Positions 1-44,149 of a stretch of DNA of 44,149 bases are shown here, piece after piece (the first letter of the stretch is position 1; the number at the start of each line of letters is the position of its first letter). The DNA comes from Candidatus Poseidoniales archaeon (GTDB taxonomy: Archaea > Thermoplasmatota > Poseidoniia > Poseidoniales > Poseidoniaceae), in the NCBI GenBank assembly GCA_009887095.1, contig QXYC01000006.1, forward strand, positions 1-44,149, in the 5' to 3' direction. The notes under the pieces are model-generated. The model did no database searches and was not told the origin of the DNA. It was given only the letters and a program-made list of their open reading frames with translations. The position numbers and the translations under genes are program-made.

Positions 1-7
1 CGGTCAT
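1..7 (-). CDS. Start of a gene running off the left edge (partial)
   Basis: An ATG on the minus strand at 7-5 lies nine bases after the stop codon of the aldehyde dehydrogenase gene. It is preceded by GAGGTG with about five bases of spacing, a good ribosome binding site. Only two codons are visible, so the product cannot be named. The spacing suggests it is co-transcribed downstream of the dehydrogenase. Confidence 0.4.
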
Positions 8-16
8 GGTTCCACC

Positions 17-1453
17 TCAGAGTTTGACGTTGACGTTCTTCACCTTGGTGTAGAAGCGCATGGCGTCTTGGCTTTGTTCAACACCGATGCCGGATTGCTT
101 CCAACCGGTAAAGGCAGTTTGTGGGAAGGTGATTGGGTATTCGTTAATCGAGACCATACCGCTTTCCAAATCACGAGCCATCGAATGGGCCCGGCTGAGG
201 TTGTTGGTCCAAATACCGTTGAGCAAGCCAAACGGAGAGTCGTTGGCCAGCGCAAGTGCTTCGGCGTCATCACTAAATTTGGTAACGGCCAAGACAGGTC
301 CAAACAATTCATCATTGAACAGCAGGTTGTCTTTGTCAACACCAGTAACAACGGTTGCTTCCATGAAGGCCCCATCGCCATCAATGGCCTTTCCTCCACA
401 GACGACGGTTCCGCCCATGGCGAGTCCAGCCTCAAGTTTCTCAAGCACTTCTGCACGGTGCGATTGGTGCACGAGGCTACCGATGCGCACGCCTTCTGCC
501 ATGCCAGGGCCAACCTTCCACTTGCCGACTTCGGCCACGACGGCGTCGACGAGTTCGTCATGAACATCTTCGTGGACAATGAGTCGGGATCCAGCCCAGC
601 ACATTTGACCTGCGTTCATGAAGATTCCAAAGCAGATTGCTTTTGCAGCGTATCGAAGGTTTGCATCTGGGAAGATGATGTTGGCACCTTTGCCACCCAA
701 TTCGAGGGTTACTGGCGTGAGGTTCTCGCTTGCCTTTGCCATCACGGCTTGACCTGTTGGCACGCCACCGGTCAGCACAACGCCATCGACGCCAGTGTGG
801 CCTGCAAGTGCGTCACCAATGAGTCCGCCAGAGCCGGTGATCACCTGGAGCACACCGGATGGTAGCCCAACGTCTGCTTCTTCCATGGCCTTGGCCCAAG
901 CGATGAGCGAGAGCGGGGTCCAAGAAGCTGGCTTTGCAATCACGGTGCATCCAGAGGCGAGCGCAGGTGCGATGGAGCGCAGTGCGAGTTGAAGCGGGAA
1001 GTTCCATGGAACGATGTGAACGGTCACACCAAGCGGTTGACGCAAGGTGTAGTTCAATCGGTTGCCAGGGACTGGGATGGTGGTTCCTTCGATTTTGTCG
1101 GAGAGACCTGCGAAGTATTCGAGGGTCCATGCTCCGTAGCGGATTTCTGACAATGCTTCTCGGAAGGTCTTGCCGTTGTTGTTGGATTCAATAGCGGCGA
1201 GTGCCTTTGCGTTAGCGTAGGTTGCCTGTGCCATTTTGTTCAGAATACGTCCACGTTGAGCAGGGTCCATTGCTTTCCATGATGCGTCGTTGAGGGCCGC
1301 ACGTGAAGCCTCAACACAGCGGTTGACATCGGCGATGGTTGCCTTTGGGGTGGTGGCCATGACCTCGCCAGTCGCTGGGTTGAGAATGTCGGCTGTTGCT
1401 CCATCTTCTGCGTCACACCATTCACCGGCAATCCACATCTGTTCTGCGCTCAT
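17..1453 (-). CDS. NAD(P)-dependent aldehyde dehydrogenase
   Basis: A full-length aldehyde dehydrogenase of 478 residues that should oxidise an aldehyde to its carboxylate with NAD(P) in the cytoplasm. Visible family motifs are VPWNFPLQ near residue 148 (cofactor-binding region), LELGGKG with the general base E251, GQMCWAGSR with catalytic C285, and a C-terminal half containing FGPV. The substrate cannot be read from sequence; betaine-aldehyde-like or general aliphatic aldehydes are possible. I start it at the ATG at 1453 (MSAEQMWIAGEW), which gives the normal family length. The frame stays open a further 79 codons upstream, but that stretch runs into the divergent kinase gene and has no family similarity. 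It probably heads a short operon with the gene leaving the window at position 7. Confidence 0.93.
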   Translation of the reverse strand: MSAEQMWIAGEWCDAEDGATADILNPATGEVMATTPKATIADVNRCVEASRAALNDASWKAMDPAQRGRILNKMAQATYANAKALAAIESNNNGKTFREALSEIRYGAWTLEYFAGLSDKIEGTTIPVPGNRLNYTLRQPLGVTVHIVPWNFPLQLALRSIAPALASGCTVIAKPASWTPLSLIAWAKAMEEADVGLPSGVLQVITGSGGLIGDALAGHTGVDGVVLTGGVPTGQAVMAKASENLTPVTLELGGKGANIIFPDANLRYAAKAICFGIFMNAGQMCWAGSRLIVHEDVHDELVDAVVAEVGKWKVGPGMAEGVRIGSLVHQSHRAEVLEKLEAGLAMGGTVVCGGKAIDGDGAFMEATVVTGVDKDNLLFNDELFGPVLAVTKFSDDAEALALANDSPFGLLNGIWTNNLSRAHSMARDLESGMVSINEYPITFPQTAFTGWKQSGIGVEQSQDAMRFYTKVKNVNVKL

Positions 1454-1573
1454 GTTTGACGCCAAGTGCTGTCCCCTCAAAGGCATTCGGTTGGCAATTT
1501 GTTGGTCTAAACCCCATCGAAGCCCCGACTTTGTGCGAAAAGACTCATCAATGCACCAACGCCACAGGTGAAT

Positions 1574-2236
1574 ATGGCTCGGAAGGTTGGTTTGGGGGAA
1601 CAAGCCGCAAAGACCCTTGCTGCCCGAGCACCCCGTTTGCTGGTCATCGCTGGCGCAACCGGTACGGGAAAGTCCACTGCCTCGGTCCAACTTGCAGCCG
1701 AGTTGGGTTTTGCTCGTCTTCTCTCAACAGACGCCATCCGCGAAATCATGCGAGCTTGCGATCCTGATCGCACCCACTCCAACCTTCACCGCTCCTCTTT
1801 TTCAAAAGGCGATTCTGGCGAACCAGTCATCGATTGGCTCGATACCTGCCAAGCAGTTGAGGGTGGCATCGTCGCCACCATCGATCGTGCCCGACGAGAA
1901 GGCATCGACCTCCTGATTGAAGGGGTCCACATCAATCCGAGCGAACGACTGTTGAGGAGTTGGCGCGAAGCGGGTGGCATCGCTGTTGGCCTTGTGATGG
2001 TCGTCAGTGAAGAGGAGCGACACAAGAGCATGCTACGATCAAGAGATGCCCACTCGTTTCGAAGAGCAGACCGCTACCTCGCCGCTTTCCCACGAATTCG
2101 AGCCATTCAAAACGGTCTCACCGATCGAGCCAAAATTGCCTCATGGCCAGTGGTTGATGTTTCAATGGTCAAGAGTGATACAGGGCGCATCAAGCATCTG
2201 CTGGACGTAGCCTGGAACGAACACCAGAAGCGCTGA
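1574..2236 (+). CDS. 2-phosphoglycerate kinase-like P-loop kinase
   Basis: A 220-residue P-loop kinase. It has a Walker A motif GATGTGKST near residues 27-35, followed by STDAIREIMRA, then LHRSSF and LIEGVHINP. This order matches archaeal 2-phosphoglycerate kinases, which make 2,3-bisphosphoglycerate, the precursor of cyclic 2,3-diphosphoglycerate in some methanogens. The role outside methanogens is unclear, so the substrate is an inference. An upstream in-frame GTG at 1568 is possible, but the ATG at 1574 is preceded by AGGTGA. The gene is divergent from the aldehyde dehydrogenase with 120 bases between starts. Its TGA ends at 2236, directly against the stop codon of the convergent pilin-like gene. 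Confidence 0.75.
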   Translation: MARKVGLGEQAAKTLAARAPRLLVIAGATGTGKSTASVQLAAELGFARLLSTDAIREIMRACDPDRTHSNLHRSSFSKGDSGEPVIDWLDTCQAVEGGIVATIDRARREGIDLLIEGVHINPSERLLRSWREAGGIAVGLVMVVSEEERHKSMLRSRDAHSFRRADRYLAAFPRIRAIQNGLTDRAKIASWPVVDVSMVKSDTGRIKHLLDVAWNEHQKR

Positions 2237-2686
2237 TCATTCATGGGTGATGCTGAAATTCAGTGGCACGGTCATTATCGCATCACCATCCGATACGCCA
2301 AGTTCACCAGTGAATGTTAGCGTCGCAGCATCCGTTTCCGTCACTTGGATGTTGATCATCTTGACTTCAATGCCTCGAACTTCCCCGTGGTGGAGCATGT
2401 CATTGTGCACGCCATCCATTGCCGTTTCACCTGCTTCAAGCGGCTCAAGTCCGCCATCAATCCACAGTTGAGTTCGTGCTTCAACCAATTCTGGCAGGCC
2501 AGCGGTGACCTCCTGGGCTGTGACAATTACGCCATCGGAAGCGGTGTCGTGAGGGAGTGTGAGACCTGCGACCTTCACACCGAAAATCGCCATTGAAAGA
2601 AGGGACATCAAGAGCACAACCCCTGTTGCAAGAAGCATTTGCCCAGCATCACGGTCGCTCGAAGCGTTAAGGGATGAGTGTTGCAT
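2237..2686 (-). CDS. Small pilin-like membrane-anchored protein (last gene of the pilus operon)
   Basis: A 149-residue protein with a short polar N-terminus ending in DRDAGQ, one hydrophobic helix (about residues 17-41, MLLATGVVLLMSLLSMAIFG), and a soluble beta-rich tail rich in Asp, Glu and Thr. This is the architecture of archaeal pilin or minor-pilin-like proteins. No clear class III peptidase site (K/R-G before the helix) is visible, so it may be a pseudopilin or an anchored accessory subunit. I start at the ATG at 2686, which overlaps the TGA of the preceding gene by one base (TGATG), a sign of translational coupling. The longer frame upstream lies inside the preceding gene. The family is not recognised by name. 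Confidence 0.75.
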   Translation of the reverse strand: MQHSSLNASSDRDAGQMLLATGVVLLMSLLSMAIFGVKVAGLTLPHDTASDGVIVTAQEVTAGLPELVEARTQLWIDGGLEPLEAGETAMDGVHNDMLHHGEVRGIEVKMINIQVTETDAATLTFTGELGVSDGDAIMTVPLNFSITHE

Positions 2687-3126
2687 CAAGCAGCACCTCC
2701 TCTTGCCCACACATCGAGGGTCACAGTCCACGCGTCCGCACCAACCACCACAAGATGGTGGACGGTCACTGTCCCGCCTGCAGGTGTACCAGTCCGACCG
2801 TAAGGCGTCGCGACTCCACTGTTTTGCGTGAGCCAACAATTCGCTTCCTTTCCAACAGCAATGCTGTCCATGAGGAGCGTGCAAGCGCCATCGAGTTCGC
2901 CGTTTCCAAGCATCTCTTCGAGGCGGTTTTCGCCTTCGATTTCAGCATCGAGGCCGAGGGCGTAACGAACTGCATCATCGCCAGCAATTTCTAAGGACGC
3001 ATCATGGGCCACGGATGGTGCATCTGGGACATGAACTCGAATGAGGAACGTCGCCGACATGAAGAACAGCCAAAACAACGTCAGCATCTCAAGGATGTGG
3101 ACTTGTGCTTCCTCGTCTTGAATCAT
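2686..3126 (-). CDS. Small pilin-like membrane-anchored protein
   Basis: A 146-residue protein with an acidic 8-residue N-terminus (MIQDEEAQ), a hydrophobic segment around residues 11-30 (ILEMLTLFWLFFMSATFLI), and an extracellular-looking tail with two cysteines (near residues 82 and 97) that could pair. It resembles a minor pilin or pseudopilin in layout, but I do not recognise the family. Its ATG directly follows the TGA of the large FlaJ-like gene (TGAATG), and its own stop overlaps the next start by one base, so all three are translationally linked. Position at the end of an ATPase-FlaJ-FlaJ operon is the main support for a filament or secretion role. Confidence 0.75.
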   Translation of the reverse strand: MIQDEEAQVHILEMLTLFWLFFMSATFLIRVHVPDAPSVAHDASLEIAGDDAVRYALGLDAEIEGENRLEEMLGNGELDGACTLLMDSIAVGKEANCWLTQNSGVATPYGRTGTPAGGTVTVHHLVVVGADAWTVTLDVWARGGAA

Positions 3127-4722
3127 TCAACCACCGAAGTACAATCCTGCCGGAACAAACGCACCAGAGGATGGGTTCAGTCCGGGAACCTCTGTGATTC
3201 CGATCAAGTTCGGTGTGAACGCAAGGAAGTTGAACACGACTAAGGACACGAGGATCATCATGCCTGAGTGCTTGAATCCTGTTGAGAATCGACCGGTTGA
3301 CATCAATCCCGCCATGGTGCCGTTGCCCACTGCCTGCATGGTGACACCATAGTAAAACACTGTCAGGAAAAACAGTGGGTCAATATTGCGGATGGTCATG
3401 TTTCCAATGGTTTGACCACCGCTGTCGCCACCATCTTCACCGCTGGAGTTTGAACCTGCAATCGCAGGAATAAAGACAACTGCAAGGGTGACAATGACAC
3501 CAAGGAAAACGAAGTAAGAGGTCCAAATGACTGCGATGTAGGAGCCAATGGCTCTTCGTCGCTCCCCTTCAAGGAACTTCAATTCACGGGAGTCGTTTGC
3601 TGCTGTTACAAGAATATCGGAAATCTTTCCACCAGCGCGGTCGGCTTCAGCAATCAGTGCAATCGCCCGCTGAACCAGTGGCGTGCCAACACGGTCAGCG
3701 AATTGGCGAATCACGTCGCTGAATTTGATACCCCAACTCAGCTGATCTGACATTTTCTTGACTTCGTCATTCAGTGCACCGTATTCAGAAGTCGCAAGGG
3801 TTTGGACAGCTACCGTCATGGAAAGACCACCCTTCCAGTATTCCGCAAGGTCTCGAAGGAAATCAGGGAATTTTTCTTCCACTTCGTTTTTTGCACCCTC
3901 GACTCGCTCCCAGTAATACGAGGCAGGGTAAAGGAAAAAGAAGAACATCAGTCCGAAGAAGTTGAGGAAAATGAATGGGTGAATGCTGACGGGGCCAAGC
4001 GACACTTCGGGGCCAATCCAAAATGAAGCGTTGTTCATGTTCGATGGAATGCCGTCGAAGTAGTGCACGGTCACATCGAAGGTGACCTTTGAGAGGAACT
4101 TGCCTTCTTCGTTGGAAAAGGCGAGGAATTCGTACCGAGTGTCGGCCGGAATGTTTGCGATGGTAATCCCACATCCGTCGTTGTCGGGGTTGTTGTCATT
4201 ATCGGTGGTGCCGTTGTGATAGTCGATGATCACGCCTTCTTGAGAGCGAATGGCAATTGTGTAATCGGTTGGTATGTCTGCACTCACACTGCAATTCGCC
4301 CACAGTGGTTGAGCGACGGCGATGCCACCTGTTTGCGATGGGTCAATTCCGGGCACGTCGAAATTTTTCCCACGTTTGGACACTGAGGTCCATTCCTCGC
4401 CGGTCCAACTCACCACATCTGCTTTGTCTTGAAGGATGGAACACGACTGATTGGCAGCGTAGGAGGGTTTCTGGTTCGTTTGGAATTGCGCACCCACGCT
4501 GTTGCCCATGCTGTCGGTTGCGGTTGCGCCACAGTAGACGTTGGTGAACATTGGTTCTCCGTTTGCAGTAGGGATGAAGCCTGAGTTGGTGGACCACACG
4601 ATGGCAGTGGTAAGGCCAAGAAGGATGGACACGAAGAGGATTGCATACAACTTGGTTAGCGTGGAATCGTCCTTAGGAAGATCCAACTCAACGACAATCT
4701 TGTTCTTCTTTTTGCGTGCCAT
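3127..4722 (-). CDS. FlaJ/TadC-type membrane protein with a large external domain
   Basis: A 531-residue platform protein of an archaellum/type IV pilus/Tad-like system. After a basic N-terminus comes TM1 (about 24-43), then a soluble segment of about 200 residues (46-246) with four cysteines (C64, C94, C144, C184) and possible N-glycosylation sites such as N230-N-A-S. TM2 (about 248-270) follows, then a type II secretion F domain (about 285-415, with EKFPDFLRDLAEYWKGG and later DRAGGKISDIL) and several C-terminal membrane helices. The F domain should seat the ATPase on the membrane. The inserted domain is not part of standard FlaJ or TadC proteins, which are much shorter before the F domain. 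The start is fixed by a near-perfect ribosome binding site (AAGGAGGTGA) at 4738-4729. The gene lies 14 bases after the other FlaJ-like gene. Confidence 0.88.
   Translation of the reverse strand: MARKKKNKIVVELDLPKDDSTLTKLYAILFVSILLGLTTAIVWSTNSGFIPTANGEPMFTNVYCGATATDSMGNSVGAQFQTNQKPSYAANQSCSILQDKADVVSWTGEEWTSVSKRGKNFDVPGIDPSQTGGIAVAQPLWANCSVSADIPTDYTIAIRSQEGVIIDYHNGTTDNDNNPDNDGCGITIANIPADTRYEFLAFSNEEGKFLSKVTFDVTVHYFDGIPSNMNNASFWIGPEVSLGPVSIHPFIFLNFFGLMFFFFLYPASYYWERVEGAKNEVEEKFPDFLRDLAEYWKGGLSMTVAVQTLATSEYGALNDEVKKMSDQLSWGIKFSDVIRQFADRVGTPLVQRAIALIAEADRAGGKISDILVTAANDSRELKFLEGERRRAIGSYIAVIWTSYFVFLGVIVTLAVVFIPAIAGSNSSGEDGGDSGGQTIGNMTIRNIDPLFFLTVFYYGVTMQAVGNGTMAGLMSTGRFSTGFKHSGMMILVSLVVFNFLAFTPNLIGITEVPGLNPSSGAFVPAGLYFGG
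3985..4587 (-). other. Extracytoplasmic domain inserted between TM1 and TM2 of the FlaJ-like protein
   Basis: Residues 46-246 of the FlaJ-like protein lie between two strongly hydrophobic helices. By the positive-inside pattern (MARKKKNK before TM1) they should face outside. The segment holds all four cysteines noted in the protein and is rich in Asn, Asp, Thr and Ser. It resembles no domain I can name. Confidence 0.6.
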
Positions 4723-4728
4723 TTTTTT

Positions 4729-4738
4729 TCACCTCCTT
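4729..4738 (-). promoter_or_regulatory. Strong Shine-Dalgarno site for the FlaJ-like gene
   Basis: AAGGAGGTGA on the minus strand is almost fully complementary to the 3' end of archaeal 16S rRNA. It sits six bases before the ATG at 4722 and overlaps the TAA of the preceding gene. It fixes the start and suggests high translation of this subunit. Confidence 0.8.
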
Positions 4739-5756
4739 ACATGTCTTGTTCCTTGCTGCTCGTCCACACCAAAATTGCGTAGGCGATGTGAATCATTGGG
4801 ACGAAACCGAGAACGATTCCGTAGAGCATGCCCTCAGACATTTGCGCTCCAGAACCTGAAACCCAGAACATGATGACGAGCATGACAATCAAGAACAGTG
4901 GCATAGCAACTGCCACCACAATGTATGATTCTGCAAGCAGTGCAATTGATTCAAGGAACATCTGCAAGCGTGTGCGGTTTTCTCTCATGTAGTGTTCTGC
5001 CCGGTTGAGGAAGTACAACTTGAGTTGCCCTCCAGCCGTCAGTGTTCCAACCATGCCTTGGAAAAATTCAGTCAACCACACAGATGCAGCACGGTCCACA
5101 CTCATTTTCATCGCTGTAATCAGGTCGTATCCGAGCAATGTGACGTCTCGATAGACAAGTGCTGCGTCGTCTGCGACATCGCCGTAAATCTCCTTATTCA
5201 TAGCAAGTGATCTGAAAATTTTCGAGGGTGTTGCGTTTGCTGCAGACATTGCAGCGGTGTAGGATGCAGCGTATGGGAGGTACTTCTCAATCATTGCACC
5301 ACGGCGGTCAGCTTCTCGCTTTGCGCCACCTTTGTTGTACTTGAACGCTGCAAAGGGGATGATGAAGCCACCAAGGGCGACAATGATTGCCTTGACAGCG
5401 GGTGGGAACACTTGGTAGGCAAATTCATCGCAACCGTTTCCTGGTTTTGTTGGATCCACGAGGTCTTGGTTCCAATACTCCCACTCAAAACAATAATCCA
5501 AGGTTGCGGGATCTTGCATTGACTCCCAGTAGGCAATAATGCCGATGTCAGGAATGAAGAACAGGGACACAAAGCCCCAGCACACCAGAGTAATGGCGAT
5601 GGTGGTCATGATGGCCGTGGCGAGGTACACCTCAGGCATCATTTTCATGGAGCCTTTGACGAGGTTCTCCGATAGTTCCTTGTCCGCCCTTGCTCGTTTC
5701 TTAACGACGCGTCCTAGGATTCTGTTGCAAATCCTTTGCCATGCCGTTAGGTCCAT
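4737..5756 (-). CDS. FlaJ/TadC-type membrane protein of the pilus operon
   Basis: A 339-residue integral membrane protein. A basic, soluble N-terminus (residues 1-35) precedes two membrane helices (about 42-68 and 125-145) separated by a loop with two cysteines. A type II secretion F-like cytoplasmic region follows (about 160-285, with YAASYTAAMSAANATPSKIF), then two or three C-terminal helices ending in WTSSKEQDM. It should form the inner-membrane platform together with the second FlaJ-like protein, as TadB and TadC do in Tad systems. It starts at the ATG at 5756 behind GAGGAG, 20 bases after the ATPase stop. Confidence 0.85.
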   Translation of the reverse strand: MDLTAWQRICNRILGRVVKKRARADKELSENLVKGSMKMMPEVYLATAIMTTIAITLVCWGFVSLFFIPDIGIIAYWESMQDPATLDYCFEWEYWNQDLVDPTKPGNGCDEFAYQVFPPAVKAIIVALGGFIIPFAAFKYNKGGAKREADRRGAMIEKYLPYAASYTAAMSAANATPSKIFRSLAMNKEIYGDVADDAALVYRDVTLLGYDLITAMKMSVDRAASVWLTEFFQGMVGTLTAGGQLKLYFLNRAEHYMRENRTRLQMFLESIALLAESYIVVAVAMPLFLIVMLVIMFWVSGSGAQMSEGMLYGIVLGFVPMIHIAYAILVWTSSKEQDM

Positions 5757-5776
5757 CGATGCTCACTCCTCAGGGT

Positions 5777-7303
5777 TCAACGCAATCCATCGACTCGGGC
5801 GAGAATTTCGTTTGGTCGCACATAATACTCTGTGACAATTTGAGACACTTGGTCTGCTTTTCGAATGTCGTTCAGCACCATCCACTCAAGGACGCGCTTT
5901 CGTGTTCGAAGTTCACGGCGCATGTCGTCTTGTGAATAGTTGATCTTGACCATGATTTTCTCCAGCACGTAGGATTTGCCGCTAAAGATGAAATCATCTG
6001 ATGTAACGTCCCATCGGAACACTTCGTTGGTGATGATTTCCAATGAGTTCGGGTCGATACCGACAATCTCCACAAGTTGTTTTGTTCTTCGGACACGCTT
6101 TCCATTGATACGGGTCTGAATCTGAATCGCACATGCTTCCAGAGCCGGGAGAAGAACACGCGGGATGTCAATTGGTTTGTTTTCAAGCCGGTGAACAAGC
6201 GATGCAACCGAATCGGCGTGGACCGTGGAGTACGCGCAGTGGCCGGTCGCCATTGCTTGGAACAGAACATAGGCTTCTGCGCCACGGATTTCACCCACAA
6301 TGATGTATTCTGGCCGTTCACGAAGCGCTGCTTTGAGCAACTCGAACTCACCGATCACACCGTCTGTGGATTCACCACCAAATCCTTGTCTGGTCAAACC
6401 CGGGACCCAGTTTGGCTGAGGGATGTTGACTTCACGAGTGGATTCGATTGACACGATTTTCATCTGCCACGGGATGAAGATGCACATTGCGTTGAGGGTG
6501 GTTGTCTTGCCGGATGCAGTACCGCCGACGAAGAGCATAGGGACTTCATTCTGGAATGCAATCCACAGGTAAGCGACCATGAGCGATGACATGGTGCGGA
6601 ACGCAACGATGTCGGCTGGCGAGAACGGATCGTCCTTGAATCGTCGGATACAGAATGCAGAACCTCGTGTCGAGACTTCTCGGCCCAATTTCATGACAAT
6701 TCGAGAACCATCCATCAGCGTTGCATCGAGCAAAGGGGAGGCAACTGAAATGTGCTTACCACATCGCTGTGCCAACTTGATGACGTAGGATTCGAGTTCG
6801 TGATCGGTTTTCCAAACACAGGTGGTCTCCACGGATTCGAACTTTCGGTGGTAAGCGAAAATCGGAACATTTGTTCCGTCGAGTGAAATGTCTTCCACGT
6901 TGATGTCGTTCATCAGCACGTCCATCTCACCGTAGCCAATCAAGTCGCGGCGCAGGTAATAGAAAATCTTCGACTTTGATTTCTTGTTGATTTTCATTCC
7001 ATATGCCTTGATGACCTTGTCCATCGCTGTGCGAATGTAGGCCTCGGGGTTGGCATCGATTTCTTCGATGTTTGCCGTAAGGGAGCGAATGAAGATGTCA
7101 AGGATCTCGTCGCGCTGCTCTTGCTCTTTCTTGGTCATCGGGGGCTCGATGATTTGATAGATGATGTTGAGCGTTTGCTTGTCACGAACAATCCTTGCGA
7201 AGGCATGTGGGGGCATGACTGGGTACTTGTCTAATTCGTCGTATTGAGCGCGTTGTTGAGCCCGCTGACGCTTGCCCCCGCCTTTGTTGTTTTTTCTCGC
7301 CAT
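5777..7303 (-). CDS. Type II/IV secretion system ATPase (FlaI/TadA/VirB11 family)
   Basis: A 508-residue cytoplasmic hexameric ATPase that should power filament assembly or secretion. It shows Walker A GGTASGKTT (about 260-268), the Asp box SIESTREVN (about 285-293), Walker B YIIVGEIRG (333-341) and the His box GHCAYSTVHADS (354-365). The N-terminal 60 residues are very basic and then charged, in place of the longer FlaI N-domain. It is the first gene of a five-gene operon, so one ATPase serves two platform proteins, which fits a Tad-like system better than an archaellum. An archaellin gene, FlaH and a prepilin peptidase are absent from the window. The start is the ATG at 7303, preceded by AAGGGGTG. 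Confidence 0.93.
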   Translation of the reverse strand: MARKNNKGGGKRQRAQQRAQYDELDKYPVMPPHAFARIVRDKQTLNIIYQIIEPPMTKKEQEQRDEILDIFIRSLTANIEEIDANPEAYIRTAMDKVIKAYGMKINKKSKSKIFYYLRRDLIGYGEMDVLMNDINVEDISLDGTNVPIFAYHRKFESVETTCVWKTDHELESYVIKLAQRCGKHISVASPLLDATLMDGSRIVMKLGREVSTRGSAFCIRRFKDDPFSPADIVAFRTMSSLMVAYLWIAFQNEVPMLFVGGTASGKTTTLNAMCIFIPWQMKIVSIESTREVNIPQPNWVPGLTRQGFGGESTDGVIGEFELLKAALRERPEYIIVGEIRGAEAYVLFQAMATGHCAYSTVHADSVASLVHRLENKPIDIPRVLLPALEACAIQIQTRINGKRVRRTKQLVEIVGIDPNSLEIITNEVFRWDVTSDDFIFSGKSYVLEKIMVKINYSQDDMRRELRTRKRVLEWMVLNDIRKADQVSQIVTEYYVRPNEILARVDGLR

Positions 7304-7345
7304 ACGCGCACCCCTTGCCGAAGCAATTTATCACAGGTTGTGGCC

Positions 7346-7356
7346 GACTATAACAC
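7346..7356 (-). promoter_or_regulatory. Probable TATA box for the pilus operon
   Basis: On the minus strand GTTATAG lies about 45-50 bases before the ATPase ATG at 7303. This would place transcription start near 7323 and give a leader of about 20 bases carrying the AAGGGGTG ribosome site. It is the only good AT-rich element in the 143-base gap. Confidence 0.45.
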
Positions 7357-7446
7357 TTGGGTGGATGAGGCACCCAAAACCGGCGTCCTGCGAACTGGAA
7401 ACAAGTGGCCAATTGTGTGCATTAAGATGGTCGAATTCTAACAGGA

Positions 7447-7998
7447 TTATGCACGAAACTCGCTAAACCAAGTTTGGCAATTTTCTTGGAAAGTGGCAAG
7501 GTCAAGGTTGTTGTCGATGCGGTGGTCTGCTTCGAGGATGATTTGGTCCAACCCCCATCCGATTTCGCGGGTGTCTCGAACTTCAAATGAGGCTCTGTCC
7601 CCATCTTCCGAACGACCCCGGTTTTGAATCCGAGTGAACCGGACGTCAGGTGATGCTTCAACAGCCACCGAAGCGAAAGCCTCCGACCACCGCTGCGAGA
7701 AGACGATTCGTTCTGCAGTGCCTCGCATTCCTTCGATCAGGACGATAGGGTGTGATTCGAGTAACCCATCCACTGCATCAGCCAAGCGAACAGCAAGCAC
7801 ATCCTCTCCATGCTCCGCTCGTAGTTGGGCTGCGACTTCTCCGAAGATGCCGGGTGTTTCTGCAAGGTTTTGACGCTTCACTTCAGCCCTCACCATGTCA
7901 CCCATGGAAAGGACAGGGACGCCTTGCTGTTCCAAGACGGCTGCAAACTCTCCTTTGCCAGAGCCCGGCATTCCGCATACAGCGACAACCTTGCCCAT
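7447..7998 (-). CDS. UPF0200 / dephospho-CoA kinase-like nucleotide-binding protein
   Basis: A 183-residue P-loop protein whose N-terminus MGKVVAVCGMPGSGKGE carries Walker A. SMGDMVRAEV follows near residue 31 and LIEGMRG near the middle. This matches the archaeal UPF0200 family, which is related to adenylate and dephospho-CoA kinases; the substrate is not established. An earlier in-frame ATG at 8025 behind AGGT would add nine residues, but homologues begin directly before the first beta strand, so I prefer 7998. It sits between the ABC transporter genes and the pilus operon on the same strand, with 58 bases to the permease. Confidence 0.8.
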   Translation of the reverse strand: MGKVVAVCGMPGSGKGEFAAVLEQQGVPVLSMGDMVRAEVKRQNLAETPGIFGEVAAQLRAEHGEDVLAVRLADAVDGLLESHPIVLIEGMRGTAERIVFSQRWSEAFASVAVEASPDVRFTRIQNRGRSEDGDRASFEVRDTREIGWGLDQIILEADHRIDNNLDLATFQENCQTWFSEFRA

Positions 7999-8056
7999 GA
8001 TTGATGGGCGAAGCCGAACGCACATCAAGATACCTGCTTTGATGCAACGCTTCGGC

Positions 8057-9754
8057 TCAATTCGAAAACTCAGCTTTGCCCCAACGTCGGTCCATCAGTT
8101 TCCATAGCAGAGCGGATGCGCCCAGCAAACAGACAGAGATCGCAATCATGCCCTTGTAACCCTGCTCCACCATGGATTGGTCATACATGGCAGAGGTTGC
8201 GGCGAGCCCATCTTGGCTTGCACGCTCCCACCAATTGCCGTAAAGCGATACATCGCCTTGGGTGAAGGAAAGCAAAAACAAACCAAGCAGCGGCAAGACG
8301 GTACCGATCCAAAACCAGATCATGACCGATGCATCGAAGATGGCTTTGTTGGGTCGCAAGCCCATCAAAAAAGCGGTGAGGGCAACGATGTAAATCGAGT
8401 TTGCAAACATCACGATGATGCTTGTTGGTAATGAGGTCCATTCGTCCAATTGCCATGCCATCAACACGATGAAAATTAACGAAATCCAAGAGGTTGCGAG
8501 GAAGTAAACGATGACTTTAGCTCGAATAAGTTGAGGCACCCGCAGGGGGAGTCCATTCATGAATTCGGGTGAATCGAGGATTGTTAACCATGAGTAGAAG
8601 TTGAATCCAAAGAAACCGAGGAACGGAGCATACGAGAGGAGATTGATCGGAATTGGGGCCTCAGCGAAATCCACCAACCAAGCCATGCCAAGCAACACCA
8701 GCAGCGGCACTGCGTAGGAAACGGTCATTTTCTTAATTGAGCCTGAACGGAATAAATCTACAAATTCTTTAGCGACAATGAGGCGGATTTCACCATCACC
8801 CAGGAAGCCCAATCGATTGTAAATCGGAACAAACATTTCCTCTCTCTGGACCACTGAGACATCAAAGTCATCGATGATCAGCGCACTTGCCAACAAACCA
8901 ATAATCACGCACCCTCCCAACGCAGCACCTGCAATGAGCGGTGATTGATTTGACTGAACATAAAGGCCCCAGAGCACACCGTCGAGGTTTACTTGCCCAA
9001 GGCCCACTGCCACGCCGAACGCAACGATTGCCATTGGTCCAAAAAGAGTGTATGGCCGACCACGCATCCACAGCGCAGATCCGAGGAATGCAAACGCAAG
9101 GCCTTGGCCGAGGGTGATGATCATGGCGAGCCATGTCCAAGGCAGGCTTGACCACTCCAGTGGAGTGTTGACACCGTTAAATGTTTCAAGCAAAATGCCA
9201 AGGGCCATGCCGGCGATGACAGGGGATAGAATCAACATCACATAGAAGCACAAATCTTTGATGAAGTACGCAAAGTGGGCAACAGAGTTCGGCAATGGTT
9301 GGAGAGCTGGGGCTGCAAGCAGGTAATTTTTGGTGCCTGCTCGGTGGACGATGGCATCATGGCCGATGAATGCGAAGGTGCCCATGCCGAGGCTGAACAT
9401 CAACAAAGGGAGGTGAAGTGCAAACCTCAATTCACCCCAAGTGAATGTTTTCTGTTCAATATCGGCCACTTGGGCGCTTGAATCACCGACGAGAAATTGC
9501 AGACCAACCGTCGTTAATGCGGTGATGAGGGTAAGGAGAAGCGGGAACAAGACGATTTGCCGCTTCTTAGCAAATTCGATGCTCTTCCGCCCTTCTTCTT
9601 TGAACATCACACGGAATGTAGCAGAAAATGATGCCCAGCCACGAAGCGGTTCATGCAGTTCTTGGCCTTGTGCAGAGGTGCCTAAGCCGGTGCTGAGGGG
9701 TGTACCTTCGGCCACATCGTCCCAATCTCGAGAAACAATTGTGGCGCCGGGCAC
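8057..9754 (-). CDS. ABC-2 type transporter permease
   Basis: A 565-residue polytopic membrane protein. A cytoplasmic N-terminus of about 65 residues is followed by roughly a dozen hydrophobic segments, the first near residues 67-89 and 112-131. The last helix precedes a short basic tail (KLMDRRWGKAEF). Its two-base spacing from an ABC ATPase shows it is the membrane partner of that ATPase. The substrate is unknown; this architecture is common in exporters of lipids, peptides or drugs. The start is GTG at 9754, supported by the strong ribosome site GAGGAGGA inside the end of the ATPase gene. Confidence 0.82.
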   Translation of the reverse strand: MPGATIVSRDWDDVAEGTPLSTGLGTSAQGQELHEPLRGWASFSATFRVMFKEEGRKSIEFAKKRQIVLFPLLLTLITALTTVGLQFLVGDSSAQVADIEQKTFTWGELRFALHLPLLMFSLGMGTFAFIGHDAIVHRAGTKNYLLAAPALQPLPNSVAHFAYFIKDLCFYVMLILSPVIAGMALGILLETFNGVNTPLEWSSLPWTWLAMIITLGQGLAFAFLGSALWMRGRPYTLFGPMAIVAFGVAVGLGQVNLDGVLWGLYVQSNQSPLIAGAALGGCVIIGLLASALIIDDFDVSVVQREEMFVPIYNRLGFLGDGEIRLIVAKEFVDLFRSGSIKKMTVSYAVPLLVLLGMAWLVDFAEAPIPINLLSYAPFLGFFGFNFYSWLTILDSPEFMNGLPLRVPQLIRAKVIVYFLATSWISLIFIVLMAWQLDEWTSLPTSIIVMFANSIYIVALTAFLMGLRPNKAIFDASVMIWFWIGTVLPLLGLFLLSFTQGDVSLYGNWWERASQDGLAATSAMYDQSMVEQGYKGMIAISVCLLGASALLWKLMDRRWGKAEFSN

Positions 9755-9756
9755 GG

Positions 9757-10548
9757 TTATTCCTCCTCAGATTCCACGTTGGTTTCATTGCTTTTTTCTT
9801 CTCGTTCAACATCCTCGATTGAGCGGCCCACAAGTCGAATGAACACATCTTCAAGGGTCTCCTGTTTGTTTTTCTTGAGTCCTTTGACGGTTCCTGCAGC
9901 AAGCACACGCCCGTCATTAATGATGGCCATTCGGTTGCACATACGTTCCGCCATCTCCAAGACGTGAGAACAAAGGAAAATCGTCCCGCCATCCTTGACG
10001 TGATCGAGCAACCACTGACGGCACTTACGTTGGTAAATCGGGTCGAGGTTTGCGAAGGGTTCGTCCAGGAACAGAAGTTTTGGTTTGTGGATGAAGGCGG
10101 CAGCTAACATGACCTTCTGACGCTGACCTTTCGACAAATCCTTGCACATTGTGTCTCGCTTTTCGTCCATGCCAAACCAGTCAAGCCAATGTTCGACTTT
10201 TGTTTCAATGTCCTCGACGCGCCTTAGACGGGCTACGAATTCGAGAAATTCTTTTGGCGTCAAAAACGAAGGCGGTGATTCTGATTCTGGAACGATTCCA
10301 ATGTTTGCTTTGACTTTTTGTGGGTCTGCAACGGCATCGACGCCTAATACTTCGATTTGGCCCTTGCTTGGCCGGAGTTGCCCGGTAAGGAGTTTGATGA
10401 ACGTCGATTTACCAGCACCGTTTGGTCCAAAAACGCCAAAGAACTCACCGGCATGAACTTCCACGTTGAGTGGGTGAAGGGCGATGAAATCACCATACTT
10501 TTTCGCCATGTCGTTGGCCATGACAAGGGGTGCTTCCGATTCAACCAT
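9757..10548 (-). CDS. ABC transporter ATP-binding protein
   Basis: A 263-residue ABC ATPase with Walker A GPNGAGKST (41-49), signature LSKGQ (138-142), Walker B LLFLDEP (158-164) and switch histidine H195. The C-terminus is very acidic (ESEEE). It should energise the adjacent ABC-2 permease, whose start lies two bases after its TAA. The GTRL-free, GQRQK-type signature is typical of the ABC-2/CcmA-like export branch. It starts at the ATG at 10548 and is divergent from the enoyl-CoA hydratase gene. Confidence 0.92.
   Translation of the reverse strand: MVESEAPLVMANDMAKKYGDFIALHPLNVEVHAGEFFGVFGPNGAGKSTFIKLLTGQLRPSKGQIEVLGVDAVADPQKVKANIGIVPESESPPSFLTPKEFLEFVARLRRVEDIETKVEHWLDWFGMDEKRDTMCKDLSKGQRQKVMLAAAFIHKPKLLFLDEPFANLDPIYQRKCRQWLLDHVKDGGTIFLCSHVLEMAERMCNRMAIINDGRVLAAGTVKGLKKNKQETLEDVFIRLVGRSIEDVEREEKSNETNVESEEE
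9761..9768 (-). promoter_or_regulatory. Shine-Dalgarno site for the GTG-started ABC permease
   Basis: GAGGAGGA on the minus strand ends about six bases before GTG 9754. It is embedded in the last codons of the ATPase gene and decides the non-ATG start of the permease. Confidence 0.65.
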
Positions 10549-10570
10549 AGCCCTAGCAGGCGCTCATGGT

Positions 10571-10580
10571 CTTTGTATTC
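10571..10580 (-). promoter_or_regulatory. Possible TATA box for the ABC transporter pair
   Basis: GAATACAAAG on the minus strand lies about 25-30 bases before the ATG at 10548. That would give a nearly leaderless transcript. It is a weak match and is supported mainly by position. Confidence 0.3.
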
Positions 10581-10653
10581 TTGGTTTTCAACTTCTGATG
10601 GCAGCGATGGATGGTGTCGGTGGACTGATGAACCACTGGGATATGGCACAAAC

Positions 10654-11496
10654 ATGAGCGCCCCACAAAACGATGCCGTCGTGATTGAAGAACACCCGAT
10701 CAGCGAAGATGCAGATCTTGGGAGCATTGCCATGGTGACCATCAATCGGCCTGACAAATTGAATGCGCTCAATGCGGAGGTAATGAGTGGCATCAAAGCC
10801 ATGGTCGAATGGGTTGAATTGACTCCACATGTCCGTGTTGTCATCATCACTGGTGCTCAACCAAACGATCCACCAGAAGGAAAGCGAGCAAAACCAAATG
10901 CATTTGTTGCTGGCGCAGATATCACTGAGTTTGTCGGCAAGAAAAGCGACGACATTCGAGTGATGTTCACCGATAACGCCGTGGAGGCGCTGTGGAATTT
11001 AAGCAAACCAACCATCGCAATGGTTGATGGGTTCGCCCTTGGCGGCGGTTGCGAAGTAGCATGCTCCTGTGACATTCGAATTGCAAGCACTCGTTCTCGA
11101 TTTGGAACCCCGGAGGTCAACCTCGGTTTGATTCCTGGTTACGGAGCAACCCAACGGCTTGCTCGACTTGTCGGCTATGGGAAAACGATGGAGATGATCT
11201 TCACCGGTGAAGCAGTCAAAGCAGAGGAAGCACATCGAATTGGTCTTGCCAACAAGATTTGCGATGCGGACGAGTTGCTCGAAACAACGATGGCAATGGC
11301 TCGTATCATCGGTTCAAAATCGTCCAATACATTGGGCGTTGGTAAAGCAACGGTACGCGCTGCATTGGATGCAGGGCTCACGGAAGGCGTGGCCATCGAA
11401 GCCGAGGCGTTCGCCTCTTTGTTCGATTCGAAAGACAAAGAGATTGGCGTTCAAGCGTTCATCAACAGGGCTACGCCTGAATGGCAGCACGAGTGA
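10654..11496 (+). CDS. Enoyl-CoA hydratase/isomerase (crotonase) family protein
   Basis: A 280-residue crotonase-fold enzyme, probably hydrating or isomerising an acyl-CoA. Features include TINRPDKLNALN near residue 30, AFVAGADITEF (first oxyanion-hole segment), ALGGGCEVACSCDIRIAS (second) and FGTPEVNLGLIPGYGATQRL with the acidic residue expected of hydratases. I start it at the ATG at 10654 (MSAPQNDAVV). The frame is open further upstream, but that part is antisense to the ABC ATPase gene. No other beta-oxidation genes lie nearby, so the pathway is not given by context. Downstream is a hairpin-rich gap. Confidence 0.92.
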   Translation: MSAPQNDAVVIEEHPISEDADLGSIAMVTINRPDKLNALNAEVMSGIKAMVEWVELTPHVRVVIITGAQPNDPPEGKRAKPNAFVAGADITEFVGKKSDDIRVMFTDNAVEALWNLSKPTIAMVDGFALGGGCEVACSCDIRIASTRSRFGTPEVNLGLIPGYGATQRLARLVGYGKTMEMIFTGEAVKAEEAHRIGLANKICDADELLETTMAMARIIGSKSSNTLGVGKATVRAALDAGLTEGVAIEAEAFASLFDSKDKEIGVQAFINRATPEWQHE

Positions 11497-11516
11497 AAAG
11501 TGTTGGTGTAGGAGGG

Positions 11517-11585
11517 ACGGGAGCCGAAGCCCCCGAACCCCCGGCTCCCCCGTTTGACCGGGGTATGTGACGTCATTCAACGTCA
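11517..11585. repeat. GC-rich overlapping hairpins between convergent genes
   Basis: Arm 11517-11526 (ACGGGAGCCG) pairs with 11542-11553 (CGGCTCCCCCGT), allowing two bulged bases. A second, mutually exclusive hairpin uses 11548-11552 (CCCCG) with 11559-11563 (CGGGG). A third pairs 11568-11573 (TGACGT) with 11580-11585 (ACGTCA). The cluster lies between the stops of the hydratase (+) and the basic protein (-). It could act as a two-way transcript end, although no T-run follows. Confidence 0.55.
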
Positions 11586-11595
11586 GGTGGTGTCC

Positions 11596-12090
11596 TCACC
11601 GCCAATGGCGTTTGTAACCTGCTTCTTCAGCAACCTTGGCAAAGTGCTTCATGTGGGTCCGAACGTCCGGGCGACGCTCGAAACTCCGAGGGATGACCTT
11701 GCCGATCATGATGCCAGTTCCTTCCTCGAGGACTGTATCACATCGGATTTTGGCCAGTTCCTTCAGGAGCCACGCATTCTTTCGTGTGCGGGCCTCTTCG
11801 TCCTTGCAACAGGTGCGGTCATGCTGAACTTCACGTTTAGCTCGCCAATTTTCCTGTTCAAGTTTCGCCCTCTCAGCGCGACCCTTCTTCAATTTAGCCT
11901 TGCGTTCTTTCTCCTTCTCGGAGAGTGCACGCTTTGGTTCCTTCACAGGTGCTGTTTCACAGTTTGGTTTTGTCTTTTTATTCCCATCGCCGGGTTCAAA
12001 GGCCTTGGGAATGAAAACCCGCTTTCGAGTGATGCGGTTCTTTCCATTGTGGTTAGGCTTGTGGTGTTTCAATCTCTTCTTATTTCTCAT
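11596..12090 (-). CDS. Unknown small, very basic protein
   Basis: A 164-residue protein that I do not recognise. It opens with a strongly basic region (MRNKKRLKHHKPNHNGKNR). The middle (about 45-95) is a run of Lys, Glu and Ala likely to form a long charged helix. The C-terminal part contains HDRTCCKDEE and an ordered-looking end (IGKVIPRSFERRPDV, EEAGYKRHWR). Nucleic-acid binding is a guess from charge. The start is set by GGAGGAT at 12099-12093, three bases before the ATG; the frame continues upstream to a GTG at 12186 without such support. An antisense frame exists on the plus strand but has no ribosome site and an unnatural composition. Confidence 0.6.
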   Translation of the reverse strand: MRNKKRLKHHKPNHNGKNRITRKRVFIPKAFEPGDGNKKTKPNCETAPVKEPKRALSEKEKERKAKLKKGRAERAKLEQENWRAKREVQHDRTCCKDEEARTRKNAWLLKELAKIRCDTVLEEGTGIMIGKVIPRSFERRPDVRTHMKHFAKVAEEAGYKRHWR

Positions 12091-12230
12091 GTATCCTCCG
12101 TTTTGCTTGTTTCGCAGTGTGCCGGGATGGCAAACCGCGCCCTTCCAAAGCGCCTCAACAAGTCCAGAAAACTGAACAAGTTCCACGCTCTGACGCTCAA
12201 TTGCTTAAGGGCAAGCAGTTGGGGATTCAT
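12087..12230 (-). CDS. Possible 47-residue leader ORF
   Basis: Between the promoter and the basic-protein gene, an ATG at 12230 opens a 47-codon frame beginning MNPQLLALKQLSVRAW. Its TGA overlaps the ATG at 12090 in the ATGA arrangement typical of coupled genes. The peptide has hydrophobic and basic stretches. No good ribosome site precedes it and the frame could be chance. Confidence 0.25.
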   Translation of the reverse strand: MNPQLLALKQLSVRAWNLFSFLDLLRRFGRARFAIPAHCETSKTEDT

Positions 12231-12254
12231 TGATTCATTGAGAAACACCTATTC

Positions 12255-12267
12255 TGCACGTTGTGCA
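12255..12267. promoter_or_regulatory. Palindrome at the expected transcript start (operator candidate)
   Basis: TGCAC-GTT-GTGCA is a perfect 5-3-5 inverted repeat centred 30 bases downstream of the TATA box at 12288-12295. A repressor bound here would block initiation at the gene for the basic protein. Confidence 0.4.
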
Positions 12268-12286
12268 TTATTACTTGGACTCCACC

Positions 12287-12296
12287 CTATATAAAG
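12287..12296 (-). promoter_or_regulatory. TATA box (TTTATATA) upstream of the basic-protein gene
   Basis: The minus strand carries TTTATATA at 12295-12288, a textbook archaeal TATA element. Transcription would start near 12262 and leave a leader of about 170 bases before the ATG at 12090. A T5 tract at 12302-12298, just after the end of the upstream protease gene, may end that gene's transcript. Confidence 0.6.
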
Positions 12297-12347
12297 GAAA
12301 AATTGGGATGTCCCTGATTTGAATCGAATCAAAGGTTGATGGCGAAT

Positions 12348-13067
12348 TCAAAATCCGATGACAAGATGCCAAGCGATTCCAAAAACGGCCACATCTGCAC
12401 ACGCATGTGCGATCCACGCCACCCATATACTTCGGTACTGTAAATAAATCCACGAAAAAATCGCACCTCCGATAAACACCCCGAGGGACGCAATGAAGGT
12501 TCCAAGTGGACTGATGAACATCATCAGCGCAATCGTGTGATGGAGTGTGAACACGCCTGCTGAAAGAAAGATGGCCGTCCATTTGGCGCCCGTGAGTTGC
12601 TCTATTTTGGAGGTGATGAACCATCGAAAGACATACTCTTCGAGGACTGAATTTACGAACACCCAGAACAAAATGGCTCCAGCGAGCTGCGATGCAGTGG
12701 TGAGCCCGACCGGTTCAAGCAATTCATACAACGTTTGCTTGTCGATCATGATCTCCCCAAGCAGGAGGTAGGCGCCGATAACAGCAATCATCATGCCAAC
12801 GCCCAGGGCAAATGAAACACCCCATCCGCCGTTGTTTGGCGGCGACCATGAGAAGGGTTTGCCTTCAATCTTCATGTGCCAAAAGACCGGGAGGCCAAAC
12901 ATCCACACTTTTGTGACGCAGAACACAAGCACAGCGAACAATCCTGCTTTGAAAACAAAACCAGTGATGATCGAGACGGTTGGGGCAATTGCGACCAAGC
13001 ATAAGCCCAGCAAAGCAGTCGAACGCCCGAGCGTTCCAACCGAATCATCGACGGTTTCTTGGTCCAT
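12348..13067 (-). CDS. CPBP-family intramembrane metalloprotease (CAAX protease-like)
   Basis: A 239-residue membrane protein with about seven hydrophobic segments. It carries the CPBP/Abi motifs EEYVFR (143-148), a second motif with H176-H177, and HACAD (221-225), where Glu and His residues bind the metal. Family members include Rce1-type CAAX proteases and bacteriocin-immunity proteins; the substrate here is unknown. I use the ATG at 13067. A TTG at 13097 would add ten residues. The gene lies 51 bases downstream of the unknown membrane protein and is probably co-transcribed with it. Confidence 0.85.
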   Translation of the reverse strand: MDQETVDDSVGTLGRSTALLGLCLVAIAPTVSIITGFVFKAGLFAVLVFCVTKVWMFGLPVFWHMKIEGKPFSWSPPNNGGWGVSFALGVGMMIAVIGAYLLLGEIMIDKQTLYELLEPVGLTTASQLAGAILFWVFVNSVLEEYVFRWFITSKIEQLTGAKWTAIFLSAGVFTLHHTIALMMFISPLGTFIASLGVFIGGAIFSWIYLQYRSIWVAWIAHACADVAVFGIAWHLVIGF

Positions 13068-13118
13068 TGCTTGACGATTCGTCACCTTCGCCTTCAACTT
13101 TGAGCAGTTGGAACAGCC

Positions 13119-14048
13119 TCAGGACTGCATTTCATCCTTGAGCGCTGCAAGAGCGCCACTGGCTGCAGGCATTGGGAGTGGCGGGAGCGCCATGCCATCG
13201 CCAAGTTGTGGAAGTGGTGGAAGCGGTTTCCCTTCAGGGTCAAGCAAGACGGGAAGTTCTGGAACTTTTTCCTTCTTGACCTGCTCAAATCCGCTGTCAA
13301 GAGGTGTGCGGAGTTTGAGAATTCGTGCTTCATCAATGCGAATGAATGTAGCCCCGTAGATGTGGCCTGCTTCTGGATTTTCGGGCTCTACAAGCACAGC
13401 ATGCCCGTGGCCAGGGGTTTGGAGCAGGGTAACGATGTCTTCGCCTGCAGTTTGATCCTCCCACATTTTTGCGGTCGATGCGCGAATTTCAGCCAGCTGA
13501 CCCCTTCGCCGCTTTTCGATGCGTTCACGGATTGCATCATGTTGAATACGACGTTGCTTGACAGTTGCTTCGATATCTGCGTCTTCAACAGACTCAGCAG
13601 AGACTTCAATTACAAATTCGTCTGCAGTATGGACGTCTTCCATCTCAAGGGTGACTTCCACGAGTTCTTCTTCACCTTCTTCATGCTCGTAGTCCGCAGC
13701 AGCCAATGCTTGTGCTTTCTGCGCTTCAGCGGCTTGGATTTTTGCGAGTTTACGTTCTCGTAATGTGGCGCCGTCCATTGGTTCACGGGTCACTACCTCA
13801 GGAATGTCGAGTTGTTCCTCTTGGACCTCCTCGTATTCAGCGACAGGTTGGACATCTTGTGAAGAACGCTGCCTTCGTTGTTGGGGAGATGCTTTTGTTT
13901 CAGCCGAGCCGATGTACACCAAGCATCCGAGGATAATGGAGGCAATAAGTCCCCAAGCAACATTGTCTGTGAAGGCGCTCGCAAAAGCGATGTACACCGC
14001 AGTTGCGGTGAGGGCGTAAAACCCAGCCATCTTCTTAAGAAACGTCAT
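13119..14048 (-). CDS. Unknown membrane-anchored protein with long acidic cytoplasmic region
   Basis: About 309 residues. Two hydrophobic helices near the N-terminus (about 4-25 and 31-47) form a hairpin anchor. A charged region follows with acidic stretches (EYEEVQEEQLD, HEEGEEELVE) and a likely coiled coil (about 160-200, with IRERIEKRRRGQ). A more ordered segment follows (GHGHAVLVEPENPEAGHIYG), then a Pro/Leu-rich tail (KPLPPLPQLG). I do not recognise the family. The start at 14048 follows GGTGAGG; an earlier ATG at 14060 is also possible. It lies between the pyrophosphatase and the CPBP protease on the same strand. Confidence 0.75.
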   Translation of the reverse strand: MTFLKKMAGFYALTATAVYIAFASAFTDNVAWGLIASIILGCLVYIGSAETKASPQQRRQRSSQDVQPVAEYEEVQEEQLDIPEVVTREPMDGATLRERKLAKIQAAEAQKAQALAAADYEHEEGEEELVEVTLEMEDVHTADEFVIEVSAESVEDADIEATVKQRRIQHDAIRERIEKRRRGQLAEIRASTAKMWEDQTAGEDIVTLLQTPGHGHAVLVEPENPEAGHIYGATFIRIDEARILKLRTPLDSGFEQVKKEKVPELPVLLDPEGKPLPPLPQLGDGMALPPLPMPAASGALAALKDEMQS

Positions 14049-14080
14049 GTGCCTCACCATTGCCAATATGGCCTAACTTA

Positions 14081-14737
14081 TCATGCTGATGGCAGTTGCC
14101 GCAACAAGTCTTCAAGCGCCCGAGAACGATGACTGAATGTTTGCTTTTGTTCGATGGAGATTCCGCCAAAAGTTGCACCGTGTGTGCTTGTCACACCGTA
14201 CTGGCCAGGGGGGAGTGGTTTGCCATCTTCATCAAGGTCTGATGGGACGAAAATTGGGTCGAAGCCAAAACCTTGACCCTCTGTGATGCCGTTCGAAATC
14301 CATCCAGGGCATGAACCGTTGCCGATGAAGACCTCGCCGTTAACCCACATAACCGCCACTGCTTGGAATGATGCCCGTCGGAGGTTTGCAGCCTGCACGG
14401 GGTCTTCTGAGCCAAGGTGGTTGAGCAACCTCAACATTCCTTGGCAACCAAGCGTCTGGAGTGCATAGGCTGCGTAAACGCCCGGAAAACCATCAAGTGC
14501 GTCAACAAATAATCCAGCATCTTCAACCAAAAGCAAGTCTTCTGGATGATCCATGAACGGGATTGCTTGCTCAATCTTTGCCATCGCAACTTCGGTGAGG
14601 GTCTCGGCTTGTGGTTCAATGATGGAACCATGGGCCACAACAAGTTGCTTTACATCGTATCCAAGAGGTTGCAAGTGGTGTGTTGCTTCCTTGACCTTGC
14701 CTGCGTTGCCAGTAAGAAACCATACGGTTCGTCCCAT
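14081..14737 (-). CDS. XTP/dITP diphosphatase (HAM1/RdgB family)
   Basis: A 218-residue pyrophosphatase that removes non-canonical purine nucleotides (ITP, dITP, XTP) from the pool by hydrolysis to the monophosphate. N-terminal FLTGNAGKVKEA is the triphosphate-binding SxNxxK-type motif. LLVEDAGLFVDALDGFPGVYAAY holds the catalytic acidic residues, and GFGFDPIFVP and FSHRSRAL are the base-recognition and C-terminal motifs. It starts at the ATG at 14737; the frame extends to 14935, but that part overlaps the divergent fluoride-channel gene and lacks similarity. Confidence 0.93.
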   Translation of the reverse strand: MGRTVWFLTGNAGKVKEATHHLQPLGYDVKQLVVAHGSIIEPQAETLTEVAMAKIEQAIPFMDHPEDLLLVEDAGLFVDALDGFPGVYAAYALQTLGCQGMLRLLNHLGSEDPVQAANLRRASFQAVAVMWVNGEVFIGNGSCPGWISNGITEGQGFGFDPIFVPSDLDEDGKPLPPGQYGVTSTHGATFGGISIEQKQTFSHRSRALEDLLRQLPSA

Positions 14738-14838
14738 GCACTCCGCAGGTGGTGTGGGCTTTGAGATGTGCGCCCAATTGCACCATGAAAGACCGTCCTC
14801 TCCGGCAGCCTTGATAGCGATGGACTTGAGCGCACCCC

Positions 14839-15210
14839 ATGCTTCAACACATTCTCCTCGTGGCTGCAGGCGGTGCGATTGGCGCTGCAATGAGGTACCT
14901 TGTCGGGGAATGGTTGGGCAACGATGGTTTCCCATACGCTACATTGAGCGTGAACCTGCTTGGTTCATTGGTTCTGGGTGTTGTGACGGTTGGGGTCGCT
15001 CAACATGTCATCTCTGAAAACCTTGCTTTTGTGTTTGCAACTGGTTTTCTGGGTGCTTTTACAACCATGTCTGCCTATTCTGTCGAAACCATCGCCATGT
15101 TCGATCGGGGGGATTCAACCCTCGCCTTTTCTTACATTGGCCTCACAATGCTGCTATGCCCCATTCTTGCGTTCATCGGTTGGAAAGTCGGCGAATCCGT
15201 TTGGTTGTAG
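14839..15210 (+). CDS. crcB: Fluoride ion channel CrcB/FluC
   Basis: A 123-residue, four-helix membrane protein that exports fluoride as a dual-topology dimer. The N-terminal GGAIGAAMRY, the conserved Asn in SVNLLGS, and GFLGAFTTMSAYSVET are the family signatures; Thr-Thr-Met replaces the more common Thr-Thr-Phe. The length is normal. The start is the ATG at 14839. No fluoride riboswitch fold was recognised in the 101 bases shared with the divergent pyrophosphatase gene. Confidence 0.92.
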   Translation: MLQHILLVAAGGAIGAAMRYLVGEWLGNDGFPYATLSVNLLGSLVLGVVTVGVAQHVISENLAFVFATGFLGAFTTMSAYSVETIAMFDRGDSTLAFSYIGLTMLLCPILAFIGWKVGESVWL

Positions 15211-15312
15211 ATGACCGTTGTCCTACAGCATGGGTTTATGTATCGCTTCTTTGATGGACTGTTACGGTTCAGGAAGAGATTGTGACTTTCGTGCGCCCTA
15301 AGAGTTGAGACC

Positions 15313-15732
15313 ATGAAACACACCACATTAATTGACACATTGAACGAAGCCCTCGGGTGGGAATTGCGGGCCATCAACATGTATGCACACTATGCAGCGA
15401 ATGTCAAAGGCATTCATCGCCTACAGCTTTCACCGATGTTTGATGGTGAGGCAACTGAATCACTCGTTCATGCGAGCATTGTCCGAAAGGCGGTTGTCAA
15501 ATTACAAGGCATTCCTGTGACGGAACGAAACCCGCACCCAATCACTCACACTACAGACTATGCTGAAATGTTGCAGTATTCCCTCGAAACAGAAACCAAA
15601 GCTGCTGCAGTGTACGGTGAAGTTATGATTCAACTCGAAGCAGCGGCCGACCAAGACCTCAGCGATGCGATTGAACAAATTTACCTCGCAGAGTTGCGAA
15701 GCGTGGAAGAACTTCGACTGTTGATGGAATGA
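15313..15732 (+). CDS. Ferritin-like diiron protein (bacterioferritin-related)
   Basis: A 139-residue all-helical protein of the ferritin-like fold, likely storing or oxidising iron. Possible ligands follow the usual pattern: E17 (WELRA), E46/E49 and H53 (GEATESLVH), E92/E94 (SLETETKAA) and E127 (YLAELRSVEE). A final helix contact His of bacterioferritin is replaced by Ser. It is shorter than bacterioferritin (about 155) and lacks an obvious haem Met. The gene begins at the ATG at 15313 after a 102-base gap and its TGA abuts the stop of the convergent bud32 gene with no gap. Confidence 0.75.
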   Translation: MKHTTLIDTLNEALGWELRAINMYAHYAANVKGIHRLQLSPMFDGEATESLVHASIVRKAVVKLQGIPVTERNPHPITHTTDYAEMLQYSLETETKAAAVYGEVMIQLEAAADQDLSDAIEQIYLAELRSVEELRLLME

Positions 15733-16431
15733 TCATCCGTGGTATCGAACGCGAGTTCGAACATTCTCAAGGCGTTGCAACACTTCTGAAGCAGTTGGAA
15801 CAGCCCCACCTGTCTGTTCCATGGGCGGTCCTTGGCGTTCCTCTTCAGCCGTGTAGCCAGCGAGCAAGGCCTCGATCGCACCATCGATATCGGGGTGCGA
15901 TGCTCCAAGAATTTCATCAACGACGTGTAAATCAATACCAAACCGCTCCACCTCATAATCGACCGCCGCAAGTCCAAAATCAATCAGCGTTGCATGCCCA
16001 TCTTCGTTGATTAGCACGTTGTTGGTGGAAAGGTCGCCATGTGTGATGGCAAGTCTGTGGACATTACGGATGGCTGCCCCAGTGCTTGCTAAGGCGGTTT
16101 GTTTGAACGAGGCAGGCAGGCCATCATCTCGAAGCACATCGATGAGAGGACGGCCGGGCATGTGTTGCATCACCATGATGCCAGCACTCGGGTCCAAGTC
16201 GTAAAGCGCGGGAACAGCAATCCCTGCTCGGTGCATTCGAACCATCAACCTCGCTTCGCTCATCATCCGACGATGACCGAGGCGATGATCCAAATCAGGG
16301 TGACGCCACGCCCGAGTCCGTCGTTGTTTCCGAACCGCAGGTCGGCCCAGCCATGTGCCTGCCCACACCTCTGCTTCCGCCCCGAGATGCAAACGCTCAC
16401 CGGCTTGGAAGACCATGTCAACGGGTTTCAT
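15733..16431 (-). CDS. bud32: KEOPS complex Ser/Thr kinase/ATPase Bud32
   Basis: A 232-residue small protein kinase of the KEOPS complex, which makes the t6A37 modification of ANN-decoding tRNAs with Kae1. It shows the lysine in VRKQRR (K35), the catalytic loop THGDLSTNNVL with D133 and N138, and DFGLA with D151. After the kinase core it has a 40-residue C-terminal extension ending RVRYHG. In many euryarchaea Bud32 is fused to Kae1; here it is free-standing and Kae1 is not in the window. It diverges from nadA with 70 bases between starts. Confidence 0.92.
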   Translation of the reverse strand: MKPVDMVFQAGERLHLGAEAEVWAGTWLGRPAVRKQRRTRAWRHPDLDHRLGHRRMMSEARLMVRMHRAGIAVPALYDLDPSAGIMVMQHMPGRPLIDVLRDDGLPASFKQTALASTGAAIRNVHRLAITHGDLSTNNVLINEDGHATLIDFGLAAVDYEVERFGIDLHVVDEILGASHPDIDGAIEALLAGYTAEEERQGPPMEQTGGAVPTASEVLQRLENVRTRVRYHG

Positions 16432-16501
16432 CGCTGGTTTATCAAATCTTTAGAAGTGGATTGATTCAAAAGGGAATACATTGTGGGCAATTTGAACGAC
16501 C

Positions 16502-17656
16502 ATGACTGTGTCACTCCCAATGTGCTCCGTTGATTTCATGGACACCTCGCTTTCGTCCGAGGAGCAAGCAATCGCCGATCGTATCAGCGAATTGAAAGTG
16601 CAACTGGGCGATGACTTGCTAATTCTCGGCCATCACTACCAGCGTGACAGCATTGTGATGCACGCTGACTTCCTCGGTGATTCATTCATGCTCAGCCAAA
16701 AGGCGGCTGATTCGAATGCGAAATACATCGTTTTCTGCGGCGTTCATTTTATGGCTGAATCAGCCGACATTCTCACAAACGATGAACAGCACGTCATCCT
16801 CCCAAACCTGCGCGCAGGATGTTCAATGGCTGACATGGCAACTTTGCCCGAAGTCGAAGTGGCTTGGAAGGAAATTCTTGAACAAACTGGGTTGGTGGAT
16901 CCAATCACTCGCCAAGACCCCGTTGAGTTGGCCCAGAATGATGATGCATACCTCGTTCCGGTCACGTACATGAACAGCAGTGCAGATCTCAAGGATTTTG
17001 TTGGTCGCCACGGAGGTATAGTTTGCACATCCACCAACGCAGCTGGTGCCCTACAATGGGCCTTTGACCGGGCCGGTGCAAACGGTTCAGTTCTCTTCTT
17101 CCCAGACCAGCACCTAGGAAGGAACACCGGAGCGGCAATGGGCATTGATGAATCCCTCATGCCAACTTGGACGCCAGGCATTGGCGCCATGGGTGAAATA
17201 TCGGGCAGCCGCATCATTCTCTGGCATGGTTTCTGCTCCGTCCATAAGCGCTTCACAGTCCCCCAAATCGTGGACTTCCGTACCCGTGAACCTGAGGGCA
17301 TTGTGGTGGTTCACCCTGAATGTCCGAAAGCGACGGTTGAGGCAAGCGATGCAAACGGTTCCACTCAGTTCATCAGGAACTTCGTTCAACAACAAGCCGC
17401 TGGCGCACGAATTGCCATCGGGACTGAAATCAACATGGTGGCAAGGCTTGCCCAAGAGCACCCCGACAAGCACATCGAGTGTTTGGACGAGGAAATATGC
17501 CCGTGTTCGACCATGTACATGATTCACCCTGCGTACTTGATGGACGTTCTCGAGCGAATCGTCGAGGGTGAAGTACCGAACAAAATCACCGTCCCAGCCT
17601 CGATTCAAGAAGGTTCACTGCTTGCACTTGAACGAATGCTGAGCATCAAGAAGTGA
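16502..17656 (+). CDS. nadA: Quinolinate synthase NadA
   Basis: A 384-residue [4Fe-4S] enzyme that condenses iminoaspartate with dihydroxyacetone phosphate to quinolinate in NAD synthesis. Motifs seen are ILGHHYQRDSIV, VFCGVHFMAESADIL (C79), RAGCSMADMA (C107), VCTSTNA, LFFPDQHLG, VVVHPECP and EEICPCSTMYMI; three of these cysteines hold the cluster. The start could be 16502 or the ATG at 16538 (MDTSLSSEEQ), as neither has a clear ribosome site. NadB and NadC are not in the window. The stop lies two bases from the stop of the convergent PAP2 gene. Confidence 0.95.
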   Translation: MTVSLPMCSVDFMDTSLSSEEQAIADRISELKVQLGDDLLILGHHYQRDSIVMHADFLGDSFMLSQKAADSNAKYIVFCGVHFMAESADILTNDEQHVILPNLRAGCSMADMATLPEVEVAWKEILEQTGLVDPITRQDPVELAQNDDAYLVPVTYMNSSADLKDFVGRHGGIVCTSTNAAGALQWAFDRAGANGSVLFFPDQHLGRNTGAAMGIDESLMPTWTPGIGAMGEISGSRIILWHGFCSVHKRFTVPQIVDFRTREPEGIVVVHPECPKATVEASDANGSTQFIRNFVQQQAAGARIAIGTEINMVARLAQEHPDKHIECLDEEICPCSTMYMIHPAYLMDVLERIVEGEVPNKITVPASIQEGSLLALERMLSIKK

Positions 17657-17658
17657 AC

Positions 17659-19752
17659 TTACTCCTCTTCCGTGCCCTCAATGGCATGGCTTCGTTCTGC
17701 TTGTCGCTGATAGGCGTAGATGAACGCCAGCAAAAAGGCAGCGAGCAATCCAATCTGCAAAAGGAGGTTCGAGTACACTGTTAATTCAGGCGTCCAACTG
17801 TGGATGTGCACTGTCACGACTCCAAATTCGTCTTCCTCAAAATACACCAAATGGTCCGTAAGCACTTGAGGACCAAACTGATTCAACTCATCAGAGGTGA
17901 GCAAAAGCGTTTGATTCTCTGTGAGGTTCAAGAATTGAATTTCTCCGTCCATGTACTTTGCTTGCGGCTTTGTCGGATCGAAGTGGTCACGGGTTGACCA
18001 TGCCAGAATTCCATTGTACATCGATGGGTCACTGACTCGATACTTCGGGTCACTTGCAAGCCATTGGCCATCATTGCTTCTGTTGTAGACCACCAAACGG
18101 TCGGTTGCGCTCACGTTTACCGTGGCTGCAAGGAAGGCTTCGTCAAACACGACGTCGACGATTGTTGCGTTGGGCATGTCGACAGGTGTTCCCCACTCCA
18201 TCAGCACTGCGTCTTGCTCTTCGGGGGCTGTGGCATTGATTTCCTTGATGGCGATGGATCCCATGGCGCCGATTCGTGCGAAGTGAACTGTCGTCGGGGC
18301 GTCTTCGTAAACAATGGCCAATTCGACTTGATTCACCGCGACATGAGCGATTGAACGCTGATTGAGTCCGAGGTTGATATCCACGCCATGAACGTCCATA
18401 GCGCTCAAGTTTCCATCGGAAAGCATCACAATGTACGCGCTTGTTGCCGACGAGGAAAGGTACACCTCCTCAGGTTGTGTGCTCTCTTTATTGAGGATGT
18501 TCGCATACCCGCTATCGGTTCTTTTCGTAAGGTCAAACACCATCAACGATGTTGAATTCGCCACGGCTAATCGGTTGCTTTCAACATCGAACGGAGTGCT
18601 CAGACTGATGCTTCCATTCAGCATTTCAACTGGATCGAGTTCGAGGTTGCTTAGATCGTGGACGAGCATGACCGCGCCAGAACTTCGGTTGTCAATGGTC
18701 ACCATCCACCCATCAGCCGCAGCCACTTCTTGCGGTGCTTCCACGCCACCAGCCGGGAGACTTTGGTGACTCAATTCCCATGTGATGACAGCAAAGAGGA
18801 CAATGAAAATAGCCAGCACCATTGTTCCAGTCTCCCTGCTTGTCGGTTCCCTGAATCGCTTGACAAGGCCGTCAATTCGATTCCAAACAATTCCAATGGC
18901 TTTCTTTGGTTCAGTGAGAACGGTGACGACTCGGGAGTTGATGGTGCGTTCATCGAAGATGGACCACCACCCCTCGGACGTGCGGCCAGCGAGTGAAACA
19001 GCCAAGCTCGCAACGAGCACACCGCCAATGATATCGATGAACCAATGAATGCCGAGGTAAATGATGGCGAAGGCCGTGACGGCAGTGTAAACGAACACCA
19101 ATGCTCTGTATTTGTTCCACCGTCGGTCCTCATCAAAGCGAGTTAAGCACAGCCACACGGCAAAAGGAATGCCAATGTGAAGGGAGGGGAATCCATTCGT
19201 GAACGGATCGATTCTGCGGAACCAGTCAGCTATTTCAGGCGTCAAATCATAGGCCAGGGTTTCCATGCCGGGGATGTAATCACCTGTGACTCGAACGTTG
19301 AAAAACAGGTAAAAGGGGATGGCAAGGATGTAGACCCATGCAATGGAAAGGGTCATTCTGTCTGCAATCCATCGGTCGTCGAAGAATGCAAAGTAGAAGA
19401 TGGAAACATAGCAGATGAACATGAACCCAGCAACATAGAAATGCGTCAAAGCAACGGTGAGCCACTCTGTTTTGAAGGCGATTTGAACATCGTACGCAAG
19501 GCTTCCTTCGACGGCGAAAATCCACGGCGTCATGTCAAGGCCCGTGTTGGCCATGATGATTCTGTCCAACTGGTCGAGGATGTCTTTTGAATTGTAAATA
19601 AGGAAGACAATCACAATGTGAATCCAGTATCGGCGGAAGAAATCAATGAAGGTGGGAAGGGTGATCTTCATCCACGGTTGCTTGAACACCGGCAACAACA
19701 GGACACCGAGCGCCAGTGCGCTGATTAACCATGTCAGGTAAATGCCGTCCAA
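17659..19752 (-). CDS. PAP2-type membrane phosphatase/transferase with C-terminal beta-rich domain
   Basis: A 697-residue membrane protein in two parts. Residues 1-255 form a PAP2-superfamily core with about six helices and motifs GFPSLHIG (187-194, H192) and LGIHWFIDIIGG (233-244, H236, D240). The long loops and these motifs resemble the inositol-phosphotransferase-like PAP2 branch that modifies lipids. After a linker and a further helix (about 310-330), residues 350-665 are beta-rich with repeated short strands (TSLMVFDLT, DRLVVYNRS), like a propeller, and probably face outside. A last helix (about 670-690) and an acidic tail end the protein. The start is TTG at 19752, supported by GGAGGTCA five bases upstream. 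Confidence 0.82.
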   Translation of the reverse strand: MDGIYLTWLISALALGVLLLPVFKQPWMKITLPTFIDFFRRYWIHIVIVFLIYNSKDILDQLDRIIMANTGLDMTPWIFAVEGSLAYDVQIAFKTEWLTVALTHFYVAGFMFICYVSIFYFAFFDDRWIADRMTLSIAWVYILAIPFYLFFNVRVTGDYIPGMETLAYDLTPEIADWFRRIDPFTNGFPSLHIGIPFAVWLCLTRFDEDRRWNKYRALVFVYTAVTAFAIIYLGIHWFIDIIGGVLVASLAVSLAGRTSEGWWSIFDERTINSRVVTVLTEPKKAIGIVWNRIDGLVKRFREPTSRETGTMVLAIFIVLFAVITWELSHQSLPAGGVEAPQEVAAADGWMVTIDNRSSGAVMLVHDLSNLELDPVEMLNGSISLSTPFDVESNRLAVANSTSLMVFDLTKRTDSGYANILNKESTQPEEVYLSSSATSAYIVMLSDGNLSAMDVHGVDINLGLNQRSIAHVAVNQVELAIVYEDAPTTVHFARIGAMGSIAIKEINATAPEEQDAVLMEWGTPVDMPNATIVDVVFDEAFLAATVNVSATDRLVVYNRSNDGQWLASDPKYRVSDPSMYNGILAWSTRDHFDPTKPQAKYMDGEIQFLNLTENQTLLLTSDELNQFGPQVLTDHLVYFEEDEFGVVTVHIHSWTPELTVYSNLLLQIGLLAAFLLAFIYAYQRQAERSHAIEGTEEE

Positions 19753-19756
19753 GTCT

Positions 19757-19764
19757 TGACCTCC
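19757..19764 (-). promoter_or_regulatory. Shine-Dalgarno site for the TTG-started PAP2 gene
   Basis: GGAGGTCA on the minus strand ends five bases before TTG 19752. No ATG or GTG lies in frame close by before the first membrane helix, so this site decides the start. Confidence 0.65.
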
Positions 19765-19835
19765 AACCCCTGCGGGGTTGTCATTGCCTCATCAAACCCT
19801 CGCCGAACTCCCCATGCTTTCATGGATTGTGGGTT

Positions 19836-20189
19836 TCACCAAGCGCCGTGGACGTAGGGCTTGCCATTGTCCGGGTCTCGGCGGTTGGCAATGTCCCAAA
19901 TTCGCTCAAAGCGGTAAATGCCACTTGAGCATCCAGTTGTCCATTCGAACCCAAGAGCGTAATTACCAACGGTGCGAACCTGTGGCTTTTCTTTTGGAAA
20001 GGCTTCGACTTGTCGACGGAGTGTTTTGCTCGACTCGTCTTCGTTGCGAAGCGGTGAGCATTTCGCACACGGGCACGCATGCCTCAAGTCGTCGTAGGTG
20101 ACGGTGAACTCTGCATCGGTGTCGTAGGTGAGCACGACATCAACATCCCTGCGCTCAAAGCGGGATAAGCGTGGCATTTCTTCACTCAT
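19836..20189 (-). CDS. DUF971 domain protein paired with the Mrp-type ATPase
   Basis: A 117-residue protein of the DUF971 family, which is also the N-terminal domain of gamma-butyrobetaine hydroxylases. It carries the family's metal-binding motif ACPCAKC (C39, C41, C44) and a fourth cysteine in TTGCSSGIYRF (C87). Conserved GNYALGFEW and HGAW-type end match the family. DUF971 genes often adjoin or fuse to Mrp/ApbC ATPases, which implies a role in iron-sulfur handling. It lies nine bases downstream of the mrp-like gene and starts at the ATG at 20189 behind GAGG. Confidence 0.82.
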   Translation of the reverse strand: MSEEMPRLSRFERRDVDVVLTYDTDAEFTVTYDDLRHACPCAKCSPLRNEDESSKTLRRQVEAFPKEKPQVRTVGNYALGFEWTTGCSSGIYRFERIWDIANRRDPDNGKPYVHGAW

Positions 20190-20198
20190 ATCATCGCC

Positions 20199-21206
20199 TC
20201 AAATAATTTCCAAACTTGGTTGGTCGGCATCAACAATTTGTTCTTGCAATGCTTTGACAACACCAGAGAATGCGATTGCAGATGGGCCTTCGGGTTCGCT
20301 CACAATTCGGTGAACTCCATCATCTCCGCCCCGGACAAACCCAGGATCGAACGGCAAGGCTCCCAAGAATGGAACGCCAAATTCCTCTGCAGTGGATTTT
20401 CCTCCGCCTTCCTTGAAGATGTCAATGGTGATTGCAAATTCGCCGTCGTTGTTGGTGGTGGCTTTGAGCGTCTTTCCTGCTGGGCCAGCGATTTGAACTT
20501 CGCTGTTTGGTGCAGCCTTTCCGTTGATTGTGTAGCCGCTCATGTTCTCGACAACGCCGAGAACCGGTACCTTCAGTGATTCTGAGAATGTGATTGACTT
20601 TCTGCTGTCGAGCAACGCGACGTCCTGTGGTGTCGTGACAATCACCATGCCATCAATGTCTGGGAGGGATTGCGCAACGGTGAGCGGCTCGTCAGAAGTA
20701 CCGGGGGGGAAATCGATGATCAAATAATCGAGGTCGCCCCATTCGACATCGCCGATGAATTGCTGAATAGCGCCGAGTTTGATTGGTCCCCGCCATACGA
20801 CTGGCGTGTCTTCGTTGTCCAAAAGAAACGCCATTGAGATGACCTTGACGCCGAGGTGGCCTTGAGCTGGATGGATTCGCCCAGATTCAACATGCAGACG
20901 ACGACCATCAAGCCCCATCATCTTCGGAACGTTTGGTCCGGTGATGTCAATATCGAGGATTCCGACTTTGAGTCCTTGTTGTGCCAATGCGAGCGCAAGG
21001 CCAGTGGAGACCGTCGACTTTCCAACACCCCCCTTTCCAGAAAGGACCATGACTTTGTGCTTGATTTTCTTACCAATTTCGGCCATGGACATCTTTCGCT
21101 TCATCTGAGCGTAAGCCTGTTCCATCTGCTTCTGTTCTTGAGGGGATGCTTCAGCAGGTGCTTCGCCGCTGTTTGCTCCGTGTTTGGTGACCGGGGAATC
21201 GGACAT
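20199..21206 (-). CDS. Mrp/NBP35/ApbC-type P-loop ATPase without cysteines
   Basis: A 335-residue MinD-like ATPase of the Mrp (Ind1/NBP35) family, normally an iron-sulfur cluster carrier. Deviant Walker A SGKGGVGKST (56-65), DIDITGPNVPKMMG, YLIIDFPPGTSDE (161-173), TTPQDVALLDSRKS and GVVENMSG (217-224) are intact. In the family the CPxC pair that holds the shared cluster follows ENMSG; here that place is taken by about 37 residues (226-262, TINGKAAPNSEVQIAG onward) before the normal EEFGVPFLGALPFDP. The whole protein contains no cysteine. An N-terminal extension (about 40 residues, Gln/Lys/Glu-rich) replaces the DUF59 domain of longer homologues. It starts at the ATG at 21206. Confidence 0.9.
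   Translation of the reverse strand: MSDSPVTKHGANSGEAPAEASPQEQKQMEQAYAQMKRKMSMAEIGKKIKHKVMVLSGKGGVGKSTVSTGLALALAQQGLKVGILDIDITGPNVPKMMGLDGRRLHVESGRIHPAQGHLGVKVISMAFLLDNEDTPVVWRGPIKLGAIQQFIGDVEWGDLDYLIIDFPPGTSDEPLTVAQSLPDIDGMVIVTTPQDVALLDSRKSITFSESLKVPVLGVVENMSGYTINGKAAPNSEVQIAGPAGKTLKATTNNDGEFAITIDIFKEGGGKSTAEEFGVPFLGALPFDPGFVRGGDDGVHRIVSEPEGPSAIAFSGVVKALQEQIVDADQPSLEII
20421..20531 (-). other. Insertion replacing the CPxC motif in the Mrp-type ATPase
   Basis: Residues 226-262 contain alternating hydrophobic and polar residues with Gly and Asn turns (SEVQIAGPAGKTLKATTNNDG, then EFAITIDIF). This resembles a small beta sandwich of the carboxypeptidase-regulatory or Ig-like kind. It interrupts the fold exactly where the cluster-binding cysteines are expected. 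Confidence 0.6.
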
Positions 21207-21254
21207 AATCAGTGGACTCAAAGGGGCTACTTCAATCCACCTTCCCAAAGCCCA

Positions 21255-21611
21255 TTACGAAAGCCTACGATCTGTGAGAGCATGAGTTGCCAGAGTCAAG
21301 AGCACAAACGCCGCACTGAGCAGGATGTTGAAGGTCTGTCCTGCGTATGCATACGCCAGACCGATGGCAAGTGGAATGCTAATCCAAGAACCAATCCTAT
21401 GGGCGAGCTTTCGAACCTCCAGATTTTCCTTTTTGAGCATCCACGAAAGGCACCATCCGAGAAGAAACGTCATGCAAGTGAGGGATGTTGCAATCACTCT
21501 GAACGCCAGGGTCCAATCCTTGGCTGCAGCGACAATGTGTGCAGCAAACAGGAGAGTGTACACAACGGCAGCAAACGCGACCGTTTTCGCAACCGACGCT
21601 CCCACCTTCAT
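21255..21611 (-). CDS. Unknown small four-helix membrane protein
   Basis: A 118-residue protein with four hydrophobic segments (about 8-28, 36-58, 72-90 and 95-110), short charged loops (KKENLEVRKLAHR) and two cysteines (in the second and third stretches of helix 2). I do not recognise the family. It lies 49 bases upstream of the Mrp-type gene on the same strand and may be the first gene of that operon. Confidence 0.65.
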   Translation of the reverse strand: MKVGASVAKTVAFAAVVYTLLFAAHIVAAAKDWTLAFRVIATSLTCMTFLLGWCLSWMLKKENLEVRKLAHRIGSWISIPLAIGLAYAYAGQTFNILLSAAFVLLTLATHALTDRRLS

Positions 21612-21653
21612 GATTGGACCACGCAGTAGGGGTTTGAGAACACTCCTCTTTAG

Positions 21654-21664
21654 ACTATAGAAAT
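21654..21664 (+). promoter_or_regulatory. TATA box of the arsenate-reductase-like gene
   Basis: ACTATAGAAAT lies about 35-40 bases before the ATG at 21697. It would start transcription near 21685 and leave a very short leader. Confidence 0.5.
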
Positions 21665-21696
21665 TTGCTTAATACTGTTGGCGGCATAGGGATACC

Positions 21697-22053
21697 ATGC
21701 GCCTCTTGTTTGTCTGTGTTGGGAACTCTTGCCGTTCACAGATGGCAGAAGGATTAGCCAAAGCGATGGGCCACCAAGCAGACTCGGCAGGAACCCACCC
21801 TGCCTCCGCCATCGCACCAAATGCGGTGACGGTTTTGGAGGCGCGAGGCATCGCTACCGAGGGAATGCAACCAAAGAGCGTTGACGGTTTTTCAGCCGAT
21901 GATTACGATCTTGTCATCTCAATGGGCTGCGGCGTGCAATGCCCCGTCATGCGAATTGATCATGATTGGGGACTTGAAGACCCCGTTGGTGGTCCGCTAT
22001 CGCTGTATGAGGCAACGGCAAATGAAATTCAACGGCGGCTAAATTTGCTGTGA
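21697..22053 (+). CDS. Low-molecular-weight phosphatase-fold arsenate reductase-like protein
   Basis: A 118-residue protein with the P-loop CVGNSCRS (C7 to R13, the C-X5-R signature) and the catalytic acid region EDPVGG (D95). MGCGVQCP (C78, C82) supplies the extra cysteines used by thioredoxin-coupled ArsC enzymes for the disulfide cascade. Plain tyrosine phosphatases of this fold usually lack that pair, so arsenate reductase is preferred. No arsenite exporter is nearby. The gene converges on the Alba gene with six bases between stops. Confidence 0.82.
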   Translation: MRLLFVCVGNSCRSQMAEGLAKAMGHQADSAGTHPASAIAPNAVTVLEARGIATEGMQPKSVDGFSADDYDLVISMGCGVQCPVMRIDHDWGLEDPVGGPLSLYEATANEIQRRLNLL

Positions 22054-22059
22054 ATTGAT

Positions 22060-22383
22060 TCACTCTTCTTCCTTTGCAGGGACGTCGCCCAGGCCATCAA
22101 GTTCGATGGTGAGGACACTGACCACTCGAGTTCGCTGTCCTTCTTGCTCAATCGTTTCCGAAGAACATGCGATGTTGCCAATGATTACTTCGCTCGGCAG
22201 TCCTTGTGCAATGATTCCATTTCTTCGGCGGCAGACTTCTGCGACATCGACCGCTCGGCCGATCGTTGCCCCTCTTGCCACAAGCTGAACGCGTCGCTCA
22301 CCTTCTTCCATGGCCATGACAACCGCTCTGACATAGGCGTGAAGTGGTTTTTTTCCGATAAAAATCGTTCTTCTGTCGCTCAA
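22060..22383 (-). CDS. alba: Chromatin protein Alba
   Basis: A 107-residue DNA/RNA-binding protein that coats archaeal chromatin as dimers. IFIGKKPLHAYVRAVVMAM holds the two adjacent lysines at the usual acetylation and DNA-contact site (near residue 11). VQLVARGATIGRAVDVAEVCRR is the core helix, and an acidic C-terminus (PAKEEE) follows. The start appears to be TTG at 22383, preceded by GAGGGA with six bases spacing. No ATG lies in frame in the right place. The final helix and tail are slightly longer than in Sulfolobus Alba. Confidence 0.9.
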   Translation of the reverse strand: MSDRRTIFIGKKPLHAYVRAVVMAMEEGERRVQLVARGATIGRAVDVAEVCRRRNGIIAQGLPSEVIIGNIACSSETIEQEGQRTRVVSVLTIELDGLGDVPAKEEE

Positions 22384-22482
22384 ATCAGTCCCTCTTCGGC
22401 CTTCCTTGGAGGAGGCATTGCATAATCATTGGGCCGCCTTTGAACACATTGATTTGACGAAAATGGCTTGCAGTGTGTCGGA

Positions 22483-22557
22483 TGGTGCGAGCGCCGGGAC
22501 TCGAACCCGGGTTCAAGCGTTGGCAACGCTCGGTGATAACCACTACACTACGCTCGC
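22483..22557 (-). tRNA. tRNA-Gly (anticodon GCC), CCA encoded
   Basis: The minus strand folds as a full cloverleaf: 7-bp acceptor stem GCGAGCG/CGCTCGC, anticodon stem GAGCG/CGCTT with loop TTGCCAA (anticodon GCC, reading GGC and GGU), and a T-arm with GTTCGAGTC. The discriminator base is A at 22486 and CCA follows at 22485-22483, so the 3' end is genome-encoded. No intron is present. Confidence 0.95.
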
Positions 22558-22580
22558 AGGGTTATCCGTTCCACTGAGCA

Positions 22581-22592
22581 GGGGTATAAACC
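22581..22592 (-). promoter_or_regulatory. TATA box of tRNA-Gly(GCC)
   Basis: GGTTTATACCCC on the minus strand is centred about 29 bases before the tRNA 5' end at 22557. This is the spacing expected if transcription starts at or just before the mature end. Confidence 0.6.
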
Positions 22593-22613
22593 GTTATCGG
22601 CCAATGAGCATGC

Positions 22614-25600
22614 TCACTGATGGCCGAACATATCCTCGCCATCGCCTCGTTTTGGACCGTTGCGTATGGAAATCACAATCATGACGGCAACGCCAATGCC
22701 AAACATGACCAGAATGCCAATGAGGATTCCATCAGAGAGGAAATTCCCATCAGTGCTGATCACCGAAGCACCTTCCTCTGAAAGTTTCACATTGATCGAT
22801 GTGTATCCTGTCGCTTCTCCATACGAGTCGGAGGCCTGAACAATCACTTCGTGTGTGCCGATTGGTATGCTTTGTCGCACGCTCATTTCAACGGTGTAAA
22901 TTCCATCACCGGGCACTCGGTCTCCGTTGAGACCTTCATCGTTCATCGATACCCATGTTGCTTGCGTGCCAAGCGGCGCAAACACACCTAAATTGGCTCG
23001 GGCTATGGCGATTCCATCGGTGTCATAAATCTCAATTTCGAGCAAAGCAGTAGATGTACCATCCCCTTTTGTGAGGGCCAGGTTGTCCGGAGCCACGATT
23101 GATGGCGGCGTGTTGAACACCATGAGGGTCACTGGATTCATCACGCCGTCTGGGATGGCATGCTCACCATACAGATTAGCGAATGTGGTGTTTGCAGTTT
23201 GTCCATGCCATGCTTCGACGATTGATTTTCGACCAAGGGCATCCGTGAGGATGAATTGGAGTTCATGTTCGCCAGGGGCAATCGTTTCTGGGATTGAGAA
23301 ATTGCCAGCCCAGATGCCTGAAGATTCGACTAAATCCACAAGGTCGCCGCCTTTCATTCGCATGTCGATTTGAACCGCATCAACACCGTGCCCGTCATAG
23401 GCTTGGGCGTTGATGACGACCGTTGTGCCACGTGGTCCACGGTCAGGGAGCATTTCCACATTTGTGAGGCGGGGTCCTTGATTCACCACTTGCACCGTGC
23501 TTTGGCCATCCATGACTGAACCGAACCAATCGACCGCAGTGACATCGAGGGTGATGTTTCCAACTTCAAGTCCCTTGACAACATGGCGGGTGGTGTATCG
23601 ATCATCGCCGATGACAGCATCGCCGTCAAGCCCTCGGTCGTTCATGGTCACGATGCCACCGCCCAACGGCGTCAAATCCACGGTAACGGACTCGATGTTG
23701 AATTCAGCATCTGTGATGTGGGCCACAAGCGTACCAGTGCTTCCACCTTCACCAATCGCCAATCCTTCGAGGAAGTCCATGCTGACGAGGACTGGGGCAG
23801 AGTTGTTTTCTGCCGTGATGATGGAAGGGGAAAGGATGCGCTCCACCACTTGTGATTCACTGAACAGAGCGGTGTCATTTTCTTCACCAAAAGGAAGTTC
23901 CAAACTTCGCACGATGCTCGACACAAGGCCCATGAGCGGCCCTTCATCGACAATAGATCCGTTCGCAACGCCTCCGGAGTCACCGTATGTACCCGTCCAA
24001 TGCACGACAGATAGGTTGAATCCATCGCGCGGGTCGTTTCCGGTAGCGTATGCTTCCACAGTTAATTCAAGGCCGTCTTCACCGTTGAGGTGGACCAGAT
24101 CGTGCGCCATCATTGGAATCGGCATGAGTCCAGTTTCACGGACAATTGTGATATCCCCAAGAATTTCTTGTGCTTCTGGTTGGGTTGCATTTCGTTGAAG
24201 TGGGCTTCGTGCTGGTTTCTCATCGCCACTCGAGGCGTCGGCACCGGTTTCTTCCCAAATGATTCGAACTGTTCTGTTGTCCCAATCAGACTGAACCACT
24301 TGGTAGTCCCATGTTTCGTTGTGGGATGCGCCAATGCCATCGCCGCCAAAGAAGCCGCCTCCAACGCCCGTGAGATTGAACCATGTTTCTTGATGAATCA
24401 CGTTGACAAGGAACACCAATCCAGTGGCGTTGGCTTGGTCACCAGTCGCTTCGATGGTTCTCACGATGCCAAAGCTGCCTTGGGCGTCACCTGTGATGAT
24501 GCCGTCGATGTGGAGGTCGTCGGTGAGGGTTGTACCATCCTCGATGAGTGTGTGGAAATCAAGAATGGTGCCATTGACTTGGACGCTTGAATTTTCATCG
24601 CTTTCTCCAAACCCAAATGTGCCGCTGCCGACGAGTTCTTCCTTGTGTTCAGTGCGCACGCCATCTTCCCAGCGTTCGATCGCAGTAAGGCCATCAAGGT
24701 CAATGTCAAATCGACTTTCGTCGTCTTCGAGGATCATGCTCGCAAGGGCTTCAAATTGGGTATGGTCGAGGCGGCGCACCCCATTTTCATCCCATGTTTC
24801 GAGGTAAAGCACACTGATGTCGCCATCGATGGTGAGCGTTCCATCCTCATCGTCACCGTTGATGTCGAGCGCTCCTGTTGCCTCAAGGTTCACTCGTTCG
24901 GAGATGTTCCCATCGATCATGGTTCGATTGAACCGCCCGTCGGAGACGTTTGCCACAATCCTCGTCGTAGCGCCGTCATCTTCCGTGATGATGAGAAGGC
25001 TTCCCTCGCCGCGTGCATCGAATACTTGGGAAGTGAGCAAGCCTGATGCGATGGTTTCATTTTTCCAAATGGAGTTCAAATCAAGGCTGAGGGTTGTTTC
25101 GCTCTCGTTTGTAACTTCGGTGGAGAGGAGGCTGCCATTGCCAAGTTCCCAAGAGTTGAGGGTTAGCCCCACACGCTCTTGCCAACCTTGTCCGACAAAG
25201 GCAAGGGCGAAAACCTGCGTACCATTTTCATCTTGGTAAGTTTGGTTGAGATCCCATGTTGTGCTGGTCATTACTTCGTGATCAGCCATTGGTTGGTTCC
25301 ATGTACCAACGGTGAGTTCCCTGCTGGTGCTTACCGGTTGCTCCAATGCCACACCGTTCATGCTTGTGATGGTCGCAAGAAGTTCGATTTCATCACCCCA
25401 TTGCAGGCTTGTGTTAAATTCGATATCTGCCGTGCGGAGATTATTCTCAATTTGCCATGTAATGAGCGCCTCATTCGCTAACGCTGCGCCATCTCGACGG
25501 TGGTCAAGGCTTACATTGACTTCGTAGGCTTCCTGGTCAGCAAATGTGAGGGTGTAGGCGTGGCGAATGCCAGCGTCCCCGTCATCAGTCCAGGCGGTGG

Positions 25601-25706
25601 TAATGCTGGGCGCTGTGGGCTGCCCCTCTGCCTGCACGCTGAAAGCAATAGGGAGCAACATCAGAGCGCAAAGAAGGATAGCGTTCCCTCTTGAGTTGAG
25701 GTTCAT
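22614..25706 (-). CDS. Large secreted surface protein with C-terminal membrane anchor
   Basis: A 1030-residue exported protein. It has a signal peptide (about 1-26, MNLNSRGNAILLCALMLLPI), a long extracellular part rich in Asp, Glu, Thr and Asn with many N-X-S/T sites, one C-terminal helix (about 995-1018) and a short tail (KRGDGEDMFGHQ). The first 450 residues are repetitive beta strands with EDDE-type acidic turns. The second half contains two related copies of MNDxGLxGDxxxGDxxYT (about residues 685 and 920), each in an Ig- or cadherin-like unit. I cannot name the family; a surface-layer, adhesion or substrate-binding role is inferred. There are almost no cysteines. Confidence 0.8.
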   Translation of the reverse strand: MNLNSRGNAILLCALMLLPIAFSVQAEGQPTAPSITTAWTDDGDAGIRHAYTLTFADQEAYEVNVSLDHRRDGAALANEALITWQIENNLRTADIEFNTSLQWGDEIELLATITSMNGVALEQPVSTSRELTVGTWNQPMADHEVMTSTTWDLNQTYQDENGTQVFALAFVGQGWQERVGLTLNSWELGNGSLLSTEVTNESETTLSLDLNSIWKNETIASGLLTSQVFDARGEGSLLIITEDDGATTRIVANVSDGRFNRTMIDGNISERVNLEATGALDINGDDEDGTLTIDGDISVLYLETWDENGVRRLDHTQFEALASMILEDDESRFDIDLDGLTAIERWEDGVRTEHKEELVGSGTFGFGESDENSSVQVNGTILDFHTLIEDGTTLTDDLHIDGIITGDAQGSFGIVRTIEATGDQANATGLVFLVNVIHQETWFNLTGVGGGFFGGDGIGASHNETWDYQVVQSDWDNRTVRIIWEETGADASSGDEKPARSPLQRNATQPEAQEILGDITIVRETGLMPIPMMAHDLVHLNGEDGLELTVEAYATGNDPRDGFNLSVVHWTGTYGDSGGVANGSIVDEGPLMGLVSSIVRSLELPFGEENDTALFSESQVVERILSPSIITAENNSAPVLVSMDFLEGLAIGEGGSTGTLVAHITDAEFNIESVTVDLTPLGGGIVTMNDRGLDGDAVIGDDRYTTRHVVKGLEVGNITLDVTAVDWFGSVMDGQSTVQVVNQGPRLTNVEMLPDRGPRGTTVVINAQAYDGHGVDAVQIDMRMKGGDLVDLVESSGIWAGNFSIPETIAPGEHELQFILTDALGRKSIVEAWHGQTANTTFANLYGEHAIPDGVMNPVTLMVFNTPPSIVAPDNLALTKGDGTSTALLEIEIYDTDGIAIARANLGVFAPLGTQATWVSMNDEGLNGDRVPGDGIYTVEMSVRQSIPIGTHEVIVQASDSYGEATGYTSINVKLSEEGASVISTDGNFLSDGILIGILVMFGIGVAVMIVISIRNGPKRGDGEDMFGHQ

Positions 25707-25760
25707 GGTCGAACTTCCTGAGCGCTCCTTTACAACACTTGTGGGGACAAGTGCCGTGTT

Positions 25761-26723
25761 TCAAAGGTTCAATACGTAACCAAAGAGCAAGGGTGCAACG
25801 ATGCTTGCATCGCTTTCGATGACAAATTTTGGTGTTTCTTTGGCGATCTTGCCCCATGTGATTTTTTCATTTGGTGGTGCTCCGGAGTAGCCACCATAGG
25901 AAGGTGATGATTCACTGATTTGGGCGAACCACGACCATAACGGTGCGGTGCGTTCAAGATCTTGGTTCAACATCGGTACAACGCAAATCGGGAAATCACC
26001 CGCGATGCCGCCACCGATTTGTAAGAAGGCGAGGGGTGTGTCCGCTGCTTGATACCAATCTGCAAGACGAATCATGTAAGCGATTCCACCGGCTATTGAG
26101 GATTGGTCGACCTTTCCTTCGATGCACCGAGCAGCGAAAATATTGCCCATGGTCGAATCTTCCCATCCCGGGACAAATAACGGAAGGTCTGCTTCAGCGG
26201 CTGCGAGCAACCACGAAGCCTCGGGGTCTGCTTGGTATGCATTGATGAGGTCACCTGACGTGAGTAGGTCGTAGAAGTATTCGTGGGGCAGGAAGGATTT
26301 GTTGGCCTCGGATGCGTCAGACCATCGCTTTTGGAGATGATGTTCGATTTTGCGAAACGCTTCATCTTCCGGAATGCAGGTGTCGGTGACTCGGTTCAGC
26401 CCACGCTCAAGCAAGGCTGCATCATCTGCTGCAGACAGGCTGCGCCAATCATCAATGCGCTCGTAAGCATCGTGCGCCACTAAATTAAACACATCTTCCT
26501 CAAGATTTGCACCGGTGCATGAAATGCCTGCAATGTGGCCTGCTTTGATCATCGGGGCCAAGCTTCTGCCAAGTTCCGCCGTGCTCATGGCGCCTGCAAG
26601 TGTGACAAAGAGTCGGCCTCCGTTTGCGAGAAAATCTGTCAGCGATGTGGCAGTTGCTGCGAGAGCACCTGCGTTGAAGTGACGATAGTGTTCATCGACA
26701 AACGCTCGGATGGACACACTCAA
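25761..26723 (-). CDS. Deoxyhypusine synthase-like protein lacking the catalytic lysine
   Basis: A 320-residue member of the deoxyhypusine synthase superfamily, which uses NAD to move the aminobutyl group of spermidine. LAGAMSTAELG and ISCTGANLEEDVFN (NAD-binding half) and GAPPNEKITWGK (about 281-292, matching the SGARPDEAVSWGK region of the true enzyme) are intact. The loop that carries the intermediate-forming lysine (GGGVVKHHIANANLM in human) reads IGGGIAGDFPICVVPML here (236-252), without the lysine. This matches a bacterial-type clade of uncertain activity, possibly a polyamine synthase rather than the eIF5A-modifying enzyme. Its ATG overlaps the stop of speD by four bases. Confidence 0.85.
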   Translation of the reverse strand: MSVSIRAFVDEHYRHFNAGALAATATSLTDFLANGGRLFVTLAGAMSTAELGRSLAPMIKAGHIAGISCTGANLEEDVFNLVAHDAYERIDDWRSLSAADDAALLERGLNRVTDTCIPEDEAFRKIEHHLQKRWSDASEANKSFLPHEYFYDLLTSGDLINAYQADPEASWLLAAAEADLPLFVPGWEDSTMGNIFAARCIEGKVDQSSIAGGIAYMIRLADWYQAADTPLAFLQIGGGIAGDFPICVVPMLNQDLERTAPLWSWFAQISESSPSYGGYSGAPPNEKITWGKIAKETPKFVIESDASIVAPLLFGYVLNL

Positions 26724-27103
26724 GCCTCCTTGTGAAGAAATCGGTCATGCACAGACCTTCGTTCAAGGGTCAAGTTTGGCATGGTTTTGGTAAGTTCATC
26801 TTGGATGTAATCAGCGATGACTGCTGGATCGGTTCCACCACAAGTGAAGCAATCCACAGCCAGCCAGCCTTGCTCCGAATAGCAGTGTGCGGACACGTGG
26901 CTTTCATCAAGCAACACGACGGCAGCAAAACCCACAGGTGACACAGTTCCGTCGAACTGGACCACATTTGCATGCACATTCCGCGCATCGCTTTGTGCGA
27001 CGGCCCGCTCGAGGAGTTCAAGCATCCAAGCGCCGTCTTCTTCCACTTGGGCTTCATAGCCTGTGAAATCAAGGAAAATATGTGTCCCATGTGCGTTCAT
27101 CAT
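26720..27103 (-). CDS. speD: S-adenosylmethionine decarboxylase proenzyme SpeD
   Basis: A 127-residue pyruvoyl enzyme that makes decarboxylated SAM, the aminopropyl donor for spermidine. The self-cleavage site is DESHVSAH, with cleavage between E67 and S68 and S68 becoming the pyruvoyl group. H73 and C88 (DCFTCGG) are the conserved processing and catalytic residues. Spacing matches the Thermotoga enzyme. Two adjacent ATGs (27103 and 27100) follow GGGGGCAGAG. It is co-transcribed with the deoxyhypusine-synthase-like gene through a four-base stop/start overlap. Confidence 0.92.
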   Translation of the reverse strand: MMNAHGTHIFLDFTGYEAQVEEDGAWMLELLERAVAQSDARNVHANVVQFDGTVSPVGFAAVVLLDESHVSAHCYSEQGWLAVDCFTCGGTDPAVIADYIQDELTKTMPNLTLERRSVHDRFLHKEA

Positions 27104-27142
27104 CTCTGCCCCCTTTGCTCTTGATTCGTACCGTTCATGGTT

Positions 27143-27152
27143 GAAATATGGT
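27143..27152 (-). promoter_or_regulatory. Possible TATA box of the speD operon
   Basis: ACCATATTTC on the minus strand lies about 45 bases before the speD ATG, in the 57-base gap after the agmatinase-like gene. The match is moderate. Confidence 0.35.
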
Positions 27153-27160
27153 TGTGGCGG

Positions 27161-28165
27161 TCAATTCAGTTGAGAGAAATACCCACACATTGGTCCAGTT
27201 CGTTGCTTTCCTTTGGCTTCATGAGTCGAAATCCATCGCCCCTCTCTTCGGGCCTTTAAATGGCAAGCAACCGTTTTTGTCGCGAGCATTGCAGCATTAA
27301 ATTCAGTGAGTGGACTGTGGTCGTTTGTGGCGATTTCATTGACATCAGCGCTGATGACCGTTGCGTTTGGTGCGGCGAACACCGCTTCGATTGTTTCGAT
27401 GGCCTGCCAGAACGTCAAGCCACCTGGGACCGGTGTGCCAGTGGCTGGAACAAGACTTGCATCGAGTCCATCGATGTCGATTGTTAGGTGGACGGGACCC
27501 TTGATCTCACCCAGTGCCTTCAGCCAAGATTGCCACACAGCAGCTCCGGTGCCGTGTGCTTGGGTGTCTTTAGCAAAGAATGTCGAGATTTTTTCATCGC
27601 TTTCAATGCGAAGCGATTCCTCATGGCTGTACGCTCGTACGCCAACTTGCATCAACCGGCCGATGCCCATATCGAGCGACCTTGATGCTGCGCAAGCATG
27701 TGAAAACACTTCGCCATCCAACGCAGAACGCAGGTCGGCATGTGCGTCAATTTGCACCACAGTGAGCCGGCTAAGGTCGCCAGCAATCATGGGGTGGTGC
27801 TGCAATGCCCACACAAATGGGGGAAGGATTCCGTGTTCGCCGCCAAGTGCAATTGGAAACACATCGCCAGCGCACCAAGGGGAAAGGTGCGATGCCAGTT
27901 CATCAAGTTGAGAGCGCAGGTTTGGCCCTTTTCCTTCCCATGCCTCTGCAGTGTGAATGTGTGAGCCTGCTGGCAGATCATCGCCTAGATGCTCGTCGAA
28001 CAATTCAACTTGCCCACTTGCTGCAAGGCAAGCGGCAGGGCCTTCTGCTGTGCCTTGCCCATACGAGGTGGTTAATTCGTACGGGAGCGGCAGCACCGCG
28101 ACATCGACGTCATCTCCGGGCTCAGGAAGTCCGAGAAAATTGCCTTCAGCGTAGGAGTCGCTCAC
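27161..28165 (-). CDS. speB: Agmatinase / arginase-family ureohydrolase
   Basis: A 334-residue ureohydrolase that probably splits agmatine to putrescine and urea. The binuclear Mn site is complete: GGEH (H111), QIDAHADLR (D140, H142, D144) and LTIDIDGLDAS (D230, D232). The N-terminal LPLPYELTTSYGQGTAEGPAA motif fits agmatinases. I start it at GTG 28165: the frame runs on to 28309, but a TATA box lies inside that stretch (28218-28212), so the message should begin near 28188. It sits just upstream of speD and the deoxyhypusine-synthase-like gene, which supports a polyamine role. Guanidinobutyrase or formiminoglutamase are alternatives. Confidence 0.85.
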   Translation of the reverse strand: MSDSYAEGNFLGLPEPGDDVDVAVLPLPYELTTSYGQGTAEGPAACLAASGQVELFDEHLGDDLPAGSHIHTAEAWEGKGPNLRSQLDELASHLSPWCAGDVFPIALGGEHGILPPFVWALQHHPMIAGDLSRLTVVQIDAHADLRSALDGEVFSHACAASRSLDMGIGRLMQVGVRAYSHEESLRIESDEKISTFFAKDTQAHGTGAAVWQSWLKALGEIKGPVHLTIDIDGLDASLVPATGTPVPGGLTFWQAIETIEAVFAAPNATVISADVNEIATNDHSPLTEFNAAMLATKTVACHLKARREGRWISTHEAKGKQRTGPMCGYFSQLN

Positions 28166-28210
28166 AGTTAGGGGTTTAGGGTTGTCTTCTTGAGGCTGTT
28201 GTTGAGGGTT

Positions 28211-28219
28211 GTTTATACC
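28211..28219 (-). promoter_or_regulatory. TATA box of the agmatinase-like gene
   Basis: GGTATAAAC on the minus strand lies about 50 bases before GTG 28165. It falls within the longer open frame and is the main reason for choosing the shorter start. Confidence 0.55.
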
Positions 28220-28350
28220 CACTCGGCGTGTGTAGGAGATGTTGAGGGGTAAAATGAAGCGGATAGGCGCCTGTTTCGGCGGGCGATCTTTTCCATTTGG
28301 CGGCGTCAATTCGCCGGCTCAGGGCCGATTTCATGAAAATCCGCCGATGG

Positions 28351-28360
28351 TTCTATATGT
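28351..28360 (+). promoter_or_regulatory. Possible TATA box of the DUF6015 gene
   Basis: TTCTATATGT lies about 80 bases before the ATG at 28438. It would give a leader of about 55 bases holding the GAGGTGA ribosome site. Confidence 0.4.
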
Positions 28361-28437
28361 GTCGGATGACAATACAATAGAGTGTCTGCGGGAGAAGTTG
28401 CGCGCCGGTGCGGCTTCCCCCTCGACGAGGTGATAAC

Positions 28438-28872
28438 ATGACAATGACACTCGCGGAATTAACCAAAGCCATTCAACAACACATCGATTTGGAGATGGAT
28501 GCTGAAGTCGCTCAAGGGATGGCAGAGCACGCACTCGGCTTCTTTGGCTTCTACAATCGTATCATCGACAATGCACTGGAGCCAACCGATCGAAACTTGT
28601 TCTACATGTTCCAAGACTACGACCTCTTGACCACTGAGTCAGAAGAGACCACACTATGGGACGGTCGTGAGTGGAGGATTCACTACTGGAAGTTCAAGCC
28701 AGACCTTCGAGAGCGCGTCGAAGCATACATGCAACGAAACCTCGAACCTGAAGACATCGACCCATATGCAGACATTTACGGTGGCAGCAATGCCCTCAGC
28801 CCAATTGGGACCATTTGGACCAGAGAATCCGAGAAGGTGGTCAATCCGAACGCCTTCACCTCGGACTGGTGA
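28438..28872 (+). CDS. DUF6015 family protein
   Basis: A 144-residue soluble protein. Two N-terminal helices (LTKAIQQHIDLEMDAEVAQ) are followed by the conserved block GFFGFYNRIIDN, LFYMFQDYDLLTTESEETTLWDG and REWRIHYWKFK. This matches the DUF6015 family, which I know from Thermoplasmata-related archaea and has no established function; the winged-helix-like middle suggests a regulator, as an inference. The start is the ATG at 28438 behind GAGGTGA. The C-terminal 50 residues (YGGSNALSPIG, FTSDW) look less conserved. Confidence 0.7.
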   Translation: MTMTLAELTKAIQQHIDLEMDAEVAQGMAEHALGFFGFYNRIIDNALEPTDRNLFYMFQDYDLLTTESEETTLWDGREWRIHYWKFKPDLRERVEAYMQRNLEPEDIDPYADIYGGSNALSPIGTIWTRESEKVVNPNAFTSDW

Positions 28873-28891
28873 TGTTCTCAGGTAGGCAAGC

Positions 28892-28904
28892 GTTTTTGTT
28901 GTTT
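28892..28904 (+). terminator. T-rich transcript end after the DUF6015 gene
   Basis: GTTTTTGTTGTTT follows the stop codon by about 20 bases. Archaeal transcription commonly ends in such U-rich tracts. It lies just before the ribosome site of the next gene, so read-through is possible. Confidence 0.35.
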
Positions 28905-28921
28905 AGCGGGAAGGGGTGCAC

Positions 28922-30298
28922 ATGCGAGTTGCTGTGGGTCTTGTCGTCTGTATGCTTCTTGCAAGCATTCCTGTTTCCACTGCTCAATCTGATTCGGGCG
29001 AAGCAGACGCTTGGCCTGGAGACCCAGTTGACAGCCACGTCCACATGACGTGGGCTGCATTGACTCTTGAAGTCAATGAATGGGCCGATGATTATCCGGA
29101 AATCGTCGACCTTACGAGCATTGGTCAATCGGAATTAGGCAAGACATTGTGGGTTGTCAGGCTTTCAAATTGGTCGATGGAGACCAAATTCGATGGAAGT
29201 CCGAAAGAAGTCGTCTATATTGACGGCGGCCATCACGGGAATGAATACCTTGGCACAGCCCTCGCTTGGTTGTCTGCAAAATGGTACATCAACGGTTGGG
29301 CAGAAGGCAATCAAGAAGCAATCGATGCACTCGACAACACGGAACTTCATATCACAATTATGTTGAACCCGGACGGAAATGATATTGACACGCGATGGAA
29401 CATCAATCAAGTCGATCTGAACCGAAATTACGACCATTATTGGAACACATGCCCAACCACACAACCCGGCAGCAGTGCGTTCAGTGAATCAGAGACCGCT
29501 TCAAATGGCGTGTACATGAACACGGTCGTTCCCGATGCAGACCTGTATGTAACAATGCACACTGGCGTATGGATCATGCTCTATCCGTGGGGCAAGTGGC
29601 CTGAACAACCCGCTGACTGGGAGTTGTATCACAAAATCCGGGAAGATGTCCAAAATAACATATCGAGCATTCCAATTCAAAATGCAAATCAAGGCTTGTA
29701 TCCCAATTGTGGGACAAGCAGGGACTACGGCTATGGAGTGATGGGCTATCCTACTTTCACCTTTGAAACCGATGATGAACAGTTTGTTCCAGGCTCATTT
29801 GAGAACTTGAATGAACGATTGGGTGAAGAGATGGATGTCATGAGGTTCTTGATCAACAACGTGTGGTATAACCGTGCCCGTTTGAATGTACAGAGTTTCT
29901 TAATCGATGGCGATAGCATCGATGTATCGGTTGACAATCTTGGCCATGCTTCAACAACAAACGCCACCCTTCAGTACCTCGATGCGAATGGCATGATGGT
30001 GTGGAACTCATCGACTTTTGGCGTGAACGCGACCAACAGCACAACTCTAAGCCTTGACGCAGCAAACCTCTCGATGATCGACGGCGGAACATTTGCCCTT
30101 AATTACCAAGTTCGTGTGATTGAATCCTCCCGGTGGGTCAATGAGCCACTGGATGGCGTCGAAATTGTGATTGAGGAATCTGAAGAAACCTCGTTCCTAA
30201 TCGGCTACGGCCTGTTCAATCCTCTTAGCCTCATGGCCTGCTTCATTGCTGTTGCAGCCATAGCCAACGAGCGCAAAGAAATGGACGAAGCGGCTTAA
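28922..30298 (+). CDS. Secreted M14 zinc carboxypeptidase
   Basis: A 458-residue exported metallopeptidase that should trim C-terminal residues from extracellular peptides. A signal peptide (about 1-22) leads to the M14 domain, with zinc ligands in HHGNEY (H105, E108) and TMHTG (H213), the substrate-binding VDLNRNYDHYW (164-174), and a catalytic Glu in YPTFTFETDDE. A C-terminal beta-rich domain of about 110 residues follows, then one membrane helix (near 430-450) and a short charged tail, so it stays attached to the cell. The start is the ATG at 28922 behind GGGAAGGGG; a GTG six bases earlier is possible. Confidence 0.92.
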   Translation: MRVAVGLVVCMLLASIPVSTAQSDSGEADAWPGDPVDSHVHMTWAALTLEVNEWADDYPEIVDLTSIGQSELGKTLWVVRLSNWSMETKFDGSPKEVVYIDGGHHGNEYLGTALAWLSAKWYINGWAEGNQEAIDALDNTELHITIMLNPDGNDIDTRWNINQVDLNRNYDHYWNTCPTTQPGSSAFSESETASNGVYMNTVVPDADLYVTMHTGVWIMLYPWGKWPEQPADWELYHKIREDVQNNISSIPIQNANQGLYPNCGTSRDYGYGVMGYPTFTFETDDEQFVPGSFENLNERLGEEMDVMRFLINNVWYNRARLNVQSFLIDGDSIDVSVDNLGHASTTNATLQYLDANGMMVWNSSTFGVNATNSTTLSLDAANLSMIDGGTFALNYQVRVIESSRWVNEPLDGVEIVIEESEETSFLIGYGLFNPLSLMACFIAVAAIANERKEMDEAA

Positions 30299-30336
30299 TC
30301 CACTCATTTTGTTCTAATTGGTCGACGCGAGTATTG

Positions 30337-30353
30337 AAGTGCTCTAGGCACTT
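30337..30353. promoter_or_regulatory. Palindrome in the leader of the aminopeptidase gene
   Basis: AAGTGC-TCTAG-GCACTT is a perfect 17-base inverted repeat 20 bases before the ATG at 30373. It is in the right place for an operator near the transcript start or a short hairpin in the leader. Confidence 0.4.
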
Positions 30354-30372
30354 AGGGGTATTAGGTGAACCC

Positions 30373-31863
30373 ATGAAGGTCAGCGTTAGCTCAGGACACA
30401 ACATCAACGGAACTCTAATCATGCCCATTTTTCAAGGAACAGACGCTGTTCCAGAAGCACATGCAGAAGGCATGCACACGGCGCTCAAGAGCCAAATGAA
30501 CACCGTCCTCGGTGACGGCGATTTCAAAGGAAAGGCAAAGTCGACCATGTCCCTTATGGGAACCGATGGTGGAAAAGCAATGCTCGTAGGGCTTGGTAAG
30601 GAAGACGATGCAGATGTTCACGCCTACCGAAAGGCAGGTGCAGCAGTGATCGCAGGGCGCAAGAAGTCCCACGGTACGGAACTCACCGTCCGCTTTGCCG
30701 CAACTTCGGTTGATTGCATGGCAGCCTTCGCAGAAGGCATGATGCTTCGTGATTACTCCTTTGACAAGTACAAGGCTGAAGACGAGGACAAGGAAGAGGA
30801 ACTCACAGTTCGAGTCACTTGTGATTCGGGACAAGAGAAAGAACTCTCTTCCATGATTCACACACTCCACGGTGTCGCATCGGGTGTCCATCTTTCCCGC
30901 GACCTTGGCAACATGCCTCCAAACGACATGTACCCCGAAGCCTTCGCCGACCAAGCATGGGAATGGGCAAAGAACTACGACAACGTCGAAGTGACCATCA
31001 TCAATTACGACCAAGCTATCAAAGCCGGTATGGGCGGTCTTGTGGCTGTCGGCATGGGCTCCTCGAGGAAGCCTTGCATGGTTATTTTTGAACTCAACAG
31101 TGCCAAGAAAGGCCGTGGTCCAATGCTTGTCGGCAAGGGCATCACCTTCGACACGGGCGGTATCTCCCTCAAGCCTGGCGCAAACATGGACGAAATGAAG
31201 TACGACATGGGTGGCTCCGCTACTGTGTTCGGGACCATGGAAGCACTCGCTTCGACCGGCTTCGAAGGCAAGGTCACAGCCATCACATGCATGGCAGAAA
31301 ACATGCCAGCAGCAAACGCTCAACGGCCTGGTGACGTCATCACAACGCTCTCTGGAAAGACCATTGAAGTCCTCAACACCGATGCTGAAGGACGCCTCGT
31401 TCTTTCTGATGGTCTTTGGAAGGCTGGTGAATTTGACCCAGAATACATCATCGATTTCGCCACCCTCACAGGTGCTTGTGTCGTGGCACTCGGTCACGAA
31501 GCAACCGGACTTTGGTCCAATGACGATGACTTCAGAACCCGGATTCACGAGGCTGGAAACGCTGTTGGTGAACTCGCATGGCCTATGCCACTGCTCCCTG
31601 CGTTTGAGAAGGAAATGACCGATTCAAAAATCGCAGACACTCGCAACCTTGGCGCAGGCCGCTGGGGCGGTGCAAACACCGCTGCAGCCTTCCTCAAGCA
31701 ATTCGTTCCAAACCGAAACTACGAGAAGGATGGCGAACAGATCCCATGGGCTCACATGGACATCGCTGGAACCTATTGGGGTGCAAAGACCAACACCATG
31801 GTTGGAACCGGTGCCACAGGTGTTCACGTTCGTACCATGTACCATCTAATCACCAACGGATGA
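30373..31863 (+). CDS. pepA: Leucyl aminopeptidase (M17 family)
   Basis: A 496-residue cytosolic aminopeptidase that removes N-terminal residues with two metal ions. KGITFDTGG (K255, D260) and NTDAEGRL (335-342, the M17 signature with D337 and E339) are intact. SGVHLSRDLGNMPPNDMYP marks the start of the catalytic domain and the first 160 residues are the usual N-terminal domain. Its length is normal for PepA. It starts at the ATG at 30373 behind AGGTGA; the frame upstream to 30334 overlaps the palindrome. It follows the exported carboxypeptidase on the same strand, which fits stepwise peptide use. Confidence 0.95.
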   Translation: MKVSVSSGHNINGTLIMPIFQGTDAVPEAHAEGMHTALKSQMNTVLGDGDFKGKAKSTMSLMGTDGGKAMLVGLGKEDDADVHAYRKAGAAVIAGRKKSHGTELTVRFAATSVDCMAAFAEGMMLRDYSFDKYKAEDEDKEEELTVRVTCDSGQEKELSSMIHTLHGVASGVHLSRDLGNMPPNDMYPEAFADQAWEWAKNYDNVEVTIINYDQAIKAGMGGLVAVGMGSSRKPCMVIFELNSAKKGRGPMLVGKGITFDTGGISLKPGANMDEMKYDMGGSATVFGTMEALASTGFEGKVTAITCMAENMPAANAQRPGDVITTLSGKTIEVLNTDAEGRLVLSDGLWKAGEFDPEYIIDFATLTGACVVALGHEATGLWSNDDDFRTRIHEAGNAVGELAWPMPLLPAFEKEMTDSKIADTRNLGAGRWGGANTAAAFLKQFVPNRNYEKDGEQIPWAHMDIAGTYWGAKTNTMVGTGATGVHVRTMYHLITNG

Positions 31864-31888
31864 GAAGGTTCTCTGGACCTTCGAGGGC

Positions 31889-32728
31889 GTGGTGATTGTG
31901 CGGCGAAGGGCATCAATCCCCGCTCGTATCAACATCATCGGTGAACACACCGATTACCTTGGCGGACTTGCCTTACCCTTCGCAAGCGATCATCGCCTTG
32001 TCCTCACCGCCACACAGGCGGAACAGACAACCGGTGACGAAACGGTGGTTGATTTATGGCGTGCTGCGGGCGGTTGGCCTGCGACGTTGGAGATTGAGAG
32101 CACCATTCCAATCGGCGCTGGCATGTCGTCATCAGCAGCGTTGTGCTTGGCCATCGTGTTGTGCGCACAAGGCCCACAAGACGCACTTGCGGCGTGCAAA
32201 GAAGCACAACGTCTCGAGCATCAGGTGTTGAAGACACCGTGTGGTTTGCTCGATCAAATGGCGATGATGATGAGTTCAGAGAAGCATGCCGTTTTGATTG
32301 ACTTTGCCACGATGGATTGCAAACCGTTCCTCCTCCCTGATGATTGGTTGTTCAAAACAGTCGATTCAGGAATCCGTCGACAGTTGAGTGAAACAGAATT
32401 TGGCGCTTCTTCGGATGCTCAGGTGTTGAGCCGGCATGCCACGGAAGAAAACCTCCGGGTGCGCCAAGCGCTAGGCGCTTCATGCGTTGAACTCGGCGCC
32501 CTGCTCAACGCTTCGCACGCTTCGCTGCAGTCCATTGGCGTTAGCACGCCCGAAATCGACGACCTCGTCGCTGACCTCCAATCAACCCCCGGAGTCCTTG
32601 GCGCTCGAATGATGGGCGGCGGTTTTGGTGGAATGATCTTGGTGGCTGTCGAGGGTTCGGAGATCCTCCCCGATGTGCCACTGCTCAAAGCCTCACAATG
32701 TGGATTCCTTGAGAAAGGTTTCGAGTAA
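31889..32728 (+). CDS. galK: Galactokinase (GHMP family), compact
   Basis: A 279-residue GHMP kinase that should phosphorylate galactose or a related sugar at C1. The galactokinase signature RINIIGEHTDYLGG (13-26), the ATP-binding IPIGAGMSSSAAL, the catalytic Asp in LLDQMAMM, and MMGGGFGG are all present. It is about 100 residues shorter than E. coli GalK. The start is GTG at 31889 (others at 31892 and 31898 are possible). It lies 25 bases after pepA. Its last 36 bases overlap, tail to tail, the end of the glycosidase-nucleotidyltransferase fusion. Confidence 0.85.
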   Translation: MVIVRRRASIPARINIIGEHTDYLGGLALPFASDHRLVLTATQAEQTTGDETVVDLWRAAGGWPATLEIESTIPIGAGMSSSAALCLAIVLCAQGPQDALAACKEAQRLEHQVLKTPCGLLDQMAMMMSSEKHAVLIDFATMDCKPFLLPDDWLFKTVDSGIRRQLSETEFGASSDAQVLSRHATEENLRVRQALGASCVELGALLNASHASLQSIGVSTPEIDDLVADLQSTPGVLGARMMGGGFGGMILVAVEGSEILPDVPLLKASQCGFLEKGFE

Positions 32729-34666
32729 AGCGAGACGCTCAGGCGTTCCCATGTCCCAAAAGGCAGTTTGGTCGAGATGGACGGCGGCTTTTCCACTCAA
32801 GGCGGGGTAGACCGTTTCTTCCCAACTCCATACGCCCTCTTTTCCATGTTCGAGGACAACAGATTTCTCTACAACACTCGTTCCGGATTCATAGCCATTC
32901 AAGTCGCTGGTTTGTGTCGTCTTGTTGTAGGCCTCCAAGCGTCCTTCTGCGTGTTTGAGGTTCATCTGTTCGTGCTTGGTCGTTGCTGTCATTGTGAGCG
33001 GTGCTCCTGCTTTCTCGTGTGTTTTGAGCAGGCTGTGATAGTCGATCGGATGAAGGTCATCGCCCCAGAGAAGAATGAATCGGTCTTCGAGCAAGGAGCG
33101 AGCGTTCCATAGAGCTCCGCCTGTGCCAAGTGGTGTGGGTTCTTGGTGGAAATTCACAACCATGCCTGGGTGGGTGAATTCATCGAACTGTTCACCAAGA
33201 TGCCCTGTTAAGACAAGGGCGTTGAGGCAACCTTGGCGTTGGGCCCAGTCGAGGATATGACTGAGAATTGGTTTACCATTCACTTCGACGAGCGACTTTG
33301 GAATGCGTTCAGTGACTTCACCGAGGCGTGTGCCGAGGCCACCTGCCATGATGACCACCTGTGGGGTGCGGTGGGATTTGACAATGGATGCGTAGGTCGC
33401 GCCACTTTCTTTCAAGGTGCGCTGTTTGGTTTCAAAGTCGACATGGTAGAGTCCAAACCGCTGGTCATATCCCTCTGCCCATTCGAAATTATCCATCAAA
33501 CTCCAGTGATAGAACCCTCGTACATCGAGCCCATCAGCGATGGCTTCAGCAGTGATTTGTAGATGTCGGCGAATGTGTTCAGGGCGCATGTCGTCGTCGT
33601 CATCGGCCACACCGTTTTCTGTGACAATGATTGGAAGACCGAGTCCTTTGACCATCTCAAAAGCTCGACGCAGGCCTTCTGCATACATTGGATATCTGAA
33701 GTCGGTTCGTTGTTCCCACGGCCGAATCAATGGGTCAATCTCCACCTTCGTTGGCATAAACGGCGTGGCGAGTAAATGCGTGTAATAATTCACGCCAATG
33801 AAGTCTGAACTGTTTTTCAATCCAGGGACTCGTTTGGCTCTAAGGGCCGAAGGTGGTTTGAAACGGCCGGTCCGAACACCGTTGATCCAGCACCGGTTGA
33901 ACATCCCATCAAGCACCCTTGCTTGAAGCCAGTGAAGAGGGTTCCATCTTCTGTACGGGTCGAACAAGTTGATGTTTTTCACAAGTCCGATTTCACACAA
34001 CCCTCCGTTCTCCATTCCTTTGAGCGTTTGGTAGCATGTGGCGTGCGCTCTCATCATGTTCATGGCAACGGCTTTGGCTCGCTTGAAGGAACGCACACCG
34101 GGAGGGAATTCGCCCAGAACATACCCCATTGTTGTGAACACGGCAGGTTCGTTGATGGTGCACCACCACCTTACGCGGTCACTCAACAAGGCAAACATTC
34201 GCTTTGAAAAATCAATCCAATGGTGAAGGTTTTCTTCTCGTTCAAATCCACCTTTTTCTTCCCACCAAATGGGTTGAGTAAAGTGATGCAGGGTCGCCAT
34301 GGGCTGAATCCCATTCGCAAGCAATTCATCGACTAAATCGCTGTACCATTGCGCAGCCTGCTCGTTCCATTCGCCTTCTTGAGGAACGATTCGTGACCAT
34401 TCGATGGAAAACCGGTAATGAGAGACACCAAGATCTGTAATCAATCCGATGTCCTCTGTCCTTCGATTCCAATGGTCGCAAGCCTCTCCACTGAGTTGCT
34501 TGCTCTTCGAACGTGGTTCAAACGCAGACCAGTTGTTGGTGTTTCCACCTTCAATTTGGTGCGATGCAGTTGCAACACCCCACATGAACTGCTTTGGAAA
34601 CGCGGTTCCATCTTCGAGTGAATCGTACTTGACCTTGGTCCAATCACGGTGCTCCTCGGTCCACAT
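32693..34666 (-). CDS. GH1 beta-glycosidase fused to a sugar-1-phosphate nucleotidyltransferase
   Basis: A single 657-residue frame with two enzymes. Residues 20-430 are a family 1 glycoside hydrolase: FMWGVATASHQIEG, acid/base E173 in INEPA, nucleophile E350 in VTENG, and HWSLMDNFEWAEGY. From residue 436 a nucleotidyltransferase begins: VVIMAGGLGTRLGE with PKSLVEVNGKPIL (K457), the metal-binding GDD (535-537) and FWDMGTPERL near the end. The first should release a sugar from a beta-glycoside; the second activates a sugar-1-phosphate to an NDP-sugar. There is no signal peptide, so both act in the cytoplasm. The linker is only about six residues and no frameshift is seen. I start at the ATG at 34666; upstream frame to 34789 runs into the tRNA gene. 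Confidence 0.9.
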   Translation of the reverse strand: MWTEEHRDWTKVKYDSLEDGTAFPKQFMWGVATASHQIEGGNTNNWSAFEPRSKSKQLSGEACDHWNRRTEDIGLITDLGVSHYRFSIEWSRIVPQEGEWNEQAAQWYSDLVDELLANGIQPMATLHHFTQPIWWEEKGGFEREENLHHWIDFSKRMFALLSDRVRWWCTINEPAVFTTMGYVLGEFPPGVRSFKRAKAVAMNMMRAHATCYQTLKGMENGGLCEIGLVKNINLFDPYRRWNPLHWLQARVLDGMFNRCWINGVRTGRFKPPSALRAKRVPGLKNSSDFIGVNYYTHLLATPFMPTKVEIDPLIRPWEQRTDFRYPMYAEGLRRAFEMVKGLGLPIIVTENGVADDDDDMRPEHIRRHLQITAEAIADGLDVRGFYHWSLMDNFEWAEGYDQRFGLYHVDFETKQRTLKESGATYASIVKSHRTPQVVIMAGGLGTRLGEVTERIPKSLVEVNGKPILSHILDWAQRQGCLNALVLTGHLGEQFDEFTHPGMVVNFHQEPTPLGTGGALWNARSLLEDRFILLWGDDLHPIDYHSLLKTHEKAGAPLTMTATTKHEQMNLKHAEGRLEAYNKTTQTSDLNGYESGTSVVEKSVVLEHGKEGVWSWEETVYPALSGKAAVHLDQTAFWDMGTPERLALLETFLKESTL

Positions 34667-34759
34667 GGTTTGACCATCTGGGGGGGATAGAAGAGCCTTA
34701 TCCCATGACCGGTGGGCTTTGAGGGTACAGTCGTCTGACTTTGTTGTTGAGTTGAGAGG

Positions 34760-34830
34760 TGCGGATAGCGGGAGTTGAACCCACGACAAAAGGTTGGAAA
34801 CCTCCTATGATACCACTTCACCATATCCGC
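34760..34830 (-). tRNA. tRNA-Gly (anticodon UCC)
   Basis: The minus strand forms a cloverleaf with acceptor stem GCGGATA/TATCCGC, anticodon stem GGAGG/CCTTT with loop TTTCCAA (anticodon TCC, reading GGA and GGG), and a T-arm with GTTCAACTC. The discriminator is A at 34760. The next bases read CCT, so CCA is not encoded, unlike the other glycine tRNA in this window. No intron is present. Confidence 0.95.
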
Positions 34831-34895
34831 ACGATGTGGTAATCCGTCCGAGAAGCCTCTCATTATTGAGGCAATCGGTCGAGTCCTTCTGTGCT

Positions 34896-37800
34896 TCAAC
34901 TGATGCCCGGTGGCGGTGGTGGTGCCCTGCCGTTGAAGCCAAAGGCTTGTCGTCGTGGGTCATTGCTGGCGTTCTTGCTTCGTTCCAATCGTTGACTGAT
35001 CAAATCCCGGGCGCGCTCCAATCGTTCTTCTGCAGCCTTCTTCTTGCTTGCATTTCCACGAATCATGAGCATACCCATCAAGAAGAACAGCACTAAACCA
35101 CCAATGGCAGCTTGGACAATTGCATTCTCGAGGATTGAAGCAAGAAGCCCCTCATCCCCGCTCGACTCTTCCTCGACAACGATGTTTGAATCGTAGGCCT
35201 TGAGCGTAATGGATACCGTGTCCATACCGACATCCGATCCCGGTTCTTTTGCAACCAAGACCAATTGATAGGTTCCGGCGTAGCGAGCCACGCCGTCGAA
35301 TGTGATGGTTTGGGAACCGCCACTGTTTGGCGTGAAGGTGATCACTTGGGTCTGAGAGCTCGCAGTGATTGCGGAAATGGCTTGCCACTCCACTCGCACC
35401 GTGACTTCTTCGATTTCAGTGGATACCGTACACTGGAAGTTGAACCAGCCTCCACCAACGATGTCAATGTCGTCGATGGGAGTGCATTCCATGCTCCCCT
35501 CTGCGGAGTTACGGGTTGGATCGGTTGGCCAATGATCTGGTTTGAATGCACCAGCCGATTCATTGTCACCCCATCCATCTCCATCTTGGTCCAACCACTG
35601 GCTTGCTTCGTTGGGGAAGGCATCTTCATCGTCGCCATACCCGTCTTGATCCGCATCAGGGCAACCCCGTGTGGCTCCAAGGTTCGAAGTTCCAAAGTCA
35701 TCAGGGCATCCATCTCCATCGGTTCCATCTGGATTGTCACCATATCCATCTTCATCAGAGTCATACCATTGTGAGGCATCACCAAGCCACAGGTCTGCAT
35801 CATCGCTGACGCCATCATTGTCGTCGTCAGGGCACCCAAATTGATCCACTGTTGAGGTTCCAATTACGGTTGGGCAAGCATCTGGTTGTGTGCCATTGGG
35901 ATTGTCACCGTATCCATCGCCATCTTGATCGGACCACTGAGTTGCATCATCTGGGAATGCGTCGTTGTCTTGGGAAGAACCATCGTTGTCACCATCGGGG
36001 CATCCATACACATCGACGTTCGACAAACCGTATTCGGTTGGGCAGGCATCTGGGAGGGCACCCGCTGCATTGTCACCGTATCCATCACCGTCTTGGTCTT
36101 CCCATTGTGTCGGCTCAAGCGGTAAAGCGTCTGCTCCGTTGCTCTCATTCCAATCAATGTCGTTTCCACCAGCGATGGTTGGGTTCGAGTATCCGTCTCC
36201 ATCAGCGTCTCTGCATCCAACTCGGTCTTGGGTTGAATTTCCTGCCACGAGTGCGCAATCGTCCAAAAGATCGTCAACACCATCGCCATCAGAATCCTGA
36301 GAACGGGTTGGGTCATCGGGGAAGGCATCGCTCATGTTTGACATTCCATCGCCGTCATCATCAGGACAGCCATATCGGTCAAGTGTCGAATTTCCAGGGA
36401 CACCGGGGCATGCATCAGGCAGTGGTCCAGTTGCATTGTCGCCGTAACCATCACCGTCTTGGTCCAACCATTGGTTGGCTAGGTCTGGAAGTGCATCGTT
36501 GGCATCATCCCAGCCATCGCCGTCAGTGTCGATGCACCCGTAACGGTTCCCATTGGTGGAATTGCCAGGCACGCCGGGACACGCATCGGCTGTCGTGCCG
36601 CCAGGGTTGTCCCCGTACCCATCACCATCAATGTCAGACCATTGTGTCACGTCATTTGGGTGCGAGTCTTCTTGATCAGCCCATCCATCTTGGTCAAGGT
36701 CTGAACATCCCAACGTGCCGTTTTGCCATGAATTTCCGACTTCTGTCGGGCAGTCATCAGCAAGGTTTCCTGAAGCATTGTCACCAAACCCATCCCCATC
36801 AGTATCGGTTGTTTGAGTTGGATCGGTCTTGAACGCGTCGGAACCATTGTTCGCAACAGTCCAGTTGGCGTCTGGGTCAGAAACTCCATCGCCGTCTGTG
36901 TCAGGACAGCCGACACGATCGATTGTTGAAGTTCCTGCATACAGTGGGCAGGCGTCATCGATTTGGTCTGCAACGCCATCATTGTCGAAATCAGACCATC
37001 TGAGGATATCTGAAGGGAACGCATCTGCGCCATCTTCCGCTCGCCAAAGAGCATCTGGATCCGAGTAGGTGTCACCATCTGAATCGAGGCAGCCGTATCG
37101 GTCTGAACTTGAGGTGCCAGCATCGTTAATGCAAGCATCGGGGGTGGTTCCCGTAGGATTGTCACCAAATCCGTCGCTGTCAGTATCCACCCACTGAGTG
37201 GAATCAGATGGCCATACGTCTGCACCATCGGCAATGGTCCAAACAGGGCCATTGGTTCCAGTGAGATCTTCATCGGAGGAGCCATCACCATCGGTGTCAG
37301 GGCAACCATATCGGTCCCGTGTTGAGGTGCCTGGGACTGTTGAGCAAGTGTCTGGTTGGTTGCCGGCTGCATTGTCTCCGTACCCGTCGCTGTCGCTGTC
37401 GCTCCATTGGGTTGGGTCGTTCATGAATGCGTCCGCTCCTTGGGCAATGGTGTAGCCCGCAGCGGGGTCAGCGTACCCGTCACCGTCAGTGTCTGTGCAA
37501 CCAAGCCGACCGAGTTCGCTCGAAGTCCCACTTATGGTTGGGCAGTCATCTGCATCGTTTCCAGAACTGTTGTCTCCATAGCCATCGCCATCAGCATCGG
37601 CCCATTGCGTGACATCGCTCGGGAATGCATCTGCGCCATTTAGGGCAGCAGTCCATGTTGCGTCGGGGTCGGAATAGCCATCGCCATCGCTGTCTGTGCA
37701 TCCGAGACGGTCTTGGCTTGAGCTTCCGCTCACCGCTGGGCAGCTATCGCCGAGTGTTGCAGGAGGAGGGTTGTCACCATAGCCATCGCCATCGGTGTCG

Positions 37801-40568
37801 ACCCACTGTGTTGAATCACCAGTGAATGCATCTGCACCATCGGTGACCAACCACACTGGGCCGTTGGTTCCAGTTGGATCTGGATCGCTGTATCCGTCGC
37901 TGTCGTCGTCAGGGCAACCACTTCGGTCTTGGCTGGAGGTTCCGGCAACAGTCTCGCATGCATCAGCACCGAGGGCAACCGTCCATAGAACATCGGGGTC
38001 GGAGAATGAATCACTATCGCTGTCTGGGCAACCGTAACGGTCACCTGTTGATGTGCCAACGACTGCGATGCAGCCGTCGGGACTCACACCTGCTTGGTTG
38101 TCGCCATAGCCATCGCCATCGGTGTCGGCCCATTGCGTGATTTCGTTGATGAATGCGTCTGCTCCGTTTGCCACGGTCCATGTTGCATTTGGATCTGAGT
38201 ATCCATCACCATCTGTGTCGGGGCAGCCAACTCGGTCTTGAGTCGATGTACCCGGGACAATGAGGCAGTCGTCTTCATCGTCTTCAATGCCATCGAAATC
38301 CATGTCTTCAGTCAAGTTCACCAAATCAGTGTCGAGGTTGAGTGCGACCGCAAAATGTTGGGGGCCAGTAGGGACGCTTGTACCCAAGACATGAACTTCC
38401 CAACTGCCCTGTGCAGGTGATGCAAAACTCAGGGCACGCAGGTTGTCGAGGTTGTTTGAGAGGTTGGTCCATGTGCCCGACGGGTCCTTGACGGCCAAAT
38501 CTAAATCGTTCACCAGATTCGTGCTTGCAGCAGGTGTGCTCGCTGGATCTGTCCAAGAGAGCGCCACTCGCAAGTCCGGGGATGCTGGGGGCACGATGAA
38601 ACTCCAGCCTCTCTCTTCGCTGGTTTGAACTGAGTCACCGTCAATCCATGTGGTGTTGACCGCACTGCGTAAATCAACCAAGCCCCAGCCTTCGTGAATG
38701 TTCGGTGCCGGTTCACCCGCTCCGTTTGTGGAGGAGGAATACTGTCCTTGCATGTCTCGGGCCGACGCCGTGAAAATTGCTTTCACCAAGGATGAATTTG
38801 GGTCGGAATGACCTTCGTTGTCGATGAGGTGTTGGGTGATCAGTGCCGCAGCCCCTGCAGTGAGGGGGCATGACATGCTCGTTCCTCCCATGAATGTGTA
38901 ATTCGAATTACCCGAGTACGCACCCCATCCAGTGCTGGTTGTCGACCTTGATTTGGTTGAGAGGATGAAGCTACCCGGCGCAGTGATGTCGGGTTTCATT
39001 CGCCCATCATCAGTTGGGCCTCGGCTTGAAAAAGCAGCCAATCCCTCAGAGTTGTCTGCCATTCGATCAGAGTTGACAGGATCGCTTGGGTACTCGACAG
39101 GCCACCATCCACCCCATTCAGATGTGATTGTAGGGCGGTCGTTCTCACCTGCGGCAACAGTGATGACGTTCTTTCCAGTGGCTGGTGAGCCGAGTGAATC
39201 ATCGTCAATTTCGCCATCAGAATTTCCATCGACCCCGCTGTTTCCGGCGGAGAAAAGAATCGTCATATTCTGGTATGTTCGGGCGCTGGAATCCGCTTGC
39301 ATCGAACCAGAGGTGTAGGCTCCAGCAACACTTGATCCCCATGAATTGGTGTGCACGCGGCTGCCGTTTTCCCACGCAGGTTCAAACATCGTGGTGTAAT
39401 CTGAAGGAATTCCGGTGAGGTAGTAGCCGCCATCACTGTCACAATATTGCTCTGTAGCTTGCATGTAAAGGCGGGCTTCAGGTGCTGCGCCACGAATGGC
39501 CCCTCCAGTATTGGTGCCATCGCCAAGAACCGAGCCTGCAACGTGTGTACCATGGCCGGTATCAAGGTCTTCAGCTCCGTCGTCGTTGCTCGATGCACCA
39601 CACGAAGAAGTCCATCCAGGGGACATCGGGAAGGAGACAATATCGACAATGTGGTCCCGCAAATCAGGATGCATGTTGCTGTTGTTGACGCCGTTGTCGA
39701 GCCCTGTGTCTGAGACGGTGACGATGATGCCGCTTCCATCGAGTCCGCTCCACGAGGCGTCAATGCCGGACATGATGGTTGGGTCCCAGACTTGATCCGT
39801 GTTCATCACCGTGTCTGCCACGTCGTTGTGGAGCGTGTGCCATGGACGTTCTTCAATCCATTCGATTTCATCTTGAGCCGCCAGCCAAGCAATCGCTGTT
39901 GGCTTGATAATGGCAGTTGCAAAACGCCCTTGGTGGTATTCAAGGACGATGTCATCCCGGCTGTTGATGCCTTCTGGCAATGCCTCGCCGCTGAGGACAA
40001 GGTTTGCGGAAGCCACGCCCTCTCGGACAAAGAGGTTCTCAGTGGTCATTTCCAACCCCGTAATTCCTTTGACGAGGTTTTCCCTCACCTTGTCGACGCC
40101 GTCCAGTTTGACGATGCCTTCAACGTTGAGTTCGGTCAGTTCTTCGATTGTATGACCCTGTAAGTTGCAATGGAATCCATTTGGTGGCAAAAACGAATGG
40201 CAATCGATGCCGGCTGCCTCGAGTTCGTTGAACCAAGGCGATGGAACTGGGAAGGTGTGAGTGATGACAAACCATCCCTCAAGGGTTTCTCCCATTCCGC
40301 TCCATGCGGACCATTCGTGCACTGGAATGACAGAAGCGTCTCGATAAATGAGGTCAATTGCACCCATGCCCTCGGCGGGATCAAACCACCCGTTCGCAAG
40401 GTCACCAGAGGGGTGAAGGTCAACGGTGGATAGCAAATCCAAATCCACCTCGGTGTCCACTGCTCGAGCGGGTGTTTCAGCAGAGCCAAAGAAAGTGACA
40501 GGGGCTAGAACTTGAATCAGCATGAGGGCTGAGAAGAGAAGGGCGCTCCGACGGCGATGCTGCGTCAT
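34896..40568 (-). CDS. Giant cell-surface subtilisin-like protease with thrombospondin type 3 repeats
   Basis: About 1890 residues. A signal peptide (about 1-30, twin arginines near the N-terminus but not a clear Tat motif) and an inhibitor-like pro-region lead to an S8 domain (about 275-600) with D287 in VSDTGLD, H339 in TGHGTHVAG and S564 in GGTSMSCP. A P-domain-like beta region follows to about 750. Then come about fifteen thrombospondin type 3 type repeats (Asp-rich DTDGDGYSDP and GCPD units) that should bind calcium. After a further beta domain there is one helix (about 1815-1838) and a basic, coiled tail (EERLERARDLISQRLERSK) ending in Pro-rich PPPPPGIS. It should digest protein outside the cell while anchored. 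An ATG 27 bases earlier (40595) is an alternative start. Confidence 0.93.
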   Translation of the reverse strand: MTQHRRRSALLFSALMLIQVLAPVTFFGSAETPARAVDTEVDLDLLSTVDLHPSGDLANGWFDPAEGMGAIDLIYRDASVIPVHEWSAWSGMGETLEGWFVITHTFPVPSPWFNELEAAGIDCHSFLPPNGFHCNLQGHTIEELTELNVEGIVKLDGVDKVRENLVKGITGLEMTTENLFVREGVASANLVLSGEALPEGINSRDDIVLEYHQGRFATAIIKPTAIAWLAAQDEIEWIEERPWHTLHNDVADTVMNTDQVWDPTIMSGIDASWSGLDGSGIIVTVSDTGLDNGVNNSNMHPDLRDHIVDIVSFPMSPGWTSSCGASSNDDGAEDLDTGHGTHVAGSVLGDGTNTGGAIRGAAPEARLYMQATEQYCDSDGGYYLTGIPSDYTTMFEPAWENGSRVHTNSWGSSVAGAYTSGSMQADSSARTYQNMTILFSAGNSGVDGNSDGEIDDDSLGSPATGKNVITVAAGENDRPTITSEWGGWWPVEYPSDPVNSDRMADNSEGLAAFSSRGPTDDGRMKPDITAPGSFILSTKSRSTTSTGWGAYSGNSNYTFMGGTSMSCPLTAGAAALITQHLIDNEGHSDPNSSLVKAIFTASARDMQGQYSSSTNGAGEPAPNIHEGWGLVDLRSAVNTTWIDGDSVQTSEERGWSFIVPPASPDLRVALSWTDPASTPAASTNLVNDLDLAVKDPSGTWTNLSNNLDNLRALSFASPAQGSWEVHVLGTSVPTGPQHFAVALNLDTDLVNLTEDMDFDGIEDDEDDCLIVPGTSTQDRVGCPDTDGDGYSDPNATWTVANGADAFINEITQWADTDGDGYGDNQAGVSPDGCIAVVGTSTGDRYGCPDSDSDSFSDPDVLWTVALGADACETVAGTSSQDRSGCPDDDSDGYSDPDPTGTNGPVWLVTDGADAFTGDSTQWVDTDGDGYGDNPPPATLGDSCPAVSGSSSQDRLGCTDSDGDGYSDPDATWTAALNGADAFPSDVTQWADADGDGYGDNSSGNDADDCPTISGTSSELGRLGCTDTDGDGYADPAAGYTIAQGADAFMNDPTQWSDSDSDGYGDNAAGNQPDTCSTVPGTSTRDRYGCPDTDGDGSSDEDLTGTNGPVWTIADGADVWPSDSTQWVDTDSDGFGDNPTGTTPDACINDAGTSSSDRYGCLDSDGDTYSDPDALWRAEDGADAFPSDILRWSDFDNDGVADQIDDACPLYAGTSTIDRVGCPDTDGDGVSDPDANWTVANNGSDAFKTDPTQTTDTDGDGFGDNASGNLADDCPTEVGNSWQNGTLGCSDLDQDGWADQEDSHPNDVTQWSDIDGDGYGDNPGGTTADACPGVPGNSTNGNRYGCIDTDGDGWDDANDALPDLANQWLDQDGDGYGDNATGPLPDACPGVPGNSTLDRYGCPDDDGDGMSNMSDAFPDDPTRSQDSDGDGVDDLLDDCALVAGNSTQDRVGCRDADGDGYSNPTIAGGNDIDWNESNGADALPLEPTQWEDQDGDGYGDNAAGALPDACPTEYGLSNVDVYGCPDGDNDGSSQDNDAFPDDATQWSDQDGDGYGDNPNGTQPDACPTVIGTSTVDQFGCPDDDNDGVSDDADLWLGDASQWYDSDEDGYGDNPDGTDGDGCPDDFGTSNLGATRGCPDADQDGYGDDEDAFPNEASQWLDQDGDGWGDNESAGAFKPDHWPTDPTRNSAEGSMECTPIDDIDIVGGGWFNFQCTVSTEIEEVTVRVEWQAISAITASSQTQVITFTPNSGGSQTITFDGVARYAGTYQLVLVAKEPGSDVGMDTVSITLKAYDSNIVVEEESSGDEGLLASILENAIVQAAIGGLVLFFLMGMLMIRGNASKKKAAEERLERARDLISQRLERSKNASNDPRRQAFGFNGRAPPPPPGIS
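35570..38306 (-). repeat. Tandem thrombospondin type 3 coding repeats
   Basis: About 2.7 kb of imperfect tandem units coding for DxDGDGxxD calcium-binding loops, alternating with C-P-x3-GTS-x2-DRxGCPD segments. About fifteen GCxD units are visible. The DNA repeats GTCACCATATCCATC-like blocks on the plus strand. Unit lengths vary, so slippage or recombination between copies is likely over time. Confidence 0.85.
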
Positions 40569-40670
40569 GGGCCTCGATGGTCGCGGCTCCCACATGAATG
40601 ATTGGTTGGGATGGAAGTGTTATGCATGCTGCGGCGAGGGTTCAAATGGCGCGCGCTCGGGGGGCAGTTT

Positions 40671-42551
40671 ATGACGAGAGGGCGTAGCGGCAAGGTCGAT
40701 TCAATGGCTCCTGACGATATCAACGAGAATCATCAGGTTCTCGGCCGTCAAGTTTGGAGGGTTATTCCCTACGCAAAGCGCTACCCTCGCCGTCTCCTTG
40801 CAGGTTTTGTTGGCAATGCCTGCGCCCGCATTGTGGACCTTGTACCGTTCGTTGCCATTGGATGGGCCGTTGATTATTTCACTTCCAAAACTGACGGAGG
40901 CATCGGGAAAATGGTTGGGCCCGGCATCGTTCAAGATGCTGTCAACGCTCTCCACAGTGACCCTGCAGTTGGCTACGGGTTCATGATTTTCCTTGGCTTT
41001 GCTATGCTTGCAGTGTTCCAAGGCATTTCTGAATATTCATGGCAAACACTCGGCTACAAGATTCAGCACGACTTGCGCATGGATGCAACAAAGTCCCTGA
41101 TCGACATGGAAGCGTCGTATTACGACATGCGGCAAACTGGTCAAATCATGTCGGTTCTTTCAAGCGACGTCAATCAATTGGAAGATGTTGTTTCGGACTC
41201 ATCGACGTCCATCATCAGGATTGTGTTCACGTTCCTCACAGCGTTTGTGATCCTCGTTTCGATGTCATGGAAATTAGCCGGAGTGTTGTTTGGACCAATT
41301 ATTTTCATCATTCCATGCGTCTACTGGTTCTCGACTCGTGTGCAACGCAAGTACCGAAAGCAACGTGAATCAACAGGGGATATTCATGCGGTGCTCGAGA
41401 ACCTCATCAGCGGTATTTCAGTGGTTCAAGCCTACAATGCACAAAGCTGGGAAGCAAACCGGGTGAGCCGTGAATCCGGCTCTTATCGAGACCAAGCGAT
41501 GGGTGCCAGCAAGGACCGGAACCGCTTCCTTCCGATGATTTACGTGATTGCTGGTGTAGCCTTTGGATTGCTTGTCACCGCCGGTGGCTGGTTGGCCAGT
41601 GAGGGTGAAATCTCAACTGGACAACTCGTGACCTTCTTGTTGATCAGCACTCGAATGACCATGCCTATGTTCATCTTTGGAATCCTCATCAATCAACTAC
41701 AACGTGGTGAAGCAGCAGCACGCCGCGTCTTTGCAGCAATTGATTTAGAACCCACAATTACCGACGCAGAAGATGCTGTCGAACTGGAAGAAGGCATTAC
41801 CTCCGTTGAATTCCGAAATGTTCACTTCACATATCCAAACACCACCATCAAGGTGTTGAGCGGCATTTCCTTTGTTGCAAATGGCGGCGATTTCCTCGGC
41901 GTCATGGGTCACACTGGGGCCGGAAAAACCACGATTCTCAAACTGCTCATGCGCTACTATGTTCCTGATAGCGGCGATGTGCTGATCAACGGTCGAAGCA
42001 TCAATGATTACACCCTTGACTCGGTTCGTGACAAAATTGGTTTCGTATCACAAGAGCCATTTTTGTTCTACGGCACGGTTCGTGACAATGTCAAATACAA
42101 CCAAGAAGCGACCGAAGAAGAACTCAAACAAGCACTCAAACTTGCAGGCGCATGGGACTTCATTCAAGATTTGGAAGACAACTTGGACACCATGGTTGGC
42201 GACCGCGGTGCAAAACTCAGCGGTGGACAACGAGCCCGTGTTTCGCTTGCAAGGGCTTTATTGAAGGCGCCAAGTTTGTTGATTCTCGATGAAGCATCCA
42301 GTGCTTTGGATGCTGAGACTGAACGCAAGATCCAAGAGAACTTGATCGCTTCTGGCTCTGGCCGTGCGACCATCGCAGTCGCTCACCGCTTGAGCACCAT
42401 CCGCAATGCGAACGAAATTCTTTCGATGGTTGATGGCGCCGTCGTTGAACGTGGTACTCACGACTCACTCGTGGCCGCTGGTGGCGTGTATGCGAGCCAG
42501 TGGACCATTCAAACCGGTGACATGGCTGGGTTGAGTTCGAGCGACGATTAG
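40671..42551 (+). CDS. Type I ABC exporter (fused membrane and ATPase domains, MsbA-like)
   Basis: A 626-residue half transporter. Six membrane helices (first near WRVIPYAKRYPRRLL onward) precede the ATPase domain, which has MGHTGAGKTT (Walker A), FVSQEPFLFYGTVRDNV (Q-loop), LSGGQRARVSLARALL (signature), LLILDEASSALD (Walker B) and AHRLST (switch His). As a homodimer or heterodimer it would export lipids, peptides or drugs; the substrate is not shown. The start is uncertain: 40671 follows GGGGGG, 40704 follows AAGGT, and 40602 would leave only six bases to the divergent subtilase ATG. Its TAG overlaps the TAA of the convergent small gene by two bases (shared 4-base overlap). Confidence 0.92.
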   Translation: MTRGRSGKVDSMAPDDINENHQVLGRQVWRVIPYAKRYPRRLLAGFVGNACARIVDLVPFVAIGWAVDYFTSKTDGGIGKMVGPGIVQDAVNALHSDPAVGYGFMIFLGFAMLAVFQGISEYSWQTLGYKIQHDLRMDATKSLIDMEASYYDMRQTGQIMSVLSSDVNQLEDVVSDSSTSIIRIVFTFLTAFVILVSMSWKLAGVLFGPIIFIIPCVYWFSTRVQRKYRKQRESTGDIHAVLENLISGISVVQAYNAQSWEANRVSRESGSYRDQAMGASKDRNRFLPMIYVIAGVAFGLLVTAGGWLASEGEISTGQLVTFLLISTRMTMPMFIFGILINQLQRGEAAARRVFAAIDLEPTITDAEDAVELEEGITSVEFRNVHFTYPNTTIKVLSGISFVANGGDFLGVMGHTGAGKTTILKLLMRYYVPDSGDVLINGRSINDYTLDSVRDKIGFVSQEPFLFYGTVRDNVKYNQEATEEELKQALKLAGAWDFIQDLEDNLDTMVGDRGAKLSGGQRARVSLARALLKAPSLLILDEASSALDAETERKIQENLIASGSGRATIAVAHRLSTIRNANEILSMVDGAVVERGTHDSLVAAGGVYASQWTIQTGDMAGLSSSDD

Positions 42552-42865
42552 ATGCGCTCTTGAATAGGTCGCAGCACAGTTGTCTTTTCTTCCTCATCCT
42601 TGCCAAACCAATTGTCGCCCATAATGATGGCCACAGAGATGGCCACGAACAGCGGGATGCCGATAATAAGCGACCAAATTCCAAGGCTCAATCCCTTGAA
42701 GAAATATTCCTCGAGCATTTCTGAAATCACGATGATGCCAACAAACACAAGGATTCGACTGACACTAAGGATGGCTCGAACAACGCCCCAAATCTCCTCT
42801 TCATCGGTCCGTTGATCTGGGCGGTCGAGTTCAGCGAGCCGATCTGCAATGCTTCGACGCGCCAT
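42548..42865 (-). CDS. Unknown small two-helix membrane protein
   Basis: A 105-residue protein. A charged N-terminal helix (RSIADRLAELDRPDQRTDEEE) is followed by two membrane helices (about 28-48 and 60-82) and a charged tail (FGKDEEEKTTVLRPIQERI). I do not recognise the family. It starts at the ATG at 42865, downstream of the glycosyltransferase on the same strand. Confidence 0.65.
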   Translation of the reverse strand: MARRSIADRLAELDRPDQRTDEEEIWGVVRAILSVSRILVFVGIIVISEMLEEYFFKGLSLGIWSLIIGIPLFVAISVAIIMGDNWFGKDEEEKTTVLRPIQERI

Positions 42866-42929
42866 GTGAGTGGATTTTGGTGGCCGTCAAAGGTGTTGCC
42901 CACGTCGAACTGCTTGTTGATTGGGTTTC

Positions 42930-42942
42930 AGGATAGAATCCT
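42930..42942. repeat. Short palindrome between the glycosyltransferase and the small membrane protein
   Basis: AGGAT-AGA-ATCCT is a perfect 13-base inverted repeat about 65 bases upstream of the ATG at 42865. It could be an operator or chance; the 106-base gap otherwise shows nothing clear. Confidence 0.3.
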
Positions 42943-42971
42943 AACGGCCGAATGCCTGCAAGATGCGAGGT

Positions 42972-44135
42972 TTATGCCGTACGAACGCGATCGTCAATCT
43001 GAGCGCCTTCACCAGCCTTTCCGCCGGTTCGACGGATTTCACGCCATGCTTTGTTGACGCCTTGGCCGTAAGCCCAGTGCGCTAAGAAGACGAACAGTGG
43101 TGCGAAAAACACAGTGCCGAAGGATCGGTGCGGTGAGGTGCCTATGGCGGCACCGAGCCATGCAAGAGCGATGTAAAATCCGATGAAAACGGGTAAGATG
43201 TGGGCGAAGATGCGTTCAATCGGCCATTCACCAGAAAGCGTCAACCAATACTCGTCTGCCAATCCGCCGTTGAGTGCGCCGTAGGCAATAGCCAGCAATG
43301 TGGCAACCACGAGCCATGGGAAGAAACCGATTGCAGTGTGTGACCACACGGCAATTTCAGGCCAGCGCTTGTTGGCGACCATTCGGGTGTAGCCATAATT
43401 TCGCATTTGCTTCATGTAGGGCTTGAACGGGCGGCGCCTTCGATGTGGCATCACGTTTGATGGGTCGATGAATAACTTGTGGCCGGCTCGTTGGATTTTC
43501 GCATCGAGCACAACGTCCTCGGCACCAATGCACCCGGGTTCGAAGAAATCGACTTCCCGCAGGTTCGCCATTCTGTGAGCGCAATTCACGCCAGGGTTGT
43601 GAGTGATTGGCACGAGTTCGCCTTTTGGCTGGGCTCCGTAGCGAGTGCCTGCGGTCATGAAGCGTGTGCAGAATGCCACATCGGCGCACTTTGCTCCGAA
43701 GGGGTCTTCATCGGGTGCGAAGTTTGGTCCACCAACAGCGCCAACATTGTCGTCCTTGAACCATCGAACCAATTTTTCGACCCAATCCAACGGAGGAATG
43801 GTGTCGTCGTCTGTGAACAGCACGAGTTCATGATCCATCTGCCTGAGAGCATAATTGCAAGCATCTGCTCGGTTCCGAGACGGGTCTTCAATCCATGTTG
43901 CGCCATACTTTTCGCACACCTGCTTGGTGTGGTCTTTCGATTTGGAATCGGCGATGATGATTTCGAAATCGCTGTAGGTTTGCTTGGAAAGGCGTTCGAG
44001 CACAATGTCGAGTTCATCTGCATTGTTGATGGTTGGAATTAACACTGCGATTTTGAACGGCGTACCGTCGGCTTTCAACAAAGGGTCGACCGAGGCAGGT
44101 CCTTCGCTCATGGTTTGGCGAAGGTCGCTTTCCAT
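42972..44135 (-). CDS. Family 2 glycosyltransferase with C-terminal membrane helices
   Basis: A 387-residue enzyme. A GT-A domain (about 26-255) has IAVLIPTINNADEL, IIIADSKSKDH (D63) and the metal-binding FTDDDTIPP (109-111). A basic stretch (PHRRRRPFKPYMKQM) lies at the membrane face. Two to four hydrophobic segments follow (about 275-300, 315-345 and 350-370). It should transfer a sugar from a nucleotide sugar to a lipid or surface polymer. The first ATG is at 44135; the ATG at 44111 (MSEGPAS) is equally possible. The gene may be the last of an operon entering from the right edge. Confidence 0.87.
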   Translation of the reverse strand: MESDLRQTMSEGPASVDPLLKADGTPFKIAVLIPTINNADELDIVLERLSKQTYSDFEIIIADSKSKDHTKQVCEKYGATWIEDPSRNRADACNYALRQMDHELVLFTDDDTIPPLDWVEKLVRWFKDDNVGAVGGPNFAPDEDPFGAKCADVAFCTRFMTAGTRYGAQPKGELVPITHNPGVNCAHRMANLREVDFFEPGCIGAEDVVLDAKIQRAGHKLFIDPSNVMPHRRRRPFKPYMKQMRNYGYTRMVANKRWPEIAVWSHTAIGFFPWLVVATLLAIAYGALNGGLADEYWLTLSGEWPIERIFAHILPVFIGFYIALAWLGAAIGTSPHRSFGTVFFAPLFVFLAHWAYGQGVNKAWREIRRTGGKAGEGAQIDDRVRTA

Positions 44136-44149
44136 AAGAATGCAAGGGC

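Follow-up and report, generated by a model that had tools for sequence, protein, structure and literature searches.

Why should a β-glycosidase and a sugar-1-phosphate nucleotidyltransferase be made as one polypeptide? The question is raised by a gene of a Poseidoniales (Marine Group II) archaeon, found in a 44,149-nucleotide stretch of contig QXYC01000006.1 (the window), in which a GH1 β-glycosidase is joined to a sugar-1-phosphate nucleotidyltransferase (NTase) and lies next to a galactokinase-like kinase. We compared the fusion and its neighbourhood across the order Poseidoniales and with bacterial counterparts, and asked which route from a β-glycoside to a nucleotide sugar these genes may form.

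A fused GH1–NTase gene in Poseidoniales

A preliminary description of the locus had reported a single uninterrupted frame with complete catalytic motifs in both halves and a linker of about six residues. All three points are borne out: the gene reads as 657 amino acids plus a stop in one unbroken frame (Table 1), the catalytic residues E173 and E350 and the motifs GGLGTRL, K457 and GDD lie where they had been placed, and the linker spans about 4–6 residues. ATG 34666 is favoured as the start, as the in-frame upstream TTG at 34789 falls within tRNA-Gly (TCC) and is therefore unlikely to serve. Many independent assemblies, including one that consists of a single 2.06 Mb contig, contain full-length, stop-free matches at 63–96% identity, which rules out a single-genome oddity. 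An assembly or frameshift artefact is practically impossible: free-standing relatives exist, but the frame is open across the junction in 60 genomes from many assemblies, which refutes it. A stop or frameshift at about 33370 in relatives had been named as the sign that the domains are separate, and some relatives do have separate genes; this is not a mark of error in the fusion, because the fused GH1s group together in a separate clade (SH-aLRT 99; quick tree, no bootstrap).

Table 1 Features of the fusion locus (window coordinates)
Feature	Positions	Strand	Basis
Compact galactokinase-like GHMP kinase, 279 aa, convergent with fusion	31889..32728	+	Pfam GHMP_kinases_N, GalKase_gal_bdg, GHMP_kinases_C; motifs
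Overlap of 36 bp, 3′ ends of fusion and kinase genes	32693..32728		Gene coordinates
Fusion gene, GH1 β-glycosidase + NTase, 657 aa	32693..34666	-	Single open frame; Pfam domains; frame open across junction in 60 genomes
NTase domain, residues 437–657; GGLGTRL, K457, GDD 535–537, D638	32696..33358	-	Pfam PF00483; solved relatives
GH1–NTase junction, ~4 residues	33359..33370	-	Alignment of 47 rows
GH1 domain, residues 22–432; acid/base E173, nucleophile E350	33371..34603	-	Pfam PF00232, E 6e-94; nearest structure 1vff; residues kept
tRNA-Gly (TCC), directly upstream of fusion	34758..34830	-	Sequence

The alignment comprises the window protein and 46 distinct frames, one of which is the window's own frame again. 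E350, K457, D536 and D537 are kept in 47/47 rows, and E173 and D638 in 46/47, with one gap each. At the junction, a methionine directly precedes PQ-V-V in 23 of the 47 rows, where the window protein has threonine; several free NTases also carry methionine at the matching position. Compared with the two nearest relatives, dN/dS is 0.05–0.056 for the GH1 half and 0.049–0.056 for the NTase half, and by this measure purifying selection acts on both halves; synonymous change is saturated in 7/8 comparisons with four more distant relatives. An AlphaFold model of the entire protein has a pLDDT of 89 and a pTM of 0.87.

The GH1 half matches PF00232 over profile positions 4–451 of 453 (315 bits), with the catalytic glutamates in TINEP (E173) and TENG (E350) and a pair, E395-W396, that we take to be part of the non-phospho subsite. 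Its closest solved relative by both sequence (E 1.3e-98) and fold (40% identity, TM 0.88 on target) is BGPh of P. horikoshii (1vff). The NTase half matches PF00483 (NTP_transferase) at residues 437–565 (52.9 bits against a cut-off of 21.2, E 5e-14), with GGLGTRL at residues 442–448; its nearest solved relatives include HddC, MurU and GMPPB, its fold is that of HddC/MurU, and profile comparison places it nearest to mannose-1-phosphate and HddC types. The GH1 half misses the β-glucosidase equivalog TIGR03356 (330.4 versus 478.5 bits), and the NTase half misses the heptose-1-phosphate guanylyltransferase HddC NF049965 (64 versus 300 bits) and likewise the MurU cut-off. Neither half, nor the kinase, reaches any NCBIfam cut-off shown, so the profiles do not assign the substrates.

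The convergent kinase and its linkage to the NTase

The preliminary description had placed a galactokinase tail to tail with the fusion. The arrangement holds, the two genes being convergent with overlapping ends, but the enzyme is short and falls below the galactokinase equivalog cut-off (TIGR00131, 122.5 versus 226.65 bits). It scores above cut-off for PF00288, PF08544 and the galactose-binding signature PF10509, and contains the motifs GEHTDY, GAGMSSSAAL, PCGLLDQ and MMGGGFGG. Among 25 kinases, longer galactokinases included, R13, H20, D22, G119 and D122 are invariant and E19 is kept in at least 90%; we take these six positions to be sugar contacts of known galactokinases. At a seventh aligned position, presumably also a galactose contact, the window kinase has phenylalanine where tyrosine is the consensus. 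One row of the kinase alignment, L132k, was left out of account as an out-of-frame translation.

Across 318 Poseidoniales genomes, some of them incomplete, the NTase is present in 97, GH1 in 124 and both in 85. The two are fused in 60 of the 97 NTase genomes, with both families of the order represented, and separate in the other 37. With the 60 fusions left out, GH1 is found in 25/37 NTase genomes and 39/221 others (odds ratio 9.7, not corrected for kinship). In these incomplete genomes, GH1 was not seen in 12 of the 97 NTase carriers, nor the NTase in 39 GH1 carriers. What varies least in the system is the pairing of the NTase with an adjacent, convergent galactokinase-like kinase: the kinase adjoins the free NTase in 32/33 loci examined (17/17 and 15/16 in two sets) and the fusion in 45/48 fused loci, a count in which some genomes appear twice and the three misses end inside the NTase. 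Beyond this pair, gene neighbourhoods vary between lineages. An Asp-box lipoprotein adjoining free NTase–GalK pairs was considered as a clue to the substrate; its Pfam matches are all below cut-off.

Within the fused clade of the GH1 tree, L028 and L029 are labelled free, but both are fragments of fusions cut off at contig edges; of the 24 free rows, one (L057) belongs to an Acidiferrobacter record. The NTase tree, also quick and without bootstrap, is poorly resolved and requires five changes of the fused label.

Near-absence of GalT and bacterial counterparts

Profile searches for GalT, the galactose-1-phosphate uridylyltransferase of the Leloir pathway (PF01087), found it in 1/318 genomes of the order, with the control positive in 6/14 named genomes. 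The one case, genome G071, was rejected as an archaeal GalT carrier, as its contig looks bacterial, a likely contaminant, when its protein sequences, sulfatases and a symporter among them, are judged by eye. Absence of GalT is unspecific: 15/19 genomes checked are without it, and among ten genomes whose galactokinase passes the cut-off, three lack GalT and also have no NTase next to the kinase. For GalE, the UDP-galactose 4-epimerase that could carry NDP-galactose into central metabolism, the profile gives weaker matches in 14/14 genomes and matches above cut-off in 0/14.

Comparable gene runs occur in bacteria, as MFS-GH1-NTase-GalK (L073), as GH1-NTase-GalK (L075) and as GH1 followed by an NTase and GalK in one frame (L080); the genome of a further locus, L072, has an NTase–GalK pair. 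GalT was not found in any of these four genomes. At two other loci, relatives of the GH1 half stand with GalT itself: melibiase-GH1-GalT-GalK (L089) and GalT-GalK-GH57 beside GH1 (L094). The NTases of the bacterial GH1-NTase-GalK runs are GlmU-type and sit on very long tree branches, which rules them out as orthologues of the archaeal NTase. Since the archaeal enzyme is nearest to mannose-1-phosphate and HddC types, two types of NTase fill the same place.

A proposed salvage route and its alternatives

From these comparisons, we hold with moderate confidence that the fusion is a bifunctional cytosolic enzyme of GalT-independent (Isselbacher-type) galactose salvage, in which a single polypeptide performs both the opening and the closing step. 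A β-glycoside would be cleaved by the GH1 half to free a monosaccharide, galactose being the likeliest; the convergent kinase would convert it to the sugar-1-phosphate (Gal-1-P); and the NTase half, with a nucleotide, would yield an NDP-sugar (UDP- or GDP-galactose). The GH1 half is expected on the cytosolic side, since its NTase partner depends on NTP. The route probably stands in for the usual galactose enzyme GalT, which these archaea seem to lack. We infer the order of reactions along with the sugar, the nucleotide and the use of the product; the order glycosidase, kinase, NTase, already claimed in the preliminary description, is supported by the linkage of the NTase–kinase pair across neighbourhoods, the co-occurrence of free NTase and free GH1, the bacterial GH1-NTase-GalK runs and the near-absence of GalT. 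Feeding of surface glycans, also put forward in the preliminary description, would be one conceivable use of the product.

Parts of this scheme have known parallels. HddA-HddC and AmgK-MurU are kinase/NTase pairs, and the solved structures closest to the NTase half include HddC and MurU, which are of similar length; here, however, the partner is galactokinase-like, a GH1 is attached, and scores fall under the HddC and MurU cut-offs. In the plant Isselbacher/UDP-sugar pyrophosphorylase route, Gal-1-P made by galactokinase is converted to UDP-Gal by a pyrophosphorylase when there is little or no GalT activity (PMC6329318). The predicted pyrophosphorylase step on Gal-1-P is alike, whereas the archaeal NTase is of HddC/MurU/GMPP type and fused to GH1. 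Fkp, a bifunctional fucokinase/GDP-fucose pyrophosphorylase, also unites a salvage kinase and a pyrophosphorylase in one polypeptide (PMC11982464, PMC12732313); the L080 kinase–NTase frame is of that general kind, but the window NTase is fused to the sugar-releasing glycosidase, not to the kinase. For Marine Group II, passages of two genome surveys report a single GH1 in MGIIa, assigned to the β-glucosidases, and a subunit annotated as galactose permease, present in MGIIa as well as in basal MGIIb clades (PMC6864105, PMC6336850); one survey passage credits the group with few glycoside hydrolases and one GH1. The GH1 is shared with our system, and the passages mention neither the NTase half nor the kinase. 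An open-access literature search did not find the GH1–NTase pairing, which is weak evidence of absence.

Salvage of another sugar, such as fucose, arabinose, heptose or a hexosamine, with the NTase making the matching GDP- or UDP-sugar, is a rather unlikely alternative. It would suit the short, below-cut-off kinase with its phenylalanine at the tyrosine position, the range of GH1 enzymes, which also accept glucosides, fucosides and mannosides, and the nearest NTase structures, the mannose-1-phosphate and heptose-1-phosphate guanylyltransferases among them, which act on other sugars, partly with GTP, and so count against galactose. The PF10509 match, the six conserved kinase positions and the GH1 relatives adjoining GalT, a galactose-1-phosphate enzyme, in L089 and L094 argue instead for galactose. 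That the halves are metabolically unrelated neighbours joined without functional coupling seems improbable: the NTase was not seen in 39/64 genomes with a non-fused GH1, but the fused GH1s are one clade that spans both families, free GH1 and free NTase co-occur, and GH1-NTase-GalK runs recur in bacteria.

The substrate might instead be a membrane glycolipid, with the GH1 half acting at the inner membrane face on the head groups of lipids that are either the cell's own or taken in from algae, and the sugar being recycled for resynthesis by the kinase and NTase; this shares the chemistry of soluble-glycoside scavenging but differs in substrate and purpose, and we regard it as possible, though doubtful. 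A glycolipid comes into consideration because relatives carry an anchor-like stretch and the nearest solved GH1 prefers long-alkyl glycosides. By hydropathy, read from stop-to-stop frames only, a hydrophobic stretch precedes GH1 in 24/25 free frames that belong to the Poseidoniales clade (the exception is a fragment of a fusion at a contig edge), in 21/27 other frames, including 17/17 from nearer bacterial loci (L070-L083, L107, L113), and in 6/38 fusions; basic residues come after it in many frames. Five of the six stretch-bearing fusions belong to the group that branches first among fusions in the quick GH1 tree. BGPh is described as membrane-associated through a hydrophobic surface mound and as tending to hydrolyse glucosides that bear long alkyl chains (PMC4687101), but it has no NTase domain, and relatives of the window protein carry instead a hydrophobic stretch at the N terminus, which is missing from the window protein itself. 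Against a lipid substrate, the stretch is absent from 32/38 fusions and from the window protein, whose highest 19-residue hydropathy upstream of the GH1 domain is -0.3, and the MFS transporter gene before GH1 in L073 fits an imported glycoside better. More tentatively, the fusion may represent an undescribed glycosidase–nucleotidyltransferase class in Marine Group II that, with the compact galactokinase, turns sugar from membrane glycolipids or ingested galactolipids into NDP-galactose without GalT, and that began membrane-anchored at the inner face and became soluble in the window lineage.

The carriers are abundant ocean archaea. If their GH1 were shown to be tied to nucleotide-sugar synthesis, it would be reread as an enzyme of sugar salvage, not of polysaccharide digestion. 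If the proposed salvage route is correct, it would be a galactose route with a nucleotidyltransferase in place of GalT, and one that apparently arose more than once, from different types of NTase.

A conserved GH1–nucleotidyltransferase fusion

As claimed in the preliminary description, the window encodes a GH1 β-glycosidase and a sugar-1-phosphate nucleotidyltransferase (NTase) in a single uninterrupted frame, establishing the fusion, and a galactokinase-type gene does lie tail to tail with it; the two genes overlap by 36 bp. ATG 34666 is the likely fusion start, since a tRNA-Gly gene sits just upstream. Its relatives place the source genome in the Poseidoniales. Within its own assembly (1.48 Mb, 68% complete), of which the window is contig C29, the fusion is the sole GH1-bearing match. 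The neighbouring subtilisin-like protease belongs to cluster c33, which adjoins the fusion in 5 of the 18 fused loci under comparison.

Features of the fusion gene and its surroundings
Feature	Position	Strand	Remarks
Fusion gene, 657 aa	34666-32693	minus	one frame, no stop between domains
GH1 domain of fusion	residues 22-432	minus	domain profile
NTase domain of fusion	residues 437-657	minus	domain profile
tRNA-Gly	34758-34830		just upstream of fusion
GHMP kinase, 279 aa	31889-32728	+	galactose-binding signature; tail to tail with fusion
Subtilisin-like protease, 1899 aa	34896-40595	-	secreted-looking; long DxDGDG calcium-binding-type repeats (by eye)
Agmatinase/arginase-like, M14-like carboxypeptidase and M17-like aminopeptidase genes	27161-31863		other flank; named by sequence appearance

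Searches of 62 genus and 170 family genomes (the latter including the former) returned full-length fusion matches of 63–96% identity without stops in genera g1, g2 and g5, and in 60 of 318 order genomes a single frame stays open from GH1 through the junction into the NTase, so the stop or frameshift proposed earlier as a sign of separate domains was not found in these relatives. The 60 comprise 27 genomes of g1, 4 of g2, 23 of g5 and 6 of the order's other family (g19, g20), several copies being cut by contig ends. Order-wide, 97 genomes have the NTase (E up to 1e-30), 124 have GH1 (E up to 1e-20) and 85 have both; the other 37 NTase genomes have it unfused, 25 of them with GH1 elsewhere. Conservation of the fusion is established, its active-site residues being kept in 46–47 of 47 aligned rows, as is selection on it: measured against the two closest relatives, both halves show a dN/dS of ~0.05. 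For four more distant relatives, 7 of 8 comparisons had reached saturation at synonymous sites. One fusion (G060; L026; L176 3021-5441) has an in-frame insert of ~120 aa within the NTase domain, with ~20 profile positions missing, and the free NTase of G006 (L136 8424-9407) was likewise matched as two pieces within one frame.

AlphaFold2 modelled the fusion with pLDDT 89.1 and pTM 0.87 (junction block 431-440, mean pLDDT 91; weakest blocks 391-400, 301-310 and 441-450, the nucleotide-binding loop, at 60, 65 and 66) and the NTase half with 93.1 and 0.91. The top Foldseek match of the fusion model was 1vff, and the NTase half matched HddC, followed by a cytidylyltransferase, GMPPB and MurU.

Kinase linkage and GalT distribution

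Linkage to the kinase is established across both fused and free NTases. At all 17 free-NTase loci L120-L136 the kinase adjoins the NTase convergently, as it does at 15 of another 16, the exception being L154, whose NTase lies 166 bases from the contig start; together these loci represent 33 of the 37 free-NTase genomes. It is also adjacent to the fusion in 45 of 48 fused loci, some genomes being counted twice, and in all 6 among L140-L145. Neighbourhoods outside the pair vary between lineages, and therefore the pair is not retained merely through general gene order. In 25 kinases, six sugar-contact positions, which we take to equate with those of known galactokinases, show complete or at least 90% conservation; a seventh, with consensus Tyr, is Phe in the window kinase. 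In one 390-aa kinase frame (L145, G252, 5596-6765), an insert of ~107 aa follows the first 72 profile positions. A lipoprotein-like protein of ~500 aa (cluster c3; for example, L132 9801-11294), whose Asp-box/BNR matches fall short of the Pfam threshold, is encoded no more than a few genes away from the free pair at 16 of 24 loci.

Near-absence of galactose-1-P uridylyltransferase (GalT) is likewise established: its profile hit a single order genome among 318 and, in a smaller search, none of 14. The sole GalT contig (L181; G071 contig C39) also bears sulfatase-like genes, a standard-length galactokinase and a sugar symporter (by eye), and is probably bacterial contamination. Loci retrieved by querying with the fusion include bacterial counterparts that run MFS-GH1-NTase-GalK (L073, Neomarinimicrobiota), GH1-NTase-GalK (L075, titled proteobacterium) or GH1 and then a 614-aa frame uniting NTase and GalK (L080, titled Deltaproteobacteria; 1664-3505), the last a separate kinase–NTase fusion. 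GalT was not found in these three genomes or in that of L072, which has an NTase-GalK pair (0 of 4; completeness not given). By contrast, L089 (Coprothermobacteraceae) reads melibiase-GH1-GalT-GalK, and in L094 (Thermoplasmata) GalT-GalK-GH57 adjoins GH1; the NTase therefore occupies the place held elsewhere by GalT. The bacterial NTases are GlmU-type, and the closest known types to the archaeal enzyme are mannose-1-P and heptose-1-P guanylyltransferases and MurU; two NTase types fill one and the same place beside GH1 and GalK. GalT absence should not be over-read: it was missing from 15 of 19 genomes checked, and ten genomes with galactokinase above cut-off divide into four with the NTase pair, three with GalT and three with neither, the NTase being sought only beside the kinase.

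Fusion history and possible membrane anchoring

In a quick GH1 tree, 45 fused rows group with two contig-edge fusion pieces in a single clade (SH-aLRT 99), whose sister group is made up of 24 free rows; for 23 of these, Poseidoniales origin is not contradicted by title or kinship, and the record of the remaining one, L057, bears the title Acidiferrobacter. The NTase tree, with its unresolved backbone, requires 5 changes of the fused label. One fusion event followed by loss or exchange would be the simplest reading. Of 47 aligned rows, 23 have Met in front of PQ-V-V, the motif at which the NTase starts, and several free NTases carry Met at the same place, which fits end-to-end joining of two genes.

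A hydrophobic stretch precedes the GH1 domain in 24 of 25 free Poseidoniales-clade frames (the one miss being a piece of fusion), 6 of 38 fusions and 21 of 27 other GH1 frames, as judged by hydropathy of stop-to-stop frames, in which some upstream residues are possibly untranslated; by the same measure the window protein has none. A cytosolic side for GH1 would follow, because basic residues come after the stretch in many frames and because GH1 is fused to an NTP-using enzyme. The solved GH1 nearest to this half, Pyrococcus horikoshii BGPh (1vff), is described in the available text as membrane-associated and tending to hydrolyse long-alkyl glucosides (PMC4687101).

Proposed role in galactose salvage

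The fusion halves and the kinase all miss the NCBIfam cut-offs (β-glucosidase, HddC and galactokinase) and so belong to no named equivalog. A search of 14 genomes for UDP-galactose 4-epimerase (GalE) gave matches in every one, none of them reaching the cut-off. Available portions of Marine Group II surveys assign one GH1 to β-glucosidases and annotate a galactose permease subunit, without mentioning the fusion (PMC6864105, PMC6336850). Of the glycosidase-to-kinase-to-NTase route suggested earlier, the linkage stood, whereas we infer its substrate, nucleotide, step order and product use. Most likely, fusion and kinase would provide a GalT-independent galactose salvage route, working like the plant Isselbacher route, in which a pyrophosphorylase turns Gal-1-P into UDP-Gal (available text of PMC6329318), and resembling in logic, as far as the available account extends, the bifunctional fucokinase/GDP-fucose pyrophosphorylase Fkp.
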